Assembly (NCBI RefSeq): GCF_016629525.1
Contig: NZ_AP024269.1
Coordinates: 5,136,501 to 5,200,500, forward strand
Direction of reading: 5' to 3'
Origin: Kaistia sp. 32K
Lineage (GTDB): Bacteria > Pseudomonadota > Alphaproteobacteria > Rhizobiales > Kaistiaceae
DNA: 64,000 bases
Positions within the stretch are counted from its first letter, which is position 1. Each line of letters starts with the position of its first letter. The translations under genes and the position numbers were made by a program. Shown here in pieces: positions 1 through 64,000 of the stretch. A model generated the notes under the pieces. It had not been told where the DNA came from and ran no database searches. It was given only the letters and a program-made list of their open reading frames with translations.

Positions 1-75
1 ATGGCGGACGAGCTCCGGCGAGGCCGCACCCTCGATGTGGCAGTGGATCTCGGCCTTCGGAATTGCAGCAACCAT
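1..75 (-). CDS. add: Adenosine deaminase, N-terminal 25 codons (partial)
   Basis: Only the first 25 codons lie in the window; the gene continues beyond position 1. The reverse complement from the ATG at 75 reads [20 protein letters not shown], then ELVRH. The His-x-His of the IHCHIEG segment is the N-terminal zinc-binding pair of adenosine and adenine deaminases. The enzyme deaminates adenosine or deoxyadenosine to the inosine form. The start codon directly follows the deoB stop codon with no bases between, so the two are co-transcribed and probably translationally coupled. That pairing fits deoxynucleoside catabolism. An adenine deaminase of the same family cannot be excluded from 25 residues. 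Confidence 0.8.
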
Positions 76-1311
76 TTAGAGAAAACTCCGTCCATGGGGT
101 CCGGGCGCCAGCCCGAGATGCGCGGCGAGCGTCTCGCCGATATCGGCGAAACTGGTGCGCGCGCCGATGTCCTTGCCGGCCAGGCCAAGGCCGTTCGCAT
201 CCCGCCCGAAGGCGAGGATCGGCACCTGCTCGCGGGTGTGGTCGCTGCCGCGCCAGGTCGGATCGCAGCCGTGGTCGGCCGTGATGACGACGAGATCGCC
301 CGGCGCGAGGGCCGCCTCGATCTCGGGCACGCGCGCGTCGAAAGCCTCCAGCGCCGCGGCATAACCGGCGACGTCGCGGCGGTGGCCGTAGAGCGTGTCG
401 AAATCGACGAGATTGGCGATGACGAGGTCGCCGGGCGCGGCGCGGGAAATCGCCTTGAGCGTTGCGTCGGTCAGCGCCCGGTTGCCGGCCGCCTTGGTCA
501 CTTCCGAAATGCCCTGGTGGGCGAAGATGTCGCCGATCTTGCCGATCGCCAGCGTGCGGCCGCCGCTCGCGACGACGCGGTCGAGCAGGGTCGGCTCCGG
601 CGGATTGACGGCATAGTCGCGCCGGTTGCCGGTGCGCTCGAAGGTTTCGGCCGTCTCGCCGAGGAAGGGTCGGGCGATGACGCGGCCGATTTTCAGGGGG
701 TCGACGAGGCGGCGCACGGTCTCGCAGAGCGCATAGAGCCGGTCGAGGCCAAAATGGGTCTCGTGCGCGGCGATCTGCAGCACGGAATCGGCCGAGGTAT
801 AACAGATCGGCTTCCCCGTCCGGATGTGCTCCTCGCCGAGTTCGGCGAGGATCGTCGTGCCGGAGGCGTGCTTGTTGCCGAGAATGCCGGGAAGTTCGCC
901 CTCGCGGATCATCGCCTCGGTCAGCGAGGCCGGAAAGCACGGCTCGGTTTCGGGAAAATAGCCCCAGTCGAACGGCACCGGCACGGCGGCGATCTCCCAG
1001 TGGCCGGACGGCGTGTCCTTGCCGTTGGAGATCTCCGCCGCGTGGCCGTGGATGGCGTTCCTCGGCCCGGGGGCGGCGAGGCCGGCCGGCCAGCTGCCGC
1101 TCGCGCCTTCCGCGGCCGCGCCGAGGCCGAGGCGGGAAAGGTTCGGCAAAGTGAGGGGCCCCTGGCGCAGTCCCGCCCGGTCGCCGCGCCCTTCGGCGCA
1201 GGCGGCGGCGATGTGGCCGATGGTGTTCGCGCCCTCGTCGCCATAGGCCGACGCGTCGGGGGCGCCGCCAATGCCGACGGAGTCGAGTACAATCAGAATG
1301 GCGCGCGGCAT
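76..1311 (-). CDS. deoB: Phosphopentomutase
   Basis: A 411-residue protein, the normal size for DeoB, which interconverts ribose or deoxyribose 1-phosphate and 5-phosphate using two Mn ions. It opens with the alkaline-phosphatase-superfamily metal segment [16 protein letters not shown] and carries DTPSGHWE, which contains the phosphorylated Thr. Near the C-terminus [18 protein letters not shown] supplies Asp and His metal ligands. I chose the ATG at 1311 because the family begins [11 protein letters not shown]; the frame is open for 34 more codons upstream without similarity. It lies upstream of add in a minus-strand operon and is divergent from upp, so this corner of the window handles nucleoside sugar and base salvage. 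Confidence 0.95.
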
Positions 1312-1485
1312 CGGGTTGCAATCTCTGCGAACAGGAACCTTCAGGATAGGCCGGGGCGGTCCCGCGCCACAAGCCGTGCCGTTCGATGGGGACAGCGACA
1401 ACAGGACCGCCACTTGACGTTGCGGCCCGGTTTCCAGCGGGGAGGCGGCGCGCTACGGTGGCGCGACAAGGATCAAGAGAGGCTG

Positions 1486-2118
1486 ATGATGAACGGCGTG
1501 ACGGTGATCAACCACCCCCTGGTGCAGCACAAGCTCACCATCATGCGCGACAAGCACACGTCGACCGCCGGCTTCCGCCGGCTGCTGCGCGAGATCTCGA
1601 CGCTGCTCTGCTACGAGGTGACGCGCGATCTCGAGATGACGACGACGACGATCGAGACGCCGATCACGGAAATGGAAGCGCCGACGCTGGCCGGCAAGAA
1701 GCTGGTGTTCGCCTCGGTGCTGCGCGCCGGCAACGGCCTGCTCGAAGGCATGCTTGACCTGGTGCCGGCGGCCCGCGTCGCCCATGTCGGCCTCTATCGC
1801 GACCCGAAGACGCTGCAGGCGGTCGAATATTACTTCAAGGCGCCGGATAGCCTCGACGAGCGGCTCACCATCGTCGTGGATCCGATGCTGGCGACCGGCA
1901 ATTCCGCCATCGCCGCCGTCGATCGGCTGATGGAGCGCGGCGCCAAGGATATCCGTTTCCTCTGCCTGCTGGCGACGCCGGAAGGCATCGCCAATTTCCA
2001 GGCCGTGCATCCGACCATCCCGATCTACACCGCCTCGATCGACAAGAAGATCGACGACCACGGCTATATCGTGCCGGGCCTAGGCGATGCCGGCGACCGG
2101 ATGTACGGCACCAAGTAG
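1486..2118 (+). CDS. upp: Uracil phosphoribosyltransferase
   Basis: A 210-residue protein that converts uracil and PRPP to UMP. The PRPP-binding loop is [12 protein letters not shown] (about residues 127-138), and the uracil-binding C-terminal motif is [16 protein letters not shown]. Two adjacent ATG codons (1486 and 1489) follow a purine-rich stretch, AAGAGAGG; the first is used here. The gene is divergent from deoB-add and its last 39 bases overlap the convergent transglutaminase gene. Besides salvage, UMP formation is the entry step of the URC uracil-degradation route, whose two marker genes lie 16 kb away in this window. Confidence 0.95.
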
Positions 2119-2985
2119 GCGGGAAGGCGGGCCGCCGGCCGGCGTCCCGATCTCTTCACTGACTTCTTGGCTGATTTCCTGGCCGATCTCCTCGGTGACG
2201 ACGGAGAAATTCACCAGCGTGGCGTTGCCGAAGGAATTGGTCAGCGCCACGTCGGTGGCGTCGCGGCCGCGCGCCATGACGATGCGGCCGATGCGCGGCT
2301 TGTTGTGCCGCGCGTCGAACGTGTACCAGCGGTCGCCGAGATAGGCCTCGAACCAGGCGGAAAAGTCCATCGGCGCCGGATCGCGCGGCACCCCGATATC
2401 GCCGAGATAGCCGGTGCAGTAGCGCGCCGGGATGTTCATCGCCCGGCAGAGCGCGATCGAGAGATGGGCGAAGTCGCGGCAGACGCCGAGCTGCTCGTTA
2501 TGCGCCTCGAGCGCGGTGCGGGTCGGCCGCGCCAGCGCATAGTTGAACTTCAGGTGATTGTGGACGAAGTCGACGATCGCCTGCACGCGCGACCAGTTTT
2601 CCGGCAGATGGCCGAACATCGGCCAGGCGACGAAGCCGAGATGGTCGGTCTCGCAATAGCGGCTGCCGAGCAGGTAGACGAGGCATTCCTCCGGCAGGTC
2701 CTGCACCGGCAGGATGCGGGCGTCGGGCACGACCGGATCGGGCTGGCCGCTGTCCTCGACGATCCCCTCCGCCCAAAGCCGCGTATGGCCCGCCGGCAGC
2801 ACGGTGCGGCTGGCGAGATTGCCGAAGCCGTCGAGATAGGTGTCGATGGCGAGCGCCGGCTCCGAGGCGAGATAGTCGTGCTCGATCACCCGGTCGCCGA
2901 GGCTCGGATGAACCCGGAGCATCATCAGCATCGGGGTCGGCTGCGGGCATTCGAAGGCGATGTCGAATCCGATGCGGATCTGCAT
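2080..2985 (-). CDS. Transglutaminase-like cysteine protease family protein
   Basis: A 301-residue protein with an N-terminal beta-rich domain and a transglutaminase core. The nucleophile region LGVCRDFAH (Cys169) and the Asp-containing TFDARHN (Asp224, His227) are clear. The position that usually holds the catalytic His, just before AWFEAYL, is Ser209 ([11 protein letters not shown]). The C-terminus has a Glu/Gln/Ser-rich stretch. The ATG at 2985 was preferred over one 13 codons upstream because the domain begins at [11 protein letters not shown]. Such proteins are usually cytoplasmic proteases of unknown substrate. The 3' end overlaps the upp 3' end. Confidence 0.85.
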
Positions 2986-3110
2986 GGCGGCGCTCACTTT
3001 CGCAAAGGGGGCTTTGTTTCCCAATGCCGCGATGCAGCGAAACGTTCCGTAGCGTCCGGGCCGCCCGCATCGATCTCGCCAGCCGAGCCGCGAGGCCCTA
3101 GGATCCGCTC

Positions 3111-3857
3111 ATGTTCAGTCCCGATGAAATCGAGCGTTACGCGCGCCATCTCGTCCTGCCGGAAGTGGGCGGGCCCGGCCAGCAGAAGCTGAAGGCGGCG
3201 CGCATCCTGGTGCTCGGCGCCGGCGGCCTCGGCGCGCCTGTCATCCAGTATCTCGCCGCCGCCGGCGTCGGCACGATCGGCATCGTCGACGACGATGTCG
3301 TCGCCCTCTCCAATCTGCAGCGGCAGGTGATCCACGCGACGGAAACGGTCGGCCAACCCAAGGTCGAGAGCGCCCGCGAAGCCGTAGCGCGGCTCAATCC
3401 GCATGTCGCCATCGAGACGCATGCGCTGCGCCTCGACGCCGGAAACGCCGATGCACTGCTATCCGCCTATGACGTGGTCGCCGACGGCACCGACAATTTC
3501 GAGACGCGGTATCTCGCCGCCGATCGCTGCGGCGAATTGCGGCGGCCGCTGGTGACGGCCGCCGTCGGCCGGTTCGACGGTTCGCTGACGACGCTGCTGC
3601 CCTGGGACGTGAACGGGGAGGGGATACCGAACCCGCGCTTTCGCGATCTCTTCCCCGAGCCGCCGCCGCCCGGCCTGCTGCCAAGCTGCGCCGAGGCGGG
3701 CATTCTGGGGGCGCTGACGGGCATTCTCGGCAGCCTGCAGGCGGCGGAAGTCCTGAAGCTCATCCTCGGCATCGGCGAGCCGCTGATCGGCCGGCTGCTG
3801 CTGGTCGACGCGCTTTCGATGCGCTTCGAGACGATCCGCTACAAGCGGCGGAAATGA
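3111..3857 (+). CDS. moeB: HesA/MoeB/ThiF family sulfur-carrier adenylyltransferase
   Basis: A 248-residue E1-like enzyme that adenylates the C-terminal Gly of a ubiquitin-like sulfur carrier such as MoaD or ThiS. The Rossmann nucleotide loop GAGGLG is at residues 37-42, the ATP-contacting Arg lies in SNLQRQ, and DGTDNFETRY is present. LLPSCAEAG holds the conserved Cys193. The four zinc cysteines (two CxxC pairs) of E. coli MoeB are absent: NPRFRDLFPEP stands where the first pair would be, and no pair is found near the C-terminus. No MoaD or rhodanese domain is fused. Whether it serves molybdopterin or thiamine synthesis cannot be told from context. Confidence 0.85.
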   Translation: MFSPDEIERYARHLVLPEVGGPGQQKLKAARILVLGAGGLGAPVIQYLAAAGVGTIGIVDDDVVALSNLQRQVIHATETVGQPKVESAREAVARLNPHVAIETHALRLDAGNADALLSAYDVVADGTDNFETRYLAADRCGELRRPLVTAAVGRFDGSLTTLLPWDVNGEGIPNPRFRDLFPEPPPPGLLPSCAEAGILGALTGILGSLQAAEVLKLILGIGEPLIGRLLLVDALSMRFETIRYKRRK

Positions 3858-3861
3858 GCCG

Positions 3862-4059
3862 TCAGCGGGCGAGCAGGAAGCCGGCCAGGATGGCGTAGAA
3901 GGGTACGGACGGATGCCGGGAGCCGCGCGAATTCTGTGCGCTCTCCAGCTGCATCAGCCCGTCCTGCGGCGTCGGGCCCGTCTGCGTCTCGGTGCCATGG
4001 GCAGGGCGCTCGAAGCGGGATTCATAAAGGCTCTTGAACAGATAGCTGGCGGGAATCAT
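3862..4059 (-). CDS. Small hypothetical protein with hydrophobic C-terminus
   Basis: A 65-residue ORF, not recognised. The ATG at 4059 follows a strong ribosome binding site (GGGAGG, then 7 bases), which is the main reason to call it. The N-terminus MIPASYLFKSLYESRFERP is amphipathic, the middle is polar, and the last 14 residues (FYAILAGFLLAR) are hydrophobic, so a membrane association is possible. The start lies 22 bases from a perfect 20-base palindrome of LacI-operator type, so it is probably controlled by the divergent LacI-family regulator. It is convergent with moeB and ends 4 bases from it. Confidence 0.6.
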   Translation of the reverse strand: MIPASYLFKSLYESRFERPAHGTETQTGPTPQDGLMQLESAQNSRGSRHPSVPFYAILAGFLLAR

Positions 4060-4080
4060 GGCGATTCCTCCCGAGTGAGG

Positions 4081-4100
4081 ATATTGAATCGATTCAATAT
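4081..4100. promoter_or_regulatory. LacI-family operator O1 (perfect 20-base palindrome)
   Basis: ATATTGAATCGATTCAATAT is a perfect inverted repeat with a CG centre, the usual form of a LacI/PurR-family half-site pair. It lies just upstream of the small minus-strand ORF and 185 bases before the lacI-type gene. Two related sites follow at 4120 and 4168. Confidence 0.75.
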
Positions 4101-4119
4101 CGCGAGGGTGTTGGATTGC

Positions 4120-4133
4120 TTGAACCGGTTCAA
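4120..4133. promoter_or_regulatory. LacI-family operator O2
   Basis: TTGAACCGGTTCAA is a perfect 14-base palindrome sharing TTGAAYCGRTTCAA with O1. Its centre is 36 bases from that of O1. Confidence 0.7.
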
Positions 4134-4167
4134 TCTATGGATCCCATGCCGGAGCGTCAAGCACAAT

Positions 4168-4181
4168 TTGAACCGATACAA
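4168..4181. promoter_or_regulatory. LacI-family operator O3 (imperfect)
   Basis: TTGAACCGATACAA keeps the left half-site of O2 and the CG centre, with a degenerate right half. Its centre is 48 bases from that of O2. TTGAAC within it could also act as a -35 element for the downstream regulator gene, with a TGATAC-like -10, so binding would block transcription. Confidence 0.55.
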
Positions 4182-4284
4182 GAGAATGTGATACCGTCTC
4201 ACGCTGGTTCACGAACTAGGCTAGGGTAGCGCGCTGCGCGGGATCGAGATCGAACCCGGAAGGGCGGCAGATGAGCGGGGTGTC

Positions 4285-5343
4285 ATGAATCGCGTGGTCA
4301 AGCTGTCCGACGTGGCCAAGGCCGCCGACGTCTCGCAGGGCACCGCCTCCAACGCCTTCAACCGGCCGGAGATCGTCCGCGCCGAAGTGCGCGAGAAGGT
4401 CGAGGCGGCGGCCCGCGCCCTCGGCTATGCCGGGCCCGATCCGAAGGGCAGGTTGCTGCGCGCCGGCAAGGTCAACGCCATCGGCGTCGCCACCACCGAG
4501 ACGCTCGACTATTTCTTCGCCGATCCCTATGCCCGCGCCATGATGGCGTCGATCTCCGCCGCCTGCGACGTCCATGGCGCCGGCATCTCGCTGATCTCCG
4601 CCGCCAATGACGAAAAGCTCGCCTGGAACATCCAGAGCGCCATCGTCGACGGGCTGATCCTGCTCTGCATCGAGGGCGGCGAGCGTCTGGTCGAATTGTC
4701 GCGCGAGCGGCGGCTGCCCTTCGTCGCCCTGCAGCTCGATGCCTCGGACGCGACGATCTCGACCATCGGCGTCGACGAATTCGACGGCGCCCGCACCGCC
4801 GCCCGCCACATCGGCGCGCTCGGCCATCGCGACGCCGCCATCCTTGCCTTCGAGCTGGTCGATGATCGCGTCGGCCCGGTTACGCCGGACCAGATCGAGG
4901 CCGCGCTCTATTCGGTGACGCGCAACCGCATCCGCGGCTTTCAGGCCGGGCTCGCCGAATTCGGCGTCGATCCGGCCGATGTGCCGGTGTTCGAGACGGT
5001 CAATGACGGGCCGAGCGTCGCCCTCGCGCTCGAAAGCTTCTATGCCGACGGGCGCGGGCCGACGGCGCTGCTCTGCATGTCCGACCGCATCGCGCTGACC
5101 GCGCTCAACTGGTTACGCGCGAAGGGGATCTCGGTGCCGGGTGATGTGTCGGTGATCGGCTTCGACGGCGTGCCGGAGGGCGCGGTGTCGGATCCGCCGC
5201 TCACCACCGTGGCGCAGCCGATCGCCCAGATGGGCCGCATGGCGGCGGAGATGATTCTGGAAGGCATCGAGGCGCCGCGCCACGAGCGCGTCGAGGTCGA
5301 CCTCATCGTCCGCCAGTCCACCGCGCCGCCGCGGGGCGGGTAG
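4285..5343 (+). CDS. LacI-family transcriptional regulator
   Basis: A 352-residue repressor-type protein. The N-terminal helix-turn-helix (VKLSDVAKAADVSQGTASNA, about residues 5-24) is typical of the family and is followed by a periplasmic-binding-protein-like effector domain beginning about residue 62 (NAIGVATTETLDYFF). The C-terminal part has the family pattern GDVSVIGFDGVPEG and LTTVAQP. The hinge-helix region (YAGPDPKGRLLRAG) lacks the common YxPN/AR pattern. Three TTGAAYCGRTTCAA-like sites lie in the 220 bases upstream, so autoregulation and control of the facing small ORF are likely. The effector, probably a sugar or nucleoside, is unknown; no sugar operon adjoins. Confidence 0.9.
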   Translation: MNRVVKLSDVAKAADVSQGTASNAFNRPEIVRAEVREKVEAAARALGYAGPDPKGRLLRAGKVNAIGVATTETLDYFFADPYARAMMASISAACDVHGAGISLISAANDEKLAWNIQSAIVDGLILLCIEGGERLVELSRERRLPFVALQLDASDATISTIGVDEFDGARTAARHIGALGHRDAAILAFELVDDRVGPVTPDQIEAALYSVTRNRIRGFQAGLAEFGVDPADVPVFETVNDGPSVALALESFYADGRGPTALLCMSDRIALTALNWLRAKGISVPGDVSVIGFDGVPEGAVSDPPLTTVAQPIAQMGRMAAEMILEGIEAPRHERVEVDLIVRQSTAPPRGG

Positions 5344-5682
5344 GGCCTGGGAAGGGCTCAGGTCGATCGCAGGCTCAGGCTGCGGATGGATAGTCCCAGC
5401 TTTCGCAGGGATGACGGGGAGCTTCGCCCGCACTGTGAGGGGAAGCCCGAAAATTCCCTCCCCCTTGTGGGGAGGGTTAGGGAGGGGGTACCGGCTCCGT
5501 CTTTGCAGGCGGAACACTGGTCGACGGGCACTTCCCGATATCGAGGTGGTACCCCCACCCCATCCCTCCCCACAAGGGGGAGGGGGAAGTGGCTTCCTTA
5601 CCGCTCCCTCAGGCGGCGGTAAAAAGCAGGCTGGCGGGCACCCAAAAATCCGAATCCGGCTCAGTTCCAAAAATAAGCCGGC
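5344..5682. repeat. Intergenic gap with inverted palindromic repeat arms
   Basis: No gene is supported here. Two arms, 5454-5492 and 5548-5588, are inverted copies of a CCCTCCCC/GGGGAGGG-rich unit with TACC/GGTA at the inner ends, so the RNA would form a long hairpin around a 55-base loop. At 5398-5418 there is half of the CTTTCGCAGGGATGACGG repeat that recurs at 24.5 kb. This is one of several interspersed repeat families in the window. Confidence 0.75.
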
Positions 5683-6678
5683 TCAGAGCATCGAGGCGAG
5701 GACGCGGTCCGGCGGCTTGTGGCCGTCGAAATAGGCGCGGATGTTGATCAGCACCTTCTCGCCCATGGCGATGCGGCCCTCGATCGTCGCCGAGCCCATA
5801 TGCGGCAACAGCACCGCCTTGCCCTTGGCGGCGAGGCGCAGCAGCTTCGGATTGACCATCGGCTCATGCTCGAACACGTCGAGACCCGCGCCGGCGATGG
5901 CGCCGGATTCGAGCAGCTTGGCCAGCGCGTTCTCGTCGATGACGTCGCCGCGCGAGGTGTTGACCACATAGGCCTCCGGGCGCAGCAGCTTCAGGCGGCG
6001 CTCGGACAGGAGATGGAAGGTGCCGGGCGTGCGCGGGCAATTGACCGAGATGATGTCCATGCGGGCGAGCATCTGGTCGAGGCTGTCCCAATAGGTCGCC
6101 TCCAGCCCCTCTTCGATCTCGGCCGGCAGGCGGTGGCGGTTGTGATAGTGGATCGACAGGCCGAACGCCCTGGCGCGGCGGGCCACCGCCTGGCCGATCC
6201 GGCCCATGCCGACGATGCCGAGCCGCTTGCCCGACATCCGCCGGCCGAGCATCCAGGTTGGCGTCCAGCCGGCCCAGTCCTGGTCGGGCGTCAGCACGCG
6301 GGCGCCCTCGACCAGCCGGCGCGGCACGGCGAGGATCAGCGCCATCGTCATGTCGGCGGTGTCGTCGGTCAGCACGCCCGGCGTGTTGGTGACGGTGATG
6401 CCGCGCGCCAGCGCCTTCTCGACGTCGATATGGTCGAAGCCGTTCGAGAAGCTGGCGATGAGCTTCAGCTGCTCGCCGGCTTCGCCAAGGACGTGGCCGT
6501 CGATCCGGTCGGTGACGGTCGGCACCAGCACGTCCGCCGTCTTCACCGCCTCGATCAGCTCGGCCTCGCTCATCGGCCGGTCGTCGATGTTGAGGCGGGT
6601 GTCGAACAATTCGCGCATCCGCGTTTCGACGGCGTCCGGCAGGCGGCGCGTGACGATGACGAGCGGCTTCTTCTTCAT
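5683..6678 (-). CDS. D-isomer specific 2-hydroxyacid dehydrogenase (glyoxylate reductase-like)
   Basis: A 331-residue NAD(P)-dependent dehydrogenase. The nucleotide-binding segment GIVGMGRIGQAVARRARAFG is central. The catalytic triad residues of the family can be seen: Arg in NTSRGDVIDE, Glu in the GLDVFEHEP segment, and His in LLPHMGSAT. Length and pattern resemble GyaR/GhrB glyoxylate or hydroxypyruvate reductases, but substrate cannot be read from sequence. The ATG at 6678 follows GGAGG about 11 bases upstream. It stands alone, divergent from the SH3 protein gene. A second, distinct hydroxyacid dehydrogenase of GhrA type lies at 40.9-41.9 kb. Confidence 0.88.
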   Translation of the reverse strand: MKKKPLVIVTRRLPDAVETRMRELFDTRLNIDDRPMSEAELIEAVKTADVLVPTVTDRIDGHVLGEAGEQLKLIASFSNGFDHIDVEKALARGITVTNTPGVLTDDTADMTMALILAVPRRLVEGARVLTPDQDWAGWTPTWMLGRRMSGKRLGIVGMGRIGQAVARRARAFGLSIHYHNRHRLPAEIEEGLEATYWDSLDQMLARMDIISVNCPRTPGTFHLLSERRLKLLRPEAYVVNTSRGDVIDENALAKLLESGAIAGAGLDVFEHEPMVNPKLLRLAAKGKAVLLPHMGSATIEGRIAMGEKVLINIRAYFDGHKPPDRVLASML

Positions 6679-6865
6679 CGTGGGCGGCCTCCGTTGAGAG
6701 CTCCTTAACCATGGAGCGTCACACTGTGCAGAACGGCTGAAGAACCCGTCGCTGCGTCTCTCGATCCTCTACCAGACGGCCGGCAATCGCAAAACTGGCG
6801 ATCGCACGAGCATCGGTAAAGACCCTCCGGTCGCAGCGACGGCGATGGAAAGGGGTGAAGAAACG

Positions 6866-7456
6866 ATGATTTTGGCGGCGCTCAAGGGAATGTCCCGTCG
6901 GCTGGCCCGGGTGCGACCCGTGACCTCGGCCCTCACATTCGCTGTCATCGCGGCCATGATGATCGTGGCGCAGCCGGCCGAGACCGCGTCGGCGCAAGGC
7001 GCGGCCGGCGCCGCACCCAAACTCGGGCCCAGCGGCCTGCCGCTGCCGCGCTTCGTGTCGCTGAAGGCCGGCCGCGTCAATGTGCGCGTCGGTCCGGGGC
7101 AGGGCTACAAGGTCTCGTGGGTGTTCACCCGCTCCGGCCTGCCGGTCGAGATCGTGCAGGAATTCGACAACTGGCGCCGCATCCGCGATTCCGACGGCAC
7201 CGAGGGCTGGGTTTTCCACAGCCTGCTCGTCGGCAAGCGCACCGCCGTCGTCGCCCCCTGGCAGGACGGCGACCCGCTGCCGATCCGCGTCTCGCCGAAC
7301 GACACCGCCGAGATCTCGGCCTATCTGCAGCCAAAGGTCGTGTCGCAGGTCTCCGAATGCGACAAGGGCTGGTGCCGCCTGGTCGACAAGCGCTTTCGCG
7401 GCTGGATCAAGCAGACCAATCTCTGGGGCGTCTACCCCGACGAGACGATCGACTGA
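6866..7456 (+). CDS. Exported SH3-domain protein
   Basis: A 196-residue protein with an N-terminal hydrophobic segment (SALTFAVIAAMMIVAQPAET, ending near a probable signal peptidase site ETASAQG) and bacterial SH3 repeats. The first begins VSLKAGRVNVRVGPGQGYKV, and a second, less typical one covers PIRVSPNDTAEISAYLQPKV and ends GWIKQTNLWGVYP. Such domains bind peptidoglycan or periplasmic partners. The ATG at 6866 is preferred over 6845 because AAAGGGGTGAAG lies just upstream of it. Function beyond cell-envelope association is unknown. Confidence 0.8.
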   Translation: MILAALKGMSRRLARVRPVTSALTFAVIAAMMIVAQPAETASAQGAAGAAPKLGPSGLPLPRFVSLKAGRVNVRVGPGQGYKVSWVFTRSGLPVEIVQEFDNWRRIRDSDGTEGWVFHSLLVGKRTAVVAPWQDGDPLPIRVSPNDTAEISAYLQPKVVSQVSECDKGWCRLVDKRFRGWIKQTNLWGVYPDETID

Positions 7457-7494
7457 GGCTTTTTGCCTCGGAGCTGCCGCAGGCGGCCCTCGTC

Positions 7495-7644
7495 CTTGAA
7501 CCTCCCCCTCGAGGCGAGGTCGAAAACGCCCTGTGCGTTTTCGGGAGGGGGTATTCTCTCGCAGCCTGCGACAGATACGACGAAGAGACCCCTCCCCAAG
7601 ACCGCCCGAGGGCGGTTTTGACCCTCCCTCAAGGGGAGGGTTCA
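7495..7644. repeat. Mosaic palindromic repeat, long copy 1 (150 bases)
   Basis: Starts CTTGAACCTCCCCCT and ends AAGGGGAGGGTTCA, an inverted-repeat frame. Inside are two smaller hairpins: one around AAAACGC/GCGTTTT and one around AAGACCGC/GCGGTTTT. The copy at 17004-17143 has the same order of parts, and a truncated copy is at 17266-17298. Confidence 0.85.
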
Positions 7645-7688
7645 CGCCGCCGAGCTGCTGCCCAAATCCTCTGAGTCTTCCAGGCCTA

Positions 7689-7858
7689 TCGCCTGGCTCC
7701 GCCATCATCCTGAGGTGCTTCGCGCAAGCGAAGCCTCGAAGGAGGATCCAGTGGCACTCCGGTCCGCAGACGAAGTCCGCCCGCAGTCTTCATTCGGGGC
7801 GTTCCCTGGACCCTCCTTCGAGGCCCGGCTTCGCCGGGCACCTCAGGATGATGGTCGA
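7689..7858. repeat. Inverted palindromic repeat with CATCCTGAGG ends
   Basis: The block opens CATCATCCTGAGGTGCTTCG and closes with the inverted CACCTCAGGATGATGG, enclosing CTTCGAGGC/GCCTCGAAG arms. It is a variant of the TGCTTCGAGA...CTCAGCATG family at 17.2-17.4 and 31.4 kb. With the mosaic element it fills the 450-base gap after the SH3 gene; no gene was seen there. Confidence 0.75.
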
Positions 7859-7905
7859 GTTTCGGGAATCGGCCTCTTTTCCGCGCCAGCCAGCCCAACA
7901 AACGA

Positions 7906-7932
7906 AAAACGCCGCGCGGGGCGCGGCGTTTT
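7906..7932 (-). terminator. Rho-independent terminator of irr
   Basis: Read on the minus strand, the stem AAAACGCCGCGC pairs with GCGCGGCGTTTT around a CCC loop and runs into further T residues. It begins 22 bases after the irr stop codon. Confidence 0.85.
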
Positions 7933-7954
7933 GAAACTCGGATCGTTCGTCGGA

Positions 7955-8422
7955 TCAGCTGCCGATGCGGCGCAGGCGGACGACGATGTCGACGCGGGTG
8001 ATCTCCATGCCCTCGGGCGGGACCGGAACGTCCTCGACCCGCAGCGTCGACATCGGAATGTCGAGGACCCGGTTCTCCCCTTCGACGAAGAAGTGGTGAT
8101 GGTCGTCGACATTGGTGTCGAAATAGGTCTTCGAGCCGTCGACCGCGACTTCGCGCAGGAGGCCCGCTTCGGTGAACTGGTGCAGCGTGTTGTAGACGGT
8201 GGCGAGCGAGACGGGCACGCGGTGGCTCATCGCCTCTTCGTGCAGGCCTTCAGCCGAGATGTGACGGTTGCCGCGCTCGAACAGGATCTCGGCGAGCGCC
8301 AGGCGCTGGCGGGTGGGACGAAGGCCTGCCGTCCGCAGCATGACGCGCACTTCCGACGCCTTCTTGTCGGTCGTACGGGCTGCCTTCTTGACAATGTCCA
8401 TGCGCATGGGCGGTTCGTCCAT
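7955..8422 (-). CDS. irr: Fur-family iron response regulator Irr
   Basis: A 155-residue Fur-family protein closest in pattern to rhizobial Irr, which represses or activates iron and haem genes when haem is scarce. The winged helix includes LRPTRQRLALAEILFERG and PVSLATVYNTLHQFTEAGLL. The His-rich site DDHHHFFVEG (His108-110) is the family haem/metal region. The N-terminal haem regulatory motif (Cys-Pro) of Bradyrhizobium Irr is absent, as in many rhizobial forms. Start choice is uncertain: ATG codons at 8422, 8407 and 8401 are all in frame. Bacterioferritin genes with an Irr-box-like sequence lie 4.5 kb away and are likely targets. Confidence 0.88.
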   Translation of the reverse strand: MDEPPMRMDIVKKAARTTDKKASEVRVMLRTAGLRPTRQRLALAEILFERGNRHISAEGLHEEAMSHRVPVSLATVYNTLHQFTEAGLLREVAVDGSKTYFDTNVDDHHHFFVEGENRVLDIPMSTLRVEDVPVPPEGMEITRVDIVVRLRRIGS

Positions 8423-8522
8423 ATCTTCGCGTTCGAGTCACCGGCGTTCAAGCCGCCGAACCGGCCCCGTCGGTAGCGGCGGGGTCAGTCCAGATAACCT
8501 AACTCTAAAATGAAGCTTTAGC

Positions 8523-8547
8523 AACAGGCCGGTGCAACCGGCCTGTT
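8523..8547 (-). terminator. Hairpin downstream of argG
   Basis: An 11-base perfect stem, AACAGGCCGGT with ACCGGCCTGTT, around GCA, lies 38 bases past the argG stop. No T-run follows on the minus strand, so termination is probable but not certain; it may act as an mRNA-end stabiliser. Confidence 0.6.
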
Positions 8548-8560
8548 ACCTGGCTTTCTT

Positions 8561-8600
8561 ATTCTCAGACGAGCTTCTTGATCCTCAGACGAGCTTCTTG
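8561..8600. repeat. 20-base tandem duplication of the argG 3' end
   Basis: Two units, 8561-8580 and 8581-8600, are identical at 19 of 20 bases (ATYCTCAGACGAGCTTCTTG). The second contains the last codons and stop of argG, so the first is a copy of the coding end lying after the stop. Confidence 0.9.
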
Positions 8601-9799
8601 CGGGCGGCGAGCGTCCGCAGGCGAAGCGCGTTCAGCCGGATGAAGCCGGCCGCGTCCTTCTGGTCGTAGGCGCCGCGATCGTCCTCGAAGGTGACGAGCG
8701 CGTCCGAATAGAGCGACTTCGGCGACGAGCGGCCGACGACGATGGTGTTGCCCTTGTAGAGCTTCAGCCGCACCGTGCCCTCGACATGCTCCTGGCTCTT
8801 GTCGATCAGCGCCTGCAGCATCTCGCGCTCCGGGGCGAACCAGAAGCCGTAATAGATCAGCTCCGCATAGCGGGGCATGATCGAATCCTTGAGATGCGCG
8901 GCCTCGCGGTCGAGCGTCAGGCTCTCGATGGCGCGGTGGGCGGCGAGCAGGATGGTGCCGCCGGGCGTCTCGTAGATGCCGCGCGACTTCATGCCGACGA
9001 AGCGGTTCTCGACCAGGTCGATGCGGCCGATGCCGTTGTCGCGGCCGAGCTCGTTCAGCTTGGTCAGGATCGTCGCCGGCGACATGTGCACGCCGTTGAT
9101 GGAAACCGGGTCGCCCTTCTCGAAGCCGATCTCGACATAGGTGGCCTCGTCCGGGGCATCTTCCGGCGCGACGGTGCGCATGAAGACGTAGGGCGGGGCT
9201 TCCTGCGCCGGGTCTTCCAGAACCTTGCCCTCGGAGGAGGAGTGCAGCAGGTTGGCGTCGACGGAGAACGGCGCCTCGCCGCGCTTGTCCTTCGGCACGG
9301 GGATCTGGTTCTTCTCGGCGAAGTCGAGCAGGTCGGTGCGCGACTTGAAGTCCCACTCGCGCCAGGGCGCGATCACCTTGATGTTCGGGTCGAGCGCGTA
9401 AGCCGAGAGCTCGAAGCGGACCTGGTCGTTGCCCTTGCCGGTGGCGCCATGGGCGATGGCGTCGGCGCCGGTCTCATGCGCGATCTCGACGAGGCGCTTG
9501 GCGATCAGCGGCCGGGCGATCGAGGTGCCGAGCAGGTAGGTGCCCTCGTAGAGCGCATTGGCGCGGAACATCGGGAACACGAAGTCGCGGACGAATTCCT
9601 CGCGCACATCCTCGATGTAGATCTGCTTGATGCCCATCATCTCGGCCTTCTTGCGGGCCGGCTCAAGTTCTTCGCCCTGACCGAGGTCAGCGGTGAAGGT
9701 GATGACCTCAGCGCCGTATTCGAGCTGGAGCCACTTCAGGATGATGGAGGTGTCGAGCCCGCCCGAATAGGCGAGGACGACCTTCTTGACATCGGACAT
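8585..9799 (-). CDS. argG: Argininosuccinate synthase
   Basis: A 404-residue protein of normal length that joins citrulline and aspartate using ATP, the penultimate step of arginine synthesis. The N-terminal PP-loop [17 protein letters not shown], the [11 protein letters not shown] segment and the citrulline/aspartate-binding [14 protein letters not shown] motif are all present. It starts at ATG 9799, 40 bases after a plausible promoter. It is a single-gene unit ending in a hairpin, and its terminal codons are duplicated just after the stop. Confidence 0.97.
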
Positions 9800-9836
9800 G
9801 GTAAGGCCGTTTCCGCGAAGATGAAGGATGGCAGCG

Positions 9837-9865
9837 CTTATAGTATGCGCGTCGGAGAGCGGCAA
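9837..9865 (-). promoter_or_regulatory. Probable argG promoter
   Basis: On the minus strand TTGCCG (9865-9860) is separated by 17 bases from TATAAG (9842-9837). Transcription would begin near 9830, leaving a leader of about 30 bases. Both hexamers resemble the sigma-70 consensus. Confidence 0.5.
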
Positions 9866-9936
9866 CCGCAGTGGCGCCGGGCGCGAATGCGCCACGTCTC
9901 TTCGCGCGACGCCGCGTCCGCCTCGCTCGAAAATGC

Positions 9937-11544
9937 TTAGTCGGCAACGCCGGCGCAGAGCGGCACGGTCTCGAGCGGCGCGATCGGCTGGTCGAGCCGG
10001 TAGAGCTGGTATTGCCGGGCGGAGGTCGGGCCGCTCGCGACCGTCAGCCGTCCCTTGTCCTCGACGCTGCCGAAGAAACGGGCGAGGCGCGCCGGATCGG
10101 CGTATTCGACGACGAGCAGGGTCGGCCCGGTCGGCGGATGATCGACGATGCTGCGCGTCAGCTCGAACTGGTTGTCCGGGCCCGGATCGTCCGGCCAGAC
10201 GGTGACGGCGACGGGGTCGTCGCGCAGGTAGTAGACGAGCGCCGCCGCGTCGGCGCGGCTGACCGTCGTCACCATGGTCGCGCCGGACGTTGTCGCTTCG
10301 GTGCGGACCGCGTCGCCGAGCCGGCTCCAGCCGAGCACCTGGCGGTAGATGTCGCCACGCTTCAGGAGCGGCAGCGTCACCTTGTCGGCGATGACATTGC
10401 CGACCAAGAGCACGAGCTGCGCGACGACGCCGAGGGCGAGGCCCGCCTGCACCAGGCGGAAGCGGCCGGTGCGGATCAGGAAAGCGGTGCCGAGGAGGGC
10501 GGTGGCGACGAGGCCGGAGGCGGCCCAGTTGGCGTTGGTGGTGGTCAGTATGCTGGCGACGGTGACGACCAGGATCACCGGCAGCGCGAAGGCGAGGAGC
10601 AGCCGGTCCTCGTCCGGCACACTTTGGCGCCAGGCCGTGATCGCCGCGGCCAGCGCTGCGCCCATCAGGAACGGCCCGATGATGCCGAACTGGGCGGCGA
10701 GGAAGCCGATGGCGTTGCCGAGGCTGAGCTTCAGCCCGTCGCCCGAGATGTTCTCGTTGGTATGGCGCAGCGTGACCAGGCCGTTGTTCAGGTTCCACCA
10801 GACATTGGGCGCGAGCAGCAGCAGCCCGATGGCGACGGCGAGCCAGAACCGGCCGGAGCGCAGCACGGCGCGCGATGACGGATCGAGGATGGCGGCGATC
10901 ACGGCGCAGCCGATGAAATAGGCCATGGCGTATTTGGCCAGCATGCCGCAGCCGAGCGCCGCGCCGAGCAGCAGGCTCCAGCGATAGTCGCCGCCGGCGC
11001 GCAGCCGGACGAAGGCGTAGAGCGCCAGCGCCCAGAAGAACAAGAGCAGCACGTCGGTCGACAGGATCGCCGAGGAGAAGGCGACGCCCGGCGCCAGCCC
11101 GAAGCCGAGCGACGCCCAGAACGCGACGCGGCGGTCGTAGAGCGCGATGCCGATGGCGTAGATCACGAGCGAGGTGCCGAAATAGAACAGCGGCGACGGC
11201 GCCCGCACGCAGGCCTCGGCCGTGCCGCAGACCATATTGGCGGCGGCGATGGTCCAGCCGATCAGCGGCGGTTTCGAGAAATAGCCGAAGGCGAGGTGGC
11301 GCGACCAATCCCAATATTGCGCCTCGTCGACCTGCAGGTCGGTCACCGAGAAGCGCAGCGCCAGCAGGCGCGCAATTGTGAGGAGGGCGAGCCCGAGGAC
11401 GAGCAGGCCGAAGCGGCTCTCCGCCAAGGGTTTCGCGGTCGCGTTTATCTCAAGTCGAGGGCCCAATCCGGTCCAGCCCGCTGCTGCTGCCTTGGCCCGA
11501 TGGCCACCGGCGCGCAATACGCCTGAACGCCGGCTGCGAGGCAA
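9937..11544 (-). CDS. ArnT-like membrane glycosyltransferase (GT39/GT83 type)
   Basis: Up to 535 residues with about ten or more hydrophobic helices and a soluble C-terminal region of about 150 residues. The first periplasmic loop carries the family acidic motif [20 protein letters not shown], used by polyprenyl-phosphate-sugar-dependent transferases such as ArnT. It probably adds a sugar to lipid A or another envelope lipid. The ATG at 11544 would overlap the PAP2 gene by 95 bases. A TTG at 11466, overlapping by 17 bases and just before the first helix, is an alternative start. Its coupling with the PAP2-type phosphatase suggests a shared role in lipid modification. Confidence 0.8.
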
Positions 11545-12328
11545 GCGCGACCTTTAGGAGCGCGCTTTCTGTCGCAGCGTCGATCCGGCTGCGGAACGGT
11601 TCCTCCAGCATGACGCGGGCGAGACCCAGCATGACGACGAGCATGAGGCTCCAGGAGATCAGCATGTCGGAGAGGAAATGGCCGCCGAAGGCGAGGCGGT
11701 TGAGCGAGAGGGCGAGGGCGACGAGCCCGATCGCCATCGCCAGGGCGCGCCGATGGCGCGGCGGCGCCAGCAGGACGAGGCCGAGCAGCCAGAAGGCCGA
11801 GGCCGCCTCGCCGGAGGAGAAGGAGCAGTTGGAATGGCAGGCGCCGCTGATCTTCCAGGCGGTTTCGAACGGCGCGCCGCCGCCGAACAGGTCGACCTGG
11901 ACCGGGCGCGGCCGGCCCCAGAGCGATTTCAACACGCCGTTGACGATCAGGCCCGGTCCGAGCGCCAGCGTGGCGAGCAGGTACCAGACCTTGCTGGCGC
12001 GGATCGGCATCGGGCGGGAAGGGCGGGCGAGTTTCGTCGCGAGGCTGGCGATCAGGACGACGCAGATCACGAAGACGAGGTTGGTGCCGAACCCGCGCAG
12101 CGCCCCGAGCAGCGGCGAGCGCGAGGCGGGGAAATCATCGCCGGCGTAGAAGAGCGCGGCGACGCGGATGTCGAGCGCCGGGAAGAGCACGAAGATAGCT
12201 GAAATTACCGCCAGGAGGCTGATGGCGAGCCAGAAGCGACGCTCCGTCGAACGCCCTGTCGGCGCTTCATGGCGGGCCGCCAGATCGCCGCCGGAAAGAG
12301 CCTGTCGTTCCACGGTCGGGATTCCCAT
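11450..12328 (-). CDS. PAP2-family membrane phosphatase (lipid A phosphatase-like)
   Basis: A 292-residue membrane protein with about six helices. The tripartite acid-phosphatase signature is present but altered: KSLWGRPRP, then FSSGEAASAF where PSGH is usual, then NRLAFGGHFLSD with the Arg, His and Asp of the third motif. Substitution of the motif-2 His by Glu occurs in some alphaproteobacterial relatives as far as I recall. It likely dephosphorylates a lipid phosphate in the envelope. It is upstream of, and overlaps, the ArnT-like gene, so they form one unit. Confidence 0.8.
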   Translation of the reverse strand: MGIPTVERQALSGGDLAARHEAPTGRSTERRFWLAISLLAVISAIFVLFPALDIRVAALFYAGDDFPASRSPLLGALRGFGTNLVFVICVVLIASLATKLARPSRPMPIRASKVWYLLATLALGPGLIVNGVLKSLWGRPRPVQVDLFGGGAPFETAWKISGACHSNCSFSSGEAASAFWLLGLVLLAPPRHRRALAMAIGLVALALSLNRLAFGGHFLSDMLISWSLMLVVMLGLARVMLEEPFRSRIDAATESALLKVALASQPAFRRIARRWPSGQGSSSGLDRIGPST

Positions 12329-12481
12329 TCGATTGCGGATCGGCCTTTCGGCCAGGTCGCGAATGGGAATAGCGCATGGTCTGTGACAGCCGTCAGACAG
12401 TTCCGGCCGCGTCTGGCAAAAGCCGAACGCGGCCGGGCGATCCTGTGATCTGCGCGGGCGGGGCCCGGCGGGTCCGAGGCC

Positions 12482-12967
12482 TTATTCGGCGTCGTTGGAG
12501 GGGGCGGCCTGCAGCTGGGCGTAGAGCTCCTTGCCGAGGTCGTTCAGGAGGCCGAGCTGGGTCTCGAGGAAGTCGATATGGCCTTCCTCGTCATGCATCA
12601 GCTCTTCGAACAGCGCCATCGAGACATAGTCGCCGGCGGCATGGCAGACGTCGCGGCCTTCCTTGTAGTAGTTGCGCGCCGTGTATTCGCCGCGCAGGTC
12701 CGCCTCGAGGACTTCCTTGATGTTCTGGCCGATCTCGAGCGGGTCCAGCACCTGCAGGTTGGGGAAGCCGTCCAGGAAGATGATGCGCGCGATCAGCTTG
12801 TCGGCGTGGTGCATCTCTTCGATCGACTCGGCCCGTTCCTTCTTGGCGAGCTTGGTGTAGCCCCAATCCTCGGTCAGCCGGTAGTGCAGCCAGTACTGGT
12901 TGACGGCCGTCAGCTCGAGGCGAAGCGCCCGGTTGAGATATTCGATGACCTTAGCATCGCCCTTCAT
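12482..12967 (-). CDS. bfr: Bacterioferritin
   Basis: A 161-residue iron-storage subunit. All diiron ferroxidase ligands are in their canonical numbered positions: Glu18, Glu51, His54, Glu94, Glu127 and His130. Met52, the haem ligand at the subunit interface, is also present. The protein oxidises Fe(II) and stores it as a mineral in a 24-subunit shell. The ATG at 12967 follows AAAAGGACG. An Irr-box-like palindrome sits 15 bases upstream of the start, so iron control by Irr is likely. bfd lies immediately upstream on the same strand. Confidence 0.97.
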
Positions 12968-12981
12968 GGCGTCGTCCTTTT

Positions 12982-12996
12982 CTGGAATTATTCTAA
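12982..12996 (-). promoter_or_regulatory. Irr-box (ICE)-like element upstream of bfr
   Basis: Read on the minus strand: TTAGAATAATTCCAG, a near-perfect TTAGAA-N3-TTCTAA inverted repeat. This is the form of the iron control element recognised by Irr in rhizobia. It lies between bfd and bfr. Confidence 0.55.
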
Positions 12997-13103
12997 TTCG
13001 AGAATAGGGCGTGCCAAAGGGATCGTCAAACCGAATTGCGACCCTGAGTGGCGCGGCTGTGAGTTCAGCGGAAGAGCTCAGCCCATGTGCTCAACCGAAA
13101 AGC

Positions 13104-13355
13104 TCAGCCGAAGAGCGCGACGTCCTCGCTGTCCTCGGCGCCGCTGCCGAGCGGCTCGGGGCAGGTGATGAGGGCGCCGGATTCAGCCAGAAGCTTGCGC
13201 ACCAGTGCGAAGCAGACGGTGCACTGCGCCTTCATGCCGAGCGCGCGATAGACGCGGGCCGGTGTCAGCGGCTTGCCCGGCGTCTCGCGCGCCAGACGCT
13301 CGGCCGTCTCGAGGACGAGGGCCTTGGTGAGGGTATTGCAGGAACAGACGATCAT
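13104..13355 (-). CDS. bfd: Bacterioferritin-associated ferredoxin
   Basis: An 83-residue [2Fe-2S] protein with the Bfd cysteine pattern CSC (Cys4, Cys6) and CTVC (Cys45, Cys48). It passes electrons to bacterioferritin haem to release stored iron. It is followed by an acidic C-terminal tail (GSGAEDSEDVALFG), slightly longer than E. coli Bfd. It is placed just before bfr on the same strand, 136 bases away, with a separate iron-type operator in between, so bfr may have its own promoter. Confidence 0.93.
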   Translation of the reverse strand: MIVCSCNTLTKALVLETAERLARETPGKPLTPARVYRALGMKAQCTVCFALVRKLLAESGALITCPEPLGSGAEDSEDVALFG

Positions 13356-13570
13356 GACAGGAGAGGCTGCCTCCGTGGGCTTCCGTTTCGTCAGACATAG
13401 GGTTCGGCCGGCCGCGCCGCTACCGGCTCGCCGGTCCTCGCTCCTATGTGTCGCAGCCGCGCCGCCGCTTGGCCATCCCTCATTCGCCGCCAGCGCGGCA
13501 TTTCGATGGCGCTCGGCCCTTCCGGCCGCGCCCTGCGGCGCGGGCCGGAGCCTGCTTCGCCCGAAACGCC

Positions 13571-14266
13571 TTAGCGGCTGACGACGGCCAGGAAGAGAAT
13601 GACGACGATCAGCGCCAGCAGGCCCCAGACATAGGGACCGCCGAGGAAGCCGCGTCCGGCCGCGACCTCGACCTCTTCCTCGATCTCCTCGGCGACTTCG
13701 CCGAGATTGAGCGACTCGTCGTCGATCTTGTGCTCGATGCGGTCGGTCAGTTCCTCGTTGGCAGCCGCGTCGGCGGGCTCGGCCTGGGGCGGGGTGGTCA
13801 GCGGGGTTGAGGCCATCGTCGGCTCGTCTCCAGAAAATCGGTTGGCAAGTGCGCCGAAAAATTCATCGGCCATCTTCTTGGCCGTGGTGTCTATCAGTCT
13901 TGAGCCGAGTTGCGCCAGCGTGCCGCCGACCTGACCCTGCATCGCGCAGCTTACGCGCGTCGCGCCGTTCTCCTCGGCGAGCCGCACATCGGTGCTGCCC
14001 CGGACGAAACCCGCGCCGCTGCCCTGGCCTTCGCCGCGGATCGTGTAGCTCTCGGGCGGGTTCACGTTGGAAAGCGTGGCCTGCCCGACGAAGGTTGCGG
14101 CTACGGGGCCGATCTTGGCGGCGACCCGGATACTAAAGGAGTCCGGCCCGGTCCGGGTCAGCGCCTCGCAGCCGGGAATGCAGGCTTTCACGACATCCGG
14201 ATCGTTCAGCGCCCGCCATACCGCGTCGCGTCCGGCGGGGATCCGGTATTCACCCCTCCACTCCAT
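13571..14266 (-). CDS. CoxG-like SRPBCC-domain protein, membrane-anchored
   Basis: A 231-residue protein. Residues 1-145 form an SRPBCC (CoxG) domain starting MEWRGEYRIPAGRDAVWRAL. A linker rich in Ala, Pro and Glu (EEIEEEVEVAAG) follows, then a single C-terminal helix (VWGLLALIVVILFLAVV). CoxG helps recruit CO dehydrogenase or related molybdenum hydroxylases to the membrane. No coxMSL genes are nearby, so the partner is unknown. The start at 14266 has GAGGA upstream and matches the family; an in-frame ATG at 14293 would add 9 residues. Confidence 0.8.
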   Translation of the reverse strand: MEWRGEYRIPAGRDAVWRALNDPDVVKACIPGCEALTRTGPDSFSIRVAAKIGPVAATFVGQATLSNVNPPESYTIRGEGQGSGAGFVRGSTDVRLAEENGATRVSCAMQGQVGGTLAQLGSRLIDTTAKKMADEFFGALANRFSGDEPTMASTPLTTPPQAEPADAAANEELTDRIEHKIDDESLNLGEVAEEIEEEVEVAAGRGFLGGPYVWGLLALIVVILFLAVVSR

Positions 14267-14415
14267 CAGCCATGGTCCTCGCTCGGCAGTCACAATCCGT
14301 GCGTGTCGAACCTTCTTGGATTATCTTGCACGCGCCCCCCGCGACGGCAAGCCGGGCATCGTCTTCCTCGCTCGCATCGATTGGCTTTCGGCGCGGCGAA
14401 GGCTATGAACCGGCC

Positions 14416-15396
14416 ATGACGATTTCTTCCGACATTTCTCCCGCGACGCGCGACACGAAGGCTCCGGCATCCCGCTGGCCGGTGATGCTCGAGACCGAGG
14501 GCTGGCCCGATTATGCGCTGATCGATTCCGGCCATGGCCGCAAGCTCGAGCGCTATGGCCCGTACCGCATCGTCCGGCCGGAGGCGCAGGCGCTCTGGAC
14601 GCCGCGCCTTTCGGCCGAGGAATGGGATCGCGCCGACGCGATCTTCACCGGCGCCAAGGACGAGGATTCCGACGGCCGCTGGAAGTACCGGAAGCCGATC
14701 GGCGAGACCTGGCCGATGGCCTGGCCGCTGCCGCGCGCCGTCGGCGAGGGCGAGGTGCGCTTCCTCGGCCGCTTCACCGCCTTCCGCCATGTCGGCTTCT
14801 TCCCCGAGCAGGAGATGCACTGGGCCTGGTTCGGCAAGAAGATCCGCGACGCGCAATATGCCGACAAGAAGCGCGTGCCCAAGGTGCTGAACCTGTTCGG
14901 CTATACCGGCATCGCCTCCTTCGTCGCGGCGATGGCCGGCGCGCAGGTGACGCATGTCGACGCCTCGAAGAAGGCGATCGGCTGGGCCCGCGACAACCAG
15001 ACCATGTCGGGGATCGCCGATCTGCCGGTGCGCTGGATCGTCGACGACGCGATGAAGTTCGTGCAGCGCGAAGTCCGCCGCGGCTCGAAATATGACGGCA
15101 TCATCCTCGATCCGCCAAAGTTCGGCCGCGGCCCGAATGGCGAGGTCTGGGACATTTTCGAGCGCCTGCCCGAAATGATGGCGCTCTGCCGCCAGCTGCT
15201 CGCCGACGACGCGCTGTTCCTCTGCCTTTCCGCCTATTCGATCCGCGCCTCGTTCATGGCGATCCACGAGACCTCGGCCGAGGCGCTCGCGGGCCTTTCG
15301 GGCACGCTCGAATCCGGCGAGCTGCTGATCCGCGAGGAAGGCGGCGGCCGCACCCTCTCCACGTCGCTCTTCTCCAGGTGGTCCCGCGATGGCTGA
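14416..15396 (+). CDS. Class I SAM-dependent methyltransferase (RlmI/RlmK-like)
   Basis: A 326-residue protein. The SAM-binding fold begins VLNLFGYTGIASFVAAMAGA; VTHVDASKKAIGWARDN supplies the acidic ribose-contacting residue; and YDGIILDPPKFGRGP carries the DPPK-type active-site motif of 23S rRNA cytosine methyltransferases. It lacks the N-terminal PUA domain of RlmI. The gene overlaps the next RNA methyltransferase by 8 bases, so both likely act in rRNA or tRNA modification from one transcript. Confidence 0.85.
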   Translation: MTISSDISPATRDTKAPASRWPVMLETEGWPDYALIDSGHGRKLERYGPYRIVRPEAQALWTPRLSAEEWDRADAIFTGAKDEDSDGRWKYRKPIGETWPMAWPLPRAVGEGEVRFLGRFTAFRHVGFFPEQEMHWAWFGKKIRDAQYADKKRVPKVLNLFGYTGIASFVAAMAGAQVTHVDASKKAIGWARDNQTMSGIADLPVRWIVDDAMKFVQREVRRGSKYDGIILDPPKFGRGPNGEVWDIFERLPEMMALCRQLLADDALFLCLSAYSIRASFMAIHETSAEALAGLSGTLESGELLIREEGGGRTLSTSLFSRWSRDG

Positions 15397-16225
15397 TCAT
15401 TCCCCGATTTCCGCGCCCGGCGCGGTCCGGACCATCACCAGCCTGACCAATCCGACGATCAAGGACATCCGCGCGCTCGCTCTCCCGAAGCACCGCAAGG
15501 AGAGCGGCCTCTTCGTCACCGAGGGCATGAAGCTGGTCGCCGACGCGGTCGAGGAAGACTGGCCGATCAAGATCCTCGTTTACGGCGCCAAGGTTGCCGA
15601 CCACCCCGTGGTCAAGCGCGTCGCGACGACGGCCCACGCAAGGGGCGGCGACGTCCTGGAAGTCTCGGAAGCGGTGCTCTCCAAAATCACCCGCCGCGAT
15701 AATCCGCAGATGGTCGTCGGCGTGTTCGAGCAGCGCCTGACGCCGAAGGCGGAGATCAAGCCCGGTCCCGCCGGCGTCTGGATCGCGCTCGAGGGCATCA
15801 AGGATCCCGGCAATCTCGGCACCATCATCCGCACGGCCGACGCGGTTGGCGCCGAGGGCGTCATCCTGGTCGGCGACACGGTCGATCCGTTCGGCGTCGA
15901 GGCGGTGCGCGCCACCATGGGCTCGATCTTCCACATGAAGCTCGCCCGCATGAACGTCGCCGAGTTCAAGGAATGGCGGAAGGGCTGGCCCGGCATCGTC
16001 GTCGGCACGCATCTCTCCGGCAAGTCCGACTATCGCACGATCGATTACGACCGGCCGGTGATGCTGTTCATGGGCAACGAGCAATCGGGGCTGCCGGACG
16101 ATCTCGCCGCGCTTTGCGATCACCTGGTCAAGATCCCGCAGGCGGGAAGGGCGGATTCGCTCAATCTCGCGATCGCCACCGGCGTGATGCTCTACGAAAT
16201 CCGCCGCGACAAGCTGAAGCTCTGA
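15389..16225 (+). CDS. SpoU-family (TrmH) RNA 2'-O-methyltransferase
   Basis: A 278-residue SPOUT-fold enzyme with an N-terminal substrate-binding domain (TITSLTNPTIKDIRALALPK) and the three SpoU motifs: NLGTIIRTADAVGA (motif 1), LFMGNEQSGLP (motif 2) and KIPQAGRADSLNLAIAT (motif 3). It transfers methyl to the ribose 2'-OH of rRNA or tRNA; target unknown. The start codon overlaps the upstream methyltransferase stop, so the two are translationally coupled. lspA follows 67 bases later. Confidence 0.9.
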   Translation: MADHSPISAPGAVRTITSLTNPTIKDIRALALPKHRKESGLFVTEGMKLVADAVEEDWPIKILVYGAKVADHPVVKRVATTAHARGGDVLEVSEAVLSKITRRDNPQMVVGVFEQRLTPKAEIKPGPAGVWIALEGIKDPGNLGTIIRTADAVGAEGVILVGDTVDPFGVEAVRATMGSIFHMKLARMNVAEFKEWRKGWPGIVVGTHLSGKSDYRTIDYDRPVMLFMGNEQSGLPDDLAALCDHLVKIPQAGRADSLNLAIATGVMLYEIRRDKLKL

Positions 16226-16292
16226 CGTCCCGCCGGTTCGCGGTGTCCCCCGCGAGCCGCCGCTCCCTTCGACCCAAACGCCGGGAACCGCG

Positions 16293-16811
16293 ATGAAGCA
16301 CGAGACGGACATCCAGGCCGAGACGGCCCGCATCCCCGGCCCGCTCTCGGCGCTCGGGCTTTCGATCATCATGCTGACCGTCGCGATCGACCAGTTGTCG
16401 AAATGGATCGCCGACGCCAATCTCGTCTACCAGCAGGGCATCGAGCTGGTGCCGAATTTCCTGGCGCTCTACCGCGTCAACAATACCGGCATCGCCTTTT
16501 CGCTCGGCAACAGCGCCGACAGCGTCATCCTGGTCATCCTGACCTCGATCGTCACGCTGGTCATCCTGTATGTCTGGCGCGGCTCGACCGAGGGCGGCCG
16601 CCTTGCGGCCGCCGGCTTCGCGCTGATCGTCGGCGGCGCGATCGGCAACCTGATCGACCGCGTCTGGCACGGCCACGTCATCGATTTCCTTTTCCTGCAC
16701 TGGGGCGCGCGCGGCTTCTTCGTCTTCAACCTGGCCGACGTCGCCCTCTCGATCGGCCCGGTCCTGCTCGCCTGGGTCTATTTGTTCCACGGCAGCAAGA
16801 AGGCGGGCTGA
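16293..16811 (+). CDS. lspA: Lipoprotein signal peptidase
   Basis: A 172-residue inner-membrane aspartic protease with four helices that removes signal peptides from diacylated prolipoproteins. The conserved boxes are present: AIDQLSKW near the N-terminus, RVNNTGIAFSL, and the two catalytic Asp boxes GNLIDRVWHGHVIDFL and FNLADVALSIG. It is last in the unit with the two RNA methyltransferases and is followed by a long repeat-filled gap. Confidence 0.95.
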   Translation: MKHETDIQAETARIPGPLSALGLSIIMLTVAIDQLSKWIADANLVYQQGIELVPNFLALYRVNNTGIAFSLGNSADSVILVILTSIVTLVILYVWRGSTEGGRLAAAGFALIVGGAIGNLIDRVWHGHVIDFLFLHWGARGFFVFNLADVALSIGPVLLAWVYLFHGSKKAG

Positions 16812-16844
16812 GGTCTCTTCCCGGAACCGCGCTGCTCCTTCACC

Positions 16845-16990
16845 TCTCCCTGTGGGAGAGGTGAATGAAGCAAGACCCTCTCCCGCGAGCGGGAGAGGGA
16901 GATCGCCGGCGCTCGTTGCTGCGTTCAATGCCAATGAAGCACGCTGACCGAAGCCCTCGCCCGCTTGCGGGAGAGGGTTGGGTGAGGGGC
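16845..16990. repeat. Short CCTCTCCC/GGGAGAGG palindromes after lspA
   Basis: Several stem-loops of the CCTCTCCCnnnGGGAGAGG type occur in tandem (for example CACCTCTCCCTGTGGGAGAG near 16852). They are related to the long units at 31731 and 58219. The first may also serve as the transcription end of lspA. Confidence 0.65.
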
Positions 16991-17003
16991 TTGTTGCCTC
17001 TTG

Positions 17004-17143
17004 CTTGAACCTCCCCCTTGAGGGGAGGTCGAAAACGCGCTTCGCGTTTTCGGGAAGGGGGGCGGCTTGTGACAACCCCGACGAAGAACCCCTCCCCAAG
17101 ACCGCTCGACGCGGTCTTGACCCTCCCTCAAGGGGAGGGTTCA
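17004..17143. repeat. Mosaic palindromic repeat, long copy 2 (140 bases)
   Basis: The same order of parts as 7495-7644: CTTGAACCTCCCCCT, an AAAACGCG/CGCGTTTT hairpin, GACGAAGA, CCCCTCCCCAAGACCGC, and AAGGGGAGGGTTCA. A truncated third copy (right end only) is at 17266-17298. Confidence 0.85.
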
Positions 17144-17150
17144 GGCCCTG

Positions 17151-17429
17151 CGTGCTTCGAGACGGCCCTGCGGGCCTCCTCAGCATGTTGAGGCCGGTAC
17201 TGGCGAATGGTGGGGGAGGGACAAAATCCCCAACATGCTGAGGAGCGGCCGGCGGCCCGCCTTCGGCGGTCTTGACCCTCCCTCAAGGGGTGGGTTCAGG
17301 CCGTGCGTGCTTCGAGATGGCCCTGCGGGCCTCCTCAGCATGATGAGATCGGTACTGGCGAGTGGTGGGGCAGGGACAAATCCCCAACATGCTGAGGAGC
17401 GGCCCATAGGCCGCGTCTCGAAGCACGCA
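17151..17429. repeat. Two tandem copies of the TGCTTCGAGA/CTCAGCATG inverted repeat
   Basis: Unit 1 (17151-17260) and unit 2 (17306-17429) each contain CGTGCTTCGAGA, CCCTGCGGGCCTCCTCAGCA and the inverted AACATGCTGAGGAGCGGCC. Unit 2 ends with the inverted TCTCGAAGCACG. They are separated by the truncated mosaic copy. A third member is at 31422-31553. No gene is supported between lspA and the URC4 gene. Confidence 0.8.
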
Positions 17430-17444
17430 CCCCGTCTCAGCCCC

Positions 17445-18668
17445 TCAAAACACCGTGCCGTCGCTCTCGATCGCCAGCGGCGGGCCGCCGTCGGCGCGCT
17501 TTTCCCTGGCGATGCGGCGGCCGGCCGCCCAGGTGCCGCCTTCCAGAACTTTTGCCAATGGCAGCGCGTCGGCGTCCAGTCCCAGCTTGTCGCGGATCAG
17601 CGCGGCGGTGCGGTCGAGGAGGGCGACCGTCAGCCCCCGCCATTCGACGATGAACTCGTCCTCGGCCTTCCAGCGCCGGCTCGTCGCGGAAGCATCCTTC
17701 GGCGCCAGCACGCCTAGGTCGAGGAACAATCCGCCATTGCGGTATTCCGGCAGGCCGGTCAGCCCGTCGAGATCGACGACCTCGACGCCGGTCCAGATCA
17801 GCGGCTCGATCAGCGAATAGGTCAGCCATTGCGACAGCTTGTGGAACGGCATCAGCCCCGACGTGGCGTCGTCGGTCGCGAGCTTGCCGTGCTGCCAGGT
17901 ATCGCCGAGCGCCACGCCCTCGCGCAGCAGCCGGCTCGGCCAGATCGGCCCGAACGCCTCCAGCACCAGCTCCAGGATTTTTGGGGCCGACACCCGGCCG
18001 TCCTCGTCGGCGCTGGCGAGCACCGTGTCGAACAGCCCGCCCGGCCGCGCCTCCTCGGTGCCGAACAGATCGGCGCGGTCGGCGACGACGCGGCCGAGCG
18101 CGTTCAGGAGCTTGGCGCGACCCTCGAGCCCGACCATCGGATTCTCGGGCGTGACCTGGAAGCCCTCGGCCAGGTCGGACGCTTCCAGCACGGCGAGGGC
18201 CGCCGCGTCGGCGCGGAGCGGATCGGCCGGGTCCTGCGAGAACAGGCCCGAGGCGAACATGGCGAAGCTCGCGACGCCGAGGCCTTCCGAGCGGGAGAAG
18301 GTCTCGCCGGTCGCCGCCTCGTGATAGCGCCAGTCGGGGCCGGCGCCGGCGTCGAGCAGCACGCTGACGATGGCGAGATCGTAAGCCGCGCGACCGAAGA
18401 CGAGCGGATCGGTGATGCCGGCGGCGTCGACCAGCCCGCCGAAGCGGTCGATCTCACCGGCCTCAAAATGGCGCCAGCGCGCATGGAACGGGATTTCCAG
18501 CTCCGGATACGCCTCGCGCGCCGTCTCGATGACATAGTCGGCCACCGCCGGCAGTTTTGTGAGATCGACGGCGAAATGATCGAGCTCACCCGCGATGGCG
18601 AGATCGAGCAGCCGGTTGGCGCGCTCGCGCACGGCGGCAGCGGTGAGGAGGGAGGGGATCGAGGCCAA
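17445..18668 (-). CDS. URC4/Urg3-family (DUF1688) uracil catabolism protein
   Basis: A 407-residue cytosolic protein of the DUF1688 family, which contains yeast URC4. In Lachancea kluyveri URC4 is required for growth on uracil by the URC pathway; its exact reaction is not firmly established. Recognisable family segments are FHARWRHFEAG, GWRYHE-like DWRYHEAATGETFSRSEGLG, and EYRNGGLFLDLGVL. Translation probably starts at TTG (18668), seven bases after GGAG; there is no suitable ATG. The URC1-type gene lies upstream on the same strand with a 426-base repeat-containing spacer, so the pair is likely one functional unit. Confidence 0.88.
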   Translation of the reverse strand: MASIPSLLTAAAVRERANRLLDLAIAGELDHFAVDLTKLPAVADYVIETAREAYPELEIPFHARWRHFEAGEIDRFGGLVDAAGITDPLVFGRAAYDLAIVSVLLDAGAGPDWRYHEAATGETFSRSEGLGVASFAMFASGLFSQDPADPLRADAAALAVLEASDLAEGFQVTPENPMVGLEGRAKLLNALGRVVADRADLFGTEEARPGGLFDTVLASADEDGRVSAPKILELVLEAFGPIWPSRLLREGVALGDTWQHGKLATDDATSGLMPFHKLSQWLTYSLIEPLIWTGVEVVDLDGLTGLPEYRNGGLFLDLGVLAPKDASATSRRWKAEDEFIVEWRGLTVALLDRTAALIRDKLGLDADALPLAKVLEGGTWAAGRRIAREKRADGGPPLAIESDGTVF

Positions 18669-19094
18669 TGGGTAGCTCCGTCAGGACGAGGGGCGACTGA
18701 TGACACCTCTCCCGGAGGGAGAGATCGACGGGAAGGCAAGCGGGAGAGGGTTTACGGTGTTTCCGGAGAGGGCGTAAACCCTCACCCGGACCTGCCGGCC
18801 GACCTCTCCCTCAGGAGACCTTGCAGAACACCGAAGGTCGCCATGTTTTTCAATGCCTATGGGCAGGGCCTCGTCGCCCCGGCGGAGGCCGGGGCCCATG
18901 AACACCGGCCAAGAAAGCCTGGTCCAGCCTATCCGCGACCGGCCGGTGTGTATGGATCCCGGCCTTCGCCGGGATGACGACGGAGCGTGGCAAGACCCGA
19001 CTAGCGCGATGAAGGCCGTGTTGCGTCCCGAACGCTGGCGACCGTCTCGGAGGTCGGTTCCCTCCCCGCAAGGGGGAGGGGGAAGAATGAGCCC
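18669..19094. repeat. Gap between URC1 and URC4 genes filled with repeats
   Basis: At 18703-18815 lie degenerate CCTCTCCC/GGGAGAGG units. At 18871-18980 there is a composite pair, CGTCGCCCCGGCGGAGGCCG facing GGATCCCGGCCTTCGCCGGG, a family that recurs at 20.4, 24.5, 24.8 and 31.6 kb. A CTCCCCGCAAGGGGGAGGGG palindrome is near 19063-19082. No ORF with support was found. Confidence 0.75.
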
Positions 19095-20354
19095 TCAGTA
19101 TTTCTCCAGCGGGCGGCCGATCGTGTGGGCGAGATCGTCGGCGGTGGGCGGGGCGTCGGCGGTGAAATAGCCGGCCGCCTTCTTCGCCTCCATCTCGACC
19201 CGCGCGTCGATCGGGATCAGTTCGTCGGGGATCGGCACGCGTTCGCCGATGGTGATGCCCGAGCCGGTGATGGCGTCGTATTTCATGTCCGACATCGAGA
19301 CGAAGCGGTCGATCTTGCTGATCCCCAGCCAGTGCAGCACGTCCGGCATCAATTGCTGGAAGCGGGCGTCCTGCACGCCGGCGACGCATTCGGTGCGCTC
19401 GAAATAGGTCGCCGCCTGGTCGCCGCCCTGCTGCCGCTTGCGGGCGTTGTAGACCAGGAATTTCGTCACCTCGCCAAGCGCCCGGCCTTCCTTGCGGTTG
19501 TAGACGATCAGCCCGATGCCGCCCTTCTGCGCCTCCTTCACCGCCTCCTCGATGCCGTGGATCAGATAGGGCCGGCAGGTGCAGATGTCGGAGCCGAACA
19601 CGTCGGAGCCGTTGCATTCGTCATGCACGCGGCAGGCGAGGCGGCGCCTGGGATCGGCGATCGCGTCGGCGTCGCCGAAGATGTAGAGCGTCATCCCGCC
19701 GATCGGCGGCAGGAACAGGTCGAGGTCGGGCCTGGTGACGAGCTCCGGATACATGCCGCCCGTCTGCTCGAACAGGGTGCGGCGCAGCTGGTCCTCCGCC
19801 ACGCCGAAGCGCGTTGCGATGCCGGGCAGGTGCCAGACCGGGTCGATCGCCGCCTTGGTGACGGCGACGTCGCCATTGTCGTGCACGATCGTCCCGTCGA
19901 TCGGGATGCGCTTCAGCCTTATCGCCTCGTGCAGCTCGATCATGGTGAGCCGCGCCTTGGTGATGGCGATGGTCGGGCGGATGTCGACGCCCTCGGCAAT
20001 GAGGTCGGAAAAGAGATCCGCCGCGAGATGGCCGAACGGATCGAGCGAGACGATCTTGCCCGGCTCCGACCATTGCGGATGCGGGCCGATGGTGACCGCC
20101 GGCGCGGTGTTGCGGAAATCCGGCCGCTGGATCGGGTTCAGCGCGCCGGAGGAGACGGCGAGCGCGCGATAGAGCGAATAGGAGCCGCCATGCGTGCCGA
20201 TCACGTTGCGGTCGGCCGGGTTCGAGACGGTGCCGACGACGGGCCCTCGTTTGCGGGGATCGGCGTCGCCCCAGCGGATCGGAAAGCGCACCGGCGCCTG
20301 GGCGCCCGGATGCGAGGTCAGGCGGATATGCGTCGAACGGTTGATCGTCGTCAT
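19095..20354 (-). CDS. URC1-type GTP cyclohydrolase II homologue (uracil catabolism)
   Basis: A 419-residue protein. The C-terminal half is GTP cyclohydrolase II-like: ACRVHDECNGSDVFGSDICT keeps the RxHxE segment and the zinc cysteines, but EGRGIGL of RibA is EGRALGE here. The N-terminal 190 residues, beginning MTTINRSTHIRLTSH, are specific to the URC1 family rather than a DHBP synthase domain. URC1 in yeast is needed to open the pyrimidine ring of a uracil-derived ribotide. The ATG at 20354 has GGAG upstream; an upstream in-frame extension runs into repeat sequence and was rejected. Its partner URC4 lies downstream. Confidence 0.88.
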   Translation of the reverse strand: MTTINRSTHIRLTSHPGAQAPVRFPIRWGDADPRKRGPVVGTVSNPADRNVIGTHGGSYSLYRALAVSSGALNPIQRPDFRNTAPAVTIGPHPQWSEPGKIVSLDPFGHLAADLFSDLIAEGVDIRPTIAITKARLTMIELHEAIRLKRIPIDGTIVHDNGDVAVTKAAIDPVWHLPGIATRFGVAEDQLRRTLFEQTGGMYPELVTRPDLDLFLPPIGGMTLYIFGDADAIADPRRRLACRVHDECNGSDVFGSDICTCRPYLIHGIEEAVKEAQKGGIGLIVYNRKEGRALGEVTKFLVYNARKRQQGGDQAATYFERTECVAGVQDARFQQLMPDVLHWLGISKIDRFVSMSDMKYDAITGSGITIGERVPIPDELIPIDARVEMEAKKAAGYFTADAPPTADDLAHTIGRPLEKY

Positions 20355-20440
20355 GATGCTCCAGCGAACCGGACTGCGAGAGCACGTCAGCATGATCCGC
20401 TGCGCTGCGGAAGGGAAGAAAAATCGCGTGTTTGGCCTCG

Positions 20441-20544
20441 CCGTCATCCCCGCGAAGGCGGGGATCCATGCAGCCGCAACCTCGGGAGTTTCATCGATCC
20501 GCAACCCGGCTGAATGGATCCCGGGTCAAGCCCGGGATGACGGC
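20441..20544. repeat. GTCATCCC...GGGATCC inverted repeat
   Basis: Left arm CGTCATCCCCGCGAAGGCGG and right arm GGATCCCGGGTCAAGCCCGG enclose 50 bases. It is a member of the family at 18871, 24551, 24761 and 31571, sitting between the URC1 start and the galM stop. Confidence 0.8.
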
Positions 20545-20568
20545 GAGCGCGCGGGAGCGCCGGAGCCG

Positions 20569-21582
20569 TCACCCCGTCCGGCTGAACGAGAACAGCGTCT
20601 CCTGGCGGTAGGTCTCGCCGGGGCGGAGGATGGTGTTGGGGAAATCCGGCCGGTTCGGCCCGTCGGGGAAGAGCTGCGCCTCGAGGCAGAGGCCGGAATT
20701 GGGCCCGTAGACCTCGCCGTTGATGCCGGGGTCGAGCGCCTTGATGCCCTGGCCGCCATAGAGCTGCACGCCGGGCTCGGTCGACAGCACGTCGAGCGCG
20801 ACGCCGCCCTTCGACGAGGCGAGGCGGGCGAGCGGATGCGGCGTCGCCGATTTCTCGCGCACGACGACGAAATTGTGGTCGTAGCTGTCGACGACGCCGT
20901 CATGCCCTTGGCCGACCGGGCGGCCGGCGCGGAAGTCGAACGGCGTGCCCTCGACGGGGCGGAATTCGCCGGTCGGGATCTTGCCGGCGTCGACCGCCAG
21001 ATAGGTCTCGGCCGGGATCGTCAGCACGTGGTCGCGGACCGTGCCGGCACCGTCGAGGTTGAAATAGCTGTGCTGCGCCAGGTTGACCGGCGTCGGCCTG
21101 TCGGTGGTGGCGCGGATCGAGGTGCGGAGCGTCCCCGGCGCGTCGATCGCATAGGTGAGCTCGACCTCGACCGTGCCGGGATAGCCCTCGTCACCATCCG
21201 CGCCGGTGATGGCGAGCGTCACGCTCGAGGCGTCGGCGCGGGCGAGCTTCCAGACGCGCGTGCCGAAGCCCTTGAAGCCGCCATGCAGGTGGTTCGGCGC
21301 CTCGTTCGGCGAGACCTGGAAATCCTCCCCGTCGATCGTGAAGCGGCCGCCCGCGATGCGGTTCGCGAAGCGGCCGGCGACGGCGCCGAAATAGTTGGGA
21401 TTGCGCAGATAGCCTTCGATCGTGTCGTAGCCGAGCACCAGCGGATGCGGCACGCCGGCGAGCCGGATGTCCTGGATCACCGCGCCATAGGTCAGGACCG
21501 TCGCCGTCAGGTCGCCATTCGAGATGGTGATCGCCTCGACGGGCGTGCCGTCCGGAAGGGCGCCGAAGGAGCGGGAGGGCAT
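20569..21582 (-). CDS. galM: Aldose 1-epimerase (galactose mutarotase)
   Basis: A 337-residue beta-sandwich enzyme interconverting alpha and beta anomers of aldoses. The catalytic and binding motifs are present: NHLHGGFKGF (substrate His), AQHSYFNLDG (general acid His) and GLCLEAQLFPD (general base Glu). The ATG at 21582 follows GGAG by 8 bases. It is downstream of the phosphohexomutase gene, 74 bases away on the same strand, so they are probably co-transcribed in sugar metabolism. Confidence 0.92.
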   Translation of the reverse strand: MPSRSFGALPDGTPVEAITISNGDLTATVLTYGAVIQDIRLAGVPHPLVLGYDTIEGYLRNPNYFGAVAGRFANRIAGGRFTIDGEDFQVSPNEAPNHLHGGFKGFGTRVWKLARADASSVTLAITGADGDEGYPGTVEVELTYAIDAPGTLRTSIRATTDRPTPVNLAQHSYFNLDGAGTVRDHVLTIPAETYLAVDAGKIPTGEFRPVEGTPFDFRAGRPVGQGHDGVVDSYDHNFVVVREKSATPHPLARLASSKGGVALDVLSTEPGVQLYGGQGIKALDPGINGEVYGPNSGLCLEAQLFPDGPNRPDFPNTILRPGETYRQETLFSFSRTG

Positions 21583-21656
21583 GGGAACAACTCCGGGAGA
21601 AGGGAAAGCGGAAGTGTGCCCCGATCCCCCCGCCGAGGGAAGATCGGAGCCGGGCT

Positions 21657-23156
21657 TCAGATCGTCTGGTTGTAGGCGCCGACTTCGGGGTTCTCGCGCA
21701 GCACACCGTCAACGGCCTTGAAGATCTCGTGCATGCGCGCCTCGGAGACCGGGCTTTCGACCACGACGACCAGCTCCGGCTTGTTCGACGAGGCGCGGAC
21801 GAGGCCCCAGGTGCCGTCCTCGGTGACGACGCGGACACCATTCACCGTGACGAGATCGACGATCTTCTGCCCGGCGACCAGCTCGCCCTTCGCCCGCTTC
21901 TCCTCGAACCGGGCGACCACCTTGTCGATGACGCCATACTTCTTCTCGTCGTCGCAATGCGGCGACATGGTCGGCGAGCCCCAGGTCTTGGGCAGGGCGT
22001 TCTTCAGGTCCGCCATGGTCTTGCCGGGGTTGCGGTCGAGCATGTCGAGAATGGCGAAGGCCGAGACCAGGCCGTCGTCATAGCCGCGGCCGATCGGCTG
22101 GTTGAAGAAATAGTGGCCGGACTTCTCGAAGCCGGCGAGCGCGTTCAGCGCGTTGACACGGCGCTTCAGATAGGAATGGCCGGTCTTCCAGTAATCCGCC
22201 TTGGCGCCGTTGGCGATCAGCACGGGATCGGTGGCGAAGAGCCCCGTCGACTTGACGTCGACGACGAAGGTCGAGTTCGGATGGAGCGCCGAGAGGTCGC
22301 GCGCCAGCATGACGCCGACCTTGTCGGCGAAGATCTCCTCGCCCTCATTGTCGACGACGCCGCAGCGGTCGCCGTCGCCGTCGAAGCCGAGGCCGACGGC
22401 CGCGCCATGCTCGAGCACCGCGTCGCGGATCGCGTGCAGCATCTTCATGTCTTCGGGGTTCGGATTGTAGCGCGGGAAGGTGAAGTCGAGCTCGGCGTCG
22501 AGCGGGATCACCTCGGCGCCGATCATCTCCAGCGCCTTCGGCGCGAACGCGCCGGCCGTGCCGTTGCCGCAGGCGGCGATCACCTTGATCGGGTGCTTCA
22601 GCTTCGGCCGGTTGGTGATGTCGGCCATGTAGCGGGCCGGGTAATTGTCGTGGAACACATAGGAGCCGCCGCCGCGAAGGTCGAAGGCGGCCGTCAGCAC
22701 GATCTCCTTCAGCCGGGTCATCTCGTCGGGGCCGAAGGTCAGCGGCCGCGCCGCGCCCATCTTGACGCCGGTCCAGCCATTCTCGTTGTGCGAGGCGGTA
22801 ACCATGGCGACGGCGGGCACGTCGAGATCGAACTGGGCGAAATAGGCCATCGGCGTCACGGCGAGGCCGATATCGTGCACCTTGACGCCAGCCGCCATCA
22901 GGCCGGTCACGAGCGCCAGCTTGATCGAGGCCGAATAGGAGCGGAAGTCGTGGCCGGTGACCAGCTCGCGCTTGACGCCGAGCTCGCCCAGCAGCGTGCC
23001 GAGGCCCATGCCGAGCGCCTGCACGCCCATCAGGTTGATCTCGTCGCCGAACAGCCAGCGCGCGTCATATTCCCGGAAGCCGGTCGGCTTCACCATCGGC
23101 TTCGATTCGAAGTCGTAGGTGTTGGGAACGAGCTTGGGTACCGGCGTCGGAAACAT
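21657..23156 (-). CDS. Phosphomannomutase/phosphoglucomutase
   Basis: A 499-residue alpha-D-phosphohexomutase. The phosphoserine loop MVTASHNENGWTGVKMG, the metal loop GLGFDGDGDRCGVVDNEG and the phosphate-binding C-terminal WGLVRASSNKPELVVVVES are clear. It interconverts hexose 1- and 6-phosphates for nucleotide-sugar and polysaccharide synthesis. Mannose or glucose preference cannot be decided from sequence. It is the first gene of a minus-strand pair with galM and is divergent from the nucleoside hydrolase gene across 417 bases. Confidence 0.92.
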   Translation of the reverse strand: MFPTPVPKLVPNTYDFESKPMVKPTGFREYDARWLFGDEINLMGVQALGMGLGTLLGELGVKRELVTGHDFRSYSASIKLALVTGLMAAGVKVHDIGLAVTPMAYFAQFDLDVPAVAMVTASHNENGWTGVKMGAARPLTFGPDEMTRLKEIVLTAAFDLRGGGSYVFHDNYPARYMADITNRPKLKHPIKVIAACGNGTAGAFAPKALEMIGAEVIPLDAELDFTFPRYNPNPEDMKMLHAIRDAVLEHGAAVGLGFDGDGDRCGVVDNEGEEIFADKVGVMLARDLSALHPNSTFVVDVKSTGLFATDPVLIANGAKADYWKTGHSYLKRRVNALNALAGFEKSGHYFFNQPIGRGYDDGLVSAFAILDMLDRNPGKTMADLKNALPKTWGSPTMSPHCDDEKKYGVIDKVVARFEEKRAKGELVAGQKIVDLVTVNGVRVVTEDGTWGLVRASSNKPELVVVVESPVSEARMHEIFKAVDGVLRENPEVGAYNQTI

Positions 23157-23573
23157 GGGGAACTCCCGTCAAAAAGGCTGGGCGGAGATTGGCGCGGAAA
23201 TCGTTGCCAAACTGACACCAGGGTGGGCATTGCGCGGATCGGCCCGTTGAATGGGCTTTATCTCTTTGTCGCGTTTTCTTCACGCGAACCGGCATCCACT
23301 TCGCTCGAAACCGCTCCAGCATAGCCGCTGCACGCATCGCTTGCATCTTCGCGCGGTTTGCATGTCGGCGAGCGTGTTCGACCCGTCGTCGCAGTAAACC
23401 CGTGGCCGCCAGCGCGGTTCCGCGATTCGAGCGCGCGCCCGGCCCGACGCAGCCGGCGCCACGGCTTGACGCTCCGGCGCGAGCCCCCCTAACGTCCGCC
23501 GGTCCCGCCTTTGACCCTTGGTCGGAGCGTGATTCCCGCCTTTCGTTCTTCTCTGCCCATTGGAGTGCCGCGC
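23157..23573. other. Divergent intergenic region with a dispersed repeat
   Basis: No gene is supported. Positions 23272-23320 hold a repeat (GTTTTCTTCACGCGAACCGG, then CATCCACTTCGCTCGAAA) whose inverted copy is at 63686-63730. The rest presumably contains the promoters for the mutase gene and the nucleoside hydrolase gene; no clear hexamers were identified. Confidence 0.6.
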
Positions 23574-24533
23574 GTGGCCCAGAAGCTCATTCTCGACGTC
23601 GACACCGGAACCGACGACGCCGTCGCCATCATGCTGGCGGCGCTGCATCCGGAAATCGAGCTGATCGGCGTCACCACCGTCAACGGCAATGTCGAGGTCA
23701 AGTTCTGCACCGACAACACGCTTCGCGTGCTCGACCATATCGGCCGCTCCGACATCCCGGTCTATGAGGGCTCGAACCGCCCGTTCGTGCGCGGCAATTT
23801 CCCGGTCGCCCGCGGCGTCACCGACCAGGCGTCCAAGTTCCATGTCGAGACGCTGCCGGTGCCGGCGGCGAAGTCGAAGAAGGCCGACAAGGGCGCCGTC
23901 GACTATCTCGTCGAGACCTATCGCAATGCCAAGGATCCGATCGCGCTGATGCCGGTCGGCCCGCTCACCAACATCGCGGCAGCACTCGCCGCCGATCCGG
24001 ATTTCGCCAAGCGCGTGCCGGAGCTGATCATCATGGGCGGCGGCCACGAGATCGGCAACATGACGCCCTCGGCCGAGTTCAACATCTGGGCCGATCCGGA
24101 AGCGGCGGCGCGCGTCTTCTCGGCCGGCTTCGAGAAGGTGACGCTGGTGACGCTCGACGCGACGCACCGGGCGCTGGTCTCCTATGCCGATTGCGACCGC
24201 CTCGCAGCCCTCGGCACGCCCGCCGGCAAGGCGACGTCGGACATCGTCCGCTTCCGCATCGAGATGCACGACATCGCCCAGAAGATGGACGTGCTCGGCA
24301 CCGCGCCGGTGCATGACGCCGTCTGCGTCGCCTATCTGGTCGACCGCGAGATTTTGACGACGCGCCACCTGCATGTCGACGTCGAGACTTCAGGCGCGCT
24401 GACCGTCGGCCGCACGGTGATCGACACGCATTTCCGGGGAAATCGCGCCCCGAACGCCCACGTCGCCTTCGACGCCGACCCCAAGCGCTTCGTCGACATA
24501 CTGGCCGAGATTTTTGCCCGCCCGCACGGGTAG
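23574..24533 (+). CDS. Inosine-uridine preferring nucleoside hydrolase family protein
   Basis: A 319-residue Ca-dependent hydrolase that splits ribonucleosides into base and ribose. The signature LDVDTGTDDAVAIMLAAL is near the N-terminus, with NGNV, LTNIAAAL, MGGG, SAEFNIWADPEAA and the active-site HDAVCVAYL. I chose GTG at 23574 because GGAG lies 8 bases upstream and the family begins just before LILDVDTG. It could feed free uracil to the URC route, with ribose to central metabolism. Uridine versus purine preference is unknown. Confidence 0.9.
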   Translation: MAQKLILDVDTGTDDAVAIMLAALHPEIELIGVTTVNGNVEVKFCTDNTLRVLDHIGRSDIPVYEGSNRPFVRGNFPVARGVTDQASKFHVETLPVPAAKSKKADKGAVDYLVETYRNAKDPIALMPVGPLTNIAAALAADPDFAKRVPELIIMGGGHEIGNMTPSAEFNIWADPEAAARVFSAGFEKVTLVTLDATHRALVSYADCDRLAALGTPAGKATSDIVRFRIEMHDIAQKMDVLGTAPVHDAVCVAYLVDREILTTRHLHVDVETSGALTVGRTVIDTHFRGNRAPNAHVAFDADPKRFVDILAEIFARPHG

Positions 24534-25038
24534 GCCGCGCGCCACACTCGCCGTCATCCCTGCGAAAGCAGGGATCCACAGGGGCCGGGGCCTTGGGCGC
24601 GGAGGCGCCTTTCACGGCGAACCTCCCGATGCCACGGCTGCATGGATCCCGGCTCGGAGGCCGGGATGACGGCGAGCGTGTGGAGGCGACGTGCGCAGCT
24701 GGCGGAGTGACAAGCGGGTGCCGCTCCCGTCGCGCGCTCCGTCCCGGCCTCACGCTCCTCGTCATCCCTGCGAAAGCAGGGATCCACAGGGGCCGGAGCC
24801 TCTCCGGTAGGAACCCGGCTGAATGGATCCCGGCTCGGAGGCCGGGATGACGGCGAGCGTGGGGAGGCGTCGTGCGGAGCCGACCCGGCGGCCTGCTTCT
24901 TCCGGCGTAACAAATCCTTCCCGCCCTCGCCCTATTGCCGTGCCGGCTACCCCGTCCGGCGGAAAGACGCCCGGCGCCCGCCTGCTAGGCTCGGACATCC
25001 TTCAAAGGGAAGGTCCCGAGCCAGGAAGGGAGTGGGGC
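24534..25038. repeat. Duplicated CATCCCTGCGAAAGCAGGG/GGATCCCGG repeat block
   Basis: Two copies, 24551-24680 and 24761-24861, share CGTCATCCCTGCGAAAGCAG, GGATCCACAGGGGCCGG, and the inverted GGATCCCGGCTCGGAGGCCG with GGATGACGGCGAGCGTG. They look like a local duplication of one composite element. No gene is supported in this 505-base gap; the last 60 bases hold the leader of the GT2 gene. Confidence 0.8.
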
Positions 25039-25926
25039 TTGAAGCTCGCAGTCGGGATTGCCACGACGGGGCGGCGCGAGGCGCTGTCGCAGGCCGTGGC
25101 GGAGCTGGCCGGGCAGACGCGGCCGGCCGACCGGGTCGTCATCTGCGCCGTCCGGCCGGAGGATGTCGACGCCGGCAGGCTTGCCGCCCTCGGCCTGCCG
25201 CTCGACATCCGCTTCGCCATGGCCGACCTGCCGCGCCAGCGCAACGCCATCCTGGACCAGCTCGCCGGCTTCGACGCCGTGCTGTTCCTCGACGACGATT
25301 TCCTAGTCCGGCCGGATTATCTGGCAGCGGTCGAGGCGATCCTGGCGGCGCATGCCGATGTCGTCCTGGTGACCGGCACCGTTCTGGCCGATGGCGCGCG
25401 CAATGCCGGCATCCCGTTCGAGGCGGCGCGGGCGATCCTGGCGGCGTCATCCGGCACGGTCGACGGGCCGGCCGAGCCGGAGCTCGAGGCGGTCTTTGGC
25501 GCCTATGGCTGCAACATGGCGGTGCGGCTGGCGCCGGTCTTCGCCGCCGGCCTGCGCTTCAACGAGAACCTGCCGCTTTATGGCTGGCTGGAGGACCTCG
25601 ATTTCAGCCGGCGGATCGCCCGCCACGGCCGGGTCGTGCGCTCGGTCCTGCCGCGCGGCGTCCACATGGCGATCAAGAGCGGGCGCGTCTCCGGGCGGCG
25701 GTATGGCTATTCGCAGGTCGCCAACCCGGTCGATCTCTATCGCGAGGGGCTGATCCCGCTCACGAGCGTGCTGTCGCAGGCCGGGCGCAACCTCGCTTCC
25801 AACCTCGTCCGCTCGCTGGCGCCGGAGGCGCATATTGACCGGCGCGGCCGCCTCCGGGGCAATTTCCGGGCACTTGCCGATCTCGCGCGCGGCCGGCTGA
25901 GCCCGCGCGCGATCCTCGACATGTAG
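25039..25926 (+). CDS. Glycosyltransferase family 2 protein
   Basis: A 295-residue soluble GT-A fold transferase. It begins LKLAVGIATTGRREALSQAV, has the nucleotide-sugar metal motif in VLFLDDDFLV, and a later acidic acceptor motif in LYGWLEDLDFSRRI. A TTG at 25039, six bases after GGGAG, is the likely start because no ATG or GTG fits. Acceptor and sugar are unknown. It is convergent with the urocanase-like gene, ending 4 bases from it, and stands apart from other envelope genes. Confidence 0.82.
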   Translation: MKLAVGIATTGRREALSQAVAELAGQTRPADRVVICAVRPEDVDAGRLAALGLPLDIRFAMADLPRQRNAILDQLAGFDAVLFLDDDFLVRPDYLAAVEAILAAHADVVLVTGTVLADGARNAGIPFEAARAILAASSGTVDGPAEPELEAVFGAYGCNMAVRLAPVFAAGLRFNENLPLYGWLEDLDFSRRIARHGRVVRSVLPRGVHMAIKSGRVSGRRYGYSQVANPVDLYREGLIPLTSVLSQAGRNLASNLVRSLAPEAHIDRRGRLRGNFRALADLARGRLSPRAILDM

Positions 25927-25930
25927 GGCT

Positions 25931-27601
25931 TCAGCTCCGGCGCACGACCTTTTCCGACGGCACGTCGAAGCGCTGGATGCCCTTTCGCGCCGCCTCGTCG
26001 AGCGCGTCCTCATAGCCGGCATCGGCATAGCGCAGCACGCCGAGCGAGGTGTCGTTGTCGAGGGCGCGGCGGAGCCGTTCGGCGGCTTCCGGCGTGCCGT
26101 CGGCGACCAGCGTCACGCCGGCCGAGGTCATGTAGCCGGCATAGCCGCCGCCGCCCGAATGCACGGTGACGAGATCGGCGCCGGAGGATGCCAGCGCCAT
26201 CGCGTCGAGGAGCGGCCAGTCGGCGATGGCGTCGGAGCCGTCGCGCAGGTTTTCCGTCATGATGTTGGGATGCGCCATGGCGCCGGCGTCGAGATGGTCG
26301 CGCGAAAACGCGATCGGGCCGGAGAGCGCGCCCGACGCCACCATGTCGTTGACGGCGAGCGCGAGCTTTGTGCGCGCGCCGTGGCCGAGCCAGGCGATCC
26401 GCGCCGGCAGCCCCTCGAACGGCACGTTCTCGCGCGCCAGCCGGATCCAGTTGGCGACGATGCGGTCGTCGGGGAAGAGCTCGAGCACGCGGTCGTCGAT
26501 CTTCCGGATGTCGTCGGGATCGTTGGCAAGCGCCATCCAGCGGAACGGCCCGATGGCGCGGGCGAAGAGCGGGCGCAGATAGGCTTCGGTGAAGATCGGG
26601 ATGTCGAAGGCGTTTTCCACCCCGCCCTCGCGCGCCTGGGTGCGGATCAGATTGCCATTGTCGAAGACGACGGCGCCGCGGCGCTGGAACTCCAGCATGG
26701 CGCGGACCTCGGTGACGATCGACGCGCGCGACAGCGCCATCAGTCTTGCCGGGTCCGATTGGCGCAGCGCCCGCACTTCGGCGAGCGACAGCCCCGCCGG
26801 GACATAGCCATAGACGAGGTCATGCGCCGAGGTCTGGTCCGTGACGATGTCAGGCACGATGCCGCGTCGAACGATCTCGGGATAGATATCGGCGGCGTTG
26901 CCGACGAGCGCGACGGAGAGCGGCTCGCGGTGGTGGCGGGCATGGGCGATCCGCTGCAAGGCGGTGTCGAGGTCGGGCGCGATCTCGTCGACATAGCCGA
27001 TCGCCTTGCGCTTTTCGGCCCGCTCGGGATCGACGTCGACGGCGAGGATGGCGGCGTTGGCCATCCGGCCGGCGAGCGGCTGCGAGCCGCCCATGCCGCC
27101 GAGGCCGGCGGTCAGGATGAAGCGGCCGGCGAGATCGCCGCCAAAATGCTTCTCGGCGATCCGCATGAAGATCTCGTAGGTGCCCTGGATGACGCCCTGG
27201 CTGCCGATATACTGCCAGGCGCCGGCGGTGAGCCCGCCCCAGCAGATCAGGCCCTTCTGCTCCAGCTCGTAGAAATATTCCGCCTTCGCCCATTGGCCGA
27301 CGATGTTGCAGTTCGCCATGATGACGATGGGCGCCTGCGTCTGCGTCCTCAGAAGGCCGATCGGTTTGCCGGACTGGACGATGAGCGTCTGGTCCTCGTC
27401 CATGGCTTTCAGCGCTTCGACGATCGCGTCATGCGCCGCCCAGTTGCGCGCCGCCTTGCCGAGCGCTGCGTAGACGACGAGGCTGTCCGGATCCTCGCCG
27501 ACCGAGAGCACGTTTTCGAGGAGCCGCAGCAGCCCCTCCTGCCGCCAGCCCTTGCAGCGCAGCGTCGTGCCGGAGGTGACAGGATAGCGCGGGTTCCGCA
27601 T
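25931..27601 (-). CDS. Urocanase-family hydratase, probable thiourocanate hydratase
   Basis: A 556-residue NAD-dependent urocanase homologue. The family core is intact: LIVQSGKPIGLLRTQTQAPI, ICWGGLTAGAWQYIGSQGVI, and the NAD loop LTAGLGGMGGSQPLAGRMAN. However the signature GLPARICW reads GLPARIAW (Ala403), and FCEGKGPFRW reads FARAIGPFRW. Canonical HutU normally sits with hutH, hutI and hutG, none of which is here. It lies 13 bases after the DUF917 gene in an operon with hydantoin-processing genes. The inferred role is hydration of thiourocanate, the second step of ergothioneine breakdown. Plain urocanate hydratase remains possible. ATG 27601 follows GAGGGGGG. Confidence 0.8.
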   Translation of the reverse strand: MRNPRYPVTSGTTLRCKGWRQEGLLRLLENVLSVGEDPDSLVVYAALGKAARNWAAHDAIVEALKAMDEDQTLIVQSGKPIGLLRTQTQAPIVIMANCNIVGQWAKAEYFYELEQKGLICWGGLTAGAWQYIGSQGVIQGTYEIFMRIAEKHFGGDLAGRFILTAGLGGMGGSQPLAGRMANAAILAVDVDPERAEKRKAIGYVDEIAPDLDTALQRIAHARHHREPLSVALVGNAADIYPEIVRRGIVPDIVTDQTSAHDLVYGYVPAGLSLAEVRALRQSDPARLMALSRASIVTEVRAMLEFQRRGAVVFDNGNLIRTQAREGGVENAFDIPIFTEAYLRPLFARAIGPFRWMALANDPDDIRKIDDRVLELFPDDRIVANWIRLARENVPFEGLPARIAWLGHGARTKLALAVNDMVASGALSGPIAFSRDHLDAGAMAHPNIMTENLRDGSDAIADWPLLDAMALASSGADLVTVHSGGGGYAGYMTSAGVTLVADGTPEAAERLRRALDNDTSLGVLRYADAGYEDALDEAARKGIQRFDVPSEKVVRRS

Positions 27602-27614
27602 CACTTTGCCCCCC

Positions 27615-28733
27615 TCATTTCTTGCCCTTCCGCTTCTTCTTCTCTTCCTCGAAGACGTAGCGGGCGATCTCGATGCCCATCGCCGCCTCGACCGGAGGGT
27701 AGACGGACGGATCGAGCACGCCGGCCGAGAGCGGGATGATCGTCTTCGGCACATGCAGCACATGCACCGTCATGCCGACCGCGAGCTGGCCGACCGAAAG
27801 CGGCTCGCCGTCCTTGTCGAGCGTGGTGATGACGTCGGGGAAGGTGGCGAGGCGGGCGCCATCGGCATCGTCGATCGCCATGTATTCGTTCATGACGTGC
27901 AGCGTCGTCGCCTTGGCGCCGCTGCCGATGACGACCGTGCCGATGTCGAAGGCGGCGTTGGTGTAGACGACGTCCTTCCTGGCGATCCGGCCCGAGACGG
28001 CGATCGTGCCGCCCGTCACCTTGCAGATCGCGTCGATGACGGCGGCGCCGCCCTTGCCTTCCGCCTCGAGGATCGCCTCGCCGAGCGCAAGCGCCATCGA
28101 GATGCCGCCGAGCGCCGCGTTCTTCTTCACATAGCTGGCGCGGACGGGATTGCGGGCCGAGGCGATGAAGCCGCCCGACATGTCCGAGGCGGTTCGAAGC
28201 ACCGGCGAGACCTTGGCCGTCGCGCCGCGCACGACGAGCTCGATGTAGCGGTTCTCGGCCCTGTTTCCGCCCACCGCCGTCTGGATCGTCTGTACCGGCG
28301 AGGCGGCGAGGCCGATCGAGCCCATGTCGCCGGTCGGATGCGCGCGGATGTCGCCGACGGCGTCGAGCACCTTGGTGCCGAGGATGGCCGAGGGCAGCCA
28401 GCCGTTCAGCGTCGACGAGCGGCCGTTCTGGCCGACCATCAGCGCCGCGATCGGCTCGCCCAGCGCGTCCTGCAGCAGCCGCACCGCGTGTACGTAGTCG
28501 ACGCCCTGCATCTCCCAGGCGGTGGTGCCGGCCGGCGCGCCGATGGCGGCGGCGGTGGCGACCCAGTCATCCCTATCAAGCTCCTCGACCGAGACCAGCT
28601 CCGGGCGGCCGATGCGCACGGCGGCGAGGCCCAGCATGCGGCCGTGATCGGCCCAGCCGCCGCCGCCCGCCGCATAGACCGATCCGCCGCGCACGGCGGC
28701 CTCGACGTCTTTCTCGGTCAGGATGCGACCCAT
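27615..28733 (-). CDS. DUF917-family protein, candidate thiohydantoin desulfurase
   Basis: A 372-residue cytosolic protein of the DUF917 family, which is often found beside hydantoinases. Recognisable parts are an N-terminal GGSVYAAGGGGWADHGRMLG, a Gly-rich GDMGSIGLAAS, and a C-terminal Lys-rich tail (EEEKKKRKGKK). The published ergothioneine pathway includes a new enzyme type that desulfurises the thiohydantoin formed after hydration. By elimination, and because it sits between the hydratase and the carbamoyl hydrolase, this gene is the candidate. This is inference from context; no catalytic residue can be assigned. ATG 28733 follows AAAGGAAC. Confidence 0.72.
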   Translation of the reverse strand: MGRILTEKDVEAAVRGGSVYAAGGGGWADHGRMLGLAAVRIGRPELVSVEELDRDDWVATAAAIGAPAGTTAWEMQGVDYVHAVRLLQDALGEPIAALMVGQNGRSSTLNGWLPSAILGTKVLDAVGDIRAHPTGDMGSIGLAASPVQTIQTAVGGNRAENRYIELVVRGATAKVSPVLRTASDMSGGFIASARNPVRASYVKKNAALGGISMALALGEAILEAEGKGGAAVIDAICKVTGGTIAVSGRIARKDVVYTNAAFDIGTVVIGSGAKATTLHVMNEYMAIDDADGARLATFPDVITTLDKDGEPLSVGQLAVGMTVHVLHVPKTIIPLSAGVLDPSVYPPVEAAMGIEIARYVFEEEKKKRKGKK

Positions 28734-28750
28734 GTTGGTTCCTTTCTGCG

Positions 28751-30007
28751 TCAGCGGAGCGTCTTGTCGAGGCGGAGCACGGCCTCGTAGAGGACGGCGG
28801 CGCCGGCGGCGATCTCGCCCGGCTCCGACCATTCGTCCGGCGTGTGGCTGCGGCCGTCCTTCGACGGAATGAAGATCATCGCGGCCGGCGCGATGCGCGA
28901 GAACCAGGCCATGTCGTGGCCGGCGCCCGACGCCATCCGCAGCGACGACAGGCCGAGCGTCGCGCTCGCTTCCTCCAGCACGTCGAGCAAGCCGGGATCG
29001 GAGAGCGCCGGCATCGCGTCGGAGAGGACGCGGAAGGTGGTGATCCGCGTGCCCGTCCCGGACATCGCCCGCTGCAGCAGCGGCTGCAGCTCGGCGACGA
29101 AGCCTTCCAGGAAGCTGCGTTCCTCGGCGCGGGCATCGAGCAGCATGGTGACCCGGCTCGGCACCACATTGGCGGCGTTCGGCTCGATGCGGAACTCGCC
29201 GATGGTGGCGACGAAATGGCCATGGCCGGCGGCGGCGCGGCGTCGCGCATCCTTGGCGATGACGGAGACGACGGCGGCAGCGCCGGCGAGCGCGTCCTGG
29301 CGCAGCGTCATCGGCGTCGTGCCGGCATGGTCGGCGCGGCCCTCGACGACGATCTCGATCCGCGTGATGCCTGCGATCGCCGTGACGATGCCGATGTCGC
29401 GGCGCTGGTCGGCGAGCACCGGCCCCTGCTCGATATGAAGCTCCAGATAGGCGGCGATGTCGTCGCGGCGCGCGTCGTCGAGATTGTCGACGTCGCCGCC
29501 CATGCGGTCGATCGCGGCGGCGAGGATCTCGCCGGTCGGCTCCGAGCGGTTCAGCTGCTCCTCCGACAGCTGGCCGGCGACGGCGCGGCTGCCGATGCAG
29601 GAGAGGCCGAAGATCGACACCTCCTCGGCCAGGCAGTCGATCACCTCGAAGGCATGATCGAGCTTCGTGCCGTCGCGCTGCAGGCTGCGGGCGACGGCGA
29701 TGCCGGCCATCACGCCGGCGGTGCCGTCGAAGCGGCCGCCATCCGGCACGGTGTCGCTGTGCGAACCGATGACGATCGCTCTCGCGTCCTCGTTGCGGCC
29801 CTCGCGCCGGCCGATCAGGTTGCCGGCGGCGTCGAGGCGGACGGCGAGGCCCGCCTCGCGCATGCGATCGGCGACATAGGCGCGGCCCTCCAGGAACATC
29901 GGCGAGAAGGCGCGGCGGGTCCAGGGATGGTCGGGATCGGTCAGCGCGGCGAGCGCCATCAGATCGTCCCACAGCCGGGTTTCGTCGACGGGCAGATTGG
30001 TGCGCAT
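28751..30007 (-). CDS. M20-family N-carbamoyl-L-amino acid hydrolase
   Basis: A 418-residue amidohydrolase of the allantoate amidohydrolase / beta-ureidopropionase group. Metal-binding motifs are GSHSDTVPDGGRFDGTAGV, CLAEEVSIFG, ELHIEQGP and GAGHDMAWFSRIAP; the dimer-interface substrate motif GRADHAGTTPM is also present. It removes the carbamoyl group as CO2 and ammonia. In this operon the expected substrate is N-carbamoyl-L-glutamate, giving glutamate. The ATG at 30007 is 9 bases past the hydantoinase stop; a TTG at 30019 overlapping that stop is an alternative. Confidence 0.85.
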   Translation of the reverse strand: MRTNLPVDETRLWDDLMALAALTDPDHPWTRRAFSPMFLEGRAYVADRMREAGLAVRLDAAGNLIGRREGRNEDARAIVIGSHSDTVPDGGRFDGTAGVMAGIAVARSLQRDGTKLDHAFEVIDCLAEEVSIFGLSCIGSRAVAGQLSEEQLNRSEPTGEILAAAIDRMGGDVDNLDDARRDDIAAYLELHIEQGPVLADQRRDIGIVTAIAGITRIEIVVEGRADHAGTTPMTLRQDALAGAAAVVSVIAKDARRRAAAGHGHFVATIGEFRIEPNAANVVPSRVTMLLDARAEERSFLEGFVAELQPLLQRAMSGTGTRITTFRVLSDAMPALSDPGLLDVLEEASATLGLSSLRMASGAGHDMAWFSRIAPAAMIFIPSKDGRSHTPDEWSEPGEIAAGAAVLYEAVLRLDKTLR

Positions 30008-30015
30008 TCGGCGGG

Positions 30016-31389
30016 TCAATTTCCGATCGGCAGGGTGGCTGGCGGCCGGACGAAGCGGCCGGATCCGGGTTCGGCCAGCACGTCGCGTCCGTCGAAGGCC
30101 TGGATCCCGCGCAGGAACGTTCCGCTCACGCGCCAGGGGAGCTTGATGCCGTTATAGGGGCTCCAACCGACGACATTATGCCCACTTGCCCCTGCGTCAT
30201 AGAGGAGCGGCTCGGGTGTCAACACGACAATGTCGGCATCCCTGCCGATCGCGAGCGCGCCCTTCTCGTGGTCGATGCGGAAGTGCCGCGCCGGATTGGC
30301 GGCCATCAGCCTCGCGGCCCATGTCAGCGGCAGGCCGCGTTCGAGCGCGCCCTTGACGAAGAGCGGCACCATCACCTCGAGCCCCGGCGCGCCGGAGGCA
30401 TTTTCCAGCATGGCGGGCTTGGTCTTGCGGTCCTCCGACCAGGAGACATGGTCGGTCGAGACGAGGGCGACATTGCCGAGCGCGACCTGCCGCCAGAGCG
30501 CCTCGACCTCGGCGCGCGGCCGGATCGGCGGGTTGATCTTCGCCTTGCCGCCAAGGCGGCGGACGTCGTTTTCCTCGTCGAGCGTCAGATAGTGGATGCA
30601 GACCTCGACGGTTGCAGCAAAACCCTCGGCGCGGTAGCGGGCGGCGAGCTCCGCCCCGCGCGCCAGCGACGAATGCACGACATGCGCCGGGCAGCCGGTC
30701 AGCGCGCCGGTCTCGAAGATCTCGACATCGGCGAGAAGCTCGGTGAGCGGCGGCCGCGACAGGCCGTGCGCGCGCCAGTCGGTGATCCCCGAGGCGCGGA
30801 CGCGGGCCATATGCGCGTCGACCGCCTCGTGGATCTCGTTGTGCACGCCGGCGGTGAGCCCGGTCGGCGCGATGGCGGCGAAGCAGTCGGCGAGCAGGGC
30901 CGGCGCGATGCGCGGGAAGCGCTTCGGGTCGGTGCCGAAGGTCGAGAATTTGAACGCGGCGACGCCGGCCGCGACCATTTCGGGAATGCGGGCCGGGCCT
31001 TCCTCGGGGTCGATCGTGCCGTAGAGGGCGAAGTCGACGCGCGCCTGCGGGCTCGCATGCGCGACCTTTTTCGCCACTGCCTCGGCCGAGCAGACGAGAT
31101 TGCCCTCGTCATAGGGCATGTCGACGATGGTGGTGACGCCGCCCGCCGCCGCCGAGCGGGTCGACCAGAGGAAATCTTCCTGGTTCCTCTGGCTCAGCGA
31201 ATGCACCTGCGCATCGATGGCGCCGGGCAGGATCAGCGCGTTGCCGAGTTCGTGCCTTTCCCGCGCGGAGGGCGCCTCGCCCTGGCCGATCAGCGCCACC
31301 TTGCCGTCGGAGACGGCAACGAAGCCGCCGGGAATGACGCGGTCGGCGGTGACGACGGTGCCGGAAAGGACGAGATCGAAATCGCTCAT
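30016..31389 (-). CDS. Hydantoinase-like cyclic amidohydrolase
   Basis: A 457-residue member of the dihydropyrimidinase/allantoinase/hydantoinase superfamily. The N-terminal metal motif normally HxH is Gln61-Val-His63 (PGAIDAQVHS). The other metal elements are visible: VAAFKFSTFG (carboxylated Lys), TAGVHNEIHE, CPAHVVHSSL and LVSTDHVSW (Asp). It opens a hydantoin ring to a carbamoyl amino acid, here probably hydantoin-5-propionate to N-carbamoylglutamate. It is the first gene of the downstream enzyme group, followed with 8 bases or fewer by the carbamoyl hydrolase. An allantoinase role is less likely given the neighbours. Confidence 0.82.
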   Translation of the reverse strand: MSDFDLVLSGTVVTADRVIPGGFVAVSDGKVALIGQGEAPSARERHELGNALILPGAIDAQVHSLSQRNQEDFLWSTRSAAAGGVTTIVDMPYDEGNLVCSAEAVAKKVAHASPQARVDFALYGTIDPEEGPARIPEMVAAGVAAFKFSTFGTDPKRFPRIAPALLADCFAAIAPTGLTAGVHNEIHEAVDAHMARVRASGITDWRAHGLSRPPLTELLADVEIFETGALTGCPAHVVHSSLARGAELAARYRAEGFAATVEVCIHYLTLDEENDVRRLGGKAKINPPIRPRAEVEALWRQVALGNVALVSTDHVSWSEDRKTKPAMLENASGAPGLEVMVPLFVKGALERGLPLTWAARLMAANPARHFRIDHEKGALAIGRDADIVVLTPEPLLYDAGASGHNVVGWSPYNGIKLPWRVSGTFLRGIQAFDGRDVLAEPGSGRFVRPPATLPIGN

Positions 31390-31950
31390 GCGGTCACCCG
31401 ATGACTGTGTCGAGACCAGTGCGTGCTTCGAGACGCGGCCGTCGGCCGCTCCTCAGCATGTTGAGGTCTGTGTTTTCGGTCTTCTCAGGGCCGATATGGC
31501 GCCCAGCGGCCAACATCCTGAGGAGGCCCGAAGGGCCGTCTCGAAGGACGCACGGCGCTACCCAAGCACCCGTCGCCCCGGCGAAGGCCGGGGCCCATGA
31601 ACACCGTCCGAGGGGATTGGCTTCCGGCCGGTGGATCCCGGCCTTCGCCGGGATGACGGACCGTGTGTGCCTGGACACCCTCACCCCAACCCTCTCCCGA
31701 GGGCGGGAAAGGGAGTCCGCCGGCACCCCTTCACCTCTCCCATGGGGAGAGGTCGGAGCGAAGCTCCGGGTGAGGGGGTAGGGAACTCTCCGGTGAGGCC
31801 TCAACCCCTCACCCGACGGCCTGCGGCCGTCGACCTCTCCCCATGGGAGAGGTGAAAGGACGGCGCCCAATGCACGATGGGTCAGACACCCAGGAAGCCG
31901 TGAAGCCACGGCCTCAGAGGCTTCGAAGGATGGCGGCTCGGCGGGCGCCC
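31390..31950. repeat. Repeat island inside the ergothioneine-type cluster
   Basis: Three repeat families are stacked: the TGCTTCGAGA inverted repeat (31422-31553), the GTCGCCCCGG/GGATCCCGG pair (31571-31660), and the long CCTCTCCC hairpin unit (31731-31855). No gene is supported. The island separates transporter from enzyme genes and may end or attenuate the upstream transcript. Confidence 0.8.
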
Positions 31951-32709
31951 TCATCCCGCCACCTCCGCCAGGCGGCCGGTACGGCGGGCGACGCGGCGTT
32001 CGAGGATCGCTAAGGCGTCATAGAGCAGCACGGCGAGCAGTGCGACGATGATGCCGCCCTGCAGGATGAACGAGGTGTTGGAGGTGAGCAGCCCGGCGAT
32101 GATCACCTCGCCGAGGCCCTTCGCCGCGACCGTCGAGCCGATCGTCGCCGTGCCCATGTTGATGACGACCGAAAGCCGGATGCCGGCGAGGATGACGGGC
32201 AGCGCGAGCGGCAGCTCAACGCGAAAAAGCTGCTGCTGCGGCGACAGCCCCATGCCGCGCGCTGCCTCGACGACGTTGCCGGGCACTTCCTTGAGGCCCG
32301 TGATCGTGTTCTCGAAGATCGGCAGCAGCCCGTAGAGGACGAGCGCGATCAGCGTCGGCTTCAGGCCGAAGCCGACCACCGGCACGGCGAGCGCCAGCAC
32401 GGCGACGGGCGGGAAGGTCTGGCCGATATTGACGAGGCTGCGCGACAGCGGCAGGAACTCCGCCCCCATCGGCCTCGTGACGAACACGCCCATGACCAGC
32501 GCCAGCGCCGTGCCGATGACGCTCGCCACCGCGACGAGCCCAAGATGGGCGAGCGTCAGGCTGAGCAGGCTCGACTGGGTGTAGATCACCGGCGCGTTGT
32601 TCTCGGTGAACGGCTTCAGGATCGGCTCGAACCAGTCGGGCCGGAGCACGAGCGCGAGCAGCAGCGCCAGCGCCGCGAGGCGGGCGACCGGGCCGACGAA
32701 CCGCCTCAT
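31951..32709 (-). CDS. ABC importer permease, osmoprotectant family (YehW-like)
   Basis: A 252-residue inner-membrane permease with about six helices and the cytoplasmic coupling segment VEAARGMGLSPQQQLFRVEL (an EAA-type loop). Its length matches E. coli YehW (243). The ATG overlaps the ATPase gene stop in ATGA, so translation is coupled. It is the last of four transporter genes. In this setting the substrate is inferred to be ergothioneine, a trimethylammonium betaine, in keeping with the betaine specificity of the family. Confidence 0.88.
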   Translation of the reverse strand: MRRFVGPVARLAALALLLALVLRPDWFEPILKPFTENNAPVIYTQSSLLSLTLAHLGLVAVASVIGTALALVMGVFVTRPMGAEFLPLSRSLVNIGQTFPPVAVLALAVPVVGFGLKPTLIALVLYGLLPIFENTITGLKEVPGNVVEAARGMGLSPQQQLFRVELPLALPVILAGIRLSVVINMGTATIGSTVAAKGLGEVIIAGLLTSNTSFILQGGIIVALLAVLLYDALAILERRVARRTGRLAEVAG

Positions 32710-33701
32710 GCCGTGCCGCCTGTTGCCGTGCCGCCGGGCAGATTACCGCCCGGCAGACCGCCGCAGGTCGGGCCGCCGGCATGCGCGAGCAGGGCGGCGA
32801 GCGAAATCCGGCCGCGCGGCGTGCCATCCTCGGCCGTGACGGGCAGCGCCTCGCGCTGGTGCCAGAGCAGCTCCGAAAGCGCGTCGCGCAACGTCGCCGT
32901 CTCGAGAATGGGCGGGCCTTCCGCCGTGCCGGGCTCGACGATCTGCGAGACCGGCGCGAGCGACAAGAGCCGGAACGGCCGGTCGACGCCGTCGACAAGC
33001 TTGGCGACGAAGCCGGGCGCGGGCTGCGCCAGGATCTCGGTCGGCGTCGCGTATTGCAGCAGCTTGCCCTTGTCCATCACGGCTATCCGGTCGCCGAGAT
33101 GGATCGCCTCCTCCATGTCATGCGTGACCAGCACGACGGTGATGCCGAGCCTCTGCTGCACGGCGAGGAGATCCTCCTGCGCCTTGGCGCGGATGATCGG
33201 GTCGAGCGCGCCGAAGGGCTCGTCCATCAGGAGCAGGCCGGGTTCGGCGGCGAGCGCGCGGGCGACGCCGACGCGCTGCTGTTCGCCGCCGGAAAGCTGG
33301 TGCGGGAACTTTTTGGCGAAATCCGCCGGCTTCATGCTGAAGAGCGTCAGCAGTTCGTCGACGCGCTTGGCGATGCGGGCCTGGTCCCAGCCGAGCAGGG
33401 TCGGCACGGTGGCGATGTTGCGGGCGACCGTCCAGTGCGGGAACAGGCCGTTGCCCTGGATGACATAGCCGATGCCGCGCCGCAGCTCCTCGCCCGAGAC
33501 CGAGGCGGCGTCCTTGCCGTCGATCGTGATCGTGCCGGAGGAGGGCTCGATCAGCCGGTTGATCATCCGAAGCGTCGTCGACTTGCCGGAGCCGGAGGTG
33601 CCGACGATGACGGTGATGGTACCGCGCTCGACGGAGAAGGAGACGTCGTCGACGGCGGTCTGGTCGCCGAAGCGGCGGCTGACATGCTCGAGTTCGATCA
33701 A
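32706..33701 (-). CDS. ABC importer ATP-binding protein, osmoprotectant family (YehX-like)
   Basis: A 331-residue ATPase with Walker A (VGTSGSGKST), Q-loop, signature LSGGEQQRVGVARAL, Walker B (LLLMDEPFGALD) and switch His (VTHDMEEA). The C-terminal 90 residues form a partial CBS-like regulatory domain, ending in a Gly/Thr-rich tail (GGTATGGTA). TTG at 33701 is the likely start, overlapping the upstream permease stop in TTGA. Length is close to YehX (308). Confidence 0.88.
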   Translation of the reverse strand: MIELEHVSRRFGDQTAVDDVSFSVERGTITVIVGTSGSGKSTTLRMINRLIEPSSGTITIDGKDAASVSGEELRRGIGYVIQGNGLFPHWTVARNIATVPTLLGWDQARIAKRVDELLTLFSMKPADFAKKFPHQLSGGEQQRVGVARALAAEPGLLLMDEPFGALDPIIRAKAQEDLLAVQQRLGITVVLVTHDMEEAIHLGDRIAVMDKGKLLQYATPTEILAQPAPGFVAKLVDGVDRPFRLLSLAPVSQIVEPGTAEGPPILETATLRDALSELLWHQREALPVTAEDGTPRGRISLAALLAHAGGPTCGGLPGGNLPGGTATGGTA

Positions 33702-34888
33702 AGCCGGCGCCTTTCGGTGAGTTCGATGATGGCGTCGAGGAGGATCGCCGCCGTGAAGGCGAGCGCGATCGTCGGTACGGCGCCGAGAAGGACGAGATCG
33801 GTCGCCGCCTGGCCGATGCCCTGGAAGACGAAGGTGCCGAAGCCGCCGCCGCCGATCAGCGCCGCGATGGTGACGAGGCCGATATTCTGCACCAGCACGA
33901 TGCGGATGCCGGTCAGGATGACGGGGAGCGCCAGCGGCAGCTCGACCTGGAACAGGCGCTGGTGCTTGGTCATGCCCATGCCCTCGGCCGCCTCGACCAC
34001 CGAGCGGCGCACCTCGCCGAGGCCGACCACCGTGTTGGCGACGACGGGGAGCAGCGAATAGAGGAAGAGCGCGATCAGCGCCGGCGCCGTGCCGATGCCG
34101 CGAATGCCGAGCTGGGCGGCGATCGGGAACGAGGCGGCGAACAGGCTGAGCGGCACGATCATCAGCCCGTACATCGCCATCGACGGCACGGTCTGGATGA
34201 TGTTGAGGACCGGCAGCGTGATGCCGCGCAAGGTCGCGTTGCGGTGGCAGGCGATGCCGAGCGGCAGGCCGACGACGATCGCGGCGGCGAGCGAGCTGAC
34301 GGCGAGCAGGATGTGCTGCCGCCCCTCGCGCCAGAACTTGTCGGCGTTGGTAGCGTATTCCTTCAGGATCGACAGCCCGTCCCAGTGGCCGGAGCCGAGG
34401 ATGAGCGCGACGGCGACCGCCGCCCCCGCCAGCATGCCGAGCCGGGCGAAGGGTCCGAGCTTCAGCTTGGCGATGGCGTCGGTGGTGAGCACCGCGAAGG
34501 CGAAGGCCATCAGCCAGAAGCCGGAGGCCGGCGAGACGCGGGCGAAATTGTTGCCGGGCGGCACGACCGTCGCCGGCACGATGCCGATCAAGATGGCAAG
34601 CAGCAGCAGCGAGACGACGCCGGTGGCGAGCCGGAGCCAGGCGCCGGTGCGCAGCACGGCGACGATGGTGGCGAGCGACAGGATGCCGATGCCGATCGCC
34701 GCCCAGAGCGTCGGCAGCGAGGCGCCCAGGCTGAGGCCCTGGCCGGAGATGAGCCGGTTCGGTTTCAGGGTGGCGAAGGACTGCCAGTCCATGCCGACGA
34801 TGGCGATCAGCGCCACGACGATGCCGACCCGATCGAGGCGGGCGGTGAGCGGCACGGGTGGAGCGGCGGTCTGGCTGGCGTCCGTCAA
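33698..34888 (-). CDS. ABC importer permease with extended N-terminus (YehY-like)
   Basis: A 396-residue permease. The N-terminal half has about five extra hydrophobic helices, and the C-terminal half is the transport domain with the coupling loop VVEAAEGMGMTKHQRLFQVE. The size agrees with E. coli YehY (385). The start is probably TTG at 34888, with AGGGGA upstream; the next ATG would remove the first helix. It is coupled with the ATPase gene downstream. Confidence 0.85.
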   Translation of the reverse strand: MTDASQTAAPPVPLTARLDRVGIVVALIAIVGMDWQSFATLKPNRLISGQGLSLGASLPTLWAAIGIGILSLATIVAVLRTGAWLRLATGVVSLLLLAILIGIVPATVVPPGNNFARVSPASGFWLMAFAFAVLTTDAIAKLKLGPFARLGMLAGAAVAVALILGSGHWDGLSILKEYATNADKFWREGRQHILLAVSSLAAAIVVGLPLGIACHRNATLRGITLPVLNIIQTVPSMAMYGLMIVPLSLFAASFPIAAQLGIRGIGTAPALIALFLYSLLPVVANTVVGLGEVRRSVVEAAEGMGMTKHQRLFQVELPLALPVILTGIRIVLVQNIGLVTIAALIGGGGFGTFVFQGIGQAATDLVLLGAVPTIALAFTAAILLDAIIELTERRRL

Positions 34889-35106
34889 GCCGGTGGGTCC
34901 CCTTTGAAGGCAGGCTGCCTCGGCCGAACTGGCGCGCCGAAATCTCGACGCGGTGCGAGAGGGAAGCTTAGGGCCAATTCCCCGCGCCGCAAGATGATAT
35001 TGGCTAACGGCAGGTTAACGGATCGCGGCCTGTTAACCCCCGGACGGCGACGGTTTCGCCGTCGTCCGGTTTCACGTGAAGTCGCGCCCGGGGCGGAGCG
35101 GTCGGA
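34889..35106. other. Spacer with hairpin between binding protein and permease genes
   Basis: A stem-loop near 35039-35070 (CGACGG/CCGTCG inner stem with CCGGA/TCCGG outer arms) follows the binding-protein stop on the minus strand. Such hairpins often lower expression of the downstream permease genes relative to the binding protein. Two GTTAAC sites occur at about 35013 and 35032. Confidence 0.5.
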
Positions 35107-36018
35107 CTACTTCAGCAGGCCCTTCTCGGTCAGCCAGCTCTTGGCGACTTCCTTGGCCGGCTCGCCGCCGACCTGGATGCGGCCGTTCAGTTCCTGCAGC
35201 GTCTTGAGGTCGAGCGCGGCGAACACCGGCGTCAGGACTTCCTGGATCTTCGGGAACTTCTTCAGCACGTCCTCGCGCACGATCGGCGCCGGCGCATAGA
35301 CCGGCTGCACCGCCTTGTCGTCCTGGAGCACGACGAGGCCGGCGGCCTGGATGGCGCCGTCGGTGCCGTAGACCATGGCGGCGTTGACGCCGTCGGTCTG
35401 TTCGGCGGCCGCCTTGATCGTCGCCGAGGTGTCGCCGCCGGAAAGCACGAGCAGCTGCTCCGGCTTGAGCGTGAAGCCATAGGCGGTCTGGAAGGCCGGA
35501 AGGGCCGCCGCCGAATTGACGAACTCGGACGAGCCGGCCAGCTTCACCTTGCCGCCGCCGGCGACCCACTTGCCGAAATCGCTGAGCGATTTCAGGCTGT
35601 TGGCTTCCGCCACCTCGCCGCGCAGGCCGATCGCCCAGGTGTTGTTGGCGGGCGAGGGCGAGAGCCAGACGATCTTGTTGGCATCGTAGTCGAGCGTCTT
35701 CGCCGTCTCATAGCCCTTGGCGGCGTCCTTCCAGACCGGGTCGTCGGCCTTGTTGAAGAAGAAGGCGGCGTTGCCGGTATATTCGGGATAGATGTCGATC
35801 TCGCCGGCGGTGATCGCCTTGCGCACCACGGGCGTGCCGCCGAGCGAGATGCGGTCGTCGACCGAGATGCCGTTCGCCTCGAGCACGAGTGCGATGACGT
35901 TGCCGAGCAGCGTCCCCTCCGTGTCGATCTTGGAGGACACGACGACATCGGCCGCCTGCGCCGTGCCGATGGAGGCGAGGATCGCGGCGGCGGCCACGAG
36001 GGTCTTCAAGGCTTTCAT
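35107..36018 (-). CDS. Periplasmic betaine-type substrate-binding protein (OsmF/YehZ family)
   Basis: A 303-residue secreted protein; the signal peptide ends at GTAQA before ADVVVSSKID. It contains the family segments IDTEGTLLGNVIALVLEANG, DIYPEYTGNAAFFFN and VYGTDGAIQAAGLVVLQDD. It resembles the OsmF, OpuCC and EgtU solute-binding proteins that hold quaternary ammonium compounds in an aromatic cage. Its place beside an ergothionase-like gene suggests ergothioneine as ligand. ATG 36018 follows AGGAAC. Confidence 0.88.
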   Translation of the reverse strand: MKALKTLVAAAAILASIGTAQAADVVVSSKIDTEGTLLGNVIALVLEANGISVDDRISLGGTPVVRKAITAGEIDIYPEYTGNAAFFFNKADDPVWKDAAKGYETAKTLDYDANKIVWLSPSPANNTWAIGLRGEVAEANSLKSLSDFGKWVAGGGKVKLAGSSEFVNSAAALPAFQTAYGFTLKPEQLLVLSGGDTSATIKAAAEQTDGVNAAMVYGTDGAIQAAGLVVLQDDKAVQPVYAPAPIVREDVLKKFPKIQEVLTPVFAALDLKTLQELNGRIQVGGEPAKEVAKSWLTEKGLLK

Positions 36019-36083
36019 GGCGGGGTTCCTAGGGTTGTCGGTTGATCCGTTCCGTATCGATAGTTCTTAGGGTGACGTGCGGG

Positions 36084-37652
36084 TCAATGCGAGAAAATGA
36101 GCTCATCCGTTGTGATGGACTCGTAGAAATTCCTGACTGTTTCCAAGAGCGCCGGCTGAAAAAGGTTGCGCTCGATCGTTTCGATGTCGAGCGAAAGCGC
36201 GCGATCCTTGTCGAGGAAGGCAACTTCGGCCCGGACGGATTCGTGCACGATCGCTACCAGCCCGGCCGGTTGCAGGCCCTGCATGTCGAGACCCTGGGCG
36301 GCCAGCAGCGCCTCGATCGCCACCATCATCCGGAGCGCCGTGATCTGGCGGTTGAGGCGCTCGACGATCAGCGGCGCGAACATCGCCTCGTCCTCCATGC
36401 CGCCGGCGATCAGGAGCGGCATCGCCGAAACCGGCGCCAGTTCCGCCATGACGCGGCTGGCGAGATCGCCGGCGAGCTTCACCAGCGGGCCGAAGCCGGT
36501 GGCGTCGGTGTCCTCGGAGACCAGGTTGGTCGGCAGCACGCCGCGCCCGCCATTGGCGATCAGAACGATGCGGTTCAGGATGTTGCGGGCGAGATGGGCG
36601 AGGCCGGGACCCACCGATTGCAGGGTCAGCGCCAGCTCGAGCGGCAGCGACCCGCCCGAGGTCATCGGGATGCCGTCGATGACGACGGGATTGTCGTCTG
36701 GCCGCGCCGTCGCCGCCTCGACGGCGGCGGCTGCGAAGGCGACGACGCCGGCCGAGGCGCCGAAGATCTGCGCCATCATCCGCAAGCTGAGCGGATCGTG
36801 CAGATGCGTCGCCGGCGACCAGGGAAAGGCGTCGGCGACGGCGGTGAGCACGGCTCCTGCGGCCGCCTCGCGCGGCGAACCGATCCGCATGGCGACCCGC
36901 CAGGGCTCGGGCGACGCCCGCAGCGCCGCCGCCGCGCTCGATCCGGTCGCCATGGCGACGCGCACCGTCTGCGCCGCCTCGATCAGGGTCGCCCCGGCGC
37001 TCGCGACCGTCAGCGCGTTGGTGCTGACGGCGGAGAGCGCGTCCTTCAGCCGGAACACGTGCGGCGTGAGGCCCGCCTCGCGCAGCGCCATTTCGGCCGG
37101 TTTCAGGACGCCGCGATGGAACACCTGGCCCTCGCCGGCGAGCGCCGTCGCCACCTGGCTCATCAGCCCGATATCGGCGGCGCCGATCGAGCCGAGGCGG
37201 CGCACGACGGGGACGATGTCGGCATCGAGCGCCGCGACATAGGCGCGGACGAGGTCGGGACTGCAGCCGACCATGCCGGAGAGCGCGGTGTTGACGCGGA
37301 TGGCGATGCCGGCGCGGACGATTTCGGGCGCCAGCGGCTCGCCGACGCCGAAATGGTGGGCGCGGACGAGATCGGTGCGGTCGGTCGAACTGGTGAGGGC
37401 GACCGCGCGATCCTTGATCGCGCCGACTCCGGTCGTCACGCCATAGAGCGGACGCCCGCCCTCGACCGCCCCGCGCACCGCCTCGTAGGCGTTCTGCACT
37501 TCGACGAGGCGAACTTCGCATGGCACGACATGCAGCAGTCCGCGCCCGATCAGGGAAAGCGTCGACAGGCGGAGGGTCGAGCCGTCCAGGACGATCGTGT
37601 CGCGCTGCGATCCGGTGGCGTCTCCCAGCAATATTTCGGCGGCAGGCGGCAT
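36084..37652 (-). CDS. MIO-less aromatic ammonia-lyase homologue, probable ergothionase
   Basis: A 522-residue protein with the histidine/phenylalanine ammonia-lyase fold. The catalytic-Tyr loop is LYGVTTGVGAIKD (Tyr70) and LVRAHHFGVGEPL matches the family. But GSxGASGDL, which self-cyclises to the MIO group, reads GSIGAADIG (Ala158-Ala159-Asp160), so MIO cannot form in the usual way. Ergothionases belong to this family and eliminate trimethylamine from ergothioneine by acid/base chemistry, and the gene is next to a betaine-type importer. Therefore an ergothionase is inferred. The ATG at 37652 follows AAGGA. It is first in the minus-strand cluster. Alternative: lyase for another betaine such as hercynine. 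Confidence 0.82.
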   Translation of the reverse strand: MPPAAEILLGDATGSQRDTIVLDGSTLRLSTLSLIGRGLLHVVPCEVRLVEVQNAYEAVRGAVEGGRPLYGVTTGVGAIKDRAVALTSSTDRTDLVRAHHFGVGEPLAPEIVRAGIAIRVNTALSGMVGCSPDLVRAYVAALDADIVPVVRRLGSIGAADIGLMSQVATALAGEGQVFHRGVLKPAEMALREAGLTPHVFRLKDALSAVSTNALTVASAGATLIEAAQTVRVAMATGSSAAAALRASPEPWRVAMRIGSPREAAAGAVLTAVADAFPWSPATHLHDPLSLRMMAQIFGASAGVVAFAAAAVEAATARPDDNPVVIDGIPMTSGGSLPLELALTLQSVGPGLAHLARNILNRIVLIANGGRGVLPTNLVSEDTDATGFGPLVKLAGDLASRVMAELAPVSAMPLLIAGGMEDEAMFAPLIVERLNRQITALRMMVAIEALLAAQGLDMQGLQPAGLVAIVHESVRAEVAFLDKDRALSLDIETIERNLFQPALLETVRNFYESITTDELIFSH

Positions 37653-37837
37653 GATGTCCTTGTGATTGGGCGGTTTGGCTGCGGCCCCGGGTCAGCTTAG
37701 CGCAAAATTCGCGGCAGGAGATCATCCCTGTCGCGCCGCCTCTTCCTCCATGCGGCGACGCCGAGGCCGATTGATCCCGTCGTGGCGCGGGGCCATGATC
37801 GCCGCCCATTTCGAATCGAGCGCCAAGGACCCGTGCC

Positions 37838-39238
37838 GTGACCGACAGCCTGATCGACAGTTCCGACGTTGCGATCCCGATCCATGCCGTCGAGCCGGAC
37901 GGGCTGGAGGCGCTGCTGGCGTCGATCGGCGAGGTCGAGGCGGCCTGGGCGCGTTCGACCGGCTTCGACGCGGCGGCCGGCGCCGTCACCATCATCGCCG
38001 ACGCCAAGGGCGTCATCGGCCGCGTCCTGTTCGGTCTCGGCCGGGCGGACGGCCGCCGTCGCGCGCCGCTGATCACCGGCAAGCTCCCGAACATCCTGCC
38101 GCAGGGCGACTATCATTTCGTCACGGACCTGCCGGATCCCGCGCTCGGCGCGCTCGGCTGGGCGCTCGGCAATTACCGCTTCGAGCGCTACAAGACCAAC
38201 CCGTCGCCGGTGCCCCGCCTCGTCGTTCCCGCCGGCGTCGATGCCGGCCGGGCCCGCAGCATGGCCCGCGCCATCACGCTGGTGCGCGATCTCGTCAACA
38301 CGCCGGCGAGCGACCTCGGACCGGCGGAACTGTCCGAAGCGGTGCATGCGCTCGGCGCGCGGTTCGGCGCCTCCGTCAGCGAGATCGTCGGCCGCGATCT
38401 CCTCTCCGCCAGCCTGCCGATGATCCATGCGGTCGGCCGCGCCGCCGATGTCGATCGCGCGCCGCGGCTCGTCGATCTCGTCTGGGGCAATCCCGAGCAT
38501 CCCAAGGTGACGCTGGTCGGCAAGGGCGTCACCTTCGATACCGGCGGCCTCGACATCAAGCCGTCGAGCAGCATGCTTCTGATGAAGAAGGACATGGGCG
38601 GCGCCGCCAATACCATGGGCCTCGCCCACATGATCATGGACGCCAAGCTGCCCGTCCGGCTTCGCCTGCTGGTGCCGACCGTCGAGAACGCGATTTCCGG
38701 CCCCGCCTTCCGGCCCGGCGACGTGCTGCGCTCGCGCGCCGGCGTGACGGTGGAGATCGGCAATACCGACGCCGAGGGGCGGCTGATCCTCGCCGACGCG
38801 CTGGCGCTGGCGGCGGAGGAAAATCCGGCCCTTCTGGTCGATCTCGCCACGCTGACAGGCGCCGCCCGCGTCGCCCTCGGTCCGGAGATCCCGGCCGTCT
38901 TCACGCATGACGAAGCGCTCGCCGCCGATCTTGCCCGTCATGCCGAGGCGCATTCCGACCCGCTGTGGCGGCTGCCGCTCTGGGCGCCCTATGAGGCAAT
39001 GATCGATTCCAAGATCGCCGACATCAACAATGCCGGCACGGGCGGCTTCGCCGGCTCGATCACGGCGGCGCTGTTCCTCGATCGTTTCGTGCCCAAGACG
39101 ATCCCGTGGATCCATGGCGATATCTATGCCTGGAACCCATCCGGCAAGCCCGGGCGGCCGGAGGGCGGCGAGGCCCAGACCATCCGCGCGCTGTTCGCCC
39201 TGATCCAGGAGCGGTTCGGGTCCGGGGTAGCATCCTGA
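37838..39238 (+). CDS. M17 leucyl aminopeptidase family protein
   Basis: A 466-residue cytosolic dizinc peptidase. The N-terminal domain (to about residue 160) is followed by the catalytic domain with VGKGVTFDTGGLDIKPSSSM (catalytic Lys, metal Asp), KKDMGGAANTMG, and the family signature NTDAEGRLILADAL. It removes N-terminal residues from peptides. The GTG start follows AAGGAC. Divergent from the ergothionase gene across 185 bases, and followed by a MarR-like gene and an NlpC/P60 gene. Confidence 0.93.
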   Translation: MTDSLIDSSDVAIPIHAVEPDGLEALLASIGEVEAAWARSTGFDAAAGAVTIIADAKGVIGRVLFGLGRADGRRRAPLITGKLPNILPQGDYHFVTDLPDPALGALGWALGNYRFERYKTNPSPVPRLVVPAGVDAGRARSMARAITLVRDLVNTPASDLGPAELSEAVHALGARFGASVSEIVGRDLLSASLPMIHAVGRAADVDRAPRLVDLVWGNPEHPKVTLVGKGVTFDTGGLDIKPSSSMLLMKKDMGGAANTMGLAHMIMDAKLPVRLRLLVPTVENAISGPAFRPGDVLRSRAGVTVEIGNTDAEGRLILADALALAAEENPALLVDLATLTGAARVALGPEIPAVFTHDEALAADLARHAEAHSDPLWRLPLWAPYEAMIDSKIADINNAGTGGFAGSITAALFLDRFVPKTIPWIHGDIYAWNPSGKPGRPEGGEAQTIRALFALIQERFGSGVAS

Positions 39239-39319
39239 ACCCAGGACAACCCTTGTCGAAGGCGTCGGACCCGGCTTAAATAGAACGGGTCCGAAACGAT
39301 TGCGGATAGGGGAATGTTC

Positions 39320-39670
39320 ATGCCCGTCGAACTCAGGCCGTTTCAGGCACTGCGCCTCTGGCATGACGTGACGCTCGACCTCGTCCGCGACGGTGGGCAC
39401 GATCTGTCGGCGCGGCAGATGGCCGTTCTCCTGACCGTCTATCTCGAAATGCCGCCGCACACGGTGCGCGGGCTCGCCGCCAAGCTCGGCGTTACCAAGC
39501 CCGCGATCACGCGCGCGCTCGACACGATGGGCCGGCTCGGTCTGGTCAGCCGGCATCGCGATGCCAGGGATCGCCGCAATGTCGTGATCCAAAGGACCGT
39601 CGCCGGCGCGCTCGCCGTCGAGCGCCTGGGCGACGTCGTCATCGCCCGCCACAAGGAATTGCCGCTGTGA
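39320..39670 (+). CDS. MarR-family transcriptional regulator
   Basis: A 116-residue winged-helix protein. The recognition region VRGLAAKLGVTKPAITRALDTMGRLG and wing DARDRRNVVIQ are typical of MarR. The ATG at 39320 is preferred over 39314 because AGGGGA sits six bases before it. The last four bases (GTGA) overlap the NlpC/P60 start, so the two are coupled, and it may regulate that gene or the upstream peptidase. Confidence 0.85.
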   Translation: MPVELRPFQALRLWHDVTLDLVRDGGHDLSARQMAVLLTVYLEMPPHTVRGLAAKLGVTKPAITRALDTMGRLGLVSRHRDARDRRNVVIQRTVAGALAVERLGDVVIARHKELPL

Positions 39671-40530
39671 CGCTGGACCCTCGCCTCAACGCGTTTCGCG
39701 CCGATCTCGCCGATGCCAGGCTCGAGGGACAGGTGCAGGCGGCTCGCTTCGTCACCGGTACCCGCCGGCGCGTCACGGAGCCCCGCACCGCCATTCGCCG
39801 CGCCCCGCGACCGGACGCCCCCATCGACAGCGAGGCGCTGCGTGGCGAGACGGTCCGCGTGTTCGAGACGACGGACGAAGGCTGGTCCTGGGTCCAGCTC
39901 GAGACGGACGGCTATGTCGGCTTCGTCGCCGCCGACGCGATCGGGCCGCTCGATCCCGAGCCGACGCACCGGGTGACGGCGCTTCGCACCTTTGTGTATC
40001 CGGCCGCCGACATGAAGCTGCCGCCGGTGGCGACGCTCTCGATCGGCAGTCGCCTGGCGCTTGGCGAGACGGCCGAGACGCGGGGAACGCCCTATTTCCG
40101 GCTGGCCGACGGCAGCGGCGCCGTCGTCGCCCGCCATGTCGAGGCGCTGGACAGGCCGCCTCAGGCGGATTTCGTCGCGGTCGCCGAGCGGTTTCTGGAA
40201 ACGCCCTATCTCTGGGGCGGCCGGTCGGCTTTCGGCATCGATTGCTCTGGGCTGGTGCAGCTTTCGCTGGCGGCGGCCGGAATTTCGGTCCCGCGCGATA
40301 CCGACCAGCAGCAGGGCGCCATCGGCTCGTTGGTGGAAGACGGGCTGGGCGGCACCTTGCGGCGCGGCGATCTCGTCTACTGGAAGGGCCATGTCGGCAT
40401 CCTGCGCGACCCGGCGACGCTTCTGCATGCGAGCGGCTATCAGATGGCGGTGGTCTCGGAGCCGCTCGCCGAGGTCCTCGCCCGCTACGACCGGTCGGGC
40501 CTCGATGTCACGGCGGTTCGCCGGCCCTGA
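39667..40530 (+). CDS. NlpC/P60-family cell-wall peptidase with SH3 domains
   Basis: A 287-residue protein. Residues about 40-160 form two SH3-like domains (RRAPRPDAPIDSEALRGETV; WSWVQLETDGYVGFV), and residues 170-287 the NlpC/P60 papain-like domain. The catalytic Cys is in GIDCSGLVQLS, with His in KGHVGIL and in LLHASGYQ. It cleaves peptide stems in murein; no signal peptide is evident, so it may act on imported murein peptides with the aminopeptidase. The GTG start overlaps the MarR stop. The downstream Yej-type importer would fit murein-peptide uptake. Confidence 0.9.
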   Translation: MTLDPRLNAFRADLADARLEGQVQAARFVTGTRRRVTEPRTAIRRAPRPDAPIDSEALRGETVRVFETTDEGWSWVQLETDGYVGFVAADAIGPLDPEPTHRVTALRTFVYPAADMKLPPVATLSIGSRLALGETAETRGTPYFRLADGSGAVVARHVEALDRPPQADFVAVAERFLETPYLWGGRSAFGIDCSGLVQLSLAAAGISVPRDTDQQQGAIGSLVEDGLGGTLRRGDLVYWKGHVGILRDPATLLHASGYQMAVVSEPLAEVLARYDRSGLDVTAVRRP

Positions 40531-40567
40531 CCGGTTGGCTGTGGTCTGTCCTCCGCTGACGCAGGGC

Positions 40568-40587
40568 CATACTCCATTTGGGGTATG
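40568..40587. promoter_or_regulatory. 20-base inverted repeat, probable operator
   Basis: CATACTCCATTTGGGGTATG is palindromic except for one position (CATACTCC versus CATACCCC on the other strand). It lies 110 bases upstream of the small ORF at 40698 and 38 bases after the NlpC/P60 stop. The form, YCCC-ATTT-GGGR, resembles sites for LuxR-type response regulators, but the protein is unknown. Confidence 0.55.
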
Positions 40588-40697
40588 TCCGCTTCGTACA
40601 TTTTCCCTAGTCTCGTAATGCTAGCCGAATGTCACGCGTCCATAGGGACGCTCGCCTCGGTCGGCGGCGATCCAGCACGACGGATGGGATACGGGAA

Positions 40698-40898
40698 ATG
40701 CAGAGAACAGCCCGGTATATCGAGGAAATGACGGAGCAGCTGAGCGAGCTCGCCAAGCGCAACGAGTTCCACGACCTTGCCTATTTGCTCAGCGTTGCGT
40801 CCGCCGAAGCGCGCGAAGCCGCCGAACAGGCCAAGGTGCGCGCCGCATCGGCGGATCTTCCCGAGAGTCCGGCCGTCCTGTCGTTCGGCGCTCAGTAG
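40698..40898 (+). CDS. Small hypothetical helical protein
   Basis: A 66-residue, charged, mostly helical protein (YIEEMTEQLSELAKRNEFHD, then an AEAREAAEQAK repeat-like helix). No family was recognised. The ATG at 40698 has a purine-rich leader, and a well-formed 20-base inverted repeat lies 110 bases upstream, which supports a regulated gene. The end overlaps the convergent GhrA gene by 7 bases. Confidence 0.6.
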   Translation: MQRTARYIEEMTEQLSELAKRNEFHDLAYLLSVASAEAREAAEQAKVRAASADLPESPAVLSFGAQ

Positions 40899-41851
40899 CC
40901 GCGCGCGACGTCGACCAGATTGGGCAGGGGCTGCCCGGCCTCAAAGGCGAGGATCTGCCGGTGGATGCCGTCGGCGAGCACGCTCGCCTCGCTCGAAGCC
41001 GCGACATGCGGCGTCACGATCACGCGGGGATGACTCCAGAACGGGCTGTCGGAGCCAAGCGGCTCCGGCTCGAACACGTCGAGGCTGGCGCCGATCAGGC
41101 GACCGTCATCGAGCGCCGCCAGAATGTTCGCCTCGACCTGCAGCCCGCCGCGGCCGGCATTGATCAGCACGGGTCCGCCGAGCGCTCCGCCCTTGGCGAG
41201 GCGATCGAAGACCGAGGCGTTGAGGATCCCGCGCGTATCCGGCGTCAGCGGCACCAGGGCGACGAGGATGTCGGTGCGGCCGAGGAAGGCGGTAAGGCCG
41301 TCCTCGCCATGGAAGGTCTCGATACCTGGAACCTGCTTCGGTGAACGGCTCCAGCCGGCGACCTGGAAGCCGAGGCGGGCGAGCACTTCCGCCGCGTCGC
41401 GGCCGAGCTCGCCGAGCCCCATGATGCCGACACGCACGTCGTGCGCCACCGGCTGGCGCAGCTCGCACCATTTGCCTGCCGCCTGCTGGCGCGCATAGGC
41501 GAGGTGCTGGCGGTGATGCAGCAGCACCTGCAGCGTCACCCATTCGGTCATGCGGGTGGTCAATTCCGGATCGACGACGCGGACGATCGGCACGTCCGGC
41601 AACGCTTCATTCCCGACGACATGGTCGACGCCGGCGCCGAGCGAGAACACCGCCTTCAGGTTCGGCAGGTCGGCGAAGGCCTCGGCGGGCGGCCGCCAGG
41701 CAAGCACATAGTGGATCGCCGCGCGGTCCGGCACGTCCGGCCAGATCGCCAGCGGCCGCTCCGGCTCGCCGGCGAAGGGAACGGCCCAGGGCCCCGGCGC
41801 CCAGTTGCCGGAGGCGATCAGGACGCCGGGCAGAACCTTCTTCTCGGTCAT
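40892..41851 (-). CDS. ghrA: Glyoxylate/hydroxypyruvate reductase A-type dehydrogenase
   Basis: A 319-residue NADPH-type 2-hydroxyacid dehydrogenase of the GhrA branch. It has VFSLGAGVDHV, the nucleotide loop GIMGLGELGRDAAEVL, INAGRGG with the catalytic Arg, DVFEPEPL with Glu, and VTPHVAASS with His. It reduces glyoxylate or hydroxypyruvate. The ATG overlaps the yejF stop in ATGA, so it is the last gene of the peptide-transporter operon; this arrangement is frequent in rhizobia as far as I recall, though the metabolic link is unclear. Confidence 0.9.
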   Translation of the reverse strand: MTEKKVLPGVLIASGNWAPGPWAVPFAGEPERPLAIWPDVPDRAAIHYVLAWRPPAEAFADLPNLKAVFSLGAGVDHVVGNEALPDVPIVRVVDPELTTRMTEWVTLQVLLHHRQHLAYARQQAAGKWCELRQPVAHDVRVGIMGLGELGRDAAEVLARLGFQVAGWSRSPKQVPGIETFHGEDGLTAFLGRTDILVALVPLTPDTRGILNASVFDRLAKGGALGGPVLINAGRGGLQVEANILAALDDGRLIGASLDVFEPEPLGSDSPFWSHPRVIVTPHVAASSEASVLADGIHRQILAFEAGQPLPNLVDVARGY

Positions 41852-43512
41852 TGCGAAACGATGCCTTCCGGGGCCGTCTCGATCGAGAAGGCGGCTGCGA
41901 TGAGGGCGCGGGTATAGTCGGTTTCCGGCGCCGTGAAGATCTGCTCCGACGTGCCGCGCTCGACCACCTTGCCGCCGCGCATGACGATCACCTCGTTGGC
42001 GAGCGCCCGCACGACCTTGAGGTCATGGCTGATGAACAGGTAGGCCAGGCCGTGCCGCTTCTGCAGGTCGCGCAGGAGGTCGACGACCTGCGCCTGCACC
42101 GACATGTCGAGGGCCGAGGTCGGTTCGTCGAGCATGACGAATTCCGGCTCCAGCACCATGGCGCGGGCGATCGCGATGCGCTGGCGCTGGCCGCCGGAGA
42201 ATTCGTGCGGATAGCGGTGGCGGGTCGCAGGATCCAGGCCGACTTCCTCCAGCCCCTGCGCCACCTTTCGTTCGCGTTCGCGGAAGGAGAGCTGCGGCTC
42301 GTGCACGCGCAGGCCCTCGGCGATGATCTCGCCGACCGACATGCGCGGGCTGAGCGAACCGAACGGATCCTGAAAGACGATCTGCATGTGCCGGCGCAGC
42401 GGCCGCATCGCCTGGAAACCGCGGCCGTCGATGCGTTCGCCGCGAAAGTCGATCGCGCCCTTCGAGCTGATCAGCCGCATGATGGCGAGGCCGAGCGTCG
42501 TCTTGCCGGAGCCGGATTCGCCGACGACGCCGAGCGTCTGGCCGCGCCGGACCGACATGTCGATGCCGTCGACGGCCTTGACGTTGTCGACCGTGCGCCG
42601 GAATACGCCGCGCTTGATCGGGAACCAGACCTTGAGGTCTTCCGTGGCGACGACGACCGGCGCCGTGTCGTCGGCCGGGGGCGGCGCGCCCTTCGGCTCG
42701 GCCGCCAGCAGGTGCTTGGTATAGTGGTGCTGGGGGTGGTCGAAGATCTCCTTCGTCGGCCCCTGCTCGACGATCTTGCCCTTGGTCATCACGCAGACCC
42801 GGTCAGCGATCTTGCGCACGATGCCGAGGTCGTGAGTGATGAAGAGCAGCGCCATGCCAGTGCGGGTCTGGATCTCCTTCAGGAGCTTCAGGATCTGCGC
42901 CTGCACCGTGACGTCGAGCGCCGTGGTCGGTTCGTCGGCGATCAGCAGGTCCGGTTCGTTGGCGAGCGCCATGGCGATCATGACGCGCTGGCGCTGGCCG
43001 CCGGAAAGCTGGTGCGGATAGGCGTTGAGGCGCTTCTCCGCGTCGCGGATGCCGACTTCGGCGAGCAGCTCGAGAATGCGCTGCCGCGCCGCCTTGCCCG
43101 ACAGGCCGCGATGGATCGTCAGGATCTCGCCGATCTGCTGCTCGATCGTGTGCAGCGGATTGAGCGAGCTCATCGGCTCCTGGAAGATCATGGTGACGTC
43201 GTTGCCGCGCACCTTGCGGAGCTCGCGGTCGCTGACCGTCAGCAGGTCCTTGCCTTCCAGCAGGATCTTGCCGGTCGGATGCTCGGCGGACGGGTAGGGG
43301 AGGAGCTTCAGGATCGAGAGCGCCGTCACCGACTTGCCGGAGCCCGATTCGCCGACGAGCGCGACGGTCTCGCCGCGCCCGACGGTGAAGGAGATGCCGT
43401 CGACGGCGACGGTGCGGTTCTCGCCCTGCAGGAAGTGGACCGAGAGGTCCTCGACGGAAAGCAGCGGCTTCGCGGACGGATCGGCGGTCATGGTCTGGGT
43501 TGGGTCCATCAT
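41848..43512 (-). CDS. yejF: Peptide ABC transporter, dual ATP-binding protein (YejF-like)
   Basis: A 554-residue protein with two tandem ATPase domains. Domain 1 has [25 protein letters not shown] and [12 protein letters not shown]; domain 2 has [25 protein letters not shown] and [12 protein letters not shown]. Each is followed by an oligopeptide-transporter C-terminal motif ([24 protein letters not shown]). It powers uptake of oligopeptides and, in enterobacteria, microcin C-like compounds. Two adjacent ATGs, 43512 and 43509, are possible starts. It follows yejE by one base. Confidence 0.93.
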
Positions 43513-43513
43513 C

Positions 43514-44662
43514 TCAGCCGAACGTCTTTCTGGGGTCGAAGGCGTCGCGCACCGCCTCGCCGATGAAGACGAGCAGGCTCAAAATCACCGAGATGACGAC
43601 GAAGCCGGTCAGGCCGAGCCAGGGCGCCTGGAGGTTGTTCTTGCCCTGCGCCAGCAGTTCGCCCAGCGACGGAGAGCCGGGCGGCAGGCCGAAGCCGAGG
43701 AAGTCGAGCGAGGTCAGCGTTGTGATCGAGCCGTTCAGGATGAAGGGCAGGAAGGTCAGCGTCGCCACCATGGCGTTGGGCAGCACGTGGCGGACGATGA
43801 TGGTGCGGTTTTTCACGCCCAGCGCCCGCGCGGCGCGCACATATTCGAAGTTTCGCGCTCGCAGGAATTCGGCCCGCACCAGACCGACCAACCGCACCCA
43901 GGAGAAGAGCAGCAGGATGCCGAGCAGCACCCAGAAGCTCGGCACCAGGATCGAGGCCATGATCAGGAGGATGTAGAGCTCGGGCAGCGACGTCCAGATA
44001 TCGATGAAGCGCTGGAAGATCAGGTCGAGCCAGCCGCCGAAATAGCCCTGCACGGCGCCGGCCAGGATGCCGATCGCCGAGGAGACGACCGTCAGCACCA
44101 GGCCGAACAGCACCGAGAGGCGGACGCCGTAGAGCAGGCGCGCGACGACGTCGCGGCCCTGGTCGTCCGTGCCCATCCAGTTGAAATTGCCGAGCGTGCA
44201 GTTCGGATCGGCGTCGCCGAGCGGGTAGGCGCGGCAGCGATCCTCCTTCGGAATCATCCACCAGGGCGGCGCCGGCGCCGGCGTCGCCATCTCGTTGTTG
44301 ACGGTGTCGAAGGAGTAGCGGATCGCCGGCCAGATCATCCAGCCATTGGCGTTGATCTCCTCCTGGATGAAGGGATCGCGGAAATTGGTCGTCGCCAGGA
44401 AGCCGCCGAACTTCTCTTCCGGATAGTCGGCGAAGACCGGCAGCAGCAGCTCGCCCTTGTAGGAGGCGATCAGCGGCCGGTCATTGGCGATGAAATTGGA
44501 GCCGAGCGTCAGGGCGAACAGCGCCAGGAAGATCCAGAGCGACCAGTAGCCCCGGCGGTGCGCCTTGAAATTGCGCCAGCGGCGCAGGTTGAGCGGCGAG
44601 AGCGACAGGCGGGTCGGCTCGATTTCGCGGGCTTGCACAGAGACATCGGTCACGTCAGACAT
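43514..44662 (-). CDS. yejE: Peptide ABC transporter permease (YejE-like)
   Basis: A 382-residue permease with one N-terminal helix, a periplasmic loop of about 130 residues, and five more helices. The coupling loop is [20 protein letters not shown]. The C-terminus [15 protein letters not shown] is typical. The long loop with SFDTVNNE and [12 protein letters not shown] distinguishes YejE from DppC. The start overlaps the yejB end by 8 bases. Confidence 0.93.
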
Positions 44663-45767
44663 CCCGCCGTTCGAAATCGATGCGCGGATCGATCCAGGTG
44701 TAGGTGAGGTCGGAGAGCAGGCCGATCACGAGGCCCATCAGCGAGAAGATGAACAGCGTCGCGAACACCACCGGATAGTCGCGGTTGATCACCGATTCGA
44801 AGCCGAGCAGGCCGAGCCCGTCGAGCGAGAAGATCGTCTCGATCAAGAGCGACCCGGCGAAGAAGGCGGAGATGAACGCGCCGGGGAAGCCGGCGATGAC
44901 GATCAGCATCGCGTTGCGGAACACGTGGCCGTAGAGCACCTTGCGTTCCGAAAGGCCCTTGGCCCGCGCCGTCACGACATATTGCTTGCGGATCTCGTCG
45001 AGGAACGAGTTCTTGGTCAGAAGCGTCGTCGTCGCGAAGGCGGAGAGCGACATGGCCGTGATCGGCAGGGCGATGTGCCAGAAATAGTCGACGATCTTGC
45101 CGCCGAGCGACAGGCTGGAGAAATTATCCGAGGTTAGCCCTCGCAACGGGAACCAGTCGAAGAAGCTGCCGCCGGCGAACAGCACGACGAGTAGGATGGC
45201 GAACAGGAAGCCGGGGATCGCATAGCCGACGACGATCACCGCCGACGTCCAGATGTCGAAGCGGGCGCCGTCGCGCACGGCCTTGGCGACGCCGAGCGGG
45301 ATCGAGATGCCGTAGGAGATCAGCGTCATCCAGAGCCCGAGCGAGATCGAGACCGGCATCTTCTCCTTGATCAGGTCGAGCACGCCGATGTCGCGGAAAT
45401 AGCTCTGGCCGAAATCGAAGCGCAGATAATTCCAGATCATCAGCCCGAAGCGCTCGAGCGGCGGCTTGTCGAAGCCGAACTGCTTTTCGAGCTTGGCGAT
45501 GAATTCGGGATCGAGCCCCTGCGCGCCGCGGTATTTCGACGAGACGGGCGCGCTGCCCAGCGTTCGGTCGGTGCCGCCCATGCCGGCGTCGGCGCCGCCC
45601 CCGCCGCCGATCCGGCTGGTCGCCGAGACGTCGTTGCCCTGCAACTGGGCGATGACGCGTTCGACCGGGCCGCCGGGGGCGAACTGCACGATGATGAAGC
45701 TAATGGCCATGATGCCGAAAATCGTCGGGATCATCAGCAGGAGGCGTCGGAAAATATAGGCTGCCAT
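44655..45767 (-). CDS. yejB: Peptide ABC transporter permease (YejB-like)
   Basis: A 370-residue permease beginning [20 protein letters not shown]. It has a Gly/Ala-rich insertion in the first periplasmic loop ([18 protein letters not shown]) and the coupling loop [20 protein letters not shown]. It forms the channel with YejE. It lies 22 bases after the second yejA-like gene in the same operon. Confidence 0.93.
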
Positions 45768-45789
45768 CTCGTTCCTTAATCAGCCTTCC

Positions 45790-47703
45790 TTAACCAGCCT
45801 TGCCGATGGCGGCGGCCCGCTCGGGATCCTGCCACCACGTCATTTCCGGCGAAAAACCATAGTCGGGCTTCGTCTCCGGCCAGGCGAACTTATCCCAGAT
45901 GGCGACGCGATGCGCCTCGGAGAGCCAGGCCGGAAACCAGATATGCAACGATCGCAGCACGCGGTCGAGCCCGCGCATCAGCGTCGTCAGCTCGGCCCGG
46001 CTCTGGACCGAGGCCGCCCGCGAAACCAGCGCATCCACGACGGGGTGCTTGAGGCCGGAAAGGTTGGAGCCGCTCGGCACATCGGCGCTGATCGAGCCGA
46101 AGATCTGCTCGATGCCGTCGATCGGCGTCGCGTCGAACATGATCCGCGAGGCCATGATGTCGTAGTCGAAGGCGTTCTGGCGGCTCTGGTACTGGGCGGC
46201 GTCGACCATCCGCAGCGAGGCGTCGACCCCGATCGCCTTCAGATTTTCGATCAGCGGCGAGAGCACGCGCTCGAACGCCTGCGACTGGATCAGGAATTCG
46301 AGCCTCAGCCGCTCGCCGCTCGCGTTGACCAGGCCGTTGCCCTGACGTTGCCATCCCGCCTCGGCGAGCAGCGTCGTCGCCTGGCGCAGCAGGTTGCGGT
46401 CGCGCCGGCTGCCATCGGCGACCGGCGGCATCACCGCCTCGCCGAACGCCTCGGCCGGCAGCTGGGCCCGGAACGGTTCGAGAAGCGCCAGCTCGTCGGG
46501 GGAGGGAAGTCCGCTGGCGGCGAAATCGGAGAACTGGAAGAACGAGGTCGCGCGCACATAGAGCCCGAAGAACAGGTTCTTGTTGGTCCAGGGGAAATCG
46601 AACGCCATGCCGATCGCCTGCCGCGTGCGCGGATCGGCGAACTTGGCGCGGCGCAAATTGAAGAACCAGCCATACATGTCGGGCCGGCGCTCGGCCGGGA
46701 AGGAGGGCTTCTTCACGCGGCCGTCGCGCGCGGCGGGGAAGTCGTATCCCGTCGCCCAGGTCTTCGACGACGGCTCCTCGCGGAAGGTCAGCTCGCCCTT
46801 GGCGAAGGCCTGAAACTGGACTTCGTCGTCCTGGTAGAACTCGAGGCGGATGCGGTCGAAATTGGCGCTGCCGACGACGACCGGCAGGTCCTTCGCCCAA
46901 TAGTCCGCGACGCGCTCATACTCGATCGAGCGGCCGGGGCTGATCTTGCCGACCCGGTAGGGGCCGGAGCCGAGCGGCGGCGTCATCGTCGAGGCCTCGA
47001 AATCCCGTCCGGCCCAGTCGGCCCTGGAGAATATCGGCAGCGACGACGCGACGAGGATCGGAACCTTGCGGTTCTGCTTGCCGGAAAACACCACCGTGAC
47101 GGTGTGCGGATCGTCGGCGGTGACGGAAACCATCTCGCGGATCGATTGCGCGATGTTGGGATGGCCCTTCGCCTTCAGCGTCTCCAACGAGAACACGACG
47201 TCATCGGCGGTAAGCGGCGTGCCGTCGTTGAACCTGGCTTCCGGCCGCAGCCGGTAGACATGGCGGTTGCCGTCCTCCGAGACGGCGATGCTTTCGGCCA
47301 CGAGACCGTAGACCGAATCGGGTTCGTCGGCGGCCGCCACCATCAGCGTGTCGAAGCAGAGCTCGATCCGGGGCGGCGCATCGCCCCTAAAGGTGAAGCC
47401 GTTCAGCGTGTTGAAGGTGTAGGCGTTCTGGTTGTAGTACCAGCTCGGCGCCGAGAAGACGAAGCTGCCGCCCTTCGGCGCTTCCGGGTTCAGATAGGCG
47501 AAGTGCTTGAAATCCGGACCGTATTTGAGCTCGCCGAACACCGAGAGCCCGTGGCGCGGCGTGGCGGCGCCGGTCTCCTCGGCGGCGAAGGCGGCAAGGC
47601 CCGGGCCGAGCAGCGGCAGCATCGCACCCGCCGCCGCGCCCTTCATCAAGGCGCGGCGCGTCAGGGCCGGAAGCGGAGGAAGGCGGGAAGCCGCGCCGCT
47701 CAA
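45790..47703 (-). CDS. Peptide-binding protein, YejA-like, second copy (Tat-type signal)
   Basis: A 637-residue extracellular solute-binding protein, family 5. The N-terminus has a twin-arginine motif before the hydrophobic core (LTRRALMKGAAAGAMLPLL), so export by Tat is likely, in contrast to the first copy. Family segments include LNPEAPKGGSFVFSAPSWYY and RVADYWAKDLPVVVGSANFD. TTG at 47703 overlaps the preceding stop as TTGA and is in frame, with GGGGG upstream. The two copies share extended similarity in their ligand domains but are clearly diverged, suggesting different peptide ranges for one permease. Confidence 0.88.
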   Translation of the reverse strand: MSGAASRLPPLPALTRRALMKGAAAGAMLPLLGPGLAAFAAEETGAATPRHGLSVFGELKYGPDFKHFAYLNPEAPKGGSFVFSAPSWYYNQNAYTFNTLNGFTFRGDAPPRIELCFDTLMVAAADEPDSVYGLVAESIAVSEDGNRHVYRLRPEARFNDGTPLTADDVVFSLETLKAKGHPNIAQSIREMVSVTADDPHTVTVVFSGKQNRKVPILVASSLPIFSRADWAGRDFEASTMTPPLGSGPYRVGKISPGRSIEYERVADYWAKDLPVVVGSANFDRIRLEFYQDDEVQFQAFAKGELTFREEPSSKTWATGYDFPAARDGRVKKPSFPAERRPDMYGWFFNLRRAKFADPRTRQAIGMAFDFPWTNKNLFFGLYVRATSFFQFSDFAASGLPSPDELALLEPFRAQLPAEAFGEAVMPPVADGSRRDRNLLRQATTLLAEAGWQRQGNGLVNASGERLRLEFLIQSQAFERVLSPLIENLKAIGVDASLRMVDAAQYQSRQNAFDYDIMASRIMFDATPIDGIEQIFGSISADVPSGSNLSGLKHPVVDALVSRAASVQSRAELTTLMRGLDRVLRSLHIWFPAWLSEAHRVAIWDKFAWPETKPDYGFSPEMTWWQDPERAAAIGKAG

Positions 47704-49559
47704 GGCTTGGCCCCCAGGGCCTTTTCCTTGGCCGGATCGATCCACCAGGATTCGATGTCGATGCCGGCATATTCGGGCTGCTTCTCGGGAATCCCGAACT
47801 TGTTCCAGTAGGCGACGTTGATGGTGTCGCTGAACCATTGCGGCACGACGTAGTAGTTCCAGAGCAGCACGCGATCGAGGGCGTGGGTCGCGGCGACCAG
47901 CTCGTCGCGGTTCTTGGCGAACACGACGCGGTCGATCAGGGCGTCGACGGCCGGATCCTTGATGCCCATGAGGTTGCGGCTGCCTTTGACGTCGGCGGCG
48001 GCCGAACCCCACATCTCGCGCTGTTCGTTGCCGGGCGAGTGCGACTGCGGGATCACCGTCGAGACGACGTCGAAATCGAAATCGTTGACGCGGGCGACAT
48101 ACTGCGCCGTGTCGACGACCCGCAGCCGGGCGTCGATGCCGATCCGCTTCAGGTTCTGGATGTAGGGGGAGACGACGCGCTCGAAGGAGGGGTCGCTTTC
48201 GAGGAATTCGATGGTGAAGGGCTCGCCGGTCTCGGCGTTGACCATCTTGTTGCCCTTCAGCACCCAGCCCGCCTCCTGCAGCAGCGCGATGGCCTGGCGG
48301 AGGTTGTCGCGGAAGGCCTGCGGCGTGTCGTTGACCGGCAGCTTGAATTCCTTGGTGAAGACCTCGGGCGGAACCTTGTCGCGGACGGTTTCGAGGATCT
48401 CCAGTTCCTCGCCCTGCGGCAGGCCGCTGGAGGCGAGGTCGATGCCGGCGAAATAGCTGTTGATCCGCTTGTACTTGTCGAAGAACAGCGTGCGGTTCAT
48501 CGTCTCGAAATCGAAGACGTAGTTGAGCGCCTCACGCACGCGCGGGTCCCGGAACTTGTCGCGGCGCTGGTTGAGGACATAGCCCTGCATGCGCCCGGAC
48601 GAGGCGATCGGGAACGAGTGCTGGACGACCTTGCCGCTCTTCACGGCGTCGAAGTCATATTCCGTCATCCAGCGGCCGATGCGGTTTTCCAGCCGGTAAT
48701 CATCGAGGCCGCCCTTCTTGAAGGCCTCCCAGGCAGCATTCGGGTCGCGGTAGTAGTCGACCTTGATACGATCGAAATTGTGCCGGCCGACCTGGGTCGG
48801 CAGGTCCTTGGCCCAATAGTCGGCGACCCGTTTCCAGACGATCTGGCGGCCGGGGCTCATCGATTCGACCTGATAGGCTCCGGAGCCGAGGGGGATCTCC
48901 AGCGTCGACTTCGAGATGTCGCGCTTCTTGCCGCTGGCGTCGGTGCCTTCCCACCAGTGCTTCGGCAGCACGGCGAGATCGCCCATGATGTTCGGCAGTT
49001 CCCGGTTGCCCGCCTTGTCGAAGGTGAAGGTCACCTCGCGATCGCCCGTGATCTCGGCCTTCACCACATTGGCGTAGTACTTGTTGTACATCGGGCTCTG
49101 GGCCTTCAGCGTCTCGAACGACCAGATGACGTCCTCCGGCGTGATCGGCTTTCCGTCGTGCCAGCGCGCCGCCGGGTTCAGGCGGAACTTCACCCAGCTG
49201 TAGTCGTCCGGATAGAGGACCGCCTCGGCGATCAGGCCGTAATTGGTGCCGGCCTGGTCGGTCGCCTGCTCCATCAGCGTGTCGTAGAGCAGGCCGCCGC
49301 CGAACTGGGCGAAGCCGGAGGCCGGCGTGCCCTGCACGATGTAGGGGTTGAGACTGTCGAAGGTGCCGACGGCGGCGCGGTTCGAAGTCCCACCCTTCGG
49401 CGCATCGGGATTGACGTAGTCGTAGTGCTTGAACCCGTCGGGGTTTGCCGGTTCGCCGATCAGCGAGGTCGCATGTCGCCATTCCTCGGCCGCCACGGCG
49501 CCTGTTGTCGCTGGCAGCAGGAGCGACAGGCTGAGCAGGGCGGCGGCGGCGAGTTTCAT
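47700..49559 (-). CDS. yejA: Peptide-binding protein, YejA-like, first copy (Sec signal)
   Basis: A 619-residue family-5 binding protein. A Sec signal peptide (MKLAAAALLSLSLLLPATTG, cleaved near AVAAEEW) precedes GFKHYDYVNPDAPKGGTSNR and RVADYWAKDLPTQVGRHNFD. It captures oligopeptides in the periplasm for YejBEF. It is the first gene of a six-gene operon (yejA, yejA-like 2, yejB, yejE, yejF, ghrA), in which neighbours overlap or are separated by at most 22 bases. Confidence 0.93.
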   Translation of the reverse strand: MKLAAAALLSLSLLLPATTGAVAAEEWRHATSLIGEPANPDGFKHYDYVNPDAPKGGTSNRAAVGTFDSLNPYIVQGTPASGFAQFGGGLLYDTLMEQATDQAGTNYGLIAEAVLYPDDYSWVKFRLNPAARWHDGKPITPEDVIWSFETLKAQSPMYNKYYANVVKAEITGDREVTFTFDKAGNRELPNIMGDLAVLPKHWWEGTDASGKKRDISKSTLEIPLGSGAYQVESMSPGRQIVWKRVADYWAKDLPTQVGRHNFDRIKVDYYRDPNAAWEAFKKGGLDDYRLENRIGRWMTEYDFDAVKSGKVVQHSFPIASSGRMQGYVLNQRRDKFRDPRVREALNYVFDFETMNRTLFFDKYKRINSYFAGIDLASSGLPQGEELEILETVRDKVPPEVFTKEFKLPVNDTPQAFRDNLRQAIALLQEAGWVLKGNKMVNAETGEPFTIEFLESDPSFERVVSPYIQNLKRIGIDARLRVVDTAQYVARVNDFDFDVVSTVIPQSHSPGNEQREMWGSAAADVKGSRNLMGIKDPAVDALIDRVVFAKNRDELVAATHALDRVLLWNYYVVPQWFSDTINVAYWNKFGIPEKQPEYAGIDIESWWIDPAKEKALGAKP

Positions 49560-49651
49560 GGGCGCGATTCTCCGGCGAATGACTCACATTACTAAGGCGG
49601 ATTACACGCAGGGCAACTCCTGCGTGATCCGCGGCAACCGGCATCGCAACA

Positions 49652-49684
49652 GAAAAAGGCCGGAGAATGTCTCCGGCCTTTTCT
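49652..49684 (-). terminator. Rho-independent terminator of the cytochrome c gene
   Basis: Stem AAAAGGCCGGAGA with TCTCCGGCCTTTT around ATG; on the minus strand it ends in TTTTTCT. It lies 24 bases after the cytochrome stop. The plus-strand form also ends in TTTT, but no gene reads into it from that side. Confidence 0.85.
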
Positions 49685-49707
49685 CAGTGTCGCAGTGCTG
49701 GATGCGC

Positions 49708-50520
49708 TCAGGGCGTCGCGGGCTGCTGGGCCGGAGCCGGAGCTGCCGGTGCGGCGGGCGCCTCCGGGGCAGCGGGTGCTGCGGGAGCAGCCGGAGCCTC
49801 AGGGGCAGCCGGAGCCGCCGGTGCCTCGGTCGCGGCAGGCGCTGCCGGAGCGGCGGGCGCAGCCGGGGTCTCGGTTGCCGGCGCAGCGGGAGCTGCCGGT
49901 GCTTCGGCGGCCGGAGCAGCCGGAGCATCAGCGGCGGCCGGAGCAGCCTCGGCGGGCGCCGCCGCCTCGGGCTCGGGCAGCGGAACCGGGCTGTGCGACA
50001 GCGTGCGGAGATAGGCGATCAGGTTGGCGCGATCTTCCGGCTTCGAGATACCGGCGAAGCCCATCGCCGTGCCCGGCATGTCGGCCTTCGGGTTCTTCAG
50101 GAAGTGGTAGAGGTGCTCGTAGGTCCACTTCTTGCCTTCGTCATGCGCGGTCGTCATCACGCCGGAGTACTTGAACCCCTCGGCCGAGCCGATCGGGCGA
50201 TCGATGACGTTGTAGAGGTCCGGACCGACCTTGGTGCCGGCGCCCTCGACGAAGTTGTGGCAGGCGGCGCACTTCTTGGAGACGGCCTCGCCGGCCTCGA
50301 CCTTGGCGCTCGCGAGCAGGACCGCGACCGGCGGCTCCTGCGCGGCGGCCGGGCCGCCAGCGGCGGCGCCCGGGGCCTCTTCCGCGACCTCGATGATGAA
50401 GCCCGGCTTCTCCGGATGGGCTGGCGAATAGATCTCGCCGGCGAAAATGCTCAGCGACATGACCACCAGAAGCGTGAACAAGACCGCGCCGACAATCTTG
50501 TTGAGTTCGAATGAATCCAT
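49708..50520 (-). CDS. Membrane-anchored class I cytochrome c (CycM-like) with Ala/Pro-rich tail
   Basis: A 270-residue protein. Residues 10-30 form an uncleaved N-terminal anchor (GAVLFTLLVVMSLSIFAGEI). The haem site is CAACH (Cys84, Cys87, His88), with the likely axial Met at 153 (GTAMGFAG). This is the CycM / cytochrome c552 pattern of rhizobia, which passes electrons from the bc1 complex to an aa3 oxidase. Residues 180-270 are an unusual tail built almost only of Ala, Pro, Glu and Thr. The ATG at 50520 matches the family start. It is divergent from kdsB and ends in a strong terminator. Confidence 0.9.
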   Translation of the reverse strand: MDSFELNKIVGAVLFTLLVVMSLSIFAGEIYSPAHPEKPGFIIEVAEEAPGAAAGGPAAAQEPPVAVLLASAKVEAGEAVSKKCAACHNFVEGAGTKVGPDLYNVIDRPIGSAEGFKYSGVMTTAHDEGKKWTYEHLYHFLKNPKADMPGTAMGFAGISKPEDRANLIAYLRTLSHSPVPLPEPEAAAPAEAAPAAADAPAAPAAEAPAAPAAPATETPAAPAAPAAPAATEAPAAPAAPEAPAAPAAPAAPEAPAAPAAPAPAQQPATP

Positions 50521-50704
50521 CGATCTAGGCCCCAGGCGATTCAATTAGGCTATGGGAACCGGCAGCCCCATGGCGCCATGCCCCCCTCGTGTGGCGCGGA
50601 AACTACAAGCTTTCCAGTGTGTGGCGCAATACGTATGAACGTCCCCAGATTGAGACGTTTTGACACCGGCATGTCGCCATGCCGGGCAAATCAAGGAAAA
50701 CCCG

Positions 50705-51451
50705 ATGAGTTCTGCCGCCGAGGCCCTCGTCCTTATCCCCGCCCGCATGGCCGCGACGCGCCTGCCGGGCAAGCCGCTCGCCGATATCAACGGCGAACCG
50801 ATGATCGTGCATGTCTGGCGGCGCGCCACCGAGGCGCGGATCGGGCGGGTGGTCGTGGCGACGGACGATGCCGGCATCGCCGCCGCCGTGGAGCATGCGG
50901 GCGGCGAGGCGGTGCTGACGCGGGCCGACCACGTGAACGGCTCGTCCCGCATTCATGAGGCGGCCGAACTGATTGATTCGGGCCGCCGCCACGACGTCAT
51001 CGTCAACGTGCAGGGCGATCTCCCGACCATCGAGCCGGCCTCGATCGCCGCCTGCTTCGCGCCGCTCGCCGATCCCGCCGTCGATATCGCCACCATCGCG
51101 GCGCTGATCGACCGGGACGAGGACCGCACCAACCCGAATGTCGTGAAGATCGTCGGCTCGCCGCTCTCCGCCGATCGGCTTCGCGCGCTCTATTTTACCC
51201 GGGCCACCGCGCCCTGGGGCGACGGGCCGCTGCTGCACCATATCGGGCTCTATGCCTATCGCCGGGCGGCGCTGGATCGCTATGTCGCCCTGCCGCCCTC
51301 GGCGCTGGAGCGGCGCGAGAAGCTGGAGCAGTTGCGGGCGCTCGAAGCCGGCATGCGCATCGACGTCGCGCTCGTTGACGCGGTGCCGCTCGGTGTCGAT
51401 ACTCCCGCCGATCTCGAACGGGCGCGCATCCTTCTCGCCGCCCGCCAATGA
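50705..51451 (+). CDS. kdsB: 3-deoxy-manno-octulosonate cytidylyltransferase
   Basis: A 248-residue enzyme that makes CMP-Kdo for lipopolysaccharide core assembly. The nucleotide-binding N-terminus [18 protein letters not shown], then [22 protein letters not shown], and [13 protein letters not shown] are diagnostic. ATG 50705 follows AAGGA by 7 bases. The stop overlaps an in-frame ATG for pheA (ATGA), so kdsB and pheA are co-transcribed. Confidence 0.96.
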
Positions 51452-51498
51452 CGCCGGCCGGCTGGACCGACGGCAATCTTGAACAGAAGTCTCACTCC

Positions 51499-52350
51499 AT
51501 GAAGAAGATCGTGTTCCAGGGCGAACCTGGCGCCAATTCCCACATCGCCTGCGCCGACGTCTATCCCGACTACGAGGCCGTGCCGGCGCCGACCTTCGAG
51601 GATTGCTTCCAGGCGATCGCGCGCGGCGATGTCGATCTGGCGATGATCCCGATCGAGAATTCGCTCGCCGGCCGCGTCGCCGATATCCACCACCTGCTGC
51701 CCGATTCGGGCCTGCACATCATCGGCGAGTACTTCCTGCCGATTCGCTTCCAGCTGATGGCGCTGAAGGGCGCGACGCTGGAGACGATCAAGACGGTGGA
51801 AAGCCATGTCCATGCGCTCGGCCAGTGCCGCCGCATCATGCGCGAGCACGGCTATCGCGCCATTGTCGCCGGCGATACGGCGGGCGCGGCGCGCATCATC
51901 TCCGAATCGGGCGACCTGACCCGGGCTGCGCTCGCGCCCCGCTTCGCCGCCGAGATCTACGGCCTCGATATCCTTGCCGAGAACGTCGAGGACGCCGCCC
52001 ACAACACGACGCGCTTCGTCATCCTGTCGCGCGAGCCGCAGAATGCCGCCTATGGCGCCGGGCCGGTGATCACGACGTTCGTCTTCCGTGTCCGCAACAT
52101 TCCGGCCGCGCTCTACAAGGCGCTCGGCGGCTTTGCCACCAACGGCATCAACATGACCAAGCTCGAGAGCTACCAGCTCGACGGCCGCTTCTCGGCGACG
52201 CGCTTCTATGTCGATGTCGAGGGGCACCCGCAGGATGTCGGCCTCGCCCACGCGCTGGAGGAGCTCGCCTTCTTCTCGGCCGAGCTGCGCATTCTGGGCG
52301 TCTATCCGGCGGCGCCGTTCCGCGCCGACGTCGTCGAGCCGCGCGGCTAG
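51499..52350 (+). CDS. pheA: Prephenate dehydratase
   Basis: A 283-residue monofunctional enzyme turning prephenate into phenylpyruvate for phenylalanine synthesis. The catalytic domain begins KIVFQGEPGANSHIACADVY and holds the essential Thr in HNTTRFVIL. The C-terminal ACT domain binds Phe; the usual ESRP motif reads ESYQ here. ATG 51499 matches the family start; an upstream ATG at 51448 overlapping the kdsB stop would add 17 residues and could be the true coupled start. Confidence 0.94.
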   Translation: MKKIVFQGEPGANSHIACADVYPDYEAVPAPTFEDCFQAIARGDVDLAMIPIENSLAGRVADIHHLLPDSGLHIIGEYFLPIRFQLMALKGATLETIKTVESHVHALGQCRRIMREHGYRAIVAGDTAGAARIISESGDLTRAALAPRFAAEIYGLDILAENVEDAAHNTTRFVILSREPQNAAYGAGPVITTFVFRVRNIPAALYKALGGFATNGINMTKLESYQLDGRFSATRFYVDVEGHPQDVGLAHALEELAFFSAELRILGVYPAAPFRADVVEPRG

Positions 52351-52404
52351 TCTTTGAAACCGATCAGGCGCCGGCCGGCGCCTGGTTTTCACCAAGCGCT
52401 GCTC

Positions 52405-52431
52405 GTTCCCAATTGAGGCCGGGCCCTAGCC
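52405..52431. repeat. Imperfect direct repeat, left copy, before the alpha/beta hydrolase
   Basis: GTTCCCAATTGAGGCCGGGC (plus CCTAGCC) matches 53231-53257 at 21 of 27 positions. The two copies bracket a gene of lower GC content. Confidence 0.5.
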
Positions 52432-52487
52432 ACGGTGCTTCGGTGCCAGGTTCGCGGGCATTGGCCATGTCGTGAGGGGGAAGACAG

Positions 52488-53186
52488 GTGACCACATTCG
52501 TCCTCATTCATGGCGCATGGCATGGCGGCTGGTGTTGGAATCGTGTCGCTCCCTTGCTGAAAAGCGCCGGGCACGAGGTCCATCAACCAACCTTGAGCGG
52601 ATTGGGCGACCGAGCGCATTTGATATCGCGCCAGATCGATCTATCGACGCATATCGATGATATCGCGACCTATGTGAGTGATGCCGGGCTTCGAGACATC
52701 ACCCTCGTTGGCCACAGCTACGGCGGTTTTCCCGCCACGGTCGCGGCACATCGGCTCGGCCGTCTGATCTCCCATCTCGTGCTGCTTGATGCCTTCCTGC
52801 CTGTCGACGGCGAAATGCTGCTGGACCATGCACCGGCCATGATAGAGCGCTATCGGCAGGCTGCCGAAGCGGATGACGGCTGGAACATTCCGCCGATCCC
52901 ATCATCGCTGTTCGGCGTCGCAGCTGACGACCAAAGCTGGGTAGACGCCCGGCTGACCCCGCAGCCAGTCGAAAGCTACTTCGAACGAGTCTCCCTGCCT
53001 CAGGCGCTGAACGTGCAGCGGAAAATCTATATCCGCTGCGCGCAAGCGCCCGGTGACTTGCTTGTGACTTCTATCGGGCGCGTGCAATCCGACGCTGGAT
53101 GGCACTATCTCGAGATTGACGCACCGCATGATGTGATGATCACGCATCCCGAATTGCTGGCCCGGGAACTGCTTCACCACGGCTGA
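52488..53186 (+). CDS. Alpha/beta hydrolase, probably acquired
   Basis: A 232-residue hydrolase of the plant-type esterase/hydroxynitrile lyase-like group. The oxyanion segment FVLIHGAWHGGWCW, nucleophile elbow LVGHSYGGF (Ser), LLDAFLP, and the C-terminal DAPHDVMITHPELLA (His) are clear. Its base composition is visibly lower in GC than the neighbours, with many A/T third positions. It interrupts the kdsB-pheA / nudC neighbourhood between two imperfect direct repeats. GTG 52488 follows GAGGGGGA. Substrate unknown. Confidence 0.85.
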   Translation: MTTFVLIHGAWHGGWCWNRVAPLLKSAGHEVHQPTLSGLGDRAHLISRQIDLSTHIDDIATYVSDAGLRDITLVGHSYGGFPATVAAHRLGRLISHLVLLDAFLPVDGEMLLDHAPAMIERYRQAAEADDGWNIPPIPSSLFGVAADDQSWVDARLTPQPVESYFERVSLPQALNVQRKIYIRCAQAPGDLLVTSIGRVQSDAGWHYLEIDAPHDVMITHPELLARELLHHG

Positions 53187-53230
53187 TTGGACGGAGCAGT
53201 TTCCCGGTCCGTTCGCCCGCCCGTCGTACT

Positions 53231-53257
53231 GTTCCTGATTGAATCCGGACCCTAACC
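53231..53257. repeat. Imperfect direct repeat, right copy, after the alpha/beta hydrolase
   Basis: GTTCCTGATTGAATCCGGAC (plus CCTAACC) reaches into the last codons of nudC. It is the partner of 52405-52431. Confidence 0.5.
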
Positions 53258-54217
53258 GGCCTCGACCCAGGCGCGGATCAGCGTATGGGCGATCGCCATC
53301 CTGGGCGGCGTCGACAGCCCGTCGGGATGTTCGCCGTCGAGCATGGCGCGCGTCTCCTCGCGCGAGAACCAGCGGCAATCCTCGAGTTCTTCCGTATCCG
53401 GCACGATGTCGGTCGAGATGGCCTCGGCGATGCAGCCGATCATCAGCGACATCGGGAACGGCCAGGGCTGGCTGGCGTGGTAGACGACGCGGCCGATCCG
53501 GATGCCGGCTTCTTCCTGGATCTCGCGGCGAACCGCGTCCTCGATCGTCTCGCCGGGTTCGACGAAGCCGGCGAGGCAGGAATAGGTGCCGGGGGCGAAG
53601 CGCGCCTGCCGGCCCATCAGGCAGCGGTCGCCGTCGACCGCCAGCATGATCGCCACCGGATCGGTGCGCGGGAACTTCTGCAGGCCGCAGTTCGGACAGT
53701 CGCGCCGGTAGCCGCCGAGCGCCATGGTGGAACGCGTGCCGCATCGGCCGCAGAAGCGGTTGGCGGCGTGCCAGTGCAGCAGGGCCCGGGCCTGCGCCAG
53801 GGCGCCGAGCGTCGCGGGTTCGACCGTATCGGAAAGGATGCTGCCGGAAAAGGCGTTGATCGCCAGCGTCCGGAGCGGCACGGCATGGAACGCGTCGACG
53901 TCGAACGAGGTGTCGCTGGCGACGATCGCCGCGATGCGCGGGGCCGAGTTTTCCCAGCCCAGCAGGATGGCCTCGTCCATCGCGGCGCCGAGCGCCCGCG
54001 CTTCCTTCAGGCTGAACAGGCTCTCCGTCGCGCCGCCGGCGCGGATCATCGCCTCGTCGCCGCGCAGCAGATAGACGCGCGCATTCGGATCGGCGAGGGC
54101 GGCGGTGAGGGTTGATTCGTTGCGCGCCTCGCTGCGTCGGTCGAGCGAATTGCCGGAAAAGCCGACAGTCGTGCTGGGCTCGACGGATGGCAAGCGATCG
54201 AAGAAATTACGGGCCAT
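53252..54217 (-). CDS. nudC: NAD(+) diphosphatase / NAD-decapping Nudix hydrolase
   Basis: A 321-residue Nudix enzyme that cleaves NADH to NMNH and AMP and can remove NAD caps from RNA. The four zinc cysteines are in FCGRCG and DCPNCG. The Nudix box starts GFVEPGETIEDA and ends REIQEEAGI, and SQPWPFPMSLM is the NADH-specificity motif downstream. ATG 54217 matches the family start (MARNFFDRLP). It is divergent from the 4.5S RNA and dnaX. Confidence 0.95.
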   Translation of the reverse strand: MARNFFDRLPSVEPSTTVGFSGNSLDRRSEARNESTLTAALADPNARVYLLRGDEAMIRAGGATESLFSLKEARALGAAMDEAILLGWENSAPRIAAIVASDTSFDVDAFHAVPLRTLAINAFSGSILSDTVEPATLGALAQARALLHWHAANRFCGRCGTRSTMALGGYRRDCPNCGLQKFPRTDPVAIMLAVDGDRCLMGRQARFAPGTYSCLAGFVEPGETIEDAVRREIQEEAGIRIGRVVYHASQPWPFPMSLMIGCIAEAISTDIVPDTEELEDCRWFSREETRAMLDGEHPDGLSTPPRMAIAHTLIRAWVEAG

Positions 54218-54365
54218 GATGCTGCTGTGGTGTGCGATGAGAGCGGCCGGCGGGCGCCGACTCGAAGGGAATCCGTTGATTACGCCACAGACCCCTTCAC
54301 CGCGATAGCCCCCGTGCGCGCTTCGGGCTTGCCATTTCGATCGGGAACGACGATATGTCTCCGCG

Positions 54366-54460
54366 GGAGGTTGGTGGTGGACGAGCCACTCGCCAATCGG
54401 GTCAGGTCCGGAAGGAAGCAGCCCCAACGAGCCACGGCACGGGTCGCGTGCCAGCCTCCT
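54366..54460 (+). ncRNA. ffs: Signal recognition particle 4.5S RNA
   Basis: The apical SRP hairpin core GGTCAGGTCCGGAAGGAAGC AGCC is at 54400-54423, including the Ffh-binding symmetric loop and the GGAA tetraloop. The ends GGAGGTTGG (54366-54374) and CCAGCCTCC (54451-54459) pair to close a stem of about 95 bases in total, followed by ACCTTTT. The position just upstream of dnaX is common in alphaproteobacteria. The RNA joins Ffh to target nascent membrane proteins. Confidence 0.95.
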
Positions 54461-54587
54461 ACCTTTTCCCCAGCCATCGCGTCAGCCTCGATGACGGCGC
54501 GCCCTCAAGGGTGTGCTAAGGTCGAAGAGGCTTGCCCGCGAGGGCGGCGTGGATGGGACCCGGAAGCAGGGGCGGCAACGGCGACGC

Positions 54588-56402
54588 ATGGACGGCGGTG
54601 ATCTTTCCAGCACACCGAAGGATGGCGCGAACGGCGCCTACCGCGTGCTCGCGCGCAAATACCGGCCGAAGAGCTTCGATGATCTCGTCGGCCAGGAGCC
54701 GATGGTCCGCACGCTGAAGAACGCGTTCGAGACCGGCCGCATCGCGCAGGCCTACATGCTCACCGGCGTCCGCGGCGTCGGCAAGACCACGACGGCGCGC
54801 ATTCTCGCCCGCGGCCTCAACTACTCCATTCCCGGCAAGATCGACCGCCCGACCATCGATATGCCCGAGCTCGGCGTTCATTGCGCCGAGATCATGGAAG
54901 GCCGCCATGTCGACGTGCTCGAAATGGACGCGGCGTCGAACAACGGCATCGACAACATCCGTGAGATCATCGAGGCCGTGCGCTACAAGCCGGTCTCGGC
55001 GCGCTACAAGGTCTACATCCTCGACGAAGTGCACATGCTGTCCGGCGCGGCCTTCAACGGCCTGCTGAAGACGCTCGAGGAGCCGCCCGAGCATGTGAAG
55101 TTCATCTTCGCGACGACCGAGATCCGCAAGGTTCCCGTCACCGTGCTGTCGCGCTGCCAGCGCTTCGACCTGCGCCGGATCGAATCGGACCGGCTGATCG
55201 GCCTGTTGCGCTCGATTACCGACAAGGAGCAGGTCGCGATCGGAGACGACGCGCTGGCGATGATCGCCCGCGCCGCCGAAGGCTCGGCGCGCGATTCGCT
55301 CTCCCTGCTCGACCAGGCGATCGCGCATGGCGCCGGCGCCATCACGGCCGAGGACGTGCGCGGCATGCTCGGCCTCGCCGACCGCGCCCGCGTCATCGAC
55401 CTGTTCGAGGCGCTGATGGGCGGCCGCATCGCGGAAGCGCTGTCGCTGCTCAAGGAACAATACGACATCGGCGCTGATCCGGCCGTCGTGCTGCAGGATC
55501 TCGCCGCCTTCACCCATGCCGTGACCCGCTTCAAGGTCGTGCCGGACAGCGGCGAGGACGCCGCGCTGCCGCAGGACGAGCGGACGCGCGGCCGCGCGCT
55601 CGCCGAGACCGTGTCGCTCCGCGTGCTGGCGCGCGCCTGGCAGATGCTCCTGAAGGGCATCGAGGAAGTCTCCAGTTCGAGCCGGCCGCTCGCCGCCGCC
55701 GACATGGTGCTGATCCGCATCGCCCATGCTGCCGACCTGCCGACCCCGGACGAGGCGCTGCGCCTTCTGAAGAGCGGCAATTTCTCCGCCGGTGGCGGCG
55801 GTGCGCCGCAGATCTCGGGCTCGCCGGGTTCGGCGCCGCAGCCTTCCGCGATCCAGGGCGGTGGCCCGGTCGGCCAGATGCGCACCATCGCCAGCGCGGC
55901 GCCGATGTCCGTTGCCATGGCGCAGCCCGCCGGCGCGCCGCAGGCGAAGGCCGAGCCCGCCGTCCGTTTCCAGCGCTTCGAGGATCTCGTCGCCTATGTC
56001 GGCCTCAAGCGCGACATCCCGCTGAAGCTGGCGCTCGAGCAGCAGGTGAAGCCGATCCGCTTCGAGCCGGGCCTGCTCGAATTCGAGCCGACCGAAGATG
56101 CGCCGCGCACGCTGGCGCAGGATCTCGGCCGCAAGCTGACCGACTGGACCGGCGATCGCTGGGTCGTGGCGCTCGGCCGTGGCGCGACCGAGATGACCAT
56201 CGCCGAGGCGCGCGCCTTCGCTCGCGACAAGCAGCGCTCGGACGCCGCCGCCGACCCGCTGGTCGCCGCCGTTCTTTCCCGTTTTCCGGGCGCCAAGATC
56301 GTCGACATCCAGATCCACGGCAATGAAGAGGACGTCGGCCTGCCGTCGCCCGCCGTGCCGGTCGAGAACCCCGACGAAGCGCCCGATCCCGGCGAAGACT
56401 GA
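54588..56402 (+). CDS. dnaX: DNA polymerase III subunit gamma/tau
   Basis: A 604-residue clamp-loader ATPase. It starts near YRVLARKYRPKSFDDLVGQE; Walker A is GVRGVGKTTTARIL, Walker B is VYILDEVHML, and the SRCQRF sensor/arginine-finger region follows. The zinc-finger cysteines of E. coli DnaX are mostly missing; only GVHCAEIMEGRH remains. Residues 425-480 are a Gly/Ala/Pro-rich linker before the tau C-terminal domain. I chose ATG 54588. The gene leads a dnaX-ybaB-recR operon. Confidence 0.95.
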   Translation: MDGGDLSSTPKDGANGAYRVLARKYRPKSFDDLVGQEPMVRTLKNAFETGRIAQAYMLTGVRGVGKTTTARILARGLNYSIPGKIDRPTIDMPELGVHCAEIMEGRHVDVLEMDAASNNGIDNIREIIEAVRYKPVSARYKVYILDEVHMLSGAAFNGLLKTLEEPPEHVKFIFATTEIRKVPVTVLSRCQRFDLRRIESDRLIGLLRSITDKEQVAIGDDALAMIARAAEGSARDSLSLLDQAIAHGAGAITAEDVRGMLGLADRARVIDLFEALMGGRIAEALSLLKEQYDIGADPAVVLQDLAAFTHAVTRFKVVPDSGEDAALPQDERTRGRALAETVSLRVLARAWQMLLKGIEEVSSSSRPLAAADMVLIRIAHAADLPTPDEALRLLKSGNFSAGGGGAPQISGSPGSAPQPSAIQGGGPVGQMRTIASAAPMSVAMAQPAGAPQAKAEPAVRFQRFEDLVAYVGLKRDIPLKLALEQQVKPIRFEPGLLEFEPTEDAPRTLAQDLGRKLTDWTGDRWVVALGRGATEMTIAEARAFARDKQRSDAAADPLVAAVLSRFPGAKIVDIQIHGNEEDVGLPSPAVPVENPDEAPDPGED

Positions 56403-56439
56403 TCCATTTCCACGATTTCCGAACTGAAGGAGCAATCCC

Positions 56440-56763
56440 ATGCGCGACATTCTCGGCATGATGAGCAAGGCCAAGGAACTGCAGTCGAAGATGCAGGACA
56501 TGCAGGCCGAGGTCGCCAATATCGAGGTCGAGGGCTCCTCGGGCGCCGGGCTGGTCTCGCTGGTGATGACCGCCAAGGGCGACCTGCGCAAGCTCTCTAT
56601 CGATCCGTCGCTCCTGAAGCCGGAAGATGTCGAGATCCTCGAGGACCTGATCACCGCCGCCCATGCCGATGCGCGCGCCAAGGCCGAGCGCACCATGGCC
56701 GAGAAGATGCAGGAACTGACCGGCGGCCTCGGCCTGCCGGCCGGCCTCAAGCTGCCGTTCTGA
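56440..56763 (+). CDS. ybaB: YbaB/EbfC nucleoid-associated protein
   Basis: A 107-residue DNA-binding protein ([20 protein letters not shown]; core [20 protein letters not shown]) that acts as a dimer on the nucleoid. The ribosome binding site GAAGGAG lies upstream of ATG 56440. The position between dnaX and recR is the classical arrangement. Confidence 0.96.
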
Positions 56764-56851
56764 TCCTTCTTGACGTGGCGGGCGGAGCTGTTCCGTCCGC
56801 CCGTTGCGACGCCCTCAGTCGGGTGAATTGAGCTCCATTCCGTCCAAGGCC

Positions 56852-57457
56852 ATGTCCCGCAGCACCGCCGGTCCCGAGATCGAACGCCTGATCCAGCTTC
56901 TCGCGCGCCTGCCCGGCCTCGGGCCACGTTCGGCGCGGCGCGCGGCGCTGGCGCTGGTGAAGAAGAAGGACCAGCTGCTCGTGCCGCTCGCCGGCGCGAT
57001 GACGGTGGCGGCCGAGCGCATCCTGACCTGTTCCGTCTGCGGCAACATCGATACCGCCGATCCCTGCACGATCTGCAGCGATCCCTCGCGCGACGCGAAG
57101 ACGATCGTCGTCGTCGAGGACGTCTCGGATCTCTGGGCGCTGGAGCGGGCGGGCGCCATCAAGGCGCGCTATCACGTCCTCGGCGGCACGCTGTCGCCGC
57201 TCGACGGTGTCGGGCCCGAGGATCTGAACATCGAGTCCCTGGTCCAGCGCTGCTCGACCGGCGAGGTGTCGGAAGTGATCCTGGCCGTCAACGCCACGGT
57301 CGACGGCCAGACCACAGCGCATGTCATCACCGATCGCCTGACCGGCACGCCGGTCAAGGTCTCGCGGCTGGCGCATGGCGTGCCGGTCGGCGGCGAACTC
57401 GACTATCTCGACGAGGGCACGCTCGCCGCCGCCATCCGCGCCCGCACGCCGTTCTGA
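56852..57457 (+). CDS. recR: Recombination protein RecR
   Basis: A 201-residue protein, exactly the usual length. It has the helix-hairpin-helix ([20 protein letters not shown]), the four-cysteine zinc finger ([16 protein letters not shown]), and the Toprim domain ([33 protein letters not shown]). It loads RecA at gaps together with RecF and RecO. ATG 56852 follows AAGG. Confidence 0.96.
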
Positions 57458-57533
57458 GGAACGGGCCGCCAAGGAGAAGTCCTCGCGCCTGCCGAGGGCT
57501 CGCGAGAAGCTGCTCGCCATCACGGGGGAAAAC

Positions 57534-58145
57534 ATGCCGTTCGAAACATCCGACGCGATCCTGCTGGAAGCGCATCGCTTCTGGTTCGAGGAGTTGATCG
57601 CCAGTACCGATGTGCCGGCTGAACAGGTTCAGATCTGGTTCTCGCGCCACGATGCGACCGACGATGCCTGCCGCGCCCGCTTCGGCGATCATCTCGACGC
57701 TGTCGCCGAAACGGATTGGCCGTTCGAGACGCTGCCGCCGGCCGCCGGCATCGGTCTCGTCCTCTTTCTCGACCAGTTTCCGCGCAACCTTTTTCGCGAG
57801 GACGGCCGCGCCTATGCCTATGACGCGCGCGCTCGTGCGGCGGCGAGGCGGCTGATCGAGGGCGGCGTCGAGCGCTTCACGCCGATGGAGCGGGTCTTCC
57901 TCTATCTGCCCTTCGAGCATAGCGAGGCTCTCTCCGACCAGGACTATTCGGTCGAGCTCTACGAGGCGCTCCTGGCCGAGGCGGCGGAGGCCGAAAAGGA
58001 GACGTTCCGCTCCTTCCTCGGCTATGCCGAGAAGCACCGCGATGTGATCCGTCGCTTCGGCCGCTTCCCGCATCGCAACGCCGATCTCGGCCGCGTCTCG
58101 ACGGCGGAAGAGATCGAATTCCTGAAGGACGGGCGGGGCTACTGA
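57534..58145 (+). CDS. DUF924 family protein
   Basis: A 203-residue protein of the DUF924 (tetratricopeptide-like helical) family, biochemical role unknown. Diagnostic segments: HRFWFEEL near the start, VLFLDQFPRNLFR, FLYLPFEHSE and FGRFPHRNADLGR. ATG 57534 follows GGGGGAAA. It lies 76 bases after recR on the same strand and may be part of the same transcript. Confidence 0.88.
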   Translation: MPFETSDAILLEAHRFWFEELIASTDVPAEQVQIWFSRHDATDDACRARFGDHLDAVAETDWPFETLPPAAGIGLVLFLDQFPRNLFREDGRAYAYDARARAAARRLIEGGVERFTPMERVFLYLPFEHSEALSDQDYSVELYEALLAEAAEAEKETFRSFLGYAEKHRDVIRRFGRFPHRNADLGRVSTAEEIEFLKDGRGY

Positions 58146-58218
58146 CCTCTGCCTCCCCCTTGCGGGGAGGGCCGGGGAGGGGGTACTGGCGCCGGCCCGG
58201 ACGAGGCAGCTCTATCCT

Positions 58219-58344
58219 TCACCTCTCCCATGGGGAGAGGTCGGAGCGAAGCTCCGGGTGAGGGGGTAGGGAATTTTCCGGAGAGGGCTTTACCCCTCAC
58301 CCGCCGTCCTTCGGCCGTCGACCTCTCCCTCAGGGAGAGGTGAA
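58219..58344. repeat. Long CCTCTCCC hairpin repeat unit
   Basis: About 126 bases nearly identical to 31731-31855: TCACCTCTCCCATGGGGAGA, GGTCGGAGCGAAGCTCCGGG, TGAGGGGGTAGGGAA, CCCCTCACCC, CGGCCGTCGACCTCTCCC. It is preceded at 58152-58185 by a CCTCCCCCTTGCGGGGAGGG palindrome. It fills the gap between DUF924 and the convergent rmuC. Confidence 0.85.
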
Positions 58345-58361
58345 GTGCAGCTCATCCGAGG

Positions 58362-59534
58362 CTATTCCCCCGCCAGGAGATCCGGCTGGCGGTCATAGGC
58401 AGGGGAGCCTTCGTCGCCGAATTCGAGCGCCTCGATCTTGGCGCCCCGCGCGGTCAGCTTGCGGGTCGAGATCAGGATGTCGTCGATGTCCTTCGACGCT
58501 TGGTCGAAATGCGTCTTCAGCTTCAGCACGCGGTCGTTCACCCGGCCGACATCCTCCATCAGCTTCATCACCTCGCCCTGGATGAGATGCGCCTGCTCGC
58601 GCATGCCGGCATCCTTGAGCACCGACTGGATGACCTGGATCGACAGCATGAGGAGCGACGGCGAAACGATGACGATGCGTAGCCGGTGCGCCGACTGGAC
58701 CAGATCCTCGAAGCGCTCGTGGATGTCGGCGAAGATCGACTCCGACGGCACGAACATGAAGGCCGTGTCCTGCGTCTCGCCGGGGATCAGATAGCGCTCG
58801 GCGATGTCCTTCAGGTGCTTGGTCACGTCGCGGCGGAACTGCGTCTCCGCCGCGCGGGTCATCTCCGGACCCTCGGCGGCGCGGATCGCGTTCCACGCCT
58901 CGAGCGGGAACTTGGCGTCGACGACGAGCCCGGCCGTATTGTTCGGGAAGGCGACGACGCAATCCGGCCGGTTGCCGTTCGAGAGCGTCGTCTGGAACTG
59001 GTAGCCGCCGATCGGCAGGCCGTCCTGGACAATCGCCTCCATCCGCGCCTGGCCGAAGGCGCCGCGCGTCTGCTTGTTGGCGAGGATGTGCTGCAGGCCG
59101 ACCACCTGGCTGGAAAGCTCGGTGATGTTGCGCTGCGCCGTGTCGATCACGGCGAGGCGCTCGTTCAGCCGGACGAGGTTTTCGTGCGTGTGGCGGGTCG
59201 ATTCGACCATGGTCTGGCCGATGCGGTGGCCGAGCCCGTCCATGCGGTTCGAAAGACCCTGCAGAAGCTCCGATTGCCGCGAGCCGAACACCTCCGCCAT
59301 CGTCTGCATGCGGCCGGTCATCTCGCTCTGGATGCGGACCAGTTCGGCGATGCGGCGCTCCAGCTCGTCGCCCTGCACCGCCTGATCCGATTCCAGGAGG
59401 TCGCGCCGGCGCGCGCCGCGCCAGACCACGACGAGGACGAGGAACAGCAGCACGACGCCGAGCGCGATCGCCGCCAGCACCAGCATGGCCACGGTGATCG
59501 GCCTGTCGCCGACGATGAAGAGGACGTCCTGCAT
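58362..59534 (-). CDS. rmuC: DNA recombination protein RmuC
   Basis: A 390-residue protein with an N-terminal membrane helix (VAMLVLAAIALGVVLLFLVL), a coiled-coil region (about residues 50-150, LLESDQAVQGDELERRIAEL), and the RmuC nuclease-like domain (PDCVVAFPNN; LVVDAKFPLEAW; TAFMFVPSE). RmuC limits recombination at inverted repeats. ATG 59534. Divergent from def across 141 bases. Confidence 0.94.
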   Translation of the reverse strand: MQDVLFIVGDRPITVAMLVLAAIALGVVLLFLVLVVVWRGARRRDLLESDQAVQGDELERRIAELVRIQSEMTGRMQTMAEVFGSRQSELLQGLSNRMDGLGHRIGQTMVESTRHTHENLVRLNERLAVIDTAQRNITELSSQVVGLQHILANKQTRGAFGQARMEAIVQDGLPIGGYQFQTTLSNGNRPDCVVAFPNNTAGLVVDAKFPLEAWNAIRAAEGPEMTRAAETQFRRDVTKHLKDIAERYLIPGETQDTAFMFVPSESIFADIHERFEDLVQSAHRLRIVIVSPSLLMLSIQVIQSVLKDAGMREQAHLIQGEVMKLMEDVGRVNDRVLKLKTHFDQASKDIDDILISTRKLTARGAKIEALEFGDEGSPAYDRQPDLLAGE

Positions 59535-59675
59535 GCAGCCTTCATAACAGATTCGGGCTCGAAGACGAGATCAAAACGAGAACATGCGCCGATGCAGCCT
59601 GCGGCCCTGTCCATCATTCCTCGTTGACCGCCCCGGCCGCATCTCTTATCTGAAACGGCTCAATCCGAGGTTTTC

Positions 59676-60230
59676 ATGGCCCTACTCGACATCATCACCC
59701 TGCCGGACGCGAAGCTGAGGCTCGTCAGCGAGCCGGTCGAGCGCATCGACGACGAACTGCTCCGCTTCATGGACGACATGCTGGAGACGATGTACGAGGC
59801 GCCGGGCATCGGCCTCGCCGCGATCCAGGTCGGCGTGCCGCGCCGCGTCGTCACCATCGACGTTTCCGGCCGCGAGGAGGGCAGCGAGCCCGCGCCGCTG
59901 TTCCTGATCAATCCCGAGATCCTGACCTCGTCCGACGCGCGCTCCGTCTATGAAGAGGGCTGCCTGTCGATCCCGGACTATTATGCCGAGGTCGAGCGTC
60001 CCGCCTCCGTGCGGATCCGCTATCTCGATCGCGACGGAAAGCTGCAGGAAATCGAGGCCGACGACATCCTCGCCACCTGCGTGCAGCACGAGATCGACCA
60101 TCTCGATGGCAAGCTCTTCATCGACTACCTGTCGCGGCTGAAGCGCGACATGGTGATCAAGAAGTTCGTCAAGGCCGCCAAGACCGGCATCCGGCCGGAA
60201 TTCAAGTCGCACACCCCCGACGAGATGTGA
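59676..60230 (+). CDS. def: Peptide deformylase
   Basis: A 184-residue metalloenzyme that removes the formyl group from nascent proteins. All three motifs are present: [18 protein letters not shown] (metal Cys) and QHEIDHLDG (HExxH). ATG 59676 follows CCGAGG. First of a def-fmt-truA operon. Confidence 0.97.
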
Positions 60231-60237
60231 GGCAGAC

Positions 60238-61170
60238 ATGAGCCTCCGCGTCGTCTTCATGGGCACGCCCGAATTCTCCGTGCCCACGCTTGTCGAGATC
60301 ATCGGCCAGGGGCATGAGGTCGTCGCCGTCTACTCGCAGCCGCCCCGTCCGGCCGGTCGCGGCATGGCCGAGCGCAAGTCGCCCGTGCAGGAGACGGCGG
60401 AACGCTTCGGCATTCCCGTCTTCACGCCGAAATCGCTGAAGGGCGCCGACGAGCAGGAGGCCTTTGCCTCGCTCGACGCCGACGTCGCCGTGGTGGTCGC
60501 CTACGGCCTGATCCTGCCGCAGCCGATCCTCGATGCGCCGCGCGAGGGCTGCCTCAACCTGCACGCCTCGCTGCTGCCGCGCTGGCGCGGCGCCGCGCCA
60601 ATCCATCGCGCCATCATGGCCGGCGACGCCGAGACCGGCGTCATGGTCATGCGCATGGAAGCCGGCCTCGATACCGGTCCGGTCGCCATGGTGGAGAAGA
60701 TTGCGATCGCGCCTGACATCACCACCGGCGACCTGCATGACAAGCTGGCGCGTCTCGGCGCCGATCTGATGGTGCGCGCGCTCGCCGCCGCCTCGCGCGG
60801 CGGCCTCGACAGCGTGCCGCAGTCGGAAGAGGGCGTCACCTACGCCGCCAAGATCGACAAGGGCGAGGCGCGGATCGACTGGACGCTGCCGGCGAAACGG
60901 GTCCACGACCACATTCGCGGCCTGTCGCCCTTTCCCGGCGCCTGGTGCGAGATGACGCTCGGCGGCAAGGTCGAGCGGGTCAAGGTGTTGCGCTCGACCC
61001 GCGTCGAGGGCTCCGGCGCGCCCGGCGCCGTACTGGACGACCAACTGACGATCGCCTGTGGCGAGGGCGCGGTCCGACTGGTCGAGGTGCAGCGCGCCGG
61101 CGGCAAGCCGCTGCGCGCCACGGAGTTTTTGCGCGGAGCAGCGGTTGCGCCCGGCGACGTCGTCGGCTAG
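60238..61170 (+). CDS. fmt: Methionyl-tRNA formyltransferase
   Basis: A 310-residue enzyme that formylates initiator Met-tRNA. It has [14 protein letters not shown], the folate-site [20 protein letters not shown] and the C-terminal OB domain ([13 protein letters not shown]). It begins 7 bases after the def stop. Confidence 0.97.
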
Positions 61171-61178
61171 GTCGGGCG

Positions 61179-61964
61179 ATGCCCCGCTACAAGCTCCTGA
61201 TCGAATATGACGGCACGCCTTACTCCGGCTGGCAGCGACAGGCCAATGCGCCGTCGGTGCAGCAATCGCTGGAAGGTGCGATCGAGCGCTTTTCCGGCGA
61301 GGCGGCCCTGACCTTCGGCGCCGGGCGCACCGATTCCGGCGTGCATGCGACCGGCCAGGTGGCGCATTTCGATCTCTCCGGCCATTGGACGGGTCTGCGC
61401 ATCCGCGATGCGATGAACGCCCAGTTGCGCCCCGAGCCGATCGCGGTGATCGAGGCCGAACCGGTTCCGGACGATTTCGACGCGCGACGCTCGGCCGTGA
61501 AGCGGCACTACATCTACCGTGTTCTCGATCGTCGCGCGCCGGCCGCGCTGGAGATCAACCGCGTCTGGGACGTGCGCAAGCACCTCGACATCGAGGCGAT
61601 GCAGCAGGCGGCGAACCTGCTGCTCGGCTGGCATGATTTCACCACCTTCCGCTCGGCCGATTGCCAGGCGAAAAGCCCGATGAAGACGCTGGAACGGATC
61701 GAGATCACCCGCGAGGGCGATCACGTCCTGTTCGGCGTCTCCGCCCGTTCCTTCCTGCACAACCAGGTGCGGTCGATGGTGGGCACGCTGAAGAAGGTCG
61801 GCGAAGGCAAGTGGCCGTTCGAGCGCGTCGGCGAGGTGCTCGAAGCGCGCGACCGCAAGGCCTGTGGCCCGGTGGCGCCGCCCGGCGGGCTCTACCTGGT
61901 CCAGGTGGACTACGGCTCAGGCGCCGAACAGATTGCTGAAGATGCCGCTGAGGATGAGGCTTAG
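61179..61964 (+). CDS. truA: tRNA pseudouridine(38-40) synthase
   Basis: A 261-residue enzyme. The catalytic Asp is in [23 protein letters not shown] and [14 protein letters not shown] are further TruA motifs. It begins 8 bases after the fmt stop. The last 48 bases overlap the convergent membrane-protein gene; its acidic tail ([11 protein letters not shown]) is encoded in the overlap. Confidence 0.96.
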
Positions 61965-62501
61965 GGCGAGGTCCGCGCCGACGAGGCCGGCCCGGAAGGC
62001 GACCGAGCCGCCGAGCGTCGCGCCGACGATCTGGTAGTGATAGCGCAGCATCACGCCGACGACGGCGAGCGACAGCACGGCGGCGAATTCGAGCGGGATC
62101 AGGCCAAGGCCGGTCAGCAGCGCGATCAGCGCCTGCGGCGCCGACATGACGACGGACGCCCAGTTGCGCACGACGATATAGGACGCGTAGGTCCGCGTGA
62201 TGCCGAGGTTTTTGGCGAAGGCGGCCAGGAGCAGCGGCATCATTACCCAGTCGAGACCGAGATCGAGCAGCCGCGACAGCACGAACAGCCCGTCGGACGG
62301 CCCCGTCACCATGACGTCGGGCGCCCGCAGGCGATGCTCGACGGCGATGTTGATGGCGAAGAAGGGCAGAACGTAGAGAATGGCGCTGAAGGAGCGCCAG
62401 AAGCCGTCCAGGCTGAAATCAAAGCGCCGCAGTCCCTCGCGCCGGCCGAGGAAGAATTCCAGCGCGCCCAGAAGCGCGCCGGATGTCTGGGAGTTGATCA
62501 T
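61917..62501 (-). CDS. Multi-pass membrane protein of unknown function
   Basis: A 194-residue protein with about five hydrophobic segments ([90 protein letters not shown]). No family motif was recognised. It lies 12 bases after the dapE stop on the same strand, so it is probably expressed with dapE, and it overlaps truA at the 3' end. Confidence 0.75.
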
Positions 62502-62513
62502 CCCGCCGCCACC

Positions 62514-63668
62514 TTACGCGAAATACTGATCGAGGAAGCCGCGATAGATATCCTTCAGGATGGCGAGATCGGCAATGGCGACGCGCTCGTCGATCTGGTG
62601 CATGGTCTGGCCGACGAGGCCGAACTCGATCACCGGGCAATAGTCCTTGATGTAGCGCGCGTCGGAGGTGCCGCCGCTCGTCGAAAGCGCCGGCTGGCGT
62701 CCCGTTGACCGCTCGATGGCGCCGGAGAGCGTGCCGATCAGCGTCTCCGAGTGCGTCAGGAAGCTGTCGCTGCCGCCGGGCACGAGATCGAGCTCGAACT
62801 CGATCGTGCCGCGCGCGGCCTCTTCCAGCCGGCTGGTCAGCCAGGCTTCCAGCGTGTCGCGCGTCCACTGGTCGTTGAAGCGGATGTTGAAGCGGGCCTG
62901 GGCCTCGGCCGGAATGACGTTCCAGGCCGTGTTGTCGACCTCGAGGCCGATGAATTCGAGGTTCGAGGCGTCAAAGCGCTCGCTGCCGGTATCGAGCGCC
63001 TCGGCCGTCAGGCGGCGGATCAGCGTCGTCAGCTGCGGGATCGGATTGATCGCGAGGTGCGGATAGGCGACGTGGCCCTGCCGGCCCTGGACTGTGATCG
63101 TGCCGGAAAGGCTGCCGCGCCGGCCGACCTTGATCGCATCGCCAAGCGCCTGCGGATTGGTCGGCTCGCCGACGATCGCCGCGTCGAAGCGGTGGCCGCG
63201 CTCGGTCGCCCAGGCGAGCAGCTTGGGCGTGCCGTTGATTGACGGACCCTCTTCGTCGCCGGTGATGAGCAGCGAGATCGTGCCCTGCTTCAGGCCGTCG
63301 TCCCCGAGGAAATCGAGCGCGGCGGCGACGAAGGCGGCGATGCCGCCCTTCATGTCGACGGCGCCGCGTCCGTAGAGCATGCCGTCGACGATGTCGCCGC
63401 CGAACGGGTCATGGCTCCAGTGCGCCGTGTCGCCCGGCGGCACGACGTCGGTGTGGCCGGCGAAGACGAAATGGGGCGGGCCGGAGCCGATGGTCGCGAA
63501 CAGGTTCTCGACGTCCGGCGTGCCGGCCTCGGAGAAGACCGGACGATCGACGGTGAAGCCCGCCGCCGTGAGGACGCTCTCCAGATAGGCGAGCGCCCCG
63601 CCTTCCGCCGGCGTCACCGACTGGCAGCGGATCAAGTCTTGCAGGAGGCGAACCGGATCGTTGACCAT
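62514..63668 (-). CDS. dapE: Succinyl-diaminopimelate desuccinylase
   Basis: A 384-residue M20 dizinc peptidase in lysine and diaminopimelate synthesis. Metal and catalytic motifs: FVFAGHTDVVPPGD, GRGAVDMKGGIAAF, TGDEEGPSINGT (catalytic Glu pair), VGEPTNPQALGDAIK and a C-terminal GLVGQTMHQIDE (His). It is downstream of dapD on the same strand with a 115-base spacer carrying a repeat and a hairpin. Confidence 0.96.
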   Translation of the reverse strand: MVNDPVRLLQDLIRCQSVTPAEGGALAYLESVLTAAGFTVDRPVFSEAGTPDVENLFATIGSGPPHFVFAGHTDVVPPGDTAHWSHDPFGGDIVDGMLYGRGAVDMKGGIAAFVAAALDFLGDDGLKQGTISLLITGDEEGPSINGTPKLLAWATERGHRFDAAIVGEPTNPQALGDAIKVGRRGSLSGTITVQGRQGHVAYPHLAINPIPQLTTLIRRLTAEALDTGSERFDASNLEFIGLEVDNTAWNVIPAEAQARFNIRFNDQWTRDTLEAWLTSRLEEAARGTIEFELDLVPGGSDSFLTHSETLIGTLSGAIERSTGRQPALSTSGGTSDARYIKDYCPVIEFGLVGQTMHQIDERVAIADLAILKDIYRGFLDQYFA

Positions 63669-63685
63669 GGCGATGGATCCTGCCG

Positions 63686-63730
63686 GAGCGTTTTCAAGCG
63701 AAATGGGTGCCGGTTCGCGTGAAGAAAACG
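63686..63730. repeat. Dispersed repeat (inverted copy of 23272-23320)
   Basis: GGAGCGTTTTCAAGCGAAAT, then GGGTGCCGGTTCGCGTGAAG. On the other strand it matches the repeat near 23.3 kb at most positions. It lies between dapD and dapE. Confidence 0.75.
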
Positions 63731-63745
63731 CGAACCGGAAAGGAG

Positions 63746-63786
63746 CTAATGCATATCGCCGTTGGTGAAACGGCGAAATGCATTAG
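63746..63786 (-). terminator. Long hairpin overlapping the dapD stop codon
   Basis: CTAATGCAT pairs with ATGCATTAG (9 bases) and, inside, TCGCCGTT pairs with AACGGCGA (8 bases) with one A-A mismatch. The right arm contains the dapD stop codon (63783-63785). It could stabilise the dapD mRNA end or reduce read-through to dapE; no T-run follows. Confidence 0.6.
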
Positions 63787-64000
63787 TCGCGCAGCAGTTC
63801 GTTCACGCTGGTCTTCGAGCGGGTCTTGGCGTCGACCTTCTTGACGATGACGGCGCAATAGAGCGACGGGCCGGGCTGGCCGTTCGGCAGGTTCTTGCCG
63901 GGCAGCGAGCCGGAGACGACGACGGAATAGGGCGGCACGCGGCCGATATGGATCTCGCCGGTTTCGCGGTCGACGATTTTGGTCGAGGCGCTGATGAAGA
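63783..64000 (-). CDS. dapD: Tetrahydrodipicolinate N-succinyltransferase, C-terminal part (partial)
   Basis: The 3' end of the gene, 71 codons plus stop, reads off the window edge. On the minus strand it encodes [20 protein letters not shown], then [36 protein letters not shown] and ends VNELLRD. These match the C-terminal left-handed beta-helix end of DapD, and the dapE neighbour supports it. It makes N-succinyl-2-amino-6-oxopimelate for diaminopimelate synthesis. Confidence 0.93.

Follow-up and report, generated by a model that had tools for sequence, protein, structure and literature searches.

The genome of Kaistia sp. 32K is a single contig of 5.35 Mb, of which one whole stretch of 64,000 nucleotides, here called the window, was analysed. 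Positions 25931-37652 of that window are occupied by nine adjoining genes, all on the minus strand, which in order of transcription encode a lyase, a binding protein, a permease, an ATPase, a second permease, ErtD, ErtE, a desulfurase, and a hydratase. The parts that the first-pass annotation had named in this interval are all present there and on that strand, as seen with open reading frames together with NCBIfam and Pfam matches:

36084-37652, minus strand: MIO-less aromatic-lyase homologue, by its sequence a likely ergothionase (ergothioneine to trimethylamine plus thiourocanate); 522 aa; PF00221
35107-36018, minus strand: OsmF-type substrate-binding protein with a signal-peptide-like start, ergothioneine being its likely ligand; 303 aa; NF049931, PF04069
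33698-34888, minus strand: ABC permease 1 of the importer; 396 aa; PF00528
32706-33701, minus strand: ABC ATPase of the importer; 331 aa; PF00005; nearest NCBIfam model proV, below cut-off
31951-32709, minus strand: ABC permease 2 of the importer; 252 aa; PF00528
30016-31389, minus strand: ErtD family, hydantoinase-like, hydantoin-5-propionate amidohydrolase; 457 aa; NF058538
28751-30019, minus strand: ErtE family, M20 amidase, N-carbamyl-L-glutamate amidohydrolase; 422 aa; NF058540
27615-28733, minus strand: thiohydantoin desulfurase family (DUF917); 372 aa; NF058529
25931-27601, minus strand: thiourocanate hydratase family, urocanase-like; 556 aa; NF058530

The starts of the desulfurase and hydratase genes were picked by hand, as the mechanically called reading frames begin further upstream (models were scanned from 28739 and 27610, respectively). 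Importer and ErtD genes are separated by 561 bases (31390-31950) in which lies a palindromic repeat element, two more copies of which lie at 58220-58342 and 16841-16863, and the operon might be split by this element. A hairpin 3' of the binding-protein gene shows no extra stability over its shuffles (z -0.14).

The four downstream enzymes all pass curated family models. The hydratase scores 1038 bits against NF058530 (cut-off 930) and the desulfurase 586.6 bits against NF058529 (cut-off 440), with both failing the S-methyl models (768.4 bits with a cut-off of 880 and 283.1 bits with a cut-off of 450, respectively). ErtD passes NF058538 (770.8 bits, cut-off 600) and fails a second ErtD model; ErtE passes NF058540 (601.1 bits, cut-off 520) along with the Zn-dependent hydrolase model NF009531 (593.3 bits, cut-off 486) and TIGR01879. 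Against 14 other genomes, NF058530 scores a hydratase copy at 977-1053 bits in 12 and a further, HutU-like copy at 671-686 bits, i.e., below cut-off, in nine, which shows the narrow thiourocanate model to be discriminating. The solved structure closest to the hydratase, 7ned, is filed as a urocanate hydratase and nevertheless passes the thiourocanate model (1018.6 bits, cut-off 930). A search by sequence for a solved structure close to the desulfurase found none, only 2o3i being near, at 41.2 bits, and the predicted desulfurase structure has low confidence, with a mean pLDDT of 71.4. Elsewhere in the same genome (G000:C1:3278299-3280378) two more DUF917 proteins lie side by side, with 89 and 74 bits, i.e., below the desulfurase cut-off.

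The lyase had been described as MIO-less, and that description stands. Its loop, GSIG-A-ADIGLM, is one residue shorter than the HutH-type GSVGASGDLAP, with the Ala-Ser-Gly MIO triad absent, and the form GS[IM]G[CA]ADIGLM recurs in 80 of 80 lyase loci (the best 80 of 263 relatives). Alignment with ergothionase and HutH, which the first-pass annotation had proposed as a check, also places K392 of the lyase opposite K384 of the Treponema denticola ergothionase (P0121), at a position which in the HutH group is Val. This shared lysine is one that we take to be a catalytic active-site residue of the T. denticola enzyme. It is kept in 80 of 81 aligned rows (the best 80 of 263 relatives plus the Kaistia lyase itself), the remaining row being partial with a gap there. 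Besides loop length and lysine, the likeness to T. denticola ergothionase extends to 11 other group-defining columns and to the fold, the predicted lyase structure having 6s7j as its nearest match, if by a small margin. Identity between the two is only about 25-27%, however, and the Kaistia loop has ADIGLM rather than E[GA]DI. This lyase, characterised ergothionase, and HutH fall into three separate groups in a tree that is unrooted and has long branches.

Could the locus instead be a histidine-utilisation (Hut) branch? The lyase does belong to PF00221 and the hydratase does exceed the cut-off of the broad hutU model (706.2 versus 375 bits), but the lyase lacks the MIO triad and falls below the cut-offs of both HutH models (185 versus 539 and 208 versus 524 bits). 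Within the Kaistia sp. 32K genome, moreover, the locus gene is the sole lyase match, with no second HutH; the locus hydratase is the single hutU match, with no second HutU; and no HutI is found over cut-off, the best match reaching 42.4 of 298 bits. Another Kaistia genome (G002) carries HutI and an adjoining HutH-like gene besides its own copy of the locus lyase. The Hut reading is rejected on these grounds as barely credible, and the lyase is, so far as its sequence tells, something other than HutH.

Among named relatives the lyase is closest to that of Kaistia granuli (96%), and at 90% identity or more it is present in 7 of 14 Kaistia genomes. Compared with other genera (L043-L117) its median identity is 46.6%, versus 56.7-78.2% for the partner enzymes, that is, a divergence exceeding that of its partners, as if the lyase had been replaced or were evolving fast. 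A further aromatic-lyase relative of another lineage (L013:1458-2972; 31% identity) likewise lacks one residue of the MIO loop and carries Lys at position 392, and is possibly a third MIO-less lyase. According to a 2026 study (PMC13405746), ergothionase is restricted to a few genera, with divergent homologues left open.

Ergothioneine is a diet-derived mushroom antioxidant, and its bacterial breakdown yields trimethylamine. A five-step bacterial catabolism of ergothioneine has reportedly been worked out by the Seebeck group. The Kaistia locus resembles that pathway in that NF058529, NF058530, NF058538, and NF058540 are all passed, and the reaction order can be traced in full; it differs in that its lyase comes from a distinct lineage that has diverged far and in having an importer built into the locus. 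The catabolic pathway is already published, as the curated models also imply; what goes beyond it here is the importer, which would be a new kind of ergothioneine importer, together with that lyase lineage.

Quite probably the nine genes constitute one locus for ergothioneine uptake and use, with substrate, reactions, and joint expression being what we infer. An OsmF-type ABC importer would bring ergothioneine into the cell, where the MIO-less lyase would cleave it into trimethylamine and thiourocanate. Hydratase, desulfurase, ErtD, and ErtE would then convert thiourocanate to glutamate, with sulfide, CO2, and ammonia given off. The catabolic reading of the first-pass annotation is supported at the level of sequence, with four enzymes over curated cut-offs and the lyase other than HutH, while its substrate keeps the conditional standing just given.

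The same lyase might, from a different perspective, act mainly on a relative of ergothioneine, for example hercynine or the sulfonate or S-methyl form of ergothioneine. An ergothioneine sulfonate route is reported for Agrobacterium radiobacter, and the lyase is far from characterised ergothionase. Against such a substrate, the models that hydratase and desulfurase pass are those for unmethylated thio compounds, not the S-methyl ones, and a thiohydantoin desulfurase is not required for a substrate that is sulfur-free or a sulfonate. We consider a relative as the main natural substrate to be improbable.

Returning to ergothioneine as the substrate, recurrence of the gene set was followed in other genomes. 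A contig scan found 263 lyase relatives, of which the best 80 loci were kept, with partners sought by tblastn using the window genes. All four partner enzymes are found in 63 of these 80 loci, for which reason their grouping does not look like chance. The other 17 loci have fewer than four of the enzymes, three of them (L040, L042, and L091) being cut by contig ends. For the 14 uncut exceptions, desulfurase is over cut-off in 12 genomes and hydratase in 12, several of these lying away from the lyase. One genome (that of L077, apparently G023, rated 98% complete) has neither, and another (that of L081, G082) retains the lyase along with only broken pieces of desulfurase and hydratase, indicating either decay or assembly error. 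The divergent lyase lineage and its enzyme set occur in many Hyphomicrobiales, either as one cluster or scattered over the genome, and the lineage can be counted by a sequence rule. Among 199 genomes of the order, 5 have a desulfurase over cut-off, as do 5 among 289 of the class, the Kaistia sp. 32K genome being counted in both. None of 14 Kaistia genomes has EgtD, for making ergothioneine; 12 of 61 relatives do.

The importer had been assigned to the family of the EgtU/EgtV transporters, and this assignment did not survive comparison with EgtU. With EgtU of Firmicutes the Kaistia importer shares the domains PF04069, PF00528, and PF00005. EgtU, though, has its binding domain fused to a permease, whereas in Kaistia these are separate genes (35107-36018 and 33698-34888) and the permeases are two. 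Aligned to EgtUC (7txl) by way of an EgtU-like protein of Ligilactobacillus salivarius, the binding protein keeps 7 of 13 ligand residues given in PMC9732360 (K242, I243, T275, N339, E375, Y419, and Y443) and has 6 changed (G244, T274, F293, T296, Y341, and R379). As the changed ones include specificity positions, among them G244 (to D) and F293 (to Y), EgtU membership is rejected so far as these residues go. The binding protein passes instead the OsmF model NF049931 (505.8 bits, cut-off 400), in likeness to OsmF/YehZ importers, and is matched by solved OsmF, 4wep, at 352.8 bits. Here differences are that the Kaistia importer is placed in a catabolic cluster and that at the 379 position the E. 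coli row has R and Kaistia S. By position on EgtUC, Y80, W128, Y217, Y241, and N126 of the binding protein could form a trimethylammonium cage, with K30 predicted near the ergothioneine carboxylate and E165 near the imidazole.

That ergothioneine rather than another betaine is what this importer carries is likely given its context. Against this may be set the possibility that the enzymes use ergothioneine which enters the cell elsewhere, the importer being a general one for betaines (glycine betaine, choline, or hercynine). The OsmF model passed is a glycine-betaine model, and OsmF proteins outside of clusters have the same pocket as linked ones save for a single position, one which in EgtUC touches the thione sulfur. 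This position leans from Ala to Gly, with Gly in 21 of 24 linked versus 3 of 23 unlinked rows; being a single leaning position, with too few independent pairs in the tree, it was rejected as a pocket signature of linked importers. General betaine import is in keeping as well with 57 of the 80 lyase loci (best 80 of 263) lacking the importer, and with 29 of the 34 OsmF-bearing genomes of the order (among 199) lacking desulfurase. The full importer is nevertheless in-cluster in 23 of those 80 loci, accompanied by all four enzymes in 15, and neighbours the lyase in Kaistia, Devosia, Martelella, Salinarimonas, Chthonobacter, Bauldia, and one Marinicella-labelled contig. Linkage has also changed repeatedly, that is, linked binding proteins make up more than one clade, with 5 linkage changes needed on the tree, at least 4 of them on well-supported branches. 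OsmF furthermore co-occurs with desulfurase in 5 of 5 genomes, versus 34 of 199 overall (1.1e-4, kinship ignored), and the importer ATPase has, by Pfam, no osmosensing-type CBS domain. On balance a general betaine importer seems unlikely.

With ergothioneine import preferred for the Kaistia genes, a broader proposal can be ventured, tentatively and with some doubt: OsmF/YehZYXW-type importers, filed under glycine betaine, may be ergothioneine importers of Proteobacteria, with a second pocket solution beside that of EgtU, which were taken repeatedly into Hyphomicrobiales clusters and stand alone elsewhere. If so, then stand-alone OsmF/YehZYXW units would supply antioxidant, not food. No link between OsmF/YehZ and ergothioneine was found in the literature searched, coverage of which was partial, such that absence from print is not implied. 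The in-cluster importer makes Gram-negative ergothioneine uptake directly testable.

Such importers are found also away from lyase loci. Among 32 genomes (Kaistia sp. 32K plus a hand-picked 31 from the 80 loci), 28 have OsmF over cut-off, including 11 of the 15 with no importer at the lyase locus, which speaks for ergothioneine import; speaking against it, Sinorhizobium meliloti has a 75% identical importer unit with no such enzymes adjoining. Stand-alone four-gene OsmF importers (L160-L172 and L034) are seen in genomes both with and without the pathway. Around unlinked importers (20 regions plus one from S. meliloti) no neighbour family exceeds 6 of 21, a count which leaves out importer genes and reading frames overlapping them. 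In clusters without OsmF, five of the recurring neighbour families, scanned with Pfam (LysR, UbiB-like, UbiE, TfoX-like, and AraC-type), include no transporter; one such cluster (L055) has a single MFS gene, and a different importer may yet lie among the other recurring families. A LysR-type regulator adjoins the lyase in 34 of 80 loci (best 80 of 263) and is absent from that place in the Kaistia window. The one such protein that was scanned (L044:8671-9837, minus strand), encoded on the strand opposite to the lyase, has two helix-turn-helix stretches.
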